A program made the translations under genes and the position numbers. Below, piece by piece: positions 1 to 42,487 of a stretch of 42,487 nucleotides of DNA; position 1 is the first letter of the stretch; the number at the start of each line of letters is the position of its first letter. Source of the DNA: a virus. Under the pieces are notes generated by a model that was not told the origin of the DNA, made no database searches, and was given only the letters and a program-made list of their open reading frames with translations. The DNA is taken from the IMG/VR virus record IMGVR_UViG_3300033148_008064, positions 1 to 42,487 of that record. One strand, 5' to 3'.

Positions 1-88
1 TTGTGTGACTCGTGGCGAACTTACACTCACGGTAGCGATCATCAGCCTGATCTTTGTGGGAATAGGAGTGCTGCTCTATTTCTTGTGA
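1..88 (+). CDS. 3' end of the small C-terminally anchored membrane protein (partial copy)
   Basis: Reading from base 2 gives the last 28 residues of the protein encoded in full at 42240-42461, ending with TGA at 86-88. It is present only because the contig ends overlap. The visible part is almost all one hydrophobic segment. See the full-length entry for interpretation. Confidence 0.85.
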   Translation, partial: CVTRGELTLTVAIISLIFVGIGVLLYFL

Positions 89-114
89 AGTAGTGAACTG
101 GGAGGGGAACTATG
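1..114. repeat. Terminal direct repeat closing the genome into a circle (copy 1)
   Basis: These 114 bases are identical to 42374-42487. The repeat covers the 3' end of a small membrane-protein gene, its stop, a strong ribosome binding site and the ATG of the M15 peptidase gene, so it is ordinary coding sequence and not a specialised end. The simplest reading is an assembly overlap of a circular or circularly permuted molecule. Confidence 0.95.
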
Positions 115-606
115 TTGAAGTTGGAATATATCCCGAAGGGTATCGACGAAATCGTTGAGTACTATGGCACCGCCGGCCGGATCGTCGACGGGCAGTTCAA
201 AGTCGATCCTGATTGGTTCACCGAAAACGTCAAGGTGTTTCACCTCTCTTTTCCCCTCCGGCAGAGCTGGGATTACCGGGAGATCCGAGCCTTTCATGCA
301 CACAAGAAAGTTGGCGCGGTTATGGTAGATGCCCTGGAGGAAATCCACGTTTTTTACGGGCTTCGGCTGATGCGACTGCACGGTCTTGATTTTTGGGGCG
401 GAGTATACAGTCCGCGGCTGAAGCGAGGATCCCGGGAACCATCGACACACTCCTGGGCGATAGCCATTGATTATTGTCCGGGGTTGGGACCGTATGATGA
501 GCCGACGCGGGTTCCCTGGCCGATCGTGGAAGCATTCCTGAAGCGGGGATTCGTGAATCTGCCGGAGAACGACGGGATGCACCATCAGGCCTGTGAAGGA
601 TTTTGA
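112..606 (+). CDS. M15-family peptidase, probable phage endolysin
   Basis: A 164-residue protein without a signal peptide. A His-x6-Asp zinc motif lies within STHSWAIAIDYC (H113, D120), and a third His is in the C-terminal GMHHQ (H157), where family members usually have MHF. This matches the M15 L,D/D,D-carboxypeptidase fold used by many phage endolysins to cut peptidoglycan peptide bridges. A strong GGGAGGGG site at 100-107 fixes the ATG start. The gene lies between a C-anchored membrane protein and a holin-like gene, as expected for a lysis cassette. Lacking a signal peptide, it should need a holin to reach the wall. The family call is firm; the exact bond cut is not known. Confidence 0.85.
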   Translation: MLKLEYIPKGIDEIVEYYGTAGRIVDGQFKVDPDWFTENVKVFHLSFPLRQSWDYREIRAFHAHKKVGAVMVDALEEIHVFYGLRLMRLHGLDFWGGVYSPRLKRGSREPSTHSWAIAIDYCPGLGPYDEPTRVPWPIVEAFLKRGFVNLPENDGMHHQACEGF

Positions 607-607
607 G

Positions 608-832
608 ATGAAATTGAATGCGAAGGACCTGCTGCAGAAAGCCTGGGTGTTCGAGGTGATCTGGCTCCTGCTCAATTTCCAGATCTGCCTGTATTTCTTT
701 CCCGCAAAAGTGGGGCCTTTCATGCAGGCGCTGCCGCTTCTCACAACGCTGATCGGTGGTCAGGGACTCCTGGCCGCGGCAGGTCCGGAGATCAAGCGGC
801 TGATCGAGTCAAAGAACGGGGGAGGCACATGA
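608..832 (+). CDS. Small membrane protein, holin candidate
   Basis: A 74-residue protein with one hydrophobic stretch near residues 13-31 (core VIWLLLNF) and a second, weaker one near 36-58 (core ALPLLTTLIGG), then a short charged tail. GAAGGA at 595-600 sits 7 bases before the ATG at 608, so I prefer this over the GTG at 593, which overlaps the peptidase gene. The stop overlaps the next start (ATGA). Position right after an endolysin gene and two predicted membrane helices suggest a holin. No sequence family was recognised. Confidence 0.6.
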   Translation: MKLNAKDLLQKAWVFEVIWLLLNFQICLYFFPAKVGPFMQALPLLTTLIGGQGLLAAAGPEIKRLIESKNGGGT

Positions 833-1281
833 AAAATGGCACGGCGATTGTTCTCTCTGTGGTGCTTCTGGTTATTGGGATTCTTCTTGGTGCTGGTGCC
901 GGCTGGATGGTGCGAGGACGAGCGGCCGACCGAGACTTGGCGGAGCTTGCTGAGCGAAGCGCTGCTGATCTCGCAGCGGCTCGAAAAGCTCAACGAGCAG
1001 CTGTCCAACGAGCTGACAGTCTCTCGTTCACGCTCAACCGAGCTGCAGACGCAGCTCGGGAACTTGCTGGACGAGCACGTGATGCTGAAGAGCGAGCTGA
1101 GCGATCTGAGGCGACAGTCCGAGAGCTTGTCCGGAAAGCTGCAGACCTCGAAGCAGGAATCGAAGTTGCTGCAGGAGCAGCTGAAGAAAGCGGAAGCCTC
1201 CTCCGACGCCTTCGCGAGATCCTTCTCCGACTACAAGCTGTTGGCCGAGGCGAGAATCAGGAGCCTCAAACGTCAACGTAA
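829..1281 (+). CDS. Inner-membrane spanin-like protein (frame 1 of an overlapping pair)
   Basis: A 150-residue protein with an N-terminal membrane helix near residues 6-28 (core VVLLVIGILLG), followed by an Ala/Arg/Glu-rich region of about 115 residues that should form a long coiled coil. This is the layout of Rz-type i-spanins, which join inner and outer membrane in the last step of lysis. The ATG overlaps the upstream stop (ATGA), implying coupling, but GGAGG at 821-825 is only 3 bases away, which is short. Almost the whole gene is overlapped by a second open frame (836-1342). A Leu/Glu/Gln-rich coiled coil in the other frame would give an Ala/Arg/Glu-rich shadow here, so this frame could be a by-product. 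Confidence 0.5.
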   Translation: MKNGTAIVLSVVLLVIGILLGAGAGWMVRGRAADRDLAELAERSAADLAAARKAQRAAVQRADSLSFTLNRAADAARELAGRARDAEERAERSEATVRELVRKAADLEAGIEVAAGAAEESGSLLRRLREILLRLQAVGRGENQEPQTST

Positions 1282-1342
1282 TCTGGCGGCGGGAGGCGGG
1301 ATCCTCGCGCTCATTCTGGCTGTTATCTTTGGGAGCCGGTAA
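836..1342 (+). CDS. Signal-peptide, coiled-coil, C-terminal-TM protein; spanin-like (frame 2 of the pair)
   Basis: A 168-residue protein in the +1 frame relative to 829-1281. It has a signal-like N-terminus (residues 1-26, ending PAGWC), a long Leu/Glu/Gln/Ser heptad region near 45-145, and a C-terminal hydrophobic segment (core GGILALILAVIF). An exported N-terminus plus C-terminal anchor recalls unimolecular spanins, although the Trp before the Cys is not a good lipobox. GGAGG at 821-825 is 10 bases from this ATG. The same ATGAAAAATGGC arrangement occurs at 26982, where the second ATG starts the protease gene, so this start is credible. It runs 61 bases beyond the other frame. Confidence 0.65.
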   Translation: MARRLFSLWCFWLLGFFLVLVPAGWCEDERPTETWRSLLSEALLISQRLEKLNEQLSNELTVSRSRSTELQTQLGNLLDEHVMLKSELSDLRRQSESLSGKLQTSKQESKLLQEQLKKAEASSDAFARSFSDYKLLAEARIRSLKRQRNLAAGGGILALILAVIFGSR

Positions 1343-1702
1343 GGCCTTGAGCTCTGACTGTTTTCTGACCAAAACATTGAAAAAGCTTCCTTAAACTGCC
1401 CGGATTCAGCGGAAAAGCGTAAGGAATACGCACAAAAGGCTCCTACGGTATCATTCCGGCCGGTTCGGGTCCGAGAGGCGGGCGGCTAGAACATCTACCG
1501 GCACTTTATCGGCATTTTATTTTCTGATGCCATGTCTTCATCTACGTATATGTATAGTAGAAACATCATTTTAGGGGTTGAAATCGTTCGTGATATGCGT
1601 AAATATCCTATATGTCCGTCGACGATGGGCCTTTTAAGCTGTGGGTCGCCGGTGCCCGGCGCTGAGGCTACGGTCACATCGATTCTTTTCTGAGCGTTCT
1701 GC

Positions 1703-1723
1703 TTTGGTACCGGGGGTACCAAA
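1703..1723. repeat. Inverted repeat of TTTGGTACC, possible integrase arm site
   Basis: TTTGGTACC and GGTACCAAA are separated by three G bases. The GGTACCAA half-motif returns twice as direct repeats at 1899-1908 and 1910-1918, just ahead of the integrase promoter. Tyrosine integrases of the lambda type bind short repeated arm sites beside the crossover core, so this is a reasonable candidate. It could instead bind a regulator of int. Confidence 0.4.
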
Positions 1724-1845
1724 ATGCGTTGCCAAGGGAGGCAAAGCCTGTTGTTGTCGAGGAAGCGCTATGCGTAGATTGCTACACATTTGCAAAGTAA
1801 AACCAGTTTTTTCCATAATAATGTTCCCCTAGGGGCTAAGTTTGC

Positions 1846-1888
1846 AAAACCGTAAGTTCTTTTATTGAAAGTACTTACGGTTTTCTTT
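1846..1888 (+). terminator. Hairpin with flanking A and T tracts; likely end of the late/lysis transcript
   Basis: AAAACCGTAAGT (1846-1857) pairs with ACTTACGGTTTT (1873-1884), leaving a 15-base loop and a downstream CTTTT. The flanking A and T tracts make it usable from both sides. It lies between the end of the lysis genes and the integrase promoter, where a late terminator is expected. A 12-bp inverted repeat could also be the attP core, although the 15-base spacing is long for that. Confidence 0.5.
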
Positions 1889-1924
1889 TGACCCCGAGGG
1901 TACCAAAAAGGTACCAACTTGCAA

Positions 1925-1953
1925 TTGCAAACACTGCCAAAGCGGGTTACAAT
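1925..1953 (+). promoter_or_regulatory. Integrase promoter, apparently leaderless
   Basis: TTGCAA (1925-1930), a 17-base spacer and TACAAT (1948-1953) form a good sigma70-type promoter. Only eight bases separate the -10 box from the integrase ATG at 1962, so transcription should start at or within two bases of the start codon. No Shine-Dalgarno sequence precedes this ATG, which agrees with a leaderless mRNA. Confidence 0.6.
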
Positions 1954-1961
1954 GTCCGATC

Positions 1962-3149
1962 ATGCCCCGTTTGCCGAAAACATATCATGAGCATTTCCGC
2001 CTGAAGAAGAAACGGGGCCGCTGGTATGTGCTGTACCGCGGCGATGAAGCGCATCCCAGATCCACAGGGATCCCGGTAGACACCAGGTTCGCTGACGAGA
2101 ACGAATCGGCTGCGGTGAACTGGGCCTATGCGAATCTCTACCAGGACAAGCCGAAGTCCATCACCCTGGAGGAATACGCACACGGGTTCTTCGATCCAGA
2201 GACTTGCAAGTGGACCAGGCGCAATATCACCGGCCGGCGGCAGAGGCAGTTCAACTCCCTCTATCTGAGCACCAAGCGAGGCTATCTGAAGAACTACATC
2301 ATTCCCCGGTTTCGCTCCGTGCCGCTGCATATGATCACCGCGGACATGATCGACGATTGGCTCGAGGAGCTGGACTCGGTCCAATACGGGACCCCGCTCT
2401 CCGGATCCTCACTGGACAAGGTCCTGCATACTTTGCGGATCATCCTGCAGCAGGCCAAGCGCGACGGCCTGGTCAAGGAGAATGCGGCCTACGACATCGA
2501 GCCCTTCGATACCACCAAGGGAAGCCGCAAACGCGAGCCTTTCACCCGGGCGGAGGTCCGGAAGCTCTATCCGGGGGACCTGCAGGAGTGTGTCCGCATC
2601 TGGGGCACAATGCAGTGGTACAGCTACTTCCTGATGATGTACACCGGCGGCTTGCGGCCGCAAGAGGTCAGCGCCTTTGAGTATCGCGACTGGATCCAGG
2701 AAGAACACGGCGCCATCTTCCACCAGCGCCTGGATACGAACACTATGCAGATCCTGGAGGGGTTAAAGACGGTCAAGAACGGGATGACCGTGAAGGCGGT
2801 GCCGTTCAGCGACCGTCTCGAGGAGGTACTTCGAGGCTTGGTGTTCCGGGGGACTCCCACCACGGGGCTGTTCTTTCTCTCGGAGAACGGCCGGCCGATC
2901 GGTTCAGAGACGGCCAACAAGCACTTCAAGGCCTCGGCGAAGCGGGCCAGCGTGGAGCTCGGGAAGCGGACCCAATATAGCCTCCGGCATACCTACTACA
3001 CCGAGCTTCTCAAGGAGATCCCGGAGCGGGATGTGGAGCAGCTTGCAGGGCACACCACACTGCGCAAGGAATACGACCATCGGAAGGGGATCGATTTTTT
3101 GCGCCGACGTCAATCGATCCGAGCGGCCGTGAACGGGCTTACTGCGTGA
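1962..3149 (+). CDS. int: Tyrosine recombinase (integrase)
   Basis: A 395-residue protein with an N-terminal arm-binding-like part (1-60), a SAM-like core-binding domain (about 65-185) and a C-terminal catalytic domain. Catalytic residues visible are R232 (TGGLRPQE), a Lys near 269-278, R342 (YSLRHTYY), H364 (LAGH) and Y371 (EYDH). The first His of the usual HxxR box is Tyr339 here, a tolerated change in some members. The enzyme should catalyse integration and, with a directionality factor, excision. The gene lacks a ribosome binding site and follows a promoter by eight bases. A C-terminal integrase-like fragment follows it in another frame. Confidence 0.9.
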   Translation: MPRLPKTYHEHFRLKKKRGRWYVLYRGDEAHPRSTGIPVDTRFADENESAAVNWAYANLYQDKPKSITLEEYAHGFFDPETCKWTRRNITGRRQRQFNSLYLSTKRGYLKNYIIPRFRSVPLHMITADMIDDWLEELDSVQYGTPLSGSSLDKVLHTLRIILQQAKRDGLVKENAAYDIEPFDTTKGSRKREPFTRAEVRKLYPGDLQECVRIWGTMQWYSYFLMMYTGGLRPQEVSAFEYRDWIQEEHGAIFHQRLDTNTMQILEGLKTVKNGMTVKAVPFSDRLEEVLRGLVFRGTPTTGLFFLSENGRPIGSETANKHFKASAKRASVELGKRTQYSLRHTYYTELLKEIPERDVEQLAGHTTLRKEYDHRKGIDFLRRRQSIRAAVNGLTA

Positions 3150-3256
3150 ATCGATCCCAAAGGATCCGGGAAGTCCTGGGCTGGAAGCAGGAGACGACGC
3201 AAAACGGCTATACAGAGTTCAGTCCGGGGGACCTAGGGGACCTGCGGCAGGATTGA
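3146..3256 (+). pseudogene. Remnant resembling the C-terminus of another tyrosine integrase
   Basis: A short frame opening at a GTG inside the integrase stop region encodes 36 residues. It contains IREVLGWKQETTQNGYTEFS and then a GDL.DLR stretch. The spacing of LGW to Tyr, and the acidic tail, resemble the last segment of tyrosine recombinases, where LG[HW] precedes the nucleophile Tyr. The intact integrase already carries its own version (LAGH...EYDH), so this looks like residue of a replaced integrase. It might instead be a real small protein. I rely on pattern similarity only. Confidence 0.4.
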
Positions 3257-3348
3257 AACACTGCTAGATCGGCCCACTTTCATAGCCCTGGTAAACCGAA
3301 TGGATGGCGGGATACTTCGTCCTGTCCGGCGCTCGTTATCGGTACTTC

Positions 3349-3377
3349 TTGTTTCCCAGGCTACAAACAGATATACT
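3349..3377 (+). promoter_or_regulatory. Promoter of the DUF3800/BECR-like gene pair
   Basis: TTGTTT (3349-3354), a 17-base spacer and TATACT (3372-3377) precede the TTG start at 3411. The expected leader of about 27 bases includes GGAG at 3397-3400. A private promoter suggests the pair is expressed independently, for example during lysogeny. Confidence 0.55.
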
Positions 3378-3410
3378 TCTATGTGAAAACCGAACTGGAG
3401 TTAGCTCACC

Positions 3411-4121
3411 TTGCCAGAAACATATAATCTCTATTGTGATGAAAGCTGCCACCTCGAGAAAGACGGCCAATTGGTAATGGTGTTGGGAGCGGTTTGGTGT
3501 CCTATCGAGAAGAAAAGCGAAATCACCAAACGCCTTCGCGAAATCAAAGCTGATCATGGTCTTCCATCTCATTTTGAAACGAAATGGAGCAAAGTATCTC
3601 CGGCCAAGACATCGTTCTATCTGGACACGATTGACTACTTTTTCGACGACGATGATCTCCATTTCAGAGCTTTAGTAGTGCCAGATAAGTCGAAACTCGA
3701 TCACAAAGCTTTCAACCAGAAACATGATGATTTCTATTACAAGATCTACTTTGATATGTTGAAAACTATTCTTCTCCCGTCCGCGAGGTATCGTATCTAC
3801 ATAGATGTGAAGGATACTCGAGGGGCTACAAAGATCAAGAAACTCCATGAGGTCTTGTGCAACAACATATATGACTTTTCAGCGGAGATTATCGAAAGGG
3901 TACAACTGGTAAGATCTAATGAGATGGAGCTTCTCCAGCTCACCGATCTATTGATCGGTGCAATTAGCTATGCAAATCGAAGGCTAAGTAAGAGTCGGGC
4001 TAAGATGACTTTGGTAGATAGAATGCGGGAAAGATCGGGATACACTCTCATGAAGACAACGTTGTATCGGGAGAACAAGGTGAACATACTGTGCTGGCAA
4101 GCAAGGGAGCTATCTGATTGA
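3411..4121 (+). CDS. DUF3800 domain protein
   Basis: A 236-residue protein starting at TTG, with GGAG ten bases upstream. The early YCDES motif (residues 8-12), an acidic DDDD stretch near 79, an IDVKDTRG segment near 132 and the late QLTDLLIGA motif (about 176-184) are the pattern of DUF3800. That family is thought to have an RNase H-like fold, with conserved acidic residues that may bind metal; its function is not established. It is common in prophage accessory regions and near defence genes. The TGA overlaps the TTG of the next gene, so the two are co-translated. Base composition is more AT-rich than in the adjacent integrase, hinting at separate acquisition. Confidence 0.75.
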   Translation: MPETYNLYCDESCHLEKDGQLVMVLGAVWCPIEKKSEITKRLREIKADHGLPSHFETKWSKVSPAKTSFYLDTIDYFFDDDDLHFRALVVPDKSKLDHKAFNQKHDDFYYKIYFDMLKTILLPSARYRIYIDVKDTRGATKIKKLHEVLCNNIYDFSAEIIERVQLVRSNEMELLQLTDLLIGAISYANRRLSKSRAKMTLVDRMRERSGYTLMKTTLYRENKVNILCWQARELSD

Positions 4122-4603
4122 GTTCTTTCCCGGATTTCTTGCCTGCGTTGGTTTCTACGAATGGATCCTGGCCCACTGTGCTCAATAGACTCTATTCTGT
4201 ATTCAAAGAGGACATTGTGTCCCTGCGTTTCGGTGGTATGAAAGTAATCACAGACAACCGGATACTGCCCGACGGAGACGGAAAAGAAGAGGGATTTTGG
4301 CACCTCATCACACGCATGGATCGGGATAGGGAGAAACGACTACTGGATCCGCGACGAGCAGAAAGGCTGCGTTGGATCAGGTCGATTATTGAAAATCATG
4401 ATAGGGAAGAGGTTCTGGTGTTTGAATACAGGGAGGAAACATCCAGAAAGGGTCTACGTACATATTTTTGGCTTTCAGACCATAACTATGTGATAATCCT
4501 ACAGAAGAGGGGGAGAGTATACGTTCTATTGACTGCCTACTTCATAAGCAGCAACAACGTCCGCAATGATCTAAGACGAAAGTATAAAGAAAGCCAGAAA
4601 TGA
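4118..4603 (+). CDS. Possible BECR-fold RNase-like protein, partner of the DUF3800 gene
   Basis: A 161-residue protein beginning at a TTG that overlaps the previous stop (TTGA). The C-terminal half carries RRAERLRWIRSIIEN, then a .TYFWLSDHNYVIIL strand pair, VYVLLTAYFI and a closing RRKYKES. This order resembles phage nuclease-like domains of the barnase/EndoU/colicin/RelE (BECR) group. I recognise the pattern only loosely. If right, it would be an RNA-cleaving toxin or host-takeover factor, with the DUF3800 protein as its coupled partner. No antitoxin-like gene is visible beyond that partner. Confidence 0.45.
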   Translation: MSSFPDFLPALVSTNGSWPTVLNRLYSVFKEDIVSLRFGGMKVITDNRILPDGDGKEEGFWHLITRMDRDREKRLLDPRRAERLRWIRSIIENHDREEVLVFEYREETSRKGLRTYFWLSDHNYVIILQKRGRVYVLLTAYFISSNNVRNDLRRKYKESQK

Positions 4604-4691
4604 CAGAAGCCGCCCTCGAGCGGCCTCCGAGCTCCTTCTACACCTGGCAGATGAGCTTCTGTCTATACTATCGCACATACTCATCTTGCTG

Positions 4692-4823
4692 TCAAACACT
4701 TTTTTTGCTCTTTTTTGCTGTTTCCTCTGCTCCAGAGGCCCGCTGGGCCTGCAGGACCTCTTCCACCTGGTGCGGCTGCATCACGCCGATCCGGACCAGA
4801 AACTCGCCGATCTTCTCACTCAT
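4692..4823 (-). CDS. 43-residue protein with a KIGEFLVRIG motif, probably truncated
   Basis: The protein begins MSEKIGEFLVRIGVMQPHQV and continues EEVLQAQR, then ends in a Lys/Ser-rich tail that is coded by an A-rich stretch. I associate the first 28 residues with a short helical domain found in spirochaetal chromosomal proteins, where it is followed by a GD.RLFGEIAI segment that is missing here. The reading is open and regular, but the ribosome binding site is weak. It may be a captured host gene fragment. The motif is the best single hint at host lineage in the window. Confidence 0.55.
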   Translation of the reverse strand: MSEKIGEFLVRIGVMQPHQVEEVLQAQRASGAEETAKKSKKSV

Positions 4824-4858
4824 ATCTCAATTCCGTCAGAATTTCGCCGACGCGACCA

Positions 4859-5134
4859 CTAGAGCATCCCAAAGAATACATCGATGCGTTTTTTCAGCGG
4901 TCGATCTCCTCCAGGCGTTCTTGTGGCATCCTCGAGCTCAGTTTGATAGAATTTGATACTATGGTGTTCCTTGCCAATATATATTACCAATCGATGAAAA
5001 CTAGGTCCTTTATCATCCGAACTTTTAAACCATGACAGGGCATTTATTCGTTTAGCAAAATCCGGCCGCTCTTTCTGGATGTAGTCGGTTACGATCTGCT
5101 TTCCGTCTTGAATCTGTATTTCGTAGTCGTCCAT
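4859..5134 (-). CDS. Hypothetical protein, 91 residues
   Basis: A soluble, charged protein with no membrane segment or signal peptide. The sequence alternates short strands and helices, with a central LVIYIGKE strand, and ends KKRIDVFFGML. AAAGGG lies just before the ATG. It is leftward like its neighbours and is separated from the lipoprotein gene at 5231 by a strong terminator, so it probably has its own promoter or depends on read-through. I do not recognise a family. Confidence 0.5.
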   Translation of the reverse strand: MDDYEIQIQDGKQIVTDYIQKERPDFAKRINALSWFKSSDDKGPSFHRLVIYIGKEHHSIKFYQTELEDATRTPGGDRPLKKRIDVFFGML

Positions 5135-5150
5135 TGCCCTTTCTACTCAG

Positions 5151-5220
5151 AAAAATCCCCTCGCCCCGGAAACGCGTTAAGCCCTAGCGGATACCGGGAG
5201 TAGTTCGCCCCAGAGCGAGG
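5151..5220 (-). terminator. Rho-independent terminator of the leftward lipoprotein gene
   Basis: On the minus strand CCTCGCTCTGG (5220-5210) pairs with CCGGGGCGAGG (5169-5159) over 11 positions, two of them G-T, and is followed by GGATTTTT. The loop is long, about 40 bases. Its place ten bases beyond the stop of the gene at 5231-5725 fits a terminator for that gene. Confidence 0.6.
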
Positions 5221-5230
5221 AGGAATTCGT

Positions 5231-5725
5231 TCATTTTATCGATACTTCTTCTACATTAATGCTTGCATATTCATATTCAGGAGAACGTCTATGCATAATT
5301 TCAAACTCTTTAGACATTCCGGGACCCAGGGTGTCATTCGAATTGGTGAAATCGGTGTCTATGACATTCTTCTCAGCATCCTTATAATGTGCTGTAATTT
5401 TATAATAGCGTATCGTTTGGTCGCCAGTGTTCTTTACACGTCCCCTGATATAGCTATAATCTCCCTTGAAAGTCCATTTCCATCCTTCTTCAATTTGCAC
5501 AAAATCGAGATAGTCCTCATCTTCTTCATCTTGAATTGCTAACATCCAGCCAAGTGCTTTCTGTCGATCATTTTGATAATGCTTCCGGACAAGGACTCGA
5601 GCTTTTGAATAATTTCTTGCGACTAAAGCTGTCATAATTTCTTCATCTTTTTGTTTTTCAGTTTTGCAGCTCAATATCGAAAAGACTATCAGGAAAAGGA
5701 AAACGATTTGAATTAATTTCTTCAT
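5231..5725 (-). CDS. Lipoprotein with an FxLYD domain
   Basis: A 164-residue protein with a lipoprotein signal peptide (MKKLIQIVFLFLIVFSILSC, Cys20 as the lipidated residue). Residues about 88-150 form an FxLYD-type beta-sandwich: SYIRGRVKNTGDQTIRYYKI is the recognisable core, followed by an acidic spacer and an LGPGMSKEFEI strand. FxLYD domains are extracellular protein-interaction modules of unknown ligand. Surface lipoproteins in prophages are usually lysogenic-conversion genes, for example masking a receptor. GAAGAGGGGGG gives the ribosome site. The gene has its own promoter and terminator, so it is probably expressed in the lysogen. Confidence 0.75.
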   Translation of the reverse strand: MKKLIQIVFLFLIVFSILSCKTEKQKDEEIMTALVARNYSKARVLVRKHYQNDRQKALGWMLAIQDEEDEDYLDFVQIEEGWKWTFKGDYSYIRGRVKNTGDQTIRYYKITAHYKDAEKNVIDTDFTNSNDTLGPGMSKEFEIMHRRSPEYEYASINVEEVSIK

Positions 5726-5745
5726 CTCACAACCCCCCTCTTCTA

Positions 5746-5773
5746 ATTATATCCCATCCCCGCCATTCCGCAA
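5746..5773 (-). promoter_or_regulatory. Promoter of the FxLYD lipoprotein gene
   Basis: On the minus strand TTGCGG (5773-5768), a 16-base spacer and TATAAT (5751-5746) lie 21 bases ahead of the start codon at 5725. Most of the spacer and -35 region belongs to a 24-base element that recurs upstream of the neighbouring lipoprotein gene. Confidence 0.55.
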
Positions 5774-5776
5774 TCA
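5753..5776 (-). repeat. 24-bp imperfect repeat upstream of lipoprotein gene 1
   Basis: On the plus strand it starts CCCATCCCC and ends CCGCAATCA. It matches 6201-6224 at 21 of 24 positions. Both copies lie on the upstream side of a lipoprotein gene and just before a TATAAT box, so the pair may be a shared promoter element or regulator site. Confidence 0.6.
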
Positions 5777-5816
5777 AAGTGTTTTATCCTCCAGCCCAAG
5801 GATTCCAATAAGTGAA

Positions 5817-6161
5817 CTACTCCACGTAGCCGGCGACTTGAATGATATCCGCATCTAATCCGGTATTCTCTCTGAATAGCGCACCATCGACATAGATTCT
5901 TGCGGTCACTGTCCCCGTACTCAAACTATTGGTAACCGTCAGGATCACATAGTCGCCCTTTTCAGTTTCCACGTCCACCGACCATGGAGACGGTCGATCA
6001 ATGAACGTGTTGAAACCGCCTGACCAGAAATAATTTCCGAGGACCAATCCAGAGGTCGAACTTGCGTAGAACCGCACGGTGCGGCCTGGGTCCAGATCAC
6101 ACGATAGCAGTAGAAAAATAACAAGAATGACCAGTAATGCAGCAATAATCTTTCTTTTCAT
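5817..6161 (-). CDS. Small surface lipoprotein
   Basis: A 114-residue protein starting MKRKIIAALLVILVIFLLLS with Cys21 as the lipidation site. An in-frame start further upstream is possible, but GGAGGG seven bases before this ATG decides it. The mature part (residues 22-114) is rich in Thr, Ser, Val and Tyr, with strand-like segments (GDYVILTVT, GTVTARIYVDGA), and is probably a small beta-sandwich. No named domain was recognised. It is paired with the FxLYD lipoprotein, with which it shares an upstream repeat, and is a second candidate lysogenic-conversion surface protein. Confidence 0.7.
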   Translation of the reverse strand: MKRKIIAALLVILVIFLLLSCDLDPGRTVRFYASSTSGLVLGNYFWSGGFNTFIDRPSPWSVDVETEKGDYVILTVTNSLSTGTVTARIYVDGALFRENTGLDADIIQVAGYVE

Positions 6162-6200
6162 ATCGCAGCCCTCCTTCTCTTCATTATACACCATCCTCCC

Positions 6201-6224
6201 CCCATCCCCTCTATCCCGCAATCA
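6201..6224 (-). repeat. 24-bp imperfect repeat upstream of lipoprotein gene 2
   Basis: This is the second copy of the element at 5753-5776. Here 12 extra bases separate it from the TATAAT on the minus strand (6188-6183), so the -35 spacing is not conserved and the element may act as a binding site rather than as a core promoter. Confidence 0.6.
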
Positions 6225-6710
6225 GTCTTTTTTCCCCTGTTTCAAAGGTATTCGATTGCTCTGCAACCACGACAAAGCTCTATCGTGGTCTTTGAACATT
6301 TTCACTCTATTCTTTATGCCCAGCAGCTGATGGATCGAGCCCCAGATTGCCCGTTTCATCGCTTTTCGATCGACAATACAAAGGCGAAAATCCTCCCGCT
6401 CGATCAGGTGCTGCCAATTCGTCTTCACGTAGTTCCGGAACTCCTCTGATTGAATGGGCATGTTGTTCGCATCGACGATGAAGTATATCTGGTCGAAATA
6501 GCTCTTGCGCTCGCAGAAGATGTCCCAGAAATCACTGAAATGATAGGGATACAGGCCGGGATCCCACACACCGGAAACCTTCAGTAAGACGATCTGGCGC
6601 CAGACCCAGACCTTCCAGTTCTTTGACTGAGACTCTATGGAATACTCGGAGTTCTGGATGATGTATCGGTGAGTGAGTTTTTCCGGGATTTCCGGTTTCA
6701 GGTTCCCCAT
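6222..6710 (-). CDS. Hypothetical cytoplasmic protein, possibly STAS-like
   Basis: A 162-residue protein starting at MGNLKPEIPEK. An open frame extends to 6920, but that part overlaps the repressor gene and looks non-coding. A pattern of strand-helix alternation (WKVWVWRQIVLLKVSG, then FDQIYFIVDANNMPIQ, FRLCIVDRKAMKRAIW) with YP.HFSDF recalls STAS/SpoIIAA-like folds, a weak assignment. No good ribosome site is visible. The gene follows xre on the same strand and is probably on the lysogenic transcript, separated from xre by a hairpin. Confidence 0.5.
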   Translation of the reverse strand: MGNLKPEIPEKLTHRYIIQNSEYSIESQSKNWKVWVWRQIVLLKVSGVWDPGLYPYHFSDFWDIFCERKSYFDQIYFIVDANNMPIQSEEFRNYVKTNWQHLIEREDFRLCIVDRKAMKRAIWGSIHQLLGIKNRVKMFKDHDRALSWLQSNRIPLKQGKKD

Positions 6711-6747
6711 GCTTGGATATCTTGATCTTTTATCCGCCTGCTGACTA

Positions 6748-6784
6748 TCAGGGATTTCCCTACACGATATCCTGAAATCCCTGA
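6748..6784. other. 11-bp perfect inverted repeat between xre and the next leftward gene
   Basis: TCAGGGATTTC and GAAATCCCTGA flank a 15-base loop. There is no T tract on either side, so it is not a standard terminator. It lies in the spacer after the repressor gene and could be an RNA-stabilising or processing hairpin, or a protein-binding site. Confidence 0.5.
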
Positions 6785-6852
6785 GATGAGAATCCAGAAA
6801 AATGATTTTTCCGTGGCAGATTTTAGTGTTGGAGAGGTCTTTTCCCTTCCGC

Positions 6853-7338
6853 TCATCCCACCTTCTCTTTTTTTGCCCTCGCATGGTCGTCTGAGTATTG
6901 CTTGCCCGTGACAAATCCATAAGCTATGTCCATGAACCTTCGGATCATGGTGGCATCCCAGAACTGGATCAGCTCCACGAGATCGTGGAGTGGTTGATTT
7001 ATCATAACCCGTTCTGCAATAGGATCGAGTTTTTCTGGCAATTTGATCTTCTTTTCCAGCCGATTGATGGTTTCTCGTAGGGCTTTAACTTCATCTATTC
7101 GCTTGCGATGGCCGAGGTCGCCTTCAGCGAATGACATCTCTCCGAGAAAGACATATGGGTCGTATTTAAGCTCTCTTGCTATCTTGAGAAGCTCATCGCC
7201 CTTGATGCCACCCTGGATCTTATCTTTCTCTAGTTTTGATATGTAGGTTTGGTCTGCACCAATGATTACAGCAAGAACAGCCTGACTTTTCCCCCGGGAT
7301 TTGCGAGCTTCTTTCAGCAGTTTGCCAGGAATAGCCAA
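6853..7338 (-). CDS. Xre-family repressor, probable lysogeny repressor
   Basis: A 161-residue protein with an N-terminal helix-turn-helix (residues about 5-60: LLKEARKSRGKSQ, IGADQTYISKLEKDK) followed by a coiled-coil-like segment (80-105) and a C-terminal helical region. It lacks the Ser/Lys catalytic dyad of LexA/CI autocleavage repressors, so induction must work differently. The start is TTG at 7338, with AGGAGG four bases upstream; the nearby ATG is out of frame. The gene diverges from the early operon across a 120-base gap with two symmetrical TAGGC elements, and its own promoter overlaps one of them. This is the expected layout of a lysogeny switch. Confidence 0.8.
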   Translation of the reverse strand: MAIPGKLLKEARKSRGKSQAVLAVIIGADQTYISKLEKDKIQGGIKGDELLKIARELKYDPYVFLGEMSFAEGDLGHRKRIDEVKALRETINRLEKKIKLPEKLDPIAERVMINQPLHDLVELIQFWDATMIRRFMDIAYGFVTGKQYSDDHARAKKEKVG

Positions 7339-7364
7339 ACATCCTCCTACCTCCCAGTAATCAT

Positions 7365-7393
7365 AGAATAGGCCATTTCGCCTATAATTGCAA
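7365..7393 (-). promoter_or_regulatory. Repressor promoter
   Basis: On the minus strand TTGCAA (7393-7388), a 17-base spacer and TATTCT (7370-7365) drive xre. The inverted repeat at 7368-7385 covers most of the spacer and part of the -10 box, so a bound regulator should block it. Transcription would begin near 7358 and include the AGGAGG ribosome site. Confidence 0.6.
7368..7385. promoter_or_regulatory. Operator 1: ATAGGC-N6-GCCTAT
   Basis: This is a perfect 6-bp inverted repeat with a 6-base spacer (CATTTC). The right part, ATTTCGCCTAT, is repeated at 7440-7450 inside operator 2. Its overlap with the xre promoter and its likeness to the element in the opposing promoter make it the best candidate repressor-binding site. 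Confidence 0.65.
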
Positions 7394-7423
7394 GAAAATC
7401 TCGAAAAAAAAATGTCGAAGATA

Positions 7424-7457
7424 TTGACAATAAAGGTAATTTCGCCTATTATTAGGC
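7424..7457 (+). promoter_or_regulatory. Early promoter with operator 2, apparently leaderless
   Basis: TTGACA (7424-7429), a 17-base spacer and TATTAT (7447-7452) form a near-consensus promoter. GCCTA-TTAT-TAGGC (7444-7457) overlaps the -10 box, and ATTTCGCCTAT repeats the core of operator 1. The ATG of the first early gene begins at 7459, six bases after the -10 box, so the RNA should start at the A of ATG. No Shine-Dalgarno sequence exists. Confidence 0.7.
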
Positions 7458-7458
7458 C

Positions 7459-7656
7459 ATGAAGAAGCTCAAACAGCCTATAAAAACCCCGAATGGCTTA
7501 TCTCAGAAGATAACGGGTATTCTTGAATGGACTGATTACATGCGCTTGCTCCACTATTGCAGATCAACCAAGCAAAGCCAGATGGAAGTTGTGGGCCAGG
7601 CGGTTGTCAGTGAGCTCGACCGCCAGGAGCGGGCCGAGCAGGAGGGGCGGGAGTGA
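7459..7656 (+). CDS. Small ribbon-helix-helix-like protein, first gene of the early operon
   Basis: A 65-residue protein. After a basic N-terminus, a strand-like QKITGILEW is followed by two helices (TDYMRLLHYCRSTKQ and QMEVVGQAVVSELDRQE), the order of a ribbon-helix-helix DNA-binding domain. By position it takes the place of Cro: it is transcribed from the promoter facing xre. The mRNA appears leaderless. Its stop overlaps the next start (TGATG). Confidence 0.6.
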   Translation: MKKLKQPIKTPNGLSQKITGILEWTDYMRLLHYCRSTKQSQMEVVGQAVVSELDRQERAEQEGRE

Positions 7657-7847
7657 TGGAGCCGCTGCTGAAGACCAAGGAGGTGGCGGAGGTGTTTGGC
7701 ATCCCGCCCTGGGCGGTCCTGCGGCTTGTGCGCAGGGGGAAACTGGGGGCGTACAGGATAACGCCTCGGCTGATCCGGTTCGACCCGGACGAAGTGCAGA
7801 GATATATCAAGGATCAGGAGGGACGCGATGGCGGGATTGAGATCTAA
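7656..7847 (+). CDS. Excisionase/MerR-like helix-turn-helix protein
   Basis: A 63-residue protein with the classic small HTH_17-type layout: LLKTKEVAEVFGIPPWAVLR (helix-turn-helix), then VRRGKLGAYRI (wing) and RFDPDEVQRYI (last helix). Such proteins act as excisionases or as early regulators by bending att DNA or binding promoters. The start is the ATG at 7656 overlapping the previous stop. In a phage with a tyrosine integrase, excisionase is the most natural role, but int is not adjacent. Confidence 0.7.
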   Translation: MEPLLKTKEVAEVFGIPPWAVLRLVRRGKLGAYRITPRLIRFDPDEVQRYIKDQEGRDGGIEI

Positions 7848-8076
7848 GGAGCCGCTACCGCCAAAGGCGGTGGTAAGGAAGCGGGAGAGCAAGCTGATCG
7901 GGCTGATCCGGGCTCTGGAACACGAGGGATGCATGGTCATCAGTGTGGAAAGAGACTGCGATCTCCAGGGCCTTTACACAGGCTACCTACGAATCGTGGT
8001 CAATCCCACTCAACTTGGTCGCAGTGCCGAGATCAAGCTTAACGGAAAAACACTAGCTGAAGCTATTGTTTCTTGA
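7828..8076 (+). CDS. Hypothetical early protein, 82 residues
   Basis: It overlaps the excisionase-like gene by 20 bases, and GGAGGG precedes the ATG. A basic N-terminus is followed by alternating helix and strand segments (LIGLIRALEHEG, CMVISVERDCDL, GYLRIVVNP, EIKLNGKTLAEAI). It may be a small alpha/beta domain. Not recognised. Its last 14 bases overlap the 3' end of the leftward gene at 8063-8245. Confidence 0.55.
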   Translation: MAGLRSKEPLPPKAVVRKRESKLIGLIRALEHEGCMVISVERDCDLQGLYTGYLRIVVNPTQLGRSAEIKLNGKTLAEAIVS

Positions 8077-8245
8077 TGTATTCCCGGATGAACCCATCAG
8101 CGATAGCGACTATTGGCTTCAATTCGTACACCACTCTTCCGTCGGAATCCTTTCGGAAGATGTCTTCTCGCAGCTGTTCTGGTACCAACGCCCAGAATTG
8201 GATTGAAAGCTCCAGGGCTTTCGCTCTTAGCATTTGTTCGTTCAT
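8063..8245 (-). CDS. Small leftward gene inside the rightward early operon, 60 residues
   Basis: The protein starts MNEQMLRAKALELSIQFWAL and ends IADGFIREYIKKQ, all helical in appearance. GGAGGG lies seven bases before the ATG on the minus strand. No rightward gene fits the 250-base gap it fills, so it is probably real. An in-frame extension to 8314 lacks a start with a ribosome site. It is the only leftward gene in more than 10 kb of rightward genes. Function unknown. Confidence 0.6.
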   Translation of the reverse strand: MNEQMLRAKALELSIQFWALVPEQLREDIFRKDSDGRVVYELKPIVAIADGFIREYIKKQ

Positions 8246-8328
8246 AACAGCCCTCCTTCTGGTTCGAAAAGATGTTCCTCTGCTCAGTATAGCCGGTAGA
8301 AGGGCTTCTCTCAAACTCGGGAGGGCCC

Positions 8329-8547
8329 ATGCGTAGACCTGTCGGCCGCCGGCATACTCTGGACGAAACCCTGGCGCTGGTGCAGCGGAAGGGCTGTAAA
8401 GTCCGGATGTTGCCGGCGCAAACCTTGGCGCTAGCGACTGTGTTGGTCCCGGATCCTGCCGAGCTCGGCATCAAGAGCTGGGGAGCCCTGGACTATCTGC
8501 AGCACGTGCACGGCTACCTGGTGTCGCTAAATGGAGGAGGGAAGTGA
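8329..8547 (+). CDS. Hypothetical early protein, 72 residues
   Basis: GGGAGGG is placed six bases before the ATG. The N-terminus is basic, followed by HTLDETLALVQRKG and a short alpha/beta pattern. No family recognised. The stop overlaps the GTG of the next gene, showing tight coupling. Confidence 0.55.
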   Translation: MRRPVGRRHTLDETLALVQRKGCKVRMLPAQTLALATVLVPDPAELGIKSWGALDYLQHVHGYLVSLNGGGK

Positions 8548-8735
8548 AAATTGACTTCCATCGCAAGCAGGCGCTGATCAAGGCGGCCCGGGAACGGTAT
8601 GGCCGGATCGAGCCCTGCAGCTCCAAAGAGACCCTCGAGGAGTGCTTTACCGAGGAGGACCGCTACGGTTTGGCCTTCTGGTTCAATACTGAGGACAGGA
8701 GCACGCGGGTCCTGATCGAGGGGAGGGTGGTGTGA
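8544..8735 (+). CDS. Hypothetical early protein, 63 residues
   Basis: It starts with GTG overlapping the previous stop (GTGA), after GGAGGAGGG. The protein is small and charged, with an N-terminal helix (KQALIKAARERYG) and a C-terminal strand pair (YGLAFWFN, TRVLIEGRVV). Not recognised. Confidence 0.55.
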   Translation: MKIDFHRKQALIKAARERYGRIEPCSSKETLEECFTEEDRYGLAFWFNTEDRSTRVLIEGRVV

Positions 8736-9058
8736 TCGATCCGGCGGAAAAGTCCGACATCGAGTCGCTACGAGGCGAGATCCTGGCCCTGCGCGCCGAG
8801 TTGCAGGAAGCCCTTCGCATCTTCCAGGGCGACTACGTGACGATCGCCTCGATCGCCCGAGATCTCGGCCGGTCGCGCGAATGGATACGGCTGCGTCCTT
8901 GGGTGTTGCCCAACTTCGGAGTGCCCGAGATGGGGCGCAAGCCCATGAAGTGGAAGCGTGCCACGTGGGAGCGATGGAAGGAGAACCTCGAGGAGCACAG
9001 ACGCGAGTGGGAGAAGATGACCGCTTTCCAGAGAGAGCAGACGAGAAAGGTGTCATAG
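8732..9058 (+). CDS. Hypothetical protein with a helix-turn-helix-like segment, 108 residues
   Basis: GTG start overlapping the previous stop. Residues about 6-35 form an acidic coiled coil (EILALRAELQEALRIF). The following YVTIASIARDLGRSREWIRL looks like a helix-turn-helix, and the C-terminus is rich in Trp, Glu and Arg (helical). It may be a small DNA-binding protein of the early region. No specific family. Confidence 0.55.
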   Translation: MIDPAEKSDIESLRGEILALRAELQEALRIFQGDYVTIASIARDLGRSREWIRLRPWVLPNFGVPEMGRKPMKWKRATWERWKENLEEHRREWEKMTAFQREQTRKVS

Positions 9059-9089
9059 AGGGTTACTGGGTGCTTCGGGAGGGAAGCAG

Positions 9090-9338
9090 ATGGAGAGGAA
9101 ACAGAAGATGGTTACAGTCAAGGCAGAAGACACATGCCCCCGGATCCCTGAGTTCCGGTACCTGACGCCGGCGAACGCCGGCCGGATCTACCGGGCGATG
9201 AACGGGGACAAGGAGGCGCAGAAGGTGGTCACGGTGCAAGATGTGGCGGGCCTCACCAATGCGCCCACCTTCGAGAAGTTCCTGAAGTGGAACAGGGATC
9301 GGATTGAGATCGTCGATGAGGTGGAGATCTCCCGGTGA
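9090..9338 (+). CDS. Hypothetical early protein, 82 residues
   Basis: GGGAGGG lies about ten bases before the ATG. The central part (PEFRYLTPANAGRIYRAMNG, then VVTVQDVAGLTNAPTFEKFL) suggests a compact helical fold. No family recognised. Its stop overlaps the GTG of the following gene. Confidence 0.55.
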   Translation: MERKQKMVTVKAEDTCPRIPEFRYLTPANAGRIYRAMNGDKEAQKVVTVQDVAGLTNAPTFEKFLKWNRDRIEIVDEVEISR

Positions 9339-9757
9339 TCGATCAAAAAGAGATGGAGGAAGCAGTCTCAGCGCTTCCTGATAACCAAAGGAGATTATTC
9401 GATAGGACCTTTGATCCGACCCTTGAGCTCGTTCTGCCGGCCGGATGGAAAAAGGCTGTAAATCGGGCGGATGGAGCGGCCTACCGAAGCGATCACGGCC
9501 TGTATGTGATCATAAGTGGGATCGAGATCGATCATAAACGCTGGATCCATGTATCGGTGAGCCGCAGGAGCCGTCTTCCTTCCTGGAAGGATCTGAAGGC
9601 CGTGAAGAACCTTTTTATCGGCCTTGAGAAAAAAGCCCTGCAAGTCCTGCCGGCATATCGGGAATACGTCAACTTGCATCCCTATTGCCTTCATCTCTGG
9701 CACTGCCTGGACGGAGATCCGGTCCCGGATTTCCGCCTCGGAACGGGAATGATCTGA
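9335..9757 (+). CDS. DUF7694-like phage protein
   Basis: A 140-residue protein with GTG start coupled to the previous gene. The segment IHVSVSRRSRLPSWKDLKAV, followed by LFIG, QVLP, YVN.HP and CLHLWHC, is a pattern I know from small phage proteins grouped as DUF7694. Their role is unknown. It is directly followed, with overlap, by the DUF5131 gene. Confidence 0.55.
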   Translation: MIDQKEMEEAVSALPDNQRRLFDRTFDPTLELVLPAGWKKAVNRADGAAYRSDHGLYVIISGIEIDHKRWIHVSVSRRSRLPSWKDLKAVKNLFIGLEKKALQVLPAYREYVNLHPYCLHLWHCLDGDPVPDFRLGTGMI

Positions 9758-10527
9758 TGAACCGAACCAAGATCGACTGGTGCGATTACACCTGGTCGCC
9801 CGTCTGGGGCTGCCGGCACTCCTGCCCGTATTGCTACGCTCGGGCCTTCGCCCGTCGTTTCGGGATTCGGAAAGCCTACCAGGAGAAGAAGCACATCGAG
9901 TCCCCGGGCTGGACCCTGGAGCTCCTTGCGAGCTTGGCCGGTCGCCTCCAAGACTTTGAACCGACATTCCTGTGGAGCAATTTCAACAAAACGTTCCCTC
10001 GAAAGCCGGCACGGATCTTTATCGGTTCCATGTCCGATATCGCCTTCTGGAAGCCGGACTGGACGCGCATGGTTTTACAGAGGATCCGCCGGCATCCAGA
10101 GCACACCTTCCTGTTTCTCACCAAGGATCCTCGAGCTTATGACAACCTGGATTTTCCGAAGAACTGCTGGCTGGGAGTGACGATCACCCGGCAGGTGGAA
10201 ATGGATACGTTTGGAGCTTATCTGTTCGACTGTTCCTGGGAAGAGGGGGCGAATCTGTTCTTATCGATCGAACCAATCCTTGAGCCGATCACCCTGACCA
10301 TCGAACCAGATTGGCTGATCCTCGGCGCGGAGACCGGGAACCGCAAAAAGAAGGTGATCCCGGAGCACTCCTGGATCCATCCCCTGGTAACAGGTTCGCC
10401 GGTCCCGGTGTTCATGAAATCGTCCCTGAAAGGGTTGTGGCAGAAGCCGTTGGTTCAGCAGTTTCCAGCCGGGATCTGCCACGCCGGCCAAGCTCCCGGA
10501 ACAGTGGTAGAGGAGGTGCGTACATGA
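9757..10527 (+). CDS. DUF5131 (phage Gp37/Gp68 family) protein
   Basis: A 256-residue protein starting at the ATG in TGATG. The N-terminus carries TKIDWCDYTWSPVWGCRHSC with the continuing PYCYA, giving a C-x3-C-x2-C motif as in radical SAM-like proteins. Later motifs include LWSNFN..FP, IFIGSMSDI, TFLFLTKDP, NCWLGVTI, LFLSIEPIL and DWLILGAETG, all typical of DUF5131. Members are found in phages and mobile elements. A role as a metal-cluster enzyme acting on nucleic acid is suspected but unproven. The frequent TcmP partner is not seen next to it. Confidence 0.85.
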   Translation: MNRTKIDWCDYTWSPVWGCRHSCPYCYARAFARRFGIRKAYQEKKHIESPGWTLELLASLAGRLQDFEPTFLWSNFNKTFPRKPARIFIGSMSDIAFWKPDWTRMVLQRIRRHPEHTFLFLTKDPRAYDNLDFPKNCWLGVTITRQVEMDTFGAYLFDCSWEEGANLFLSIEPILEPITLTIEPDWLILGAETGNRKKKVIPEHSWIHPLVTGSPVPVFMKSSLKGLWQKPLVQQFPAGICHAGQAPGTVVEEVRT

Positions 10528-11579
10528 GTGACGAAACGGCCCTGATGGTCACCGACCAGGCCGAACTCTCGGTCTCAGAGGTCCACGGGCAGGTCCAGAA
10601 GATCCAGCAGTTGATGAAATCCGTGATGCGGGAAGGGGAGCACTATGGCGTAATCCCCGGCACCGACAAGCCCACCCTGTACAAGGCCGGTGCCGAGAAG
10701 CTCTGCTTCACCTTCCGCCTGGTGCCGGAGTTCGACCTGGAGCGCCGGGATCTCCCGGACGGACACCGAGAGTACGAGGTGGTGTGTACGCTTCGGCACC
10801 TGCAGAGCGGCAAGGTCGTGGGCCAGGGGGTGGGGTGCTGCTCCACCATGGAGAGCAAGTACCGCTACCGGGACTCCGTGCAGAGCACCGGGAAGCCTGT
10901 GCCGGGGCAATACTGGAACCTCAGGCAGAAGAATCCGGGGGCGGCGCAAACCCTACTGGGAGGCCCCGGGTTCAAGGCCCGGAAGATCGACGGCGTGTAC
11001 ATGATCGTCCGCTCCGGAGGCAAGGCCGAGAACCCGGACATCGCCGACTGCTACAACACCGTGCTCAAGATGGCCCTCAAACGATCGCACGTGGGGGCTA
11101 CACTCACGGCCACCGCAGCCTCCGACATCTTCACCCAGGATCTTGAGGACATCGTGGAGCAGGAAGAAACTGGTTTTTCACCAAAAACACAAAAAAAAGG
11201 GCAAAACAGGGCCAAAACTAGCGGAAAAGGCTCCAAAACGGGCGAAAAGGCGAGAATCAAGGATCCCATCCGCCAGGATCTGATCAACGAGATCGGCGGA
11301 ATCATGACCTGCGGCCTGTTCTCGGACAAGGAGAGGGCCCACATCCGGGAGCTGGTCCAGGGTGCCGGCACCAACGACAAGCTTGTGAAGATCAAGCAGG
11401 GGTGCCGGCAGGAGGCGGACAAGCGCAAGGCGAAGAGGCAAGAAGAAGAGTCCGGGGGCGAGGATCCCGAGCTGGAGCGAATCGCGAATGATGGGTGGGA
11501 TGCTGGTGATAAAAAGACTGAATCCGGGGGCGAGGAGACGTCTGAACCTCCCCCGGAACCGGAATTCGATGTTTCTTGA
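10524..11579 (+). CDS. Possible phage recombination/ssDNA-annealing protein
   Basis: A 351-residue protein, ATG overlapping the DUF5131 stop. Residues about 20-215 contain MREGEHYGVIPGTDKPTLYK, AGAEKLCFTFRLVPEF and, further on, NTVLKMALKRSHVGATLTAT. I know this arrangement from early phage proteins sometimes labelled Sak3-like single-strand annealing proteins, but the label is uncertain. After residue 220 comes a Lys/Gly/Ser-rich linker, a short helical domain (about 250-300) and an acidic tail, as in many annealing or ssDNA-binding proteins. The RusA resolvase downstream fits a recombination role. Confidence 0.45.
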   Translation: MSDETALMVTDQAELSVSEVHGQVQKIQQLMKSVMREGEHYGVIPGTDKPTLYKAGAEKLCFTFRLVPEFDLERRDLPDGHREYEVVCTLRHLQSGKVVGQGVGCCSTMESKYRYRDSVQSTGKPVPGQYWNLRQKNPGAAQTLLGGPGFKARKIDGVYMIVRSGGKAENPDIADCYNTVLKMALKRSHVGATLTATAASDIFTQDLEDIVEQEETGFSPKTQKKGQNRAKTSGKGSKTGEKARIKDPIRQDLINEIGGIMTCGLFSDKERAHIRELVQGAGTNDKLVKIKQGCRQEADKRKAKRQEEESGGEDPELERIANDGWDAGDKKTESGGEETSEPPPEPEFDVS

Positions 11580-11612
11580 TCAGGCGTCAGTGCAGGTGCA
11601 GGAGGTGATGGC

Positions 11613-12023
11613 ATGAACTGGCTTGTATTCGTGTTTGCCCTGGAGTGCGGTCTTCTACCCAACACCGGTTTCGCCATGTATCAACCCGATCTCGAATATG
11701 TGGTCGGTGCCGTTGGATTCTATACGGATCTCTCCGCTTCTGTAGAATCATACGGCTTCTATGTAGGCGGTGGGATGCGCAACTACTTTTGGAAAGATCG
11801 GGAAGGAATAAGCTTCTGGCCCTACCAGATGACGTTTCGCTTTGACGCTGGCTGGCGAAATGATTTCCTGGACATCGGATTCCGCCATTACTGTATGCAT
11901 CCGGTAGTACCCTTCCTCGAGCTCACAGGAGCGCCGCTGTGCGAATGGGAAGGAGCCTATGAGGAGCTGTTCATTCGAGTACACGGCCGGCTCCCGCTGA
12001 TCAAGGGAAAGACAAAGCCATGA
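11613..12023 (+). CDS. Hypothetical protein with beta-rich, outer-membrane-like composition
   Basis: A 136-residue protein with a hydrophobic N-terminus (MNWLVFVFALECGLL) and then many Tyr, Phe, Trp and Gly residues in alternating strands (VVGAVGFYTDLSAS, GFYVGGGMRNYFW, MTFRFDAGWR). This looks like a short membrane-barrel or beta-sheet protein. GGAGG precedes the ATG. A membrane role such as superinfection exclusion is a guess based on composition only. The stop overlaps the next start. Confidence 0.5.
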   Translation: MNWLVFVFALECGLLPNTGFAMYQPDLEYVVGAVGFYTDLSASVESYGFYVGGGMRNYFWKDREGISFWPYQMTFRFDAGWRNDFLDIGFRHYCMHPVVPFLELTGAPLCEWEGAYEELFIRVHGRLPLIKGKTKP

Positions 12024-12184
12024 CCTGCTACTTCTGCGGCGATGAGACAGAGAGCTACAAGGAGAAGGATCGCCCGCTGACCAAAAAGGGCAAGCTCCAT
12101 TGGAAGCGGATCCCTGTGTGCGAAAAGGAGCGGTGCCAGAAGAGGTTGGAGAGAAAATTATCAGGAGGAAAGAATGGAATTTAG
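12020..12184 (+). CDS. Small zinc-ribbon-like protein, 54 residues
   Basis: The ATG overlaps the previous stop (ATGA). The protein begins MTCYFCGDETESYKEK and has a later C-x4-C (VCEKERC), so four cysteines form a likely zinc site. The remainder is very basic. It is coupled to the next gene, whose start lies inside its 3' end. Many early phage operons carry such short zinc-binding proteins of unknown role. Confidence 0.6.
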   Translation: MTCYFCGDETESYKEKDRPLTKKGKLHWKRIPVCEKERCQKRLERKLSGGKNGI

Positions 12185-12413
12185 CGCTGAATTAACGGGA
12201 TTGTCCGCAAAGGACAAGAGTGGTGGGAACGTGATCGAATTGAAACTGACCGCGCAGTTCGATACTGCACTGTTCGCCCAGCTCGGCGAGTGCTTCTCTG
12301 ACCGCGTTCATGTGGCGGTCAATCATCCTCAAGGAACCCTTGATTTCGAGGGAGAGGATCACGAGGACCTGTACGAACAAGAGGAGCAGCCCGCAACGGA
12401 AATGGGACTTTGA
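12174..12413 (+). CDS. Hypothetical protein, 79 residues, acidic C-terminus
   Basis: AGGAGG lies just before the ATG, which overlaps the zinc-ribbon gene by 11 bases. A strand-rich N-terminal half (FSAELTGLSA, VIELKLTAQF) is followed by a helical segment and an acidic tail (GEDHEDLYEQEEQ). No family recognised. Confidence 0.55.
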   Translation: MEFSAELTGLSAKDKSGGNVIELKLTAQFDTALFAQLGECFSDRVHVAVNHPQGTLDFEGEDHEDLYEQEEQPATEMGL

Positions 12414-12466
12414 AACGGGCTGCCGGGGAACCAAGCGGAGGATGACTCGCCATAGTTAAGTACCGC

Positions 12467-12484
12467 GCCCTGCACCGTCAGGGC
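12467..12484. other. Perfect 6-bp inverted repeat in the gap before the first ParB-like gene
   Basis: GCCCTG and CAGGGC flank CACCGT. The repeat lies in the 129-base gap between 12414 and 12542, one of the longer non-coding gaps of the early operon. There is no T tract. It may be an operator or a site for the ParB-like protein encoded next. A weak TATGAT box at 12507-12512 follows it. Confidence 0.4.
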
Positions 12485-12542
12485 AAACCCGGCTTACTTT
12501 GGGTTGTATGATAAAGTAGACAGGCGAAAGGAGAGGATCTTG

Positions 12543-14105
12543 ATGCTGATCGAAGAGAAGATTCGGCAGATACCTCTGGAGGATTTGATACCAAGTCCCG
12601 GGAACCGCAAGGTGGGCGGTTTCAACCCGGATAGATTGCAGCAGCTGGCCGATTCCATTCAAGCGGTCGGGGTGCAACAACCGATCGTGGTCCGGCCGAA
12701 TGGGCAATCGAAGTTTGAGATCGTCGCCGGCGAGCGCCGTTGGCGGGCAGCTAAACTCGCAGGCCTTCTGGATATTCCCGCCGTGGTCCGAGATCTCGAC
12801 GACGTGACGGTCCTGAAAATCCAGACAATTGAGAACCTGCAGAGGGAGGACATCCATCCCCTGGATGAGGCTCAAGGGTACGCCCGGCTGATCGAGCGCG
12901 CCGGCTACGACGTAGAGCATCTCGCCCAAGAAGTAGGGCGCTCGGCGAGCTATGTGTACCAGCGGCTGAAGCTACAGGACCTGGTCCCAAAAGCCCGTGA
13001 GATGTTCATTCAAGGTACGATCGCCGCGGGTCATTCTATCCTGATTGCCCGGCTGCAGCCAAAGCAGCAGAAAGAACTCGCGAAATGGATCAAGGACCAG
13101 TCCCGATGGAATCCGGTATCTGTCCGCCATCTCAACGACTGGATCCATCGAACGATTCTGCTGGACCTGAATAAGGCTTCATTCAAGAAGGACGATCCGG
13201 ATCTGGATCCTACAGCCGGTCCCTGTACGACCTGTCCGAAACGAACCGGCTATCAGCCGGAACTTTTTGCAGACGTCTGCAATGGCGGAAAGAAAGACTA
13301 CTGCACGGATCCTCCCTGCTTCAACGGCAAACTGGCTGCCCTGGTGCAGCGACGCCGCATGGAACTAGCCGAATCTAAAGAACCGCACCTGGAGGTCGTT
13401 TCAGGGTACATCGACTACCGGGAGCAGGAGCGTCTCGAGAAGAAAGGCGTGAAAACCGGTTATTCCTGGGAGGAGTGCAGGAAGAAAGACGAAGGCGCCG
13501 TTCGCTGCCTGGTCGTTGCCGGCGACAGTCCGGGCCGATTGACCTGGGGGAGAGAGCGGAAACAGAACCGCTACGGCGTTCCAGAAAAAACGCCGGAGGA
13601 AAAGGCGAAAGCAAAGGCGGAACGGGAAGCACGGAAAGCGGCGATCGCCCGTCGTCAGAAAGCATTCGACGAGATCCTCGATACTGCGGAAGAGCAGCTC
13701 GCCGGCGGCGATATCTTCCTCGATCATGAAGAGGTCCTCCGGTTCCTGGCCGGTCATATCTACAACCGGCTCTGGGATCAGCACCGGAAGAAGATCCGCA
13801 AACTGCAGGAATGGGAGTTCTCCAGCGATTGGGACACCCGGGAGCAGGAGCTCAACCAGAAACTGGAAGCGATGAACCAGGATGAGCTTCGCCTGTTTAT
13901 CCTTAAGGCAGTTCTCATCGGATCCCTGGAATACGACAATTACTCATCCTCTAATCTGGTCCCGATTATCACGATCGGACGGCTTTTTGATGTCAATGTC
14001 TCCGAGTTCGAAGCTGAACGCGAGGCGGCACTGAAAGCCTACAACGAGCGAATGGAGACATACCAAACGATCGGCCTCCAGGATGAGGAAGAGGACCTGG
14101 AATAA
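12543..14105 (+). CDS. ParB/Spo0J-family protein with a cysteine cluster
   Basis: A 520-residue protein; the start is the ATG at 12543, after AAGGAGAGG. Residues about 8-100 are the ParB nuclease-like/CTPase domain (IPLEDLIPSPGN, then the GERRWRAA motif), followed by IENLQRED and a helix-turn-helix (VEHLAQEVGRSASYVYQRLK). A C-x2-C pair near 222 (PCTTCPKR) with further cysteines (VCNGG, YCTDPPCF) suggests a metal site. The C-terminal half is helical and charged. Such long ParB-like proteins occur in phage early regions, where they may regulate transcription or process DNA instead of partitioning. There is no ParA. Confidence 0.75.
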   Translation: MLIEEKIRQIPLEDLIPSPGNRKVGGFNPDRLQQLADSIQAVGVQQPIVVRPNGQSKFEIVAGERRWRAAKLAGLLDIPAVVRDLDDVTVLKIQTIENLQREDIHPLDEAQGYARLIERAGYDVEHLAQEVGRSASYVYQRLKLQDLVPKAREMFIQGTIAAGHSILIARLQPKQQKELAKWIKDQSRWNPVSVRHLNDWIHRTILLDLNKASFKKDDPDLDPTAGPCTTCPKRTGYQPELFADVCNGGKKDYCTDPPCFNGKLAALVQRRRMELAESKEPHLEVVSGYIDYREQERLEKKGVKTGYSWEECRKKDEGAVRCLVVAGDSPGRLTWGRERKQNRYGVPEKTPEEKAKAKAEREARKAAIARRQKAFDEILDTAEEQLAGGDIFLDHEEVLRFLAGHIYNRLWDQHRKKIRKLQEWEFSSDWDTREQELNQKLEAMNQDELRLFILKAVLIGSLEYDNYSSSNLVPIITIGRLFDVNVSEFEAEREAALKAYNERMETYQTIGLQDEEEDLE

Positions 14106-14123
14106 CTGAACTGGGAGGGGACC

Positions 14124-14927
14124 TTGGCATCGAATAGCCGTAACCGATACATAAATACTGCATTCTGGTCCGATCCTTGGGTAGAGAGTCTGGATCCGAT
14201 CGCAAAGCTGCTTTTCTTATACCTTCTCACTAACGAGCACACCAATATTGCCGGTGTTTACGAACTCAGCATTCGCAAGATGGCGTTCGAATCGGGCATT
14301 GAGGAAGATAAAATCGTCGAGCTGGTGGGAGAGTTCGAGATCAAGGGAAAAATCAAATATCTCGACGGATGGGTGATCCTCAAGAACTTCTCGAAACATC
14401 AACGCGCCTGGTCCGCCGATGTTCAAAAAGGCGTTCGTCGCATCCTCGAGGATTTGCCCGACCATATCCGGGAGGCCGCGGAGGGACCCTGGGACAGGAT
14501 CTTACGGAACAAACAGAAGGTCCATAGAGGGTCTATAGAGGCTCCTGGACGATCCACCGATCCTCTGCCGTACTCTGACTCTGACTCTGACTCTGACTTT
14601 AACTCTGACTCTGACTCTGACTCTGACGGTTCCGCAAGAGCCTCTCCACACCTTCCTCCTCAAGACGAACTCAGGGAATATGCCCCCGGAGTCTGTCTCA
14701 CGGTCCGTCAATACAATCATTTGGTCGCCGAATATGGCGAGAAGGTCGTGCGGAGCAAGATTGATCATGCTGCCGGCTATTTCCCGAGAGCAAAGAGGAA
14801 ATACAAGGACCACTACCGGGCGATCAATGCCTGGTTGAAAAAGGACCGGGAACAGGCCGATGCCCGGGCAAGCCCTGAACCATTCGTTGTGGATGCGAAG
14901 AATTACTACAAAGGCAACGAGCTCTGA
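14124..14927 (+). CDS. Phage replication initiator-like protein
   Basis: A 267-residue protein starting at TTG after the strong element GAACTGGGAGGGGACC. The N-terminal domain (about 5-95; RYINTAFWSDPWVESLDPIA, then LLFLYLLTNEHTNIAG) is a winged-helix-like replisome organiser domain common in phages. Residues about 150-170 are a low-complexity Ser-Asp linker coded by a hexanucleotide array. The C-terminal domain (YAPGVCLTVRQYNHLVAEYG, YKDHYRAINAWLKK) resembles the DnaD-like tail of such proteins. Next to the DnaC-like loader it should recruit host DnaB to the origin. Compare lambda O and P. Confidence 0.75.
   Translation: MASNSRNRYINTAFWSDPWVESLDPIAKLLFLYLLTNEHTNIAGVYELSIRKMAFESGIEEDKIVELVGEFEIKGKIKYLDGWVILKNFSKHQRAWSADVQKGVRRILEDLPDHIREAAEGPWDRILRNKQKVHRGSIEAPGRSTDPLPYSDSDSDSDFNSDSDSDSDGSARASPHLPPQDELREYAPGVCLTVRQYNHLVAEYGEKVVRSKIDHAAGYFPRAKRKYKDHYRAINAWLKKDREQADARASPEPFVVDAKNYYKGNEL
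14574..14627 (+). repeat. Nine tandem TCTGAC hexamers inside the initiator gene; candidate origin
   Basis: Nine six-base units run without interruption. Eight are TCTGAC and the fifth is TTTAAC. In frame they encode a Ser-Asp repeat in the linker between the two domains of the replication initiator. In lambda-type phages the origin iterons lie in the same place, inside gene O, so this is a candidate origin. A plain codon microsatellite is the alternative. Confidence 0.6.
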
Positions 14928-14941
14928 GAAAGGAGCTGAAC

Positions 14942-15712
14942 ATGGCAGTGGAGACAGAAATTGAAAAACGAACCTGCGAGAAACACGGCGAATACGAGAC
15001 TAGAGCCCTCACATTCTTCGGAAATCGGAAAATCTGGACTACCTGTCCGGATTGCGATGCGGAGATCTCGGTCAGATTCAAGGCAGATGAGGAGGCGAGA
15101 GAGCGAAGACGACACGAACAGCAACTCAGATCTCTAGGGATTCCGCCACGGTTCCAATATGCAACCTTTGACACCTATCAAGCGATCACGGATGAGCAGA
15201 AACGAGTGCTGGATATCTGCCGGCACTATGTCGCTGAGTTCGACCAGGTTCTTGAGAAAGGGAAAGCTTTGATTCTATGTGGATCCGTCGGAACAGGAAA
15301 AACCCATCTCGGTATGGCGGCCGTTCGTGAATCGGCTGCTAAAAGCTATCGCTCCTACTACAGCACGATCATGCAGATGATCCGAGCGATCCGGGAGACC
15401 TACAAACCAGCGGCAGAGCAGTCGGAGCAGGATCTCATCAACCGTTTTGTCGGCTATGACCTTCTTGTGCTTGATGAGCTTGGTGTACAGCTCGGCACTG
15501 AGTCTGAGCGTTTGTTGCTGTTCGAAGTCATCGATGGACGATACATGAACGTTAAACCAACCATGCTTGTGTCAAATCTCAATCTCCGGGATCTGACGAA
15601 ATATCTTGGTGAGAGAGCACTCGATCGAATGCGAGAAGGTGGCGGCCAGGTTCTGAATTTCACATGGGAGAGCTATAGAAAGGCAAAGGATGTCACGGGA
15701 GGCAAATCATGA
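14942..15712 (+). CDS. DnaC-like helicase loader (AAA+ ATPase)
   Basis: A 256-residue protein. An N-terminal zinc ribbon (C12, C35, C38) is followed by a AAA+ domain with Walker A CGSVGTGKTHLG (about 113-124) and Walker B LLVLDELG (174-181), ending with the sensor-like DRMREGGG. This is the layout of DnaC/DnaI-type loaders, which place the DnaB helicase on the origin. It lies 14 bases after the replication initiator. No helicase gene is visible, so host DnaB is probably used. AAGGAG gives the ribosome site. Confidence 0.85.
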   Translation: MAVETEIEKRTCEKHGEYETRALTFFGNRKIWTTCPDCDAEISVRFKADEEARERRRHEQQLRSLGIPPRFQYATFDTYQAITDEQKRVLDICRHYVAEFDQVLEKGKALILCGSVGTGKTHLGMAAVRESAAKSYRSYYSTIMQMIRAIRETYKPAAEQSEQDLINRFVGYDLLVLDELGVQLGTESERLLLFEVIDGRYMNVKPTMLVSNLNLRDLTKYLGERALDRMREGGGQVLNFTWESYRKAKDVTGGKS

Positions 15713-16287
15713 AGTGGAATTATTGGATTATCGCAGTAGTCTTGCTTTTGTTGACGGCTCTGGGAGGGATGGCGCACCTTAACACCATCATCGGCCGGCA
15801 GCAAGGACAGATAGCTGAGCGAGAGCGGGAGATCGTCGAGCTCGAGACGCAGGTTGCGGTGCTGCAGGAAGAGCTGGAGCCGAAGCCGTATCACCTACCA
15901 CTCGAGCAGGCCTGGGTCTCCTCCGGCGTGGGCTACCGACTAGATCCGATGGGCGGGGGTGATGAGGCGCTGCACAAGGGCATGGACCTGGTGGGTCCGG
16001 TCGGCTCGCCGGTGCGAGCGGTCCTGGCCGGCGTAGTCGTAGAGCACTGGCCGGCGCCGGACGACTACTGGCGGGGACACCCTGTCTTCGGCGGCCTGGT
16101 GGTGATCTACCACGGAGACGGGCTTTTCACCTGGTACGGTCACCTGTCGGATACCTGCGTTCATGAGGGTTTCCAGGTGGAGGCGGGGCAGATGATCGGC
16201 AGGCTGGGGGATACGGGGATCGCCACAGGAGTTCACTTACATTTCGAAGTAGTGGTGGATCCGCTGCGGTATCTGGAGGAGCGATGA
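15709..16287 (+). CDS. Membrane-anchored M23 peptidase
   Basis: A 192-residue protein with an N-terminal membrane helix (about 5-22, core IIAVVLLLLTALG), a short coiled coil (28-56) and an M23/LysM-type metallopeptidase domain. The zinc motif H89-x3-D93 (HKGMD) and the late VHLHFEV (H176, H178) are intact, so it should be active on peptidoglycan cross-links from the periplasmic side. The gene overlaps the helicase loader (ATGA) and is followed by an overlapping small gene. A cell-wall hydrolase in the replication operon, far from the lysis cassette, is unusual. It might remodel the wall early or help DNA entry of later phages to be excluded. Confidence 0.8.
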   Translation: MKWNYWIIAVVLLLLTALGGMAHLNTIIGRQQGQIAEREREIVELETQVAVLQEELEPKPYHLPLEQAWVSSGVGYRLDPMGGGDEALHKGMDLVGPVGSPVRAVLAGVVVEHWPAPDDYWRGHPVFGGLVVIYHGDGLFTWYGHLSDTCVHEGFQVEAGQMIGRLGDTGIATGVHLHFEVVVDPLRYLEER

Positions 16288-16460
16288 ACCAGAATAAAGC
16301 AATCGAGATTGATTTACCCAATGGTGGTATCGTTCTTTTTCCTTATCAATTCGCTTTCGGGATCTCTTTCAGATATCTTTCTTGTCTCAAGAGCGTAATG
16401 TTTCGTATCTATGTCGGCCCGTTCAAGTTTTGGATAAATTTCAAAAAGGAAGAGCGGTGA
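16284..16460 (+). CDS. Small hydrophobic protein, 58 residues
   Basis: ATG overlaps the M23 stop and the end overlaps the GTG of the next ParB-like gene (GTGA), so it is translationally coupled on both sides. The sequence has two aromatic, hydrophobic stretches (GGIVLFPYQFAFGISF, MFRIYVGPFKFWINF) and a basic end. It may associate with the membrane. Unrecognised. Base composition is AT-rich compared with its neighbours. Confidence 0.5.
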   Translation: MNQNKAIEIDLPNGGIVLFPYQFAFGISFRYLSCLKSVMFRIYVGPFKFWINFKKEER

Positions 16461-17320
16461 CTTTCAAAGAGATCCCGATTGACAAGATTCTCGTTAAAAA
16501 GAACATCCGCACAGATCCGGATGGCGAGCTCGGCGGACTCATGGAGACGATCGAGAAGTACGAGCTATTGCAGCCCATCTTGGTCATTCCGAAAGATGGC
16601 AGCTACGAGCTCGTCAGTGGACACCGCCGCCTCGAGGCGATGAGATTGAGAAACGAGGCGACCATACCCTGTATCGTGCGAAACGACATTTCTGACAAGA
16701 GCGTACCATTCGTAAAGCTCATCGAGAATGTCCAGCGTAAGCAGCTCTCTTCCCATGAGCTCATCGAGATCTTCGAAGATATGAAAAAAAACACCCCAGG
16801 GTTGACTCAATATCAAATCGCTCGAATGGTGGGGAAATCGACGGGATGGGTTACTGCCAAATATAAAGCCGGGAAGATCATCGCAGAGCTCATCGAACAA
16901 GGAGTTCCGGAGGAAGCGGTCGATGAGCTCACGGATGCGGATTTGATGAAACTTAACCGCCGCGTGAAGAACAAAAAGGAAAGGGCAAAGATCGCTTCCA
17001 AGATGAGAGGCAACGATGATAGAAATTCATTGATCCAGGCAGCCGAGTCATATATCGGACCGCAGAAACACCGCACCTCTACAAGATCGGATATGCGGAG
17101 GATCGGTTTCCAGATTTTTTATTCAGGCAATAAAAATCTCCTAATCGTTTGCCGCAGCAAATTCGTTCAGCACGACGTCATGAAGGTCTTGTGGAAACAT
17201 GGCCAGAAAAAAACAGACGAATATCGGGAGAAGGTGCGGCTTATGAGAAAGAAGAAAAAACGGGAAATAGAAGAAAGGAGAAGGGTTCTTGGCACGACGT
17301 CAAGCCTAGGGAAGAGATGA
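16457..17320 (+). CDS. Second ParB-like protein
   Basis: A 287-residue protein. I choose the GTG at 16457 (VTFKEIPIDKILVKKNIRTD), with AGGAAG upstream, over an earlier in-frame start at 16382 inside the small gene. The N-terminal ParB domain (about 2-95) holds SGHRRLEAMRL, the equivalent of GERRxRA, and FVKLIENVQRKQLS. A helix-turn-helix follows (LTQYQIARMVGKSTGWV). The C-terminus is basic and may bind DNA. Whether it acts as regulator or nuclease is unclear. The first ParB-like protein has a different tail, so they are not simple duplicates. Confidence 0.75.
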   Translation: MTFKEIPIDKILVKKNIRTDPDGELGGLMETIEKYELLQPILVIPKDGSYELVSGHRRLEAMRLRNEATIPCIVRNDISDKSVPFVKLIENVQRKQLSSHELIEIFEDMKKNTPGLTQYQIARMVGKSTGWVTAKYKAGKIIAELIEQGVPEEAVDELTDADLMKLNRRVKNKKERAKIASKMRGNDDRNSLIQAAESYIGPQKHRTSTRSDMRRIGFQIFYSGNKNLLIVCRSKFVQHDVMKVLWKHGQKKTDEYREKVRLMRKKKKREIEERRRVLGTTSSLGKR

Positions 17321-17718
17321 TTTTCTTCACCGTTCTCGGAAACCATGAAGATCCGAAAGGAAACCCGATCGGATATACGCGCACGACGCAACGGCAGAAA
17401 TTCGTAGATGCCCGAGCTCGTCGTTATGAGGCTTGGAAAGATTACGTCTGGAACTGCCTGCTCAAATCCGAGGAGAAACCGCCGCGGTATGAGAATGGTA
17501 AGAAGATCGTGGTGAGTTGCTACATCGAGTACAAAAATCGGCGCCGGCCGGATCCGGGGAATGTCGTTAAGGGGATCGCCGATGCTCTCGCTGATTGCAA
17601 ACATAAAGGATTGATCGAACGCCGACTTTATCCGAATGATCGTAACGTTCTTGAGCGGGTAATGGATTTTAACTATTCAGAGAATCCCGGAGTGCTGGTG
17701 ATTATATCGGAGGCATAA
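17317..17718 (+). CDS. rusA: RusA-family Holliday junction resolvase
   Basis: A 133-residue protein starting at the ATG overlapping the ParB stop. The RusA signature is visible: YKNRRRPDPGNVVKGIADAL with the Asp/Asn pairs, then LIERRLYPND. RusA enzymes cut Holliday and branched junctions as dimers, clearing recombination or replication intermediates before packaging. The position at the end of the replication region is typical. Confidence 0.8.
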   Translation: MIFFTVLGNHEDPKGNPIGYTRTTQRQKFVDARARRYEAWKDYVWNCLLKSEEKPPRYENGKKIVVSCYIEYKNRRRPDPGNVVKGIADALADCKHKGLIERRLYPNDRNVLERVMDFNYSENPGVLVIISEA

Positions 17719-17719
17719 A

Positions 17720-18007
17720 GTGGGAGAGGAACTACAGACGGACGTGAAGAAAGTCATGAAGCATGTGGAGCAGATGATCCTGGCAATCAAGGCGAAGGGT
17801 GGCTGGAAGTACAGGGAGCAAATCAGGCTGAGCGATAGGGAGCTGGAGAAGCTACTTGATCGATGCGAGATCGGGCTTAAGAGCATGGCGGTATATTTAG
17901 TCGTGGCCGAAGCAATGCTGCAGGAGCCTGCGCCATCGATCCACCCGCGGTGGGAGGAGTACGTGAGGCGGCGAGAACATGTGATGGCGGAGCTGGGGAA
18001 CAAATGA
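17720..18007 (+). CDS. Hypothetical early protein, 95 residues
   Basis: GTG start one base after the resolvase stop. Mainly helical (VKKVMKHVEQMILAIKAKGG, LSDRELEKLLDRCEIG). The start region (GTGGGAGAGGAACTAC) resembles the ribosome-site element seen upstream of three other genes, so an internal start is possible. No family recognised. The stop overlaps the next start. Confidence 0.55.
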   Translation: MGEELQTDVKKVMKHVEQMILAIKAKGGWKYREQIRLSDRELEKLLDRCEIGLKSMAVYLVVAEAMLQEPAPSIHPRWEEYVRRREHVMAELGNK

Positions 18008-18174
18008 AGCTGAAATATTCGTTCATATCTTGGATCGAAAAGGCTATTGATGAAGTGGTCAACTGCACTGGTCATGGAAATGTAACTTTAGTTTTTCACA
18101 TCCGTGACGGTCGTGTGGAATGGACTGAGAAAAGCAAGCGGATAACTGAAAAGCGGCATGATATTGCGAAGTAG
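18004..18174 (+). CDS. Small protein, DUF2292/YezD-like
   Basis: A 56-residue protein, ATG overlapping the previous stop. Pattern: a helix (WIEKAIDEVV), then two strands (GNVTLVFHIRDG, RVEWTEKSKR). This is the layout of the DUF2292 family, for which no role is known. Last gene of the early operon, facing the restriction genes. Confidence 0.5.
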   Translation: MKLKYSFISWIEKAIDEVVNCTGHGNVTLVFHIRDGRVEWTEKSKRITEKRHDIAK

Positions 18175-18218
18175 TTAATAAGCCCGTTCAATACATCAAA
18201 TCTACCAAGGCAGATTGC

Positions 18219-19706
18219 CTAATGATCCTCAAATGCATGGATAACCTCATTGTTTGTGATACGACTAGCTTCCTGCTCAGCGCGGTAGGCTTCGGTGCGC
18301 TTTGCGTTGGCTTCAAGAGCCAATTTGTTGATTTCAGCCTGCATGGAGGCGTTTTTCAATAAAGGGATGGGGATTTGCGAAACGTGGTGATCGTCAATTT
18401 CATCAACCACGGCACCATAAGTAAAGCGGGTAATGAATTCACGGCCGTACTCGGTGGCGAGGAAGACGTACAGATAGCCCGCGATGTCGGAGGCTGATGG
18501 CTCGACGCGGATCATGTGCTCATTTGCGACCCAGTTTTCCCAATGGGCCGGGACAAGCGCAACCTTGCCTATCGTCCCACTTCGCGTGATAAGGGTCATG
18601 TTCTCTATGAGCTTCAGGTCTCGTTTGATGCGGTCGCCGTGTTTGGCGAGTGACAGGTATTTCTTGTTGGCGGGGTCAAGTTCGTAAAGTTGTTTACCGC
18701 CAAAGAATACTGTTCCTTGGCCTTCCTGAACGTAGACACGGGGAAAGCGACCGGGGAGAATGATGCACTTGCTGATGCGGGGGTCTCCGATGGTCGTTAT
18801 CTCACTGGCTTCTTTTTCTAGGCGCAGCAGGATGGCGTCAACGACGGGAACATGGTAGGAAGCGTCGAGACGACCCGACAGTTGGGACAACTTCACGGCA
18901 TAGTTGCGCAGATCGGCGCTCTTGTCGTAATACTGTGGGCGGAGTTTTGTCAATCGCGGCAGGTTGAGCGCGTCATAAAGAAGTCGTTCGGCTTGATCAA
19001 GCAACTCGTTTGATTCATCGCGCAAAGCATAGGAACGAATCACCAGATCGTGTATCCGCTTTTTTAGGATAGGCGGCGGGTCGGGAATAGGAACGTTTTC
19101 TAGGTGTTCCGGCTCGATATGGGAGACTACCGCGCCGTACTCGTTTGTGCGGATGAGAGCGTTGCCCGTTTTGGTGTTCAGGAAGGCGTAGAGATAGCCA
19201 GTATCCGTGTCGGTCTTACAAGTGATGCGAATTATATCGTCACTGAGTGTTTTACCATTCAGCGTTTGGCTTACAAGGGAGCAGTTCCCTATGGTTCCGG
19301 AACGTGTCAGAAGGATTTGCCCCTCTTGCGCTCTCAATAGCTTGAAATCCGTCTTGCAAAGGGGCGACAAGTAGGCTTTAGGCTTTGGTTTGATCTCTCG
19401 TATTTGCGAGGGAAGAATCAGTGGGTATTCTGACTCTTCGACAATAATGCGTTTAAAACGAGTAGGATAAAAAGCTGTTGCCAATCCATTTTCGCCGCAC
19501 ACCCGCGGCACGGGCCACTTGCACCGCTTGAGCACTGCCCTTGCGTGTCTGCCCTCAACGCCGAATACACTGGCCTCAAGCCGCGAGTCGCGCTGGAGCA
19601 CTTCCTGAAGGCTCACTGTGCACCAGCGCAGTCCTTCTTCGGGCAGGTCCGCCGGTTCCACGGGCAGAGGGACATCAGTGGTTCTTAGAGCATCCGCGTT
19701 TACCAT
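18219..19706 (-). CDS. Restriction-modification specificity subunit (HsdS-like)
   Basis: A 495-residue protein. GGAGGAGGG before the ATG at 19706 decides the start; it overlaps the methylase stop by seven bases. Two target-recognition domains are separated by a helical spacer (about 225-260, VIRSYALRDESNELLDQAER). Each half begins with a DSRLEAS or GRLDASY motif and includes LLTRSGTIG or TLITRSGTIG with a late NVPIPDPP or QIPIPLL. This is the HsdS arrangement and should recognise a bipartite DNA site. It pairs with the fused nuclease-methylase upstream. No HsdR translocase is encoded. Confidence 0.85.
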   Translation of the reverse strand: MVNADALRTTDVPLPVEPADLPEEGLRWCTVSLQEVLQRDSRLEASVFGVEGRHARAVLKRCKWPVPRVCGENGLATAFYPTRFKRIIVEESEYPLILPSQIREIKPKPKAYLSPLCKTDFKLLRAQEGQILLTRSGTIGNCSLVSQTLNGKTLSDDIIRITCKTDTDTGYLYAFLNTKTGNALIRTNEYGAVVSHIEPEHLENVPIPDPPPILKKRIHDLVIRSYALRDESNELLDQAERLLYDALNLPRLTKLRPQYYDKSADLRNYAVKLSQLSGRLDASYHVPVVDAILLRLEKEASEITTIGDPRISKCIILPGRFPRVYVQEGQGTVFFGGKQLYELDPANKKYLSLAKHGDRIKRDLKLIENMTLITRSGTIGKVALVPAHWENWVANEHMIRVEPSASDIAGYLYVFLATEYGREFITRFTYGAVVDEIDDHHVSQIPIPLLKNASMQAEINKLALEANAKRTEAYRAEQEASRITNNEVIHAFEDH

Positions 19707-21715
19707 GTTAAACCCTCCTCCTGCCGCCATTTGCTGAAGGTCTCCGCGACAAGTGGCGTTTGGTCATCGATAATCTTTTCCCTGGACTCGGTTTTTGCCG
19801 TACGCTTCCCGTCGGCGGTTTCATCCAGGGTGATAATCTTCGTGTTGGGAGCAAGAATCTCGTTGCCGTGCTTGTCGCGTTTGAACAAGGGGTTGCCACG
19901 CTTGTCGTGACCGATGCGGTCCACCATTGCCATGAAGACCGGATAATCCGCCATCTCGCCCGTGCGCTCCTCTTCGTGAATCTGCTGCGGCGTTTTCTTT
20001 TGCAGAAACAGCACGGAAGTTTGCGTGCCATTGTGCGGCTGGAAGGTGTCAACGTGGAGATCGATGCTGGCGAGAATGCGCGTCTTCTGGATAAGCCATT
20101 CGCGGATGTAGCCGAGGCCGGGCGCACCGAGAATAGAATCGGGCAGGACGATACCCATCCGTCCGCCAGGTTTGAGTAGTTGCAGGCAGCGTTCGATGAA
20201 AAGCTGCTCTGGTGGAACGGACCTCTGCAAACGCTTGGTCCTCGCCCAGCGGTCGCGGTCGGTCTTGTCGCGCTCCCAGATATGGCCGAGGTCGAATTGT
20301 TCAAGAATATGCGGGTCCTTGATCGGGATTTTGCTGCCGAAAGGCGGATTGGTTACGATGACATCAAAGAGACAGATCAAATCGCAATTGCGCAGGGCGG
20401 ATTCGCGCACTCCCAGGGCCTTGGCCAAATCGGCGCGGAAATCGGCTTCCCATTGGTGTGGGGGCAAGAGTGAATCGGTCTGAAAAATATTGCCGCTGCC
20501 GTCGTTATTCATAACCATGTTCATCTTGGTAGCCCTAACCAGATCGGGGTTCAAGTCGAAGCCGAAAAAGTTGCTCGTGGCTATTTCACGAATACGATCC
20601 TGGAAAAGGCGTTTATCATCGTCCTTCCATTCTTCCTTGGGCTTCTTCAAGTCTTTGAGCAGTTGTTCTTCCAGCCCCGCGATGATCTGATTCATGGCGA
20701 TAACCAGGAAACCGCCGGTTCCGCAGGCCGGATCGAGAACCCGCTCGTCGTCGCGCGGGGCGATCATTTCAACGGCCATGTGCATAACATTGCGGGGCGT
20801 AAAAAACTCACCCCGGTCGCCGCGCAGGTTCGCGCCGACCAGTTCTTCATACGCCTTGCCCTTGATGTCGATATGCGTATTGAGCAGCGAGTACTTCTGC
20901 AGTTCGCTGACAATGTAGGCGAGGCTGCGTGGTTTCAGCTTGATTTCATCGTTACGTTCAAAGATGCGCGAGTGTTTCCTTTTGACGCGCTCGAATATCT
21001 TGGCGATCCGTTTTTGGACCGTCAATTGTCCGTCCGGATTGGATCGTTCACCGGAAGCGGCATAGAATTCCAATGGTTTTCCAAGATTCCGTTCGTCTTC
21101 GATTTTGCAGAAGATGACTTTCAGTAGTTCGAAGAATGCCGGTTGTTTCTGCATTCCGTCGGTCACGTAGATATGATTGTGGCAGGTTTTGAAGACGAAA
21201 AGCAGATTGTCCTCGACCGCGTTTTTCAGCGTATGGCGTTTCGGACGGTCGATATCCTCAACGTTTCCGTCAGCAGACGGTATGTCGTTGTAATCAATAA
21301 ACTCAATCTCGCCCTTTTCGTTTACTGCCTTGCGGAAAACCTCCTTCTGTTTGCCGTTGGTCCACATGCCCCATCTGCAATTCGAACAAGCGGCCATATA
21401 GGATTGGAGTTGGCCCACGCCGTCTTTGCGTGCGGTCGGCTCGATGGATTCTTTCTTGCACTCGATGATGATATGGATGTTTTCCTGTGACCGTACCGGC
21501 GATGTCGCAGAAAAAATGACAATATCAGCGCGCGGTTTGCGCGAACCGACCCTGACGGTGAACTCAACGCCGATGCAGTCTTTTGGATACTTGTGTTCGT
21601 TGACCAACCGTTTCTCTATATTCTGGCGGACGTACTCTTCTGGCGTGTCGTTGCGGAACTTGCCGTCGATATAGTCGCATATCTTGCCTTCAGGAATTAT
21701 TATGAGTTCAGACAT
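19700..21715 (-). CDS. Fused nuclease and N6-adenine methyltransferase (BcgI-like RM subunit)
   Basis: A 671-residue protein. Residues about 20-125 are an HSDR_N-type PD-(D/E)xK nuclease (D64, E85-x-K87, Q102..Y106). After a helical linker comes an HsdM-type methylase with GEFFTPR (302-308), the SAM motif DPACGTGG (328-335) and catalytic NPPF (456-459). All key residues look intact. Together with the specificity subunit downstream, this is the layout of type IIB/IIG enzymes such as BcgI, which both methylate and cut without a motor subunit. In a prophage it could protect the lysogen from other phages and protect its own DNA. The gene has its own leftward promoter. Confidence 0.85.
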   Translation of the reverse strand: MSELIIIPEGKICDYIDGKFRNDTPEEYVRQNIEKRLVNEHKYPKDCIGVEFTVRVGSRKPRADIVIFSATSPVRSQENIHIIIECKKESIEPTARKDGVGQLQSYMAACSNCRWGMWTNGKQKEVFRKAVNEKGEIEFIDYNDIPSADGNVEDIDRPKRHTLKNAVEDNLLFVFKTCHNHIYVTDGMQKQPAFFELLKVIFCKIEDERNLGKPLEFYAASGERSNPDGQLTVQKRIAKIFERVKRKHSRIFERNDEIKLKPRSLAYIVSELQKYSLLNTHIDIKGKAYEELVGANLRGDRGEFFTPRNVMHMAVEMIAPRDDERVLDPACGTGGFLVIAMNQIIAGLEEQLLKDLKKPKEEWKDDDKRLFQDRIREIATSNFFGFDLNPDLVRATKMNMVMNNDGSGNIFQTDSLLPPHQWEADFRADLAKALGVRESALRNCDLICLFDVIVTNPPFGSKIPIKDPHILEQFDLGHIWERDKTDRDRWARTKRLQRSVPPEQLFIERCLQLLKPGGRMGIVLPDSILGAPGLGYIREWLIQKTRILASIDLHVDTFQPHNGTQTSVLFLQKKTPQQIHEEERTGEMADYPVFMAMVDRIGHDKRGNPLFKRDKHGNEILAPNTKIITLDETADGKRTAKTESREKIIDDQTPLVAETFSKWRQEEGLTW

Positions 21716-21784
21716 CCACCTATCCTTTCTGTCTCTTCAGCAATCTAGCAGGGTTGTTCATGACGCAGTATTTGCCACGAGTAC

Positions 21785-21813
21785 ATCTTATATGCATCAA
21801 TTCGCAAACACAA
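21785..21813 (-). promoter_or_regulatory. Promoter of the restriction-modification operon
   Basis: On the minus strand TTGTGT (21813-21808), a 17-base spacer and TAAGAT (21790-21785) precede the methylase ATG (21715) by about 70 bases. It diverges from the late promoter only 16 bases away, so the two may compete or share a regulator. Confidence 0.45.
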
Positions 21814-21828
21814 CCACACGCGAAAGTA

Positions 21829-21858
21829 TTGACATAATTTCCCATCCTGCCATATCAT
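21829..21858 (+). promoter_or_regulatory. Rightward promoter upstream of the packaging genes
   Basis: TTGACA (21829-21834), an 18-base spacer and TATCAT (21853-21858) make a near-consensus promoter. Transcription should begin near 21865. About 35 bases later the RNA enters a long hairpin ending in T6, ahead of the first late gene at 21998. Confidence 0.6.
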
Positions 21859-21864
21859 TTTAGT

Positions 21865-21971
21865 AGAAACGATCGGCCTGGTGCTAACCGAGTAACGGAG
21901 GCACGGAGTCGGTCAAACACGGCTCGCTATTATGGCGGGTTAATTGTGTTTGGCTGGCTTCGTGCTTTTTT
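21865..21971 (+). ncRNA. Possible short RNA or attenuated late leader (about 105 nt)
   Basis: A promoter at 21829-21858 and a strong terminator ending at 21971 delimit a transcript of about 105 bases with no open frame of note. It may be a stand-alone regulatory RNA or the leader of the late operon. The start is estimated from the -10 box. No known RNA family was recognised. Confidence 0.35.
21901..21971 (+). terminator. 20-bp-stem hairpin plus T6 ahead of the late genes
   Basis: Bases 21901-21920 pair without a break with 21946-21965 (20 pairs, four or five of them G-U), and the tip adds CTCGC-N7-GCGGG. TTTTTT follows at 21966-21971. This is a strong rightward intrinsic terminator. The only known rightward transcript reaching it starts at the promoter 40-70 bases upstream, so it must act as an attenuator needing antitermination, or as the end of a short RNA. 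No leftward T tract exists. Confidence 0.75.
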
Positions 21972-21997
21972 ATTTGCCCTATAGGCAGGAGGTAATC

Positions 21998-22159
21998 ATG
22001 AGCGCATTCCAGCAGATCGGAGGGTTGATCGTCATTCTGGTTTTCATGCTCGGGCTGATGATCTTCGGATCGCTGATTCAGTATACGCGAGGCTGGCCGT
22101 TCTTCCGCGATGCAGCGGGTCGGCAACGCTTTGCGTTCGGCAAAAGGCGCAGGCGATAG
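21998..22159 (+). CDS. Small single-TM protein, 53 residues
   Basis: GCAGGAGG six bases before the ATG gives a clear start. One hydrophobic helix (about 7-27, core GGLIVILVFMLGLMIFG) is followed by a basic C-terminus (FGKRRRR). First gene after the late hairpin. Membrane localisation is likely; no role is known. Confidence 0.6.
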   Translation: MSAFQQIGGLIVILVFMLGLMIFGSLIQYTRGWPFFRDAAGRQRFAFGKRRRR

Positions 22160-22184
22160 AAGCGGGAACTGGGAGGAGAACTAC

Positions 22185-22556
22185 TTGCCATATAAGCCAC
22201 TGAAACCATGTGGATATCCCGGATGCCCAGAACTGACACATGAATGCTACTGCGAGAAACATGCGAAGCAGGAAGTCAAGTGTTATGAGAAAAGTCGGTC
22301 TTCGGCTGCAAAGCGAGGATACAACTACCGGTGGCAGAAATATACAAGACGGTTTCTCGCCGGCCATCCACTCTGCGTGAACTTTACTGAATGCCATAAC
22401 GTTGCTGTGTTGGTTGACCATATCAAGCCTCACCGCGGCGATTCGCAGCTATTCTGGGATCCCCGGAACCATCAGGCGATGTGCAAGCCGTGTCATGACC
22501 GTAAGACTGCAGCCGAAGACGGTGGATTTGGAAATCCGAAGGAGGAGGGGGGATGA
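22185..22556 (+). CDS. HNH endonuclease next to the terminase
   Basis: A 123-residue protein starting at TTG after GAACTGGGAGGAGAAC. Pairs of cysteines (CGYPGC, ECYCEKH) precede the HNH core: VDHIKPHRGDSQLFWDPRNH, then CKPCHDRKTA and GGFG. This is the HK97 gp74-type nuclease that works with the large terminase to cut packaged DNA at specific ends. Position directly before terS is typical. Confidence 0.85.
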   Translation: MPYKPLKPCGYPGCPELTHECYCEKHAKQEVKCYEKSRSSAAKRGYNYRWQKYTRRFLAGHPLCVNFTECHNVAVLVDHIKPHRGDSQLFWDPRNHQAMCKPCHDRKTAAEDGGFGNPKEEGG

Positions 22557-22651
22557 AAATCTCTGGCAGTTTTGCTTTCAAGACCGTGTGCGCAGGTTCG
22601 CGCGTGCGATGTCAAAACTCAACTAGGGGGTCGGCCGATGCCTGGGGGTAG
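22553..22651 (+). CDS. Possible 32-residue coupling ORF between HNH and terS
   Basis: GGAGGAGGGGGG precedes an ATG that overlaps the HNH stop (ATGA), opening 32 codons that end 14 bases inside terS. The strong ribosome site has no other gene at proper distance, so ribosomes probably load here and pass to terS. The peptide itself (MKISGSFAFKTVCAG and on) has no recognisable feature. Confidence 0.3.
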   Translation: MKISGSFAFKTVCAGSRVRCQNSTRGSADAWG

Positions 22652-23201
22652 ACCACGGAAGCCACGGAATACAAAAATCATCCAGGGGACCTTTCGGAAG
22701 GACCGCAACCCTGGACGGGAACCAACGCCGCCGATTATGCCGATCATTCCGAAACCGCCTCCTGGCATGAACAGATGGGCGCGGAGACTTTGGAAGGATC
22801 TTGTACAGGATCTGGTGGATCAGCAACTCCTCAGTTCCGTCGATCTTGCCGCCTTGCAGCTAACCTGTGAGGCCTATGGCGACTATGAGGAATCAAAGCA
22901 GGCGATCTTCCGTCCCCTGGATCCGCGCACCGGCCGGCGTACCCGCCGCAGTCTTGAGCAGTATCTATCGGGGATCGATCCCTGGATGGATATCGAAAAA
23001 CTCTCACCCCTGAATTTGATAGGTCTGAGACGAAACAGTCAGACGGCACCCGAACTCACCCAACGCAATCGTGCCTGGAGAATGTTCAAAGCGTACATGA
23101 TCGAGTTCGGTCTCTCTCCGGCCAGTAGGAATCGAATCAATCTACCAACATCGAAAGAGCCAGGCCAGGATCCGATGGAGAAAATCTTGAATGAGGCGTA
23201 G
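22638..23201 (+). CDS. terS: Terminase small subunit, P27 family
   Basis: A 187-residue protein starting MPGGRPRKPRNTK, followed by IIQGTFRKDRN, a Pro-rich stretch (PPIMPIIPKPPPGM) and the helical W..L..DLV..QLLS..D..AL pattern of P27-type small terminases. It binds the packaging start site and delivers DNA to the large subunit. An unusual insertion (about 100-138, PLDPRTGRRTRRSLEQYL) lies before the last helices. Eleven bases overlap terL. Confidence 0.8.
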   Translation: MPGGRPRKPRNTKIIQGTFRKDRNPGREPTPPIMPIIPKPPPGMNRWARRLWKDLVQDLVDQQLLSSVDLAALQLTCEAYGDYEESKQAIFRPLDPRTGRRTRRSLEQYLSGIDPWMDIEKLSPLNLIGLRRNSQTAPELTQRNRAWRMFKAYMIEFGLSPASRNRINLPTSKEPGQDPMEKILNEA

Positions 23202-24966
23202 ATGGGTAGCGCTGCTGCTTGTTCTGGGAATGCTCATCGTGGCTGAGACTTATGCCGCTGAAAAGTACATCCGCGACGTAATGAGCGGCAAGCAAGTGGT
23301 GTGTCGTCTCACACGTCTGGCTGTTGAGCGCCACCTCCGCGATCTGGAGCGGCAGAACACATCCGAGTTTCCGTATTACTTCGATCCGGTTCAGGCCAAG
23401 CATATCATCCGATTCAAACGGCAACTTCCGTTGATCAAGGGCGAGCACGCTGGTGCCAAGGTGATGCTCCCTCCATGGATCGAGTTTAAAGACTGGGTGC
23501 TGTTCGGCTGGCGCCGAGTGGACGGCGGATATCGACGATTCCGGCGTTCGTACATCACTGTGGGTCGACAGAATACGAAGACGAGCGATGCCGCAGAGAC
23601 GATGCTATACGTGATGTTCGGTGAACGACCCCGAGAGCGCGGGCGGCAGGCGTACTGTCTTGGCCCCAAGAAGAAACAGGGGAAAATCTCCTGGGACATT
23701 GCCGCCGAGATGGTGCGGAAGCACAACGTACTGAAGGATCTTGCACGCTTTTTCAAGCTCAACACCAACGAACCGGTTATGCAGCTAGTCCACGATCCGC
23801 TGTCTGTCATGACTGTGTGGGGTAAGGATGCGGAAACGCAAGACGGTTTCTCCCCATCGATCGCTGTCATTGATGAGGCACATCTGTATCCGGGAAATGA
23901 AGCCATGGAGGTTGTAGAGTCCGGCATGGGTGGCCGGCCGCAACCGCTGACCTATATTATCACAACTGCCGGGTTTGACTTGGAGGGTCCCTGCTACACC
24001 GAGGAGCACAGGCTCGCCGTCGAGGTCCTGGAACGAACCATCGATCCAATTCCGGAACATTTCTTCGCGCTGATCTACACGCTGGACGAAGGCGATGATT
24101 TCACTGATCCGAAGGTATGGCCGAAAGCGAATCCAAGTCTGTACGTATTGCCGACGCCACGGCTCGACTATTTGCAGGAACGGGTTGCGACCGCATTGAC
24201 TACTCCGACCAAGCGCAATCGTATCTTGACGAAGAACTTCAACGTCTGGACCCAGGTAGAAACACGATGGATCGAACCAGAGGCATGGGCGGCCTGCGAT
24301 GGGATCGTCGATGAAAAGGCTCTCGAAGGACGGCGTGCCTACGGAGGGGTCGATCTTTCGATGGCCCGTGACCTCACGGCCTGGGTGCTATGTTTTTGGC
24401 CGACCGAAGAACAGCCCGACGTCTACCCATTCCTGTATCGTTTTTTCCTCCCGAAAGACAACATCGTGGAGCGGGAGCGCGAAGACAAGCGGCAGTACCG
24501 CTATTGGGCAGAGCAAGGATTGCTTACTCTTACTCCCGGCCCGCAAGTCAAATACAGCGTAGTGGAAGAGAGAATCCGGAAGGACGCCAAACGTTTTGAT
24601 ATCCTGCAGATCGCCTATGATCCCTACCGAGCCGGTTTGCTTGTGGAGGATCTCGAGAAGCATGGAGTGACTATCGAGATGGTTATGTACCGGCAGATTT
24701 ATCAATACATGGCCCAACCGACAGACTTGTTCGAACGGGCCATCACTGGGAAGAACATCGCCCACGGTGGCAATCCCATCATGAAATGGATGATCGCCTG
24801 TACCGAAGTCAAGAGCGACCGCCAAGGCCTCATCATGCCGATGAAGCCGAAGCGCGGAGCGCACGGCAAACGGATTGACGGCGTAGTTGCCTCGATCATG
24901 GCCTATCATCGTGCGTACTCGGAATATGGCAAGGCGCATCCAAAGGTGGAGGTGTGGGCCGTATGA
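23191..24966 (+). CDS. terL: Terminase large subunit, HK97-like
   Basis: A 591-residue protein with an ATPase domain (Walker B AVIDEAH, 225-231; motif III TTAG) and a nuclease domain (YGGVDLSMARDLTAW near 384-398, YDPYRA, and a late D in KRIDG). It pumps DNA into proheads. Two oddities: the P-loop reads GRQNTKTS (125-132), with Thr where Gly should precede Lys130, and the N-terminus (MRRRWVALLLVLGMLIVAET) looks like a signal peptide, so a later start such as M14 is possible. YIRDVMSGK from residue 26 matches the family. Neighbours fit fully. Confidence 0.9.
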   Translation: MRRRWVALLLVLGMLIVAETYAAEKYIRDVMSGKQVVCRLTRLAVERHLRDLERQNTSEFPYYFDPVQAKHIIRFKRQLPLIKGEHAGAKVMLPPWIEFKDWVLFGWRRVDGGYRRFRRSYITVGRQNTKTSDAAETMLYVMFGERPRERGRQAYCLGPKKKQGKISWDIAAEMVRKHNVLKDLARFFKLNTNEPVMQLVHDPLSVMTVWGKDAETQDGFSPSIAVIDEAHLYPGNEAMEVVESGMGGRPQPLTYIITTAGFDLEGPCYTEEHRLAVEVLERTIDPIPEHFFALIYTLDEGDDFTDPKVWPKANPSLYVLPTPRLDYLQERVATALTTPTKRNRILTKNFNVWTQVETRWIEPEAWAACDGIVDEKALEGRRAYGGVDLSMARDLTAWVLCFWPTEEQPDVYPFLYRFFLPKDNIVEREREDKRQYRYWAEQGLLTLTPGPQVKYSVVEERIRKDAKRFDILQIAYDPYRAGLLVEDLEKHGVTIEMVMYRQIYQYMAQPTDLFERAITGKNIAHGGNPIMKWMIACTEVKSDRQGLIMPMKPKRGAHGKRIDGVVASIMAYHRAYSEYGKAHPKVEVWAV

Positions 24967-26978
24967 TCCTGACGAAACGGATCGCCGCAGCATTCAAGGC
25001 CTTCCGCGCACATGAGGAATACGACGAAAAGAAATGGAACGATTGGAACCGTGGACCGATGACGGCAGCCGGCACCCGTGTCAACGAGGTCTCTTCACTC
25101 ACCATCTCCGCATTGTTCGCTGCGTTGAATTTCCTGGCGAGTACATTCGCCACTCTCCCGAAATCGGTATTCCGCCGCCTACCGGATGGCTCGAAAGTCC
25201 GAGCTTACGATCACCCACTGTATGACCGGCTCCATAACAAGCCGAATGATAGCGAGCTTACCTCCTGGCAATGGACCTACACCTCGATCATGCACAAATA
25301 TCTCTGGGGCAATTGGTATACATATCACGATGTGCAGAGCTATCAGAATCAGGAGCTCATCCCATTGCTTCCGGATCGCACCTGGTTGGATCCGGAGAAT
25401 GAGGGGCGGTACATCACACATCTGAAGAACGGGCAAAAGATCCCGCAGCGGATCTACCTTCCCCGATCCCAGGTCCTCCATATCCCGCACATCAGTCTGG
25501 ACGGAGTGCAGGGCAGGGGCATCATTCACTATGCTCGGGAGTCCCTCGGACTGACCAAGGCACAAGATAATTTCGCGGCTACGTTTTTCGGAAACGGGAT
25601 CCACCCGGGTGGATTCGTCGAGGTCTCCGGAGTAATGGATAACGAAACCCGCCAGGGACTTCAGAAGGATTTCAACGATAAATACGGCGGGCTTGGAAAG
25701 AATTGGAAGTTCGTATTCATCACCGGTGATTCCAAGGTTAAAGAAGCGGAAGTCGATGCGCAGAAAGCGCAAGCGCTGGAATCCCGCCAGTTCTCAGTGG
25801 TGGAGATCGCCCGCTGGACGAACCTACCACCTCATATCCTTCGGGAGCTCGCCCGGGCGACCTTCAGCAATATCGAGCAGCAGTCCCTGGAGTTGGTTGT
25901 TTATTCGATCCTTCCACTCACCACGCAGATCGAACAGGCAATGAACATCATGCTGTTCGATGAGGATGAACGGCGAACTCACTACGTAAAGTTCGAGTTG
26001 AAAGGACTGCTCCGCGGGGACCTGAAGGCGAGAACCGAGTTCTATAACGCAATGCTCGATCGAGGAGTATTCAACGCAGATATGGTCCTGGATCTTGAGG
26101 ACATGAATCCGCAGCCGAAGGGACTGGGAAAGTTATACATGCTGCCGCTCAACATGGTAAACAAGGAGATGGTGATTTCACCGCAACCTCTCACCATAGA
26201 GAACAAGGACAGTTCCGTCGTGAAACGGGCGAATGTGCAGATTGTACAGACGCGAAGCGCGGCTTTGCGCCGACGACTGACGATCGCCTACAAGCCGAAA
26301 TTTCAAGAGTTTGCGGGAAAGCTCGTGAAGAAGGAAACCAACGCGGTGAGGGCCGCGGTGGAGGAGACACTTTCTCAGCATGGAATATCGGAGTTCAACG
26401 CCTGGCTCGAGGGCTTTTATCGGGATTTCGGCAAGGAGGTAGACGCGCTTGTTGCTCCGCTTGTTACCTCATACGCCACGGCTATTCTGCCGATCGCGCA
26501 GGAGGAGATTAACAACGATTCTGATATCGCCCCGCAATACATGGATTTTCAGCGAGAGTACAGGGAGTATTTTGCCAAGCGGCACATCATTTCCTCTCGG
26601 GAACAGCTCGAGGCTGTCATCCGGGATGCTCAGAAAGAGGGGACGGACGAGCGGGAGGCGCTCGAGCAGCGCCTGACCGAATGGGAAGAGAAGCGCCCGG
26701 GCAAGATCGTCATGAGAGAAACGATCCGCTCCGAGAGCGCATTCACCCGATCGGTGTTTGCCCTATGCGGGATCATGAAGATCCGGTCCATCGCCTCCGG
26801 GGATAGTTGTCCGTACTGTCAGGCCTTAGATGGAAAGGTGATCGGAATCGATGAATATTTTCTCCCAAAAGGAGATTTCCAGCCGGACGGGGCGGAGAAA
26901 CCTTTGACTGTATCAAATAACTATAGTCACCCGCCTTATCACGACGGATGTCAATGCCAAATAGAGGCGAGTGTATAG
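24963..26978 (+). CDS. Portal protein fused to a MuF-type head-morphogenesis domain
   Basis: A 671-residue protein whose ATG overlaps the terL stop. Residues about 20-410 are an HK97-type portal (ISALFAALNFLASTFATLP, YDRLHNKPN, ITGDSKVKE, FSVVEIARWTNLPPHIL). After a helical linker (430-600), the end carries SGDSCPYCQALDGKVIG and HPPYHDGCQC, the Cys/His pattern of the MuF (SPP1 gp7-like) minor head domain. The ring should thus bring about twelve MuF domains into each head. Most phages encode these as two genes. Confidence 0.85.
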   Translation: MILTKRIAAAFKAFRAHEEYDEKKWNDWNRGPMTAAGTRVNEVSSLTISALFAALNFLASTFATLPKSVFRRLPDGSKVRAYDHPLYDRLHNKPNDSELTSWQWTYTSIMHKYLWGNWYTYHDVQSYQNQELIPLLPDRTWLDPENEGRYITHLKNGQKIPQRIYLPRSQVLHIPHISLDGVQGRGIIHYARESLGLTKAQDNFAATFFGNGIHPGGFVEVSGVMDNETRQGLQKDFNDKYGGLGKNWKFVFITGDSKVKEAEVDAQKAQALESRQFSVVEIARWTNLPPHILRELARATFSNIEQQSLELVVYSILPLTTQIEQAMNIMLFDEDERRTHYVKFELKGLLRGDLKARTEFYNAMLDRGVFNADMVLDLEDMNPQPKGLGKLYMLPLNMVNKEMVISPQPLTIENKDSSVVKRANVQIVQTRSAALRRRLTIAYKPKFQEFAGKLVKKETNAVRAAVEETLSQHGISEFNAWLEGFYRDFGKEVDALVAPLVTSYATAILPIAQEEINNDSDIAPQYMDFQREYREYFAKRHIISSREQLEAVIRDAQKEGTDEREALEQRLTEWEEKRPGKIVMRETIRSESAFTRSVFALCGIMKIRSIASGDSCPYCQALDGKVIGIDEYFLPKGDFQPDGAEKPLTVSNNYSHPPYHDGCQCQIEASV

Positions 26979-26988
26979 GAGATGAAAA

Positions 26989-28299
26989 ATGGCTCTAGGA
27001 GAATCTGAAATCAGGCCGCTTCCGAACGAGCATTCATGTCGGCTGACAGACCCAGAGAAGTACAAGAAATTCGCCCGAAAGAATTGCTATCAGAAGCATG
27101 AAGGAAAATGCATCGACTTCGTTTTCGGTATCATCAGCGCCGATGAAAGTGAGCTGCAATCGATGCGATATCCGACCAAGACATGGACGGAAAAATCGGC
27201 CCGGGCGCACTGCAAAGAGAAAGAAGGGACCTTTGAGCCCGCGAAGGAGGAGGAAACCTTTTATCCAACCAAAGAAATCCGGGCCCTGAAGGTGAGCTCC
27301 AAGGCGGTTTCTCACGCCAAAAGTTTGATCGCCACCGGCAAGATCGACGAAGATAGCGCGTGGAGCTTTACGTCTAAGGACAGCCACGCCCTCATGGATT
27401 CGGGAAACGGCGATTGGGCGAAATATGCTCTCTGGTTCCTGGTCCAGGATGAGGCGGCCGATGAGGACACCTACCAGCGGTACAAGTATCCCTATGGAAA
27501 GCAGGGAAAGGTCTGGAGGCGGGCGGTAATCGCCGCAAAGCAGCGGGCTGCCCAGCAGGAATTTACCGCCCTGGTGGAGACTGCCGACGACTTGCTCGAG
27601 GCGATCGACAAGAAGCTCGGCAAGGACGAGGAAGAAGAAAAAAGTCTCGACGGTCCGGAACGCCGTTATCTGCCGTTCGCGCAGGAGATGCGGGCCGTGG
27701 ATGAGGACGGGAAAATGATCATTGAGGGCTATCCGATCGTGTACGAGGTGTACGCGCCGATCTGGGGCTTTCGGGAGATCATTAGAAAAGGTGCCGCAAC
27801 GAAAGCGCTGAAAGAAGCGGACGAGCTTGTGCTCTGGGATCACGAATCCTCCCAGCCCATGGCCCGCCGGAGCGCAGGGACTCTGGAAGTGAAAGAGGAT
27901 GATCATGGCGTGTTCATCCGGGCCGATGTTTCGAAAACCGTATGGGGTCGAAACGGATATGAATCCATAAAAAACAAGGTGACCGACAGGATGAGTTTCG
28001 CCTTCGATGTGAAAGACGATGATTGGCACACCGACGAGGTCGAAGGCGTGAAGATACATACACGCGAAATCATCGAGTTCGCCAATCTGTACGATTATTC
28101 GCCGGTAAGTTATCCGGCATACAAACAGACATCGATCGATGCTCGAGAATTGAAACTGGCACTCCGCCACAGGCCAGAACCGGAGGCGTCTGGGGATGAG
28201 GCCGGCGCGGCGGCGCAGGAAGTAAGGAAGGAAGCCAGAGCCAATATCGAGCAGCGGAGAAAATCAATTGAAGAGAGGAGTCAATATGAAACCGATTGA
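26989..28299 (+). CDS. Prohead protease (HK97/S78) with extra N-terminal domains
   Basis: A 436-residue protein. GGAG seven bases upstream picks ATG 26989 over the out-of-frame ATG at 26982. Residues about 12-80 form a Cys-containing domain (HSCRLTDPEKYKKFARKNC, PTKTWTEKSARAHC). About 95-195 is a helical domain seen in other phage head proteins (W.FTSKD...L, YKYPYGKQGKVWRRAVI). The protease (about 225-400) has catalytic H285 (LWDHESSQP) and S336 (RMSFAF). It cleaves capsid scaffold segments during maturation. The Glu/Arg-rich end may act as scaffold. MCP starts 14 bases before its end. Confidence 0.8.
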   Translation: MALGESEIRPLPNEHSCRLTDPEKYKKFARKNCYQKHEGKCIDFVFGIISADESELQSMRYPTKTWTEKSARAHCKEKEGTFEPAKEEETFYPTKEIRALKVSSKAVSHAKSLIATGKIDEDSAWSFTSKDSHALMDSGNGDWAKYALWFLVQDEAADEDTYQRYKYPYGKQGKVWRRAVIAAKQRAAQQEFTALVETADDLLEAIDKKLGKDEEEEKSLDGPERRYLPFAQEMRAVDEDGKMIIEGYPIVYEVYAPIWGFREIIRKGAATKALKEADELVLWDHESSQPMARRSAGTLEVKEDDHGVFIRADVSKTVWGRNGYESIKNKVTDRMSFAFDVKDDDWHTDEVEGVKIHTREIIEFANLYDYSPVSYPAYKQTSIDARELKLALRHRPEPEASGDEAGAAAQEVRKEARANIEQRRKSIEERSQYETD

Positions 28300-29569
28300 C
28301 ATAAAATTGCTCATGCGGAAGAAAGACGAGCTTCTCGCCAAGCGCCAGGAGATCCTGGACAAGGCCGTGGAGGAAGAGCGCGGATACACGGACGAGGAGC
28401 GGGAAGAGGTCCAGACGCTGCAGGGGCAGATCGCCGATCTCGACGAGCAGATCAAGGAAGCTCAGGAGATCGAGCGGCAGCGGGCGGGCATTCCCAAGGG
28501 ACAGCCCAAGCCCACGATGCAGACCGGTGATCCGGCGCCTTCGGAAGCTCAGTTCAGGAATCTCGGACACTTCGTGCGGGACATCTGGCAGGCCCGGCAG
28601 GGAAACATGAGCGAGCTCCTGCGGAACTACGCTCAGGCGATGGAGGCCAACCTGCGGGCCATGAATATCTCCGACGGGACCTCCCTGGGATTCATGATTC
28701 CGGACACCTTCGAGGCCGGAACCTTGCAGTTGGTAGGACCTGGCGGATGGATCCGGCAGCGGGCGCGGGTGATCCCGGCCGGCGAGTATCCGGATGCCCG
28801 GTTCCGCAAGCGGGTCCTGAAGCAGGGCGCCGGCGGCGTGTACAACGGGATCCTGGTGAACTACATCGGCGAGGGCGTAGCCCCTACCGACGAGAGCAAG
28901 CTCGAGTATTTCCTGTTCACTCTGGACCCCTCGGACAAGAAAATCGGCCTGTTTTACATCACCTCCGAGGAAACCCTGCGGAATCCGACGGCGGTTACCG
29001 CGGATATGGAGCAATCCTTCCGGGGCGCCGTGGCCGAGCTCGAGGACGACCTGTTCATCAACGGCGACGGCGTGGGCAAACCGAAAGGGATCCTGAACTC
29101 CGACGGTATCAAGCTCATCACGCGGGATACCTCCAGCGACTTCAAATTTGCCGACGTGCTCAAGATGAGCAAGTATATGTATCCCCGGGCGATGAACCGC
29201 AACTGGGAGCTCTCCCTGGATCTGTACGAGAAGGTGGGGGGCATGGTAGACGGCTCCAGCCGGCTGATCATGATCGCCGGCGATGCGACCAAGGGGATTC
29301 CGGACCTGCTTCACGGCCGGCCGATCCATTGGAGCGAGATCTTGCCGACGATCGGAACCCGCGGAGACGCCATGCTGGTCGACTGGTCGTTTTACTTTAT
29401 CAAAGACGGCTCCGGACCCTTCTTCGCCACCGATCCCTACACGCGATTTCTCGAGGGCGAGATCCGGGTCAAGATGACCGTCAAGATGGACGGGGATACC
29501 TGGGTGAAAGAGCCCCTGAAGCTCAAGAACGGAATGGAGGTTTCTCCATTCGTGGTATTGGAGGCGTAA
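28286..29569 (+). CDS. Major capsid protein, HK97 fold
   Basis: A 427-residue protein starting at the ATG preceded by GAGAGGAG. Residues about 5-70 are a charged coiled coil like the HK97 delta domain, which acts as scaffold and is removed by the protease. The body contains GTSLGFMIPDTFEAGTLQLV, EAVTADMEQ-type capsid motifs (TAVTADMEQSFRGAVAELED), FINGDGVGKPKGIL and a typical P-domain. Cross-linking residues of HK97 were not mapped. It forms the icosahedral shell. Confidence 0.9.
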   Translation: MKPIDIKLLMRKKDELLAKRQEILDKAVEEERGYTDEEREEVQTLQGQIADLDEQIKEAQEIERQRAGIPKGQPKPTMQTGDPAPSEAQFRNLGHFVRDIWQARQGNMSELLRNYAQAMEANLRAMNISDGTSLGFMIPDTFEAGTLQLVGPGGWIRQRARVIPAGEYPDARFRKRVLKQGAGGVYNGILVNYIGEGVAPTDESKLEYFLFTLDPSDKKIGLFYITSEETLRNPTAVTADMEQSFRGAVAELEDDLFINGDGVGKPKGILNSDGIKLITRDTSSDFKFADVLKMSKYMYPRAMNRNWELSLDLYEKVGGMVDGSSRLIMIAGDATKGIPDLLHGRPIHWSEILPTIGTRGDAMLVDWSFYFIKDGSGPFFATDPYTRFLEGEIRVKMTVKMDGDTWVKEPLKLKNGMEVSPFVVLEA

Positions 29570-29570
29570 G

Positions 29571-30290
29571 ATGAAAGAAAGAATCAGTGAAATCGTCAAG
29601 GTCGACGTCGGGCTGGTCTCCCAGGCGCTGAACAATTCCAACGCTACCGGGAAGTACCATCCCGTCAAGGACTACCCTCGGATTTGCGCGGTGCTGAACG
29701 GCGGGGCCATGGCCGCAACCAAGACTTCAAAAATCGAGCTGCTGCAGGCCAAAGACAACGCCGGCACTGATGCCAAGGGGATCCCAACCACAGCTGGCCA
29801 GTTGGCGACGGCGGAGATCACGGCCAACGAGAAGATCACCGAGGGGACCGTCGATCTGACTTCCGTAGCGAACACGGACATCGTGACGGTCAACGACATC
29901 GACTTCACCAAGGCGGCTGCAACCGATGCGACCCAGCGGGAGTTCGCCGATGCCGCGGGCCTGGTGACCTGTATCAACCACGCCACCTATGGGGTGCCTG
30001 GCGTGAAAGCCAGCTACTCCGGGGCCGTGGTAACGGTATGGAGTGAAGAGCCGGGCGAGGTCGTGATCACCTTGGAAAAGACAGAGAGTGCCGGCACCAT
30101 CACCCTGGCTACGACCAAGGCACAGGCCTTCGTGGAGATCGACACCCGGCAGCTGGACAAGAAGAACGGCTTCAGCCACGTGGCCGCGAAGGTGACGACA
30201 ACGGCGAACAGCAACGTGGCCGCGGTGCTGCTGCGCGGGAATGCCCGGTACACGCCGGAGCAGAAAGTCGGCGCCTCAGCGGTAATCTGA
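29571..30290 (+). CDS. Capsid decoration or minor head protein
   Basis: A 239-residue protein, one base after the capsid gene. It begins with a conserved VDVGLVSQALNNSNATGKYH segment, then AVLNGGAMAATKTSKIELLQ, seen in small head-associated proteins of other phages, and continues as a Thr/Ala/Val-rich beta-sandwich (about 75-185). It probably decorates the capsid or forms head fibres. The role is inferred from position and fold-like composition. A terminator-like hairpin follows. Confidence 0.6.
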   Translation: MKERISEIVKVDVGLVSQALNNSNATGKYHPVKDYPRICAVLNGGAMAATKTSKIELLQAKDNAGTDAKGIPTTAGQLATAEITANEKITEGTVDLTSVANTDIVTVNDIDFTKAAATDATQREFADAAGLVTCINHATYGVPGVKASYSGAVVTVWSEEPGEVVITLEKTESAGTITLATTKAQAFVEIDTRQLDKKNGFSHVAAKVTTTANSNVAAVLLRGNARYTPEQKVGASAVI

Positions 30291-30320
30291 CACTGTCTTT
30301 GACGAAAGAGTTTACGTTTT

Positions 30321-30348
30321 CCCGGGAGCTGTAGCTCCCGGGTTTCTC
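30321..30348 (+). terminator. Hairpin after the capsid/decoration genes
   Basis: CCCGGGAGC pairs perfectly with GCTCCCGGG around a TGTA loop and is followed by TTTCTC. TTTT precedes it. The short T tract suggests a partial terminator, which would keep capsid transcripts in excess over the neck and tail transcripts beyond it. Confidence 0.65.
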
Positions 30349-30364
30349 AAGGAAGGAGAAAGAA

Positions 30365-30607
30365 GTGCAGGTACAAGTGATCAAGTCGGCGCGGCTGAAT
30401 GGCCGTGATGTCGGACCAGGTGAGGTCGTAGAGCTGAACAATGCACTGGCCGCCGCCTGGTTGGCGAAAGGCCTGGCAAGGTCTGCCGGACAAAGAGGTC
30501 CCGGAAGGCCTCCGAAACAGCCGAAGCGGCAAAAGCCGGTGGAAAAGGCGGTACAGAAGCCCGTCATGGAAAAAGCCGTCAGCCAGGACGGCGCAGAGAA
30601 GGAATAA
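30365..30607 (+). CDS. Small head-tail region protein, 80 residues (paralogue of 33132-33317)
   Basis: GTG start after GGAAGGAG. The first 45 residues (VQVIKSARLNGRDVGPGEVV, then LNNALAAAWLAKGLA) share a plan with the protein at 33132: a short strand, a GD/GE turn, LN, and A.AW...G.A. The tail is basic and Pro/Gln/Lys-rich. Similar short domains occur next to capsid and tail genes of siphophages with no assigned role. Confidence 0.55.
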   Translation: MQVQVIKSARLNGRDVGPGEVVELNNALAAAWLAKGLARSAGQRGPGRPPKQPKRQKPVEKAVQKPVMEKAVSQDGAEKE

Positions 30608-31543
30608 ATGGCCCTGAAACTCATCACGCCTCCGGCTGCGGAACCCATCTCGCTGCTGGAGCTTAAGCAGCACCTCCGAATCGATTCAGGCGATCTTGAG
30701 GAGAACATCTCCTCGGAGCAGTCTATTCTGGCCGGTTCACATGCGATAGCTGCTGATTATTCTCTTGTCGGCGACGGTGTGGACGTCCTCGGTTACTCGG
30801 TCCTGATGATGCTAGTTGCCGGCGCCTGCGGGTCCGGTGGATCCGTGGACATCAAGCTGCAGGACTCGGCGGACGATATCACCTACGCCGACGTTTCCGG
30901 GGGCGCGTTCGACCAGGTCACAGAGGCGAACGACAACGCCGTGTACGAGCTCGCCTACGCCGGCGGCAAGAAATACGTCCGCGCCGTGGCGACAGTGGCC
31001 GGTGCGGCCTGCGCGTTTGGCGTGGTAGTGCTGCGCAGCTCCCCGGTGAGCATGGAAGACGACCTCCTGACAGGTTTCATCAAGGCTGCCCGGGAATACT
31101 CCGAGAGCTACCAGAACCGGGCCTTCATCACCCAGACCTGGGAGCTGCTGCTGGATGAGTTTCCCGATTCGCCATTCCAGCTCCCGCTTCCCCCGTTGCA
31201 GTCGGTGGAGAGCATCAAATACTACGACAAGGAAGGGAACGAGAGCTCCATCGACACGGCAGATTACGAGGTGGACACGGAGAGCTACAAGGGGCGAGTC
31301 GCCCTGGCTTATGGCAAGAGCTGGCCTTCGGTCACCTTGCGGCCGATGAACGGCGTGGTCATGCAGTTCAAAGCCGGCTACGGGGATGCCGCGGCCAATG
31401 TTCCGGAGCTCGTGCGCCTGGCGATCAAAGTGCTGGCCGGCCATATGTACGAGAACCGGGAGGCCACGGACACGAAAGAGCATCCGGAGGTCCCGTTCGC
31501 CGTGCATTCGCTTCTTGGGCTGAAGAGGATCGTGCCCATATGA
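30608..31543 (+). CDS. Head-tail connector (HK97 gp6-like) with an inserted domain
   Basis: A 311-residue protein. The connector begins ITPPAAEPISLLELKQHLRI and continues only after residue about 150 (EDDLLTGFIKAAREYSESYQ, then AFITQTWELLLDEFP). The interval of about 110 residues (38-148) is Gly/Ala/Val-rich, with strands such as YSVLMMLVAGACG, and looks like an Ig-type or capsid-decoration sandwich. Family members are usually 100-200 residues long. It should form the ring under the portal, with the insert facing outwards. Confidence 0.75.
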   Translation: MALKLITPPAAEPISLLELKQHLRIDSGDLEENISSEQSILAGSHAIAADYSLVGDGVDVLGYSVLMMLVAGACGSGGSVDIKLQDSADDITYADVSGGAFDQVTEANDNAVYELAYAGGKKYVRAVATVAGAACAFGVVVLRSSPVSMEDDLLTGFIKAAREYSESYQNRAFITQTWELLLDEFPDSPFQLPLPPLQSVESIKYYDKEGNESSIDTADYEVDTESYKGRVALAYGKSWPSVTLRPMNGVVMQFKAGYGDAAANVPELVRLAIKVLAGHMYENREATDTKEHPEVPFAVHSLLGLKRIVPI

Positions 31544-31851
31544 GAAGCGGCAGACTGCGGCATCGGGTGACGATTCAGCAGCCAGTGCCGGATCGCTCCA
31601 TCGGGGGAGAAGATTCCTGGCACGACTACGCTACGGTTTGGGCGGCGATCGAGCCGCTGCGAGGCCGGGAGTACCTGGCAGCGCAGCAGGAAGGTGCGGA
31701 GGTGACCGGCAGGATCACGATGCGCTACATCGCCGGCGTGAAACAGACTATGAGAATCAAGCACGGCAGCAGGATCTACGAGATCGTTTCCCCGATCAAT
31801 CCGGAAGAGCGGAATGCCGAGCTGCAGCTGATGGTTAAGGAGGTCCTGTGA
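31540..31851 (+). CDS. Head closure / head-tail joining protein (SPP1 gp16-like)
   Basis: A 103-residue protein, ATG overlapping the connector stop. The pattern MRSGRLRHRVTIQQPV, VWAAIEPLRGREYLAA, ITMRYIAGVKQTMRI and YEIVSPINPEERN is that of the phage head-tail joining family, a small beta-barrel that seals the connector after packaging. Confidence 0.85.
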   Translation: MRSGRLRHRVTIQQPVPDRSIGGEDSWHDYATVWAAIEPLRGREYLAAQQEGAEVTGRITMRYIAGVKQTMRIKHGSRIYEIVSPINPEERNAELQLMVKEVL

Positions 31852-32219
31852 GCGAGGCGAAAGCGACGGTGGAGCTGGTGTGGCACGGGGACGAGATCGT
31901 GAAGCGGCTGATCGAGGCGCAGCGGCATACCATTTCCCAGGGGGTCAATCTCATGCGGGATAGTGCAAAGCGGCGGTGCCCGTTCGGACCGACCCGGCAA
32001 CGGGGGATCCATCTGGTGGAGACGATCAAGGCCCGGATGAAAAAGGGATTTCCCGAAGGATATGTGACCTGCGGCGGCAAGGAGGCTCCCCATGCGCACC
32101 TGGTCGAAGACGGGACCGTGAAGATGCGGGCCCGGCCCTTCATGCGGCCTGCGTTCGACGAGAACGTAAACGCGGTCAAGGACATGCATCGGCGGGAGAT
32201 GAAGAAGGTGGTCAAGTGA
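31848..32219 (+). CDS. Neck protein, HK97 gp10-like
   Basis: A 123-residue protein with GTG start overlapping the previous stop. The motifs LMRDSAKRRCPFGPTRQRG and EAPHAHLVEDGTVKMRARPF mark the HK97 gp10 family, with the usual continuing MRPAFDE. These proteins complete the neck between head and tail. Confidence 0.85.
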   Translation: MSEAKATVELVWHGDEIVKRLIEAQRHTISQGVNLMRDSAKRRCPFGPTRQRGIHLVETIKARMKKGFPEGYVTCGGKEAPHAHLVEDGTVKMRARPFMRPAFDENVNAVKDMHRREMKKVVK

Positions 32220-32608
32220 CCATAGAACAGGCAGTCGAAACAGCCCTGAAGGATTCCTCGGAATTGGCCGGGAAGGTCGGCAGGCGAGTCTACTACGGGC
32301 AAGCCCCTGCAGGGACAAAGACTCCCTACGTCGTGCATCACGAGGTTTCGAATCCAGAGGTGCCCCAGCTACCTTTCTACCGGCCGCGGTGGCAGTTCTC
32401 GTACTGGGCGGACCGGCTGGATGAGGCGAAGGAAGGGACCCGGATCATCCGGGATCTGTTTTCCCGATACAACGGGATCATGGGCGGAGCTGGAGGGGTG
32501 ACCGTGCGCCAGGGCGCTTACATCGACTCGAGGCCGTACCAGGATCCCCAGACCAGGAAGTGGAATGCGCCCGTGGAGCTGTATTTTATTCACCGGGAGG
32601 GATCGTGA
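32216..32608 (+). CDS. Tail terminator / tail completion protein (DUF3168-like)
   Basis: A 130-residue protein, GTG start overlapping the previous stop. The segments ALKDSSELAGKVGRRVYYGQ, TPYVVHHEVSN, WQFSYWADRLDEAKE and a final ELYFIHREG match small tail-completion proteins that cap the tail tube. Gene order supports this role. Confidence 0.7.
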   Translation: MTIEQAVETALKDSSELAGKVGRRVYYGQAPAGTKTPYVVHHEVSNPEVPQLPFYRPRWQFSYWADRLDEAKEGTRIIRDLFSRYNGIMGGAGGVTVRQGAYIDSRPYQDPQTRKWNAPVELYFIHREGS

Positions 32609-33135
32609 AAAAGGTAGCCGTAGTCGGATACGCCTTGCCTTCTCGAAAATACACGCCTTTCTACGATCCGGATTTCGAGATCTGGGGCTTGAACTGGCTG
32701 TTCTACAAGATCCCGAGGGCAACCCGCTGGTTCGAGATGCACAAAGAGCTCCAGCGGGTAGAGGACATCGAGCCGGAACGTTATCGGGAATGGCTGACGA
32801 GTCAAACGCGGATTCCGGTATATATGCATCGGGCGGTCACGGGAATCCCGGCCAGCACTCGCTATCCAAAGGAGGAGATCCTCGAGGAGTTCCCTCCGGT
32901 TTTCTCCTGCTCGGTGTGCTGGATGCTCGCCCTGGCGATTCATGAAGGGTTCGAGGAGATTCATCTGTATGGCGTGCACGCCGAGGACGGCTCCCTCTAC
33001 GAGAGGCAGAAGCAGGGAATCAGCTTCTTCCTCGGAGTCATGCACGGCCGGGGGATCCGGTATTATCTTCCTCCAGAATCCTCCTTGCTCAAGGTGGGCG
33101 TACTCTACGGATACGAAGAGATGAGGCGAACATGA
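32605..33135 (+). CDS. MptE/DUF115-like Rossmann protein in the tail region
   Basis: A 176-residue protein with GTG start coupled to the previous gene. Motifs: VAVVGYALPSRKYTPFYD, FEIWGLNWLFY, WFEMHKE, PVYM, SCSVCWMLALAIHEGFEEIH and LYGVHAEDGSLYERQ, ending LLKVGVLYGYEE. I know this pattern from phage proteins related to sugar- or pterin-modifying Rossmann folds (MptE/DUF115). Its presence between structural genes suggests that it acts on virion proteins, perhaps glycosylation, but no substrate is known. Confidence 0.6.
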   Translation: MKKVAVVGYALPSRKYTPFYDPDFEIWGLNWLFYKIPRATRWFEMHKELQRVEDIEPERYREWLTSQTRIPVYMHRAVTGIPASTRYPKEEILEEFPPVFSCSVCWMLALAIHEGFEEIHLYGVHAEDGSLYERQKQGISFFLGVMHGRGIRYYLPPESSLLKVGVLYGYEEMRRT

Positions 33136-33317
33136 AGAAACTGGTAAAAGTGCGGCTGCTGGTTGACACCGGCAGGAACAAGGCCGGCGACGTCCGGAAA
33201 TTGAATTCCGAGCGTGCCGAGGCATGGATACAAGCCGGGTGGGCCGAGTATGTTGAGAAACCAAAGGCCTCCCGGATGAAATCTGAAACGAATCTGACGA
33301 AGGAGAAGGAAAAATGA
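33132..33317 (+). CDS. Small protein, 61 residues (paralogue of 30365-30607)
   Basis: ATG overlapping the previous stop. The core VKVRLLVDTGRNKAGDVRKL, then AEAWIQAGWAEYV, parallels the N-terminal domain of the protein at 30365. The tail is Lys/Glu-rich. The repeated domain before both the connector and the major tail protein hints at a shared virion surface or adaptor role. Unassigned. Confidence 0.55.
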   Translation: MKKLVKVRLLVDTGRNKAGDVRKLNSERAEAWIQAGWAEYVEKPKASRMKSETNLTKEKEK

Positions 33318-34114
33318 GTCAGACAACGGTACAAAGACCGGAGGCGGTCCGGTTCGGAAGCTGCAAGTTCGAGCTCGGCGAGACCCTTGGCACCCTGGTC
33401 AATATTGGGGCCTTGAGGAACTGCCAGATCGCGGAGAGCTGGGAGGAAGTCAAGGTCGAGAGCGGCAACGCAGGCGTCCTGAAGAAGAAGATCAAGAATC
33501 AAAAGGTTGCGATCACCGCCGACTGGCTGGAGTGGGACCTGGAAACGGCGAACCTGCTGCGTGGAGGGATCGACCAATATGATACTGTCGCGGGATCAGC
33601 GACGCCGGTGACCGATGAGGAGGTCAAGCTCGAGGATACCGACTTCGTCCGCCTGGAGCACAAGAACGGCGACAATACTGAAGTCGCCAGCATTGTCGTG
33701 ACCTCAAACGATGCGACTCCGGTTGCCAGGACCCGGAACATCGACTACATCATCGGCGTAGATCCGGCCGGCTACACCTGCATCGCCAGGATCGAGGGCG
33801 GGGCGATCAGCGACGGGGACACCGTATTGGTCGACTATGAATATACCCCGAACGTCTCCAAGAAGCTGACCAGCGGTGGGAAGTTCACCATCAATCCGCG
33901 GGTCGTGAAGCTGACCAACAAGAACGAGGCCGGCAAGGATCTCACGATCACGATTTACTATGCGATGGTGGGCGAAGGATTCACCCTGCCGTTCCCGGAC
34001 GACACGGCGGATGACGCCCTGGTGGCCGGAGTCAACCTGGTCGGAGAGGTGGACGCTTCCCGGGCTGCAGGCGATCAGCTCTACGAGATCCTGGACGAGC
34101 AGAGCGTAACCTGA
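33314..34114 (+). CDS. Major tail (tube) protein
   Basis: A 266-residue protein. The N-terminal VRFGSCKFELGETLGTLVNI, and then KVESGNAGVLKKKIKNQKVA, and a beta-rich body are typical of siphovirus tube proteins. The ATG follows AGGAGAAGG. Position before the tail chaperones and tape measure fixes the identity. The C-terminal part (about 175-265) may include an extra Ig-like surface domain. It polymerises into the non-contractile tail tube. Confidence 0.8.
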   Translation: MSQTTVQRPEAVRFGSCKFELGETLGTLVNIGALRNCQIAESWEEVKVESGNAGVLKKKIKNQKVAITADWLEWDLETANLLRGGIDQYDTVAGSATPVTDEEVKLEDTDFVRLEHKNGDNTEVASIVVTSNDATPVARTRNIDYIIGVDPAGYTCIARIEGGAISDGDTVLVDYEYTPNVSKKLTSGGKFTINPRVVKLTNKNEAGKDLTITIYYAMVGEGFTLPFPDDTADDALVAGVNLVGEVDASRAAGDQLYEILDEQSVT

Positions 34115-34473
34115 TGGGTGAGTTCTATAACCTTGATTCTCTGGTCGATAAACGCAAGACCATCAGGCTCGCTGACCGGGAAATCAACGTCGCCAAAGTC
34201 CCGGCGATCGTCGTGTTCAAGGCTGACGAGCTCCGGGATAAATTGCGCGATCTTAAAGTCGAGAACAGCCGTGAGCTTATCGAGGCGGCGGCGGACATCA
34301 TTCTGATGATTGCCAAGGCCTCCGGGGATCCGGTCGAGCGGGACTGGCTTCTGGAGAACGCAACGGTTGAACAGATCCTCGAGTTTGTAGCCGTGGCTAC
34401 GCTCGGTCCTGGATACAAAGAAAGGCCTAAAAAAAAAGAGCCGGTCAAGAACAGCGGAGGCGAATCGACTTAG
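34114..34473 (+). CDS. Tail assembly chaperone, G-like
   Basis: A 119-residue helical protein, ATG in TGATG. It ends in a basic tail (RPKKKEPVKN) coded across a nine-A run (34429-34437) that is a -1 slippery site. Together with the frame at 34431-34676 it forms the G/GT pair that siphophages use to chaperone the tape measure during tail assembly. Standard translation gives this short form. Confidence 0.85.
   Translation: MGEFYNLDSLVDKRKTIRLADREINVAKVPAIVVFKADELRDKLRDLKVENSRELIEAAADIILMIAKASGDPVERDWLLENATVEQILEFVAVATLGPGYKERPKKKEPVKNSGGEST
34429..34437 (+). other. Programmed -1 frameshift site (nine A) of the tail chaperone pair
   Basis: In frame the codons are CCT AAA AAA AAA GAG. A tRNA shift back by one on A-AAA-AAA leads into the T frame. 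The zero-frame stop is 36 bases further on. Location and direction agree with the conserved frameshift of siphovirus tail chaperones. Confidence 0.8.
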
Positions 34474-34676
34474 AGCAGCTCGTCGCTGTCATGGGGCATT
34501 GGTATCCCTGGGCGACGAAGGATTTCATTCTCTGGGAGCTGAGCTGGAAACAGGTGGAGATGTACCTGTATCGGATGCCGAAAGAGCTCTGGAAAACGGT
34601 TTTTGTGGGAAATCCTGACAAACCCGACCTCGAGGCGATTCGCAAGATGCGGATGGGGAAAATCATAAGGCGGTGA
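34431..34676 (+). CDS. Tail assembly chaperone T domain, made by -1 frameshift from G
   Basis: The -1 frame relative to G opens right after TAA at 34428-34430 and runs for about 80 codons. It has IDLEQLVAVMGHWYPWATKD and the W..ELSWKQVEMYL pattern. There is no proper ribosome site for ATG 34491, so it is made as a GT fusion of about 187 residues. The GT form should bind the major tail protein while G coats the tape measure. It ends two bases before the tape measure gene. Confidence 0.8.
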   Translation, partial: KKRAGQEQRRRIDLEQLVAVMGHWYPWATKDFILWELSWKQVEMYLYRMPKELWKTVFVGNPDKPDLEAIRKMRMGKIIRR

Positions 34677-34677
34677 A

Positions 34678-36693
34678 ATGGCGACTGTTTTAGGCAGCTT
34701 GCTACTGAAACTCACAGGTGACACGGCCGACGCCCGTCAGGCAATCGACCAGGTGGAGAAGAAGGCGAAAGGCTTCTCTAAGTTCATCAAGGGCGCCATG
34801 GGAATCGGCGGTGCCGTTATTGCATTCCGGGCTCTCAAGAATATCTCAAAAGAACTGATTGCCGTGTATTCGGTCCAGGAAACCGCCGAAGCGAAGTTGC
34901 GAAGCGCAATCACGGCCACGGGGAAAGAAGGATTAATATCGGCACAGGCACTCTATGAGTACGCCTCGCAGCTGCAGGAAGTCACTACCTATGGGGATGA
35001 GGCCACTATCTCTGCCATGGCGCTCCTGCAGCAGCTGGGCGATCTCTCGGAAGAGGGCATAAAACAACTTATGCCCCTGATCCAAGATTTTGCTTCTAGC
35101 GGCTTGGTAAACTTAGAAACCGCAGTCTCCCTGGTCGGGAAGACTCTTGGTTCCACCACAAATGCTCTATCCCGATATGGCATCGTGATTGATGCTACGG
35201 CTCCCAAAGAGGAAAAACTTGCTCAGTTAACCGAAGCGATGCAGAAAAAGTTCGGTGGTTTGAGCCAAGATTTGGCCAAGACCGGGACCGGAGCTTTACA
35301 GCAGTATCAGAATGCCATGGGTGATTTGAAAGAGGTGATGGGAGAAACGGTTCTTCGAGGGATAGAACCATTTGTAAGAGGAATGACGAATGTCATCTCT
35401 GATCTAGTGAAATCCAAACAGGAAGCGATATTAACCAAGAGGGCCTATGAAGAGTTAAAAAATCTAGGAGAAGGACAGGTATTAGCAGAAGATCAACAAT
35501 TACGCATCCTCAAGGACCAGGTTAATTTTCTTGGGCAAGTAGCTGTCTCTTATGAGATGCTCGACGAGAAAGCGAATGCGGCATATGAGGCGGCAAAAGA
35601 ACGGCTGCAAGCGTATAAAGATGCCATAATCGCAGAAAAATATTGGAACGATCAGGCTGCCAGGGCTGCAAGTGAGGCAGCTAAAAGAGAAGCTGAGGAA
35701 GAGGCTGAAAAAGCTCGAAAAACCAAAGAAATGCTTGCATGGCAACAAATGGTGAATGACAAATATGCGGAGACGGAAGAAGCTCAGAAAGCTATTTTGG
35801 ATGCAGAGATAGAAAAGTGGGAGTATGAATTAACCAAATCGAATGTTTACAAGCCGAAGATTGAGGCTATCCTTGAAATGCTTTACGAGCAACGTGATGC
35901 GGAAAAAGAAACCGGAGAAGCTGCCATTGAAGCAATCAATGAAGAAGTTGATGCTGCAATGGCGGCGTATCAGTTTCGTGTCGATGCCGAGCAAGCCTAT
36001 CAAGAGGAGCTCGCGGCGATTCGCGAGAGGGCGCGAGAACAGGAGAAACTCGCAGCGGAAAAACTCGCAGAAGACAAGCGCCTGCTTGAACAAGCGACCC
36101 TCGATTTTATCACGCAGATATGGGGCGCGCTTGACTCCTTGAGCAGTGCCAGGGCGAGCCGTGAACTTGCTCTCCTGAGGAAGCGCCATGAGGCGGAGCT
36201 TGAAGGCTTTACCGGAACCGAGGAAGAGAAGCAAGCACTCCTTGAGAAGTTTGAGAAGGAGCGGGCCAAACTGGAGTATGAGGCAGCCATGAAGTCGTGG
36301 AGGCTGCAGCTTGCCGGCGGGTTGGCTGCTGCCGCCCGCGCGATCCTGGAGGCGGCCAAGAACGCCTGGCCGATCCCGGCCCTGCCGATGATGGCGCTGG
36401 CCGGCATAATGGGCGGGGTTCAGGTCGCGGCAATCCACGCGGCCAAGCCGATTCCGGCCTTTGCCGAGGGCGCGGATTTTATTGTACCTCCCGGATATCC
36501 GAACGACTCCTATATCTTTCGGGCCGAGAGTGGCGAGCATGTTGAAGTCACGCCGCCAGGCCGGGAGGAAGGATTTTTTGTAGCAGCTCCTCTGTATCTC
36601 AACATAGATTCCAAGCCGATCTATCAAGGTCTATTACGAGCTTCGAAAGCGGGAATAGCCCTGATCAATGAAAAGGCGGTGACGACGAGATAA
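34678..36693 (+). CDS. Tail tape measure protein
   Basis: A 671-residue protein. A TMP-like start (LLLKLTGDTADARQAIDQVE, then ALKNISKELIAVY) leads into a long helical rod rich in Ala, Glu, Lys and Gln. A hydrophobic Gly/Ala segment (about 543-590, GGLAAAARAIL, LPMMALAGIMGGVQVAAI) may insert into a host membrane. Tape length by the usual 0.15 nm per residue gives a tail near 100 nm. The middle (about 35390-35960) is more AT-rich than both ends, suggesting mosaic origin. Confidence 0.85.
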   Translation: MATVLGSLLLKLTGDTADARQAIDQVEKKAKGFSKFIKGAMGIGGAVIAFRALKNISKELIAVYSVQETAEAKLRSAITATGKEGLISAQALYEYASQLQEVTTYGDEATISAMALLQQLGDLSEEGIKQLMPLIQDFASSGLVNLETAVSLVGKTLGSTTNALSRYGIVIDATAPKEEKLAQLTEAMQKKFGGLSQDLAKTGTGALQQYQNAMGDLKEVMGETVLRGIEPFVRGMTNVISDLVKSKQEAILTKRAYEELKNLGEGQVLAEDQQLRILKDQVNFLGQVAVSYEMLDEKANAAYEAAKERLQAYKDAIIAEKYWNDQAARAASEAAKREAEEEAEKARKTKEMLAWQQMVNDKYAETEEAQKAILDAEIEKWEYELTKSNVYKPKIEAILEMLYEQRDAEKETGEAAIEAINEEVDAAMAAYQFRVDAEQAYQEELAAIRERAREQEKLAAEKLAEDKRLLEQATLDFITQIWGALDSLSSARASRELALLRKRHEAELEGFTGTEEEKQALLEKFEKERAKLEYEAAMKSWRLQLAGGLAAAARAILEAAKNAWPIPALPMMALAGIMGGVQVAAIHAAKPIPAFAEGADFIVPPGYPNDSYIFRAESGEHVEVTPPGREEGFFVAAPLYLNIDSKPIYQGLLRASKAGIALINEKAVTTR

Positions 36694-36704
36694 GGAAGGA
36701 AAAC

Positions 36705-37475
36705 TTGCGCCTGTTATATGACAACGAGATTGACAAATACACGTCCCTTTTCAGCTCGCAGAATACGAACTTCCCGGCTGAAAACGTCAAACACATCCAC
36801 CTGAGCTCGCCCTGGAGAACTACCGGTGTGACCGGGGAATACTACACGATCGACGCCGGTGAAGGAAAGACGATCACGGCCGACTGCGCGGTCATCGTGG
36901 GAAAGACGCCGGATTACAGCCATAACCTCACGAGCGGGGCCACGGCGAAGATCCAGGCGCACCCGACGAACACCTGGACCTCTCCAGACCTGGACCAGGC
37001 CTTCGCCTGGAACGCGGACAGCATGATTGTATTTTTCACCCAGATAACGAAGCGGTTCTGGCGATTCTATCTCGACGACGCGGCCAACCCTGACGGATAT
37101 CTCAGCATCCCCCGCCTGGCGCTTGGAAAGTTCCTGCAGATGCCGGGCGTGGAGCCGGACTTCGATCTACCGCGGGTTACCTCCTCCCGGCGATCTATCT
37201 CGCCTTCAGGCCAGGGATACGGCGACAAGGGGAATTTGTACCTGGCTCCTGCTTTCTCCTTCCCGTTCCTGGACCAGGATGAGCATGAAGCGCTTGAGGG
37301 GATGTGGGTGGGCGTGGAGAACATCAAACCCGTGGTCTTGGTGATCTGGGAGGAATCTCTCGATATTCAGGGGCCGATCTACTGCTGGATCGACCAGGAC
37401 AGGCTCGGCTGGAAAAAATCGAATTCCCCGGGTCTGTACTGGGCGCTTCAAATCAATTTTTTGGAGGCATTTTGA
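36705..37475 (+). CDS. Tail protein downstream of the tape measure, 256 residues
   Basis: TTG start after AAGGAAGGA. The protein is beta-rich with a surface-type composition (SLFSSQNTNFPAENVKHIHL, YYTIDAGEGKTITADCAVIV, IYCWIDQDRLGW). By position it should be the distal tail or tail-tip scaffold protein. I recognise no exact family. Stop overlaps the next start. Confidence 0.6.
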   Translation: MRLLYDNEIDKYTSLFSSQNTNFPAENVKHIHLSSPWRTTGVTGEYYTIDAGEGKTITADCAVIVGKTPDYSHNLTSGATAKIQAHPTNTWTSPDLDQAFAWNADSMIVFFTQITKRFWRFYLDDAANPDGYLSIPRLALGKFLQMPGVEPDFDLPRVTSSRRSISPSGQGYGDKGNLYLAPAFSFPFLDQDEHEALEGMWVGVENIKPVVLVIWEESLDIQGPIYCWIDQDRLGWKKSNSPGLYWALQINFLEAF

Positions 37476-38332
37476 TGGCCCTTGCACAAGTCACGGTATA
37501 TGCAACCCAAATCGCTAAGCAACGCCTCGGCTACCAGGCGATCAGTCTCACCAATTACAACAACGATCTGGAGCCTCAGATTGCCGCCGGCAGCAAGGTC
37601 GAGATCGGTTCGGCGCTGTTCGAGGCGGCGGCCAATGAGTCGATCTCCGGCTGGGCTGGCATCGGCAATGATAGCAACGTGTACATCAAGCTGGTCGTCT
37701 CCGGAGCCACGGCGACCGCAGAATTCACGACCACAGCGCCGACCTGGAGTACTTCGAAACAAGGCTTTTACGACGGCAACGATCGGTACATCGGGCAGTT
37801 GTTAAAAGATTCTTCCGGAAACTACTCCCACAAGATGCTCTATGGGAGTTTGTCCCCGGGAGGGAACAAGATCGAGGAAATAGGAAAAGTCGAGGCCTAT
37901 ATATTCAAAGAGATTCCGGGACACCTCTGGTGTGACGGATCCACAATCAGCGATACATCGAATCCGGAATACGAACGCTTGGTCTACGAACTCAAGAAAG
38001 AGGCGGGAGCAGATTCAGGACATCCCTATTATCACCCCGACTCGGACAAGGCGGTGCTTCCGGATCTGCGTGGTGCTGCAATCCGGGGTGTGGATATCGC
38101 AGCAAACCGTGACAAGGATGGAGTGAGGAAATCGGGCAGTTATCAAGCTGATGATAATAAAGACCATACTCATACAGTACGAACACGAGGTGCAACACAA
38201 TCAATTGATAGTGTAGCATTTAATAACAATGGTGATGGAGATATATATGATATAACAAATGCTGCTTTATCTTCAGGGTCAACTGAAGCAACGATGAAAA
38301 ATATTGCTTTGTACTACTTGATTAAATACTAA
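37475..38332 (+). CDS. Tail fibre / collar-domain protein
   Basis: A 285-residue protein, ATG in TGATG. Residues about 140-235 form a phage tail collar domain: PGHLWCDGSTISDTSNPEYE, then LPDLRGAAIRGVD, and a G.YQ.DDNKDHTHT motif whose histidines often bind metal. The C-terminal tip (about 225-285) is coded by DNA clearly more AT-rich than the rest and probably binds the host receptor. The stop overlaps the start of a gene remnant. Confidence 0.75.
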   Translation: MALAQVTVYATQIAKQRLGYQAISLTNYNNDLEPQIAAGSKVEIGSALFEAAANESISGWAGIGNDSNVYIKLVVSGATATAEFTTTAPTWSTSKQGFYDGNDRYIGQLLKDSSGNYSHKMLYGSLSPGGNKIEEIGKVEAYIFKEIPGHLWCDGSTISDTSNPEYERLVYELKKEAGADSGHPYYHPDSDKAVLPDLRGAAIRGVDIAANRDKDGVRKSGSYQADDNKDHTHTVRTRGATQSIDSVAFNNNGDGDIYDITNAALSSGSTEATMKNIALYYLIKY

Positions 38333-38373
38333 TGAGCACGTTTGCTGAGTTAAAAGATGGCCTTTGCGACTGA
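38332..38373 (+). pseudogene. 13-codon remnant of a tail-protein start
   Basis: The ATG overlaps the fibre stop and encodes MSTFAELKDGLCD. Its first seven residues equal those of the tail protein at 38446 (MSTFAELIKEPS), with third-position differences in the DNA. It looks like the head of a duplicated gene whose body was lost. Confidence 0.5.
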
Positions 38374-38449
38374 AATAGTAAAACCTGTTAACGATCCGAT
38401 CGTTCTCTTTGAGATCGATCTATCCGTGAAGCACAAAAATCGAGCATGA
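38357..38449 (+). pseudogene. 30-codon ORF resembling the N-terminus of the following tail protein
   Basis: It encodes MAFATEIVKPVNDPIVLFEI followed by DLSVKHKNRA. The IVLFEIDLS segment parallels IYIAEIDIA near the start of the tail protein at 38446, with which it overlaps (ATGA). This is probably a second relict N-terminus, or a small coupled ORF. No independent function is proposed. Confidence 0.45.
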
Positions 38450-40182
38450 GCACATTTGCCGAGCTGATAAAAGAGCCTTCCTCGAAGAAAATCTATATCG
38501 CTGAGATCGACATCGCTAAGCTGCTGAGCTTCGCCGTCAATTGGCGGGCATTCTGTTACATGGTGAATCTCGACGTAGATTATCCGGATGATCCGGAGAT
38601 TGCCGAGGAGTTTCTCAATGGCGTGGAAGTGATCATTATTACTCAGATCGGCTCGATGAGAAGCGACGGAATATTACTCCAGTCGGTAGATAGCGCTCTT
38701 GATGTGCAAGAGAACGAGCTCTCTTTCTACTGGGATTCTGTGAACAAAGACTTATATTTTCACCTGCAGGACGGTGATGAGCCTGAGCTACATAGATTGA
38801 CGATCGGCGAGATCTTTGGTGTTGCCAATTTTGCGGATAATTATGGTGGATTTGTTTATGAGAGCCGGCTCCTGAGCTTTCCTGGAATCGATCGGCAGAA
38901 AGATCCGCTGTTCTTCGGGAAGATCGTGTTCGAGAGTGGCCGACTGGAATGGGACAACCACGACGGATACTTCGATACGTTCTGCGAGGACCGGAATGTT
39001 GTCAATGCCGTGTGCCGGGTCAAACAGGGATTCCCGGAATTGGATTTTTCTGACTACCTGCAGACGAGCTCCGGGATTGCAGAGAAATTTAGTATTGGTC
39101 CGGAGAAGTTTACTGTTGATTTTCGGGATCGTCGAGCATGCCTCGATAAAAAGATCCCAGACGCGATATTCAAGCAGACGACTTATCCATACCTGAAAGA
39201 GAGCAACATTGGCAAGAGCATTCCGATTGCCTACGGAATACTGCGCAATGTCCCCGTTATCTGCACGAATGAGGAGGAGGATCCTCCACCGACTGACTAC
39301 TCGTTCAAGCTTTGCGATACAACCTATCATGGCATTAAAGAGATCACGGAGGTCCGGGTCGAGGGGGCGGCCAAGACGCCGAGTTCCTCGAATCTGATGA
39401 ATGCAACCTTTGAACTGGCCGCGACCGACTACTCTCCGGGCGATGAGGTCCGAGTCGATTTCCAGGGTTATGTAGATGATAGCGATAATCTGATTAAAAA
39501 TCCTCTGGATATCATATTGGATATGCTCGTTACCTACTATCCGATGAATTACAATAACCAATATTTCAATACGGCTGAGTGGGAGATCGCTAAGCTCGCA
39601 TCATCCGACATTCATTACTACTCAAGAAAACCCAAGACGATTATCGATATCATCGAGGAAATCTGCAACAGCACGTTTCTGCTTTTTATCCCGCTCCCCG
39701 ATGATCGATATACGGCCAGGTACTACGACCAGTATGCGCCAACCCTGCAAACGATCCCCCGCGAGGAAGTGTTGGAGACGCCGACAATCGAATACGATTC
39801 GACCCAGATGCTGCGGTACATACGAGTTGGATACGACCGCGATTGGGCTGAGGGTGATTTCAAATACTATCTGCACGACAGTGAGGATGAGCGGATTGAT
39901 CGCGACGAGACGTTCGAGACGCTGTTAACAACGGAAGCCGACGCGCAAGCCTTCGCCGAGACCGTGATGCTGCTCAGCGGTGATCTATATAAACCGTTCA
40001 ACATCAAGATCAAGCTCCAGGCGCTCGAGCGCGAGATCATGGATTTTATTGACGTGGAGATCATGCGACGCAGTAAGAAGATGCTTGGCACAGTTAAAGC
40101 GGAGATTCTCGGTATCAAGCAGAATCCGGATGAGGCGTGTATGACGTTAAGCTGTCGCATCTTGGAGGTAAAAAAAAACTAA
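38446..40182 (+). CDS. Large tail protein (hub or baseplate-like), 578 residues
   Basis: A soluble protein with an N-terminal beta domain (MSTFAELIKEPSSKKIYIAE) and repeated surface-type segments (IDRQKDPLFFGKIVFESGRL, KFTVDFRDRRACLDKKIP). A middle segment, NIGKSIPIAYGILRNVPVIC, resembles tail hub proteins. Later parts (IDIIEEICNSTFLLFIPLPD) and an alpha/beta C-terminus follow. It should form part of the tail tip. The zero frame ends at a TAA after a nine-A run, where a -1 shift would add 24 residues. Confidence 0.65.
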   Translation: MSTFAELIKEPSSKKIYIAEIDIAKLLSFAVNWRAFCYMVNLDVDYPDDPEIAEEFLNGVEVIIITQIGSMRSDGILLQSVDSALDVQENELSFYWDSVNKDLYFHLQDGDEPELHRLTIGEIFGVANFADNYGGFVYESRLLSFPGIDRQKDPLFFGKIVFESGRLEWDNHDGYFDTFCEDRNVVNAVCRVKQGFPELDFSDYLQTSSGIAEKFSIGPEKFTVDFRDRRACLDKKIPDAIFKQTTYPYLKESNIGKSIPIAYGILRNVPVICTNEEEDPPPTDYSFKLCDTTYHGIKEITEVRVEGAAKTPSSSNLMNATFELAATDYSPGDEVRVDFQGYVDDSDNLIKNPLDIILDMLVTYYPMNYNNQYFNTAEWEIAKLASSDIHYYSRKPKTIIDIIEEICNSTFLLFIPLPDDRYTARYYDQYAPTLQTIPREEVLETPTIEYDSTQMLRYIRVGYDRDWAEGDFKYYLHDSEDERIDRDETFETLLTTEADAQAFAETVMLLSGDLYKPFNIKIKLQALEREIMDFIDVEIMRRSKKMLGTVKAEILGIKQNPDEACMTLSCRILEVKKN

Positions 40183-40253
40183 TTTATTTAGAAACCTCGT
40201 ATTACGGGGACACATACTACGGGGACAATTACTATGGCACGACAGTCAATTAG
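40170..40253 (+). other. Second -1 frameshift site with a 24-residue extension
   Basis: The gene ends GTA AAA AAA AAC TAA, containing a classic A-AAA-AAC slippery heptamer (40173-40179) directly before the stop. A -1 shift continues from 40179 to TAG 40251 and adds LIYLETSYYGDTYYGDNYYG then TTVN. The repeated YYGD is too regular for random frame, and the next gene's ribosome site begins right after the TAG. Confidence 0.6.
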
Positions 40254-40265
40254 GAGAAAATCTAA

Positions 40266-41927
40266 ATGGGTTTTATGAACATAAATCTATCGGGTACATC
40301 GTTCAGCGACTACAAGCTCACCGATGTGGGCTCTTCGGCCTATCAGCTCGAGCATGACTGGTTCACCAAGGAGGATTTAGAGATCTGGACCGATGTTGGT
40401 AAGACAGGAACGCAGCTTGCTGAAGGAATTGACTATGAGCTTTCAGAAGAGGATGAGGATCTATCTTTTCGCGTTAGTCAAACTATAGGTGAAACCCGAA
40501 CCGTTTATCATAAGATCACGATCATTAACGCTACCTACCAAACAGGAGATCTCTACCACTCTGGCAAGTATATCGCAGATACCGTTGATGCAGATGATAT
40601 AAATAACTTGGCAAATCATGCTGGTTTGACGGCAGCGGGCACTCACGGTTCTACTGTCTCTGCGACCGCGAACAAGCTTATACACCGCGATGCCAGCGGT
40701 CGAGCAAAGGTAGTTGCGCCATTGGTTGCTGCAGACATTGCGATAAAGAGCACCGTGGATGTGGTACAGACCAACCTGAATACTCATGCCGCTCTGACGG
40801 CAGCGGGCACCCACGGATCTACTGCAGCAGCAACGGCTAACAAACTTGTACACCGGGACGCTTCCGGCCGGGCGCAGATAGTATCACCTTCGGTAGCGGC
40901 AGATATTGCAAATAAAGGTTATGTAGATGGTGTAGCTGGCGGCGCTGCTCTTTTCCCGGTCGGCTGTGGAGATGCTCCCGACATCACGCTGAGCGGCGGG
41001 ACACGTACTCAGCATATTATTTATTGCAACAACTTCACGGTATCAGAAAATACAATCCTGAAAGCCAATTTGGTGATTTGCGAGGGTGATTTTACAATTG
41101 AGAGTGGCAAGGTTCTAACCGTGAGTCCGACTTTGCAGAGAGATGATGTATATTATAACGGTTACACCAGTCCTACAGATCCCGAAGTTGTACCCATTTA
41201 TTCAGGAAAAGGGGGACGTTATTTAGGCAACTACGGTTCGGGCGGTGGTGGTGCTTGGGGTGGATACGCCGGAAACCTGAACGGAGCCAACGGGGGTCAG
41301 GGCGGCGGATCTCTTTGTTGTTGGGGTAAACATTCTTTAACGACAAAGGGGGGTGAACCACGTCTGAAGTCGCCAGCTTTCTCCTTTGGTGGTGATGGCG
41401 GTGGATCTAGTCACACCGCTAGTGGAGGTGGAGGAGCTGGTCCGGGTGCCGGTGGTGGAAGCGGCTACAGTGGAGGTGCCGGTGGTGCTGGTGGTGGCTG
41501 TCTTTTTATTATTTGTAAGGGAAACTTTGTAAATAATGGCACGATCAATTGTAATGGCGGAAATGGTGGCACAACTAGCGGGCGTGGTGGCGGCGGTGGC
41601 GGGGGCGGCGTTATTGTTATTGTCGCATACGGTTCATCGTATACAGGAGGCACGATTAATTGCAAGGGCGGAAATGGTGGTAGCACGACTTATGACGGCG
41701 GTGGCGGGGGTGGCGGTCATATCGAGATTTACGCCAAGACCACTTCTTTTGGTACTCTGTCAGTTGCCGGTGGAAGCGGACCTGGGTCAGCTTATAATGG
41801 TGGTACAGGCACCATACAAACTATAAATATTTCGAGTGCTGTCCATGAATATTTGGGTGGTGAAAATGGGGATTTGATGGCCGGTTTTGTGTTTAATTTT
41901 ATGCCAGGTATAAAGGGAGTATTATAA
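40266..41927 (+). CDS. Tail fibre with a glycine-rich, adhesin-like tip
   Basis: A 553-residue protein; GGAG nine bases before ATG 40266. The N-terminal part attaches to the tail. Two repeats of about 47 residues follow (near 117 and 174), each with LTAAGTHGST, A.ANKL.HRDASGRA and AADIA.K. Residues about 317-500 are made of short poly-Gly blocks (GGGGAWGG, GGGGGGGVIVIV) separated by strands, as in polyglycine-II sandwich tips of gp38-type adhesins. The tip should bind the receptor. The Gly-rich DNA uses mainly GGT/GGC. Confidence 0.75.
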   Translation: MGFMNINLSGTSFSDYKLTDVGSSAYQLEHDWFTKEDLEIWTDVGKTGTQLAEGIDYELSEEDEDLSFRVSQTIGETRTVYHKITIINATYQTGDLYHSGKYIADTVDADDINNLANHAGLTAAGTHGSTVSATANKLIHRDASGRAKVVAPLVAADIAIKSTVDVVQTNLNTHAALTAAGTHGSTAAATANKLVHRDASGRAQIVSPSVAADIANKGYVDGVAGGAALFPVGCGDAPDITLSGGTRTQHIIYCNNFTVSENTILKANLVICEGDFTIESGKVLTVSPTLQRDDVYYNGYTSPTDPEVVPIYSGKGGRYLGNYGSGGGGAWGGYAGNLNGANGGQGGGSLCCWGKHSLTTKGGEPRLKSPAFSFGGDGGGSSHTASGGGGAGPGAGGGSGYSGGAGGAGGGCLFIICKGNFVNNGTINCNGGNGGTTSGRGGGGGGGGVIVIVAYGSSYTGGTINCKGGNGGSTTYDGGGGGGGHIEIYAKTTSFGTLSVAGGSGPGSAYNGGTGTIQTINISSAVHEYLGGENGDLMAGFVFNFMPGIKGVL

Positions 41928-42238
41928 TGGGATATTGGTTAGAAAATGGTTGGCATTACTGGGAGGGAGATCCTCGCCCAGAAGCACAAAATGTGACCGA
42001 GGTTCCAAGGCGACCCACCCCTGATCATGTATGGAACGGCTCGGCCTGGGAGGTTCCTGCCGAGATCGCCGCTCTTCGCAAAGAGGAGGCAGCGGAGTCA
42101 ACTCTGCTTTCCGAGGCGAAGCTCATCAAGATCCTTCTAATTATGATGAAAGCAATCGAGGCTATTGCAAAGAACGAACAGATCCCAGCTGAGTGTATCG
42201 CGCTCAAGAAGCGAATTGATGAACTATTGAGTGAGTAA
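41927..42238 (+). CDS. Small tail-fibre-associated protein, possible assembly chaperone
   Basis: A 103-residue protein, ATG overlapping the fibre stop. N-terminal WLENGWHYWEGDPRPEAQNV and PRRPTPDHVWNGSAWEVP are patterns seen in short proteins behind phage fibre genes. The second half is a helix (LSEAKLIKILLIMMKAIEAI). A fibre chaperone is a reasonable inference, not a firm family call. Confidence 0.6.
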   Translation: MGYWLENGWHYWEGDPRPEAQNVTEVPRRPTPDHVWNGSAWEVPAEIAALRKEEAAESTLLSEAKLIKILLIMMKAIEAIAKNEQIPAECIALKKRIDELLSE

Positions 42239-42239
42239 A

Positions 42240-42461
42240 ATGAAACCCGAAGATATACAGAAATTATCTGACCGCGAGCTCCTCATCAAGACCTTCGGCG
42301 ACGTGGAGCATATCAAGGGCATATTGGGTAACGGCGGTGGGGTGCTGGGAGATGTGCGCCGACTGAAAAAAAATTGTGTGACTCGTGGCGAACTTACACT
42401 CACGGTAGCGATCATCAGCCTGATCTTTGTGGGAATAGGAGTGCTGCTCTATTTCTTGTGA
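42240..42461 (+). CDS. Small protein with C-terminal membrane helix, XhlA/holin-like
   Basis: A 73-residue protein beginning MKPEDIQKLSDRELLIKTFG, followed by VEHIKGILGNGGG and a C-terminal helix (core LTVAIISLIFVGIGVLLYFL). A GTG nine bases earlier is an alternative start; neither has a strong ribosome site. A cytoplasmic amphipathic part with a C-terminal anchor is the plan of XhlA-type haemolysin/holin partners. The gene precedes the M15 endolysin across the contig junction, so it is the first gene of the lysis cassette. Confidence 0.6.
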   Translation: MKPEDIQKLSDRELLIKTFGDVEHIKGILGNGGGVLGDVRRLKKNCVTRGELTLTVAIISLIFVGIGVLLYFL

Positions 42462-42487
42462 AGTAGTGAACTGGGAGGGGAACTATG
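42374..42487. repeat. Terminal direct repeat (copy 2)
   Basis: This is the second copy of bases 1-114. Joining the two copies restores one continuous reading frame for the small membrane protein that ends at 42461 (equivalent to 88) and places it directly upstream of the M15 peptidase gene. Confidence 0.95.

Follow-up and report, generated by a model that had tools for sequence, protein, structure and literature searches.

The stretch of DNA analyzed here, which we call the window (42,487 nucleotides, IMG/VR record IMGVR_UViG_3300033148_008064), carries a gene whose product is, as judged from the structure model of a homolog, a siphophage tail-tip hub. The 3' end of this gene holds a run of nine A's and, in the -1 frame, a short aromatic-rich reading frame, and a fiber-like gene follows. 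These features and those of the tail chaperone gene in the same window are as follows.

34114 to 34473, plus strand: tail assembly chaperone gene (G-like), zero frame, preceding the tape-measure gene and overlapped by a -1 open reading frame
34429 to 34437, plus strand: nine-A slip site of the chaperone gene, from sequence
34438 to 34676, plus strand: T-like -1 extension of the chaperone (RAGQEQRRR...KIIRR), from sequence
38446 to 40182, plus strand: gene of the predicted tail-tip hub protein, zero frame, 578 amino acids, C terminus ...CRILEVKKN, in phrog_8917; the model of its homolog L026 resembles the T5 hub
40164 to 40168, plus strand: GGAGG, Shine-Dalgarno-like, 5 nucleotides 5' of the P-site codon of the slip site, of doubtful role
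40170 to 40178, plus strand: nine-A run, putative slip site for RNA polymerase and/or the ribosome, one of three runs of at least nine A's in the window
40173 to 40179, plus strand: slippery heptamer A_AAA_AAC in zero-frame register, with TAA directly 3' at 40180 to 40182
40179 to 40253, plus strand: -1 tail LIYLETSYYGDTYYGDNYYGTTVN with its TAG stop, a probable fiber-docking peptide, homologous to the zero-frame tails of L005, L026 and L027 at equal spacing
40266 to 41927, plus strand: fiber-like gene, 553 amino acids, of which residues about 4 to 113 form the class I adaptor domain (alignments A3 and A7, HMM)

The zero frame of the hub gene ends in ATC TTG GAG GTA AAA AAA AAC TAA. The -1 frame reads on as CTA ATT TAT TTA GAA ACC TCG TAT TAC GGG GAC ... 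GTC AAT TAG and remains open for 24 codons (40179 to 40250); its TAG at 40251 to 40253 overlaps the ribosome site of the next gene (TAGGAG...ATG 40266). These coordinates confirm the first-pass annotation, which had described A-AAA-AAC followed at once by TAA and a 24-codon tail with YYGD repeats running up to the next ribosome site. The locus thus combines a slippery site in register with a -1 reading frame that extends beyond the zero-frame stop, the arrangement seen in programmed -1 recoding. The window contains two matches to the pattern YYGD.YYG. Both lie in the -1 tail, and chance does not account for them (mean of 0.00 occurrences in dinucleotide shuffles).

Runs of at least nine A's start at only three places in the 42.5 kb of the window (53.6% GC), namely at 7404, 34429 and 40170. 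The second of these is the shift site of the chaperone gene, with a -1 frame open to 34676, so that the likeness between the two sites that had been pointed out earlier holds, down to the equal length of the A-runs. The run at 7404 to 7412 lies outside the main genes, shortly 5' of a possible ATG near 7457, and is perhaps part of a promoter region. RNA folding did not reveal a convincing 3' stimulator at either the hub or the chaperone slip site. The hairpin 3' of the hub stop is weak (z -2.0) and far downstream, and GGAGG lies closer to the slip site than known -1 stimulators do, both of which count against slippage. Stimulatory elements 3' or 5' of the site are no requirement of transcriptional slippage.

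No sequence similarity between the hub protein and solved structures was detectable, a Pfam search with the structural proteins gave no matches, and the function of phrog_8917 is not listed. A model of the homolog L026, made from 20 relatives (mean pLDDT, 86), has as its best match the phage T5 tail tip (7zhj_b; E value, 1.7e-16; TM score, 0.56), followed by the DT57C baseplate and, lower down, Mu gp44 and T4 gp27. The fold and the position of the gene after the tape-measure gene are those of a siphophage tail-tip hub of the gp27 or T5 pb3 type, in agreement with the earlier assignment to a tail-tip protein. The monomer model of L026 shows no structure for its 20 C-terminal residues, which correspond to the YYG tail; fold and disorder together therefore describe a siphophage hub that carries a flexible peptide at its C terminus. 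The window family would thus share its core fold with T5 pb3 (in 7zhj) and gp27-like hubs, whereas the aromatic C-terminal tail is a feature of the window family.

An IMG/VR motif scan, together with hub and adaptor scans, yielded about 30 distinct hub genes; a further hub scan, the third, used a broader alignment and added no contigs. Three hub proteins searched by tblastn in 50,697 phage records, blastn against plasmids and two passes through 85,462 prokaryote genomes all gave no relatives, and the comparison therefore consists of IMG/VR metagenomic contigs. In 19 related hub genes the tail is encoded in the zero frame. The hubs of L005, L026 and L027 continue in frame into ...YYGDTYYGDNYYG(A/I)TELRSA, and in them YYGD lies 14 residues from the conserved CR, exactly as in the -1 product of the window; the window tail is identical to theirs at 13 of 13 positions of YYGDTYYGDNYYG, while the hub cores are 43 to 45% identical. 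Further zero-frame hub ends are YWGEDYWGDELW (L025), YWGNTYWGGSVW (L030), YYNSSYYGAFYFG (L048), YWGGTYWGGDYW (L061) and YWGDRYWGDGVW (L100), and others are more divergent aromatic tails. On the hub tree, the window shares a branch with L025 and L100, whose tails are in frame, and zero-frame tails also prevail among the other relatives. We therefore take its -1 state to be derived by the loss of one base in the A-run.

On these results, the first-pass proposal is supported in part. It had held that zero-frame YYGD tails in relatives would speak for a simple indel, and literally such tails are what close and distant relatives encode, at identical spacing. Two virion forms can thus not be a general feature of the family, most members of which provide every hub with a tail, and the shifted state is scattered among the relatives and not conserved in the relatives of the gene. 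Of the programmed frameshift proposed for the end of the gene, the canonical -1 site remains, as does a selected tail behind a T10 run in three relatives (described below); the window site itself reflects a one-base loss and not a long-conserved signal. A similar arrangement exists in those three relatives, and 19 related hub genes have the zero-frame form.

The motif YWG..YWG was tried as a diagnostic for the tail and discarded, as the scan matched mostly unrelated proteins (a recurrent NYWGDxYWG...GxNxLGxxLM family and low-complexity repeats), although L100 was gained from it. Small proteins starting with YWG repeats, such as MADYIGTPEYWGNSYWGGGYWGG, were seen in L108, L149, L125, L120, L127 and L141 and are possibly the same docking peptide in an N-terminal position. 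The hub homolog of L047 (2842 to 5457) has, at its C terminus, a long stretch of AHENVAHSNIAHEDVAHSDV-type repeats.

A function for the tail is suggested by the gene that follows it. The N-terminal class I adaptor domain of the fiber-like protein comprises about 110 amino acids (window 40275 to 40604, alignments A3 and A7); its model has a pLDDT of 89, and fiber-type PHROG matches lie further along the protein. A structure search with the adaptor gave no confident fold match (the best, to the Klebsiella phage Kp9 tail complex, had an E value of 0.47), and its sequence weakly matches the N terminus of the tailspikes Dpo31/Dpo36 (E value, 0.039). All 20 hubs with a class I adaptor as 3' neighbor have a C-terminal extension, 19 in frame and that of the window in -1; the extensions are clearly aromatic-rich except in L045 and L068, whose few aromatics count against the association. 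Hubs without the adaptor end 2 to 7 residues after the core (L029, L033, L036, L038, L042 and L044) or carry other domains there (L032 and L047). Under a strict zero-frame criterion of at least 30 amino acids and one aromatic motif, 18 of 20 hubs with an adaptor have a tail versus 0 of 8 without (P = 1.4e-5, ancestry ignored). On the hub tree, adaptor status changes at least four to five times, and tail and adaptor are jointly absent from L029/L033 and from L042/L044, two pairs that each branch from within tailed hubs, so that the two not only occur in pairs but have also disappeared together at least twice.

In L063/L163 (3300014255_000014), a YWG tail after the core is followed by an inserted domain of ~170 amino acids and a second aromatic tail, which is still the last element before the adaptor gene. 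In L051 and L052, the protein 5' of the adaptor gene ends in AYYGDDSYYA or EYFGVTGYYTSI and has no hub match within the stretch examined. L062 and L069 have an adaptor gene but no obvious aromatic tail on the preceding open reading frame, which counts against the association. L050 encodes a separate 68-amino-acid protein (2781 to 2987) with FYGDSCYG near its start, directly 5' of a class I adaptor gene, and in L066 a homing-endonuclease-like reading frame (2139 to 2959) has apparently inserted between the hub and adaptor genes. Taken together, the aromatic tail is probably a docking peptide for the fiber adaptor domain, a contact that we infer from the association in sequence. The window keeps its adaptor gene and therefore should need the tail.

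A stronger case of slippage than that of the window is found on a separate branch of the hub tree, in L034, L035 and L073 (IMG/VR 3300033153_003603, 3300033148_006171 and 3300033153_004343), which share about 91 to 92% nucleotide identity.

L034 4763 to 4865: T10 site and -1 tail of the hub gene, the same in L035 and L073

Here, the hub gene reads ACA GTT TTT TTT TTA, a T10 run with T_TTT_TTA in register. The zero-frame stop lies 14 codons past the run; read in -1, the sequence encodes RWSPFAINVDKYAINIDEYALSYGRGTYGA, the end of which overlaps the beginning of the following gene. All eight variable sites in the tail are third positions, synonymous in the -1 frame, leaving its 30 residues identical (chance of all eight differences falling at that position, 1.5e-4). 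The slip-reached tail is therefore evidently translated and selected in these three phages, and comparison of their sequences gives direct evidence of purifying selection on it. The hub of L073 is in addition split into two overlapping open frames (744 to 1244 and 1178 to 2458), through an indel or another change of frame inside the hub. Tails of these three and of L040, their neighbor on the hub tree, are of another type (class II), and the protein downstream has a different N terminus (MALDxTxPxDGDG). Considering that fused, slipped and separate forms (the last in L040) are all seen, the tail can be fused to the hub, reached by a slip or probably supplied apart.

Considering these data, we propose that in the window phage slippage on the A9 run joins a fiber-docking peptide to a fraction of the hub subunits, a reading to which we give a probability of roughly 65% on the sequence comparisons. 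In this scenario, the hub of much of the family would use a flexible aromatic-glycine tail to dock the fiber encoded by the next gene through its N-terminal adaptor domain. The loss of one base from the segment linking core and tail would have shifted the tail into -1, behind A9 and A_AAA_AAC, after which RNA polymerase adding one A and/or a -1 slip of the ribosome would produce a tailed share of hubs. Bacterial RNA polymerase slips on runs of nine A's or T's, giving mRNAs with extra bases (PMC5009743), and one extra A in the mRNA would bring the tail into frame. A -1 ribosomal slip on A_AAA_AAC is possible in the window as well; this heptamer is weaker than A_AAA_AAG in E. coli (PMC5009743). 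We favor transcriptional slippage because A9 and T10 are homopolymers longer than the heptamer. The tailed share would be enough for fiber attachment, and the remaining hubs would end in ...EVKKN. As most relatives tail every hub, the slip is better read as making up for a lost base than as part of a conserved program for two hub forms, the loss being tolerable if some tailed hubs suffice.

A more far-reaching version, which we put forward tentatively and regard as improbable, would have A9 and T10 slippage set the share of tailed hubs, such that one genotype gives virions with, without or with fewer distal fibers. Such an adsorption-dosage or bet-hedging device would have arisen more than once in the family.

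Alternatively, the lost A may simply have inactivated the tail not long ago, leaving YYGD as a young relic produced at no useful level, with the fiber attaching without the tail or staying unmounted. The derived state of the window among zero-frame relatives agrees with this, as do the near-identity of the two assemblies that carry it, compatible with a recent event, and the indel-prone nature of A-runs: homopolymers give neutral indels, and an A9 at the lesion is expected for a relic too. A moderately diverged relative of the window's own lineage was searched for and not found, which also counts against slippage; the only close relative in the window lineage, L001, is identical over the -1 tail. 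Against a relic, a nine-A run slips whether or not it is selected for, all 24 codons of the tail are intact despite deep divergence of the core, slip-reached tails are selected in L034, L035 and L073, and the window keeps its adaptor, whereas other tail-less hubs lack the adaptor as well. We thus consider a recent inactivation unlikely, and the -1 tail of the window is, on these comparisons, probably more than a mere relic.

It is quite improbable that the shift is an assembly or sequencing error and that ten A's stand in the true genome, followed by a normal tail in frame, even though the run is a homopolymer one base away from the correct length and the relatives are in frame. L001 is a second, circularly permuted assembly, 99.9% identical to the window, in which the end of the window is joined to its start (a circular or permuted genome). 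A 10-nucleotide indel near window position 37667, in the fiber gene region, and a 1-nucleotide indel near 788 separate the two, which therefore represent related, non-identical viruses, and both assemblies show nine A's where the hub gene ends. The window assembly moreover reads the A9 at 34429 correctly as a -1 site, and short reads, if these were used, are reliable at nine bases.

Very improbable is a small tail protein translated separately, from an initiation site coupled to the 3' end of the hub gene and with no slippage, for which the homologous tail of L040 (CPYAKIICKYAIVIGDYAIDYGKDGLWP, a coupled 55-amino-acid -1 frame at 4569 to 4736 overlapping the hub stop as ATGA), the separate FYGDSCYG protein of L050 and a GTG at 40137 within the -1 frame of the window can be cited, since this GTG lacks a properly spaced ribosome site and lies where the zero frame is conserved, and since the -1 frame of L034, L035 and L073 has no ATG, GTG or TTG except a mid-tail leucine TTG in two of them.

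Returning to A9 slippage onto a docking tail, a peptide of 24 to 30 amino acids and a domain of ~110 would, if docking holds, constitute the coupling by which these uncultured siphophages mount and exchange fibers, and homopolymer slippage would tune or rescue it. Hub tail, neighboring fiber adaptor and slippage are three linked elements, each directly testable. Gene callers terminate such hub genes prematurely.

Slippage is well known to append C-terminal modules to capsid and tail-tube proteins, whose relatives mix in-frame and shifted forms, a mixture ascribed to chance and selection (PMC5009743); gp17.1* of SPP1 likewise carries a frameshift-appended C-terminal module on a virion protein (PMC6316719). 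In the literature, which was covered in part, we found no case on a tail-tip hub. As in the window, a fraction of the protein gains a C-terminal module from another frame in the Ig-like capsid extensions of T3 and A2, in the capsid and tail proteins of Listeria phages PSA and A118 and in SPP1 gp17.1*. In those phages, however, a capsid or tail-tube protein receives an Ig or FN3 domain, whereas the window extension is a 24-residue aromatic-glycine peptide on a tail-tip hub and does not belong to the Ig-like class. Outside phages, a parallel is offered by tssM1 of Citrobacter rodentium, where an A11 run before a premature stop rescues the C-terminal domain at 20 to 25% and both forms are needed (PMC4256274). 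As in the window, the A-run lies just 5' of the premature stop and the C-terminal part is in frame in relatives, but the run of tssM1 is A11, its domain is large and the shift has been proven by experiment, while the window has A9 and a 24-amino-acid tail predicted from sequence. Finally, lambda G/GT resembles the window hub in its -1 slip on an A-run within the tail operon, as does the A9 site of the window chaperone; however, most tailed phages conserve the G/GT shift, by which two chaperone domains are joined, whereas the shift to the hub tail is lineage specific.
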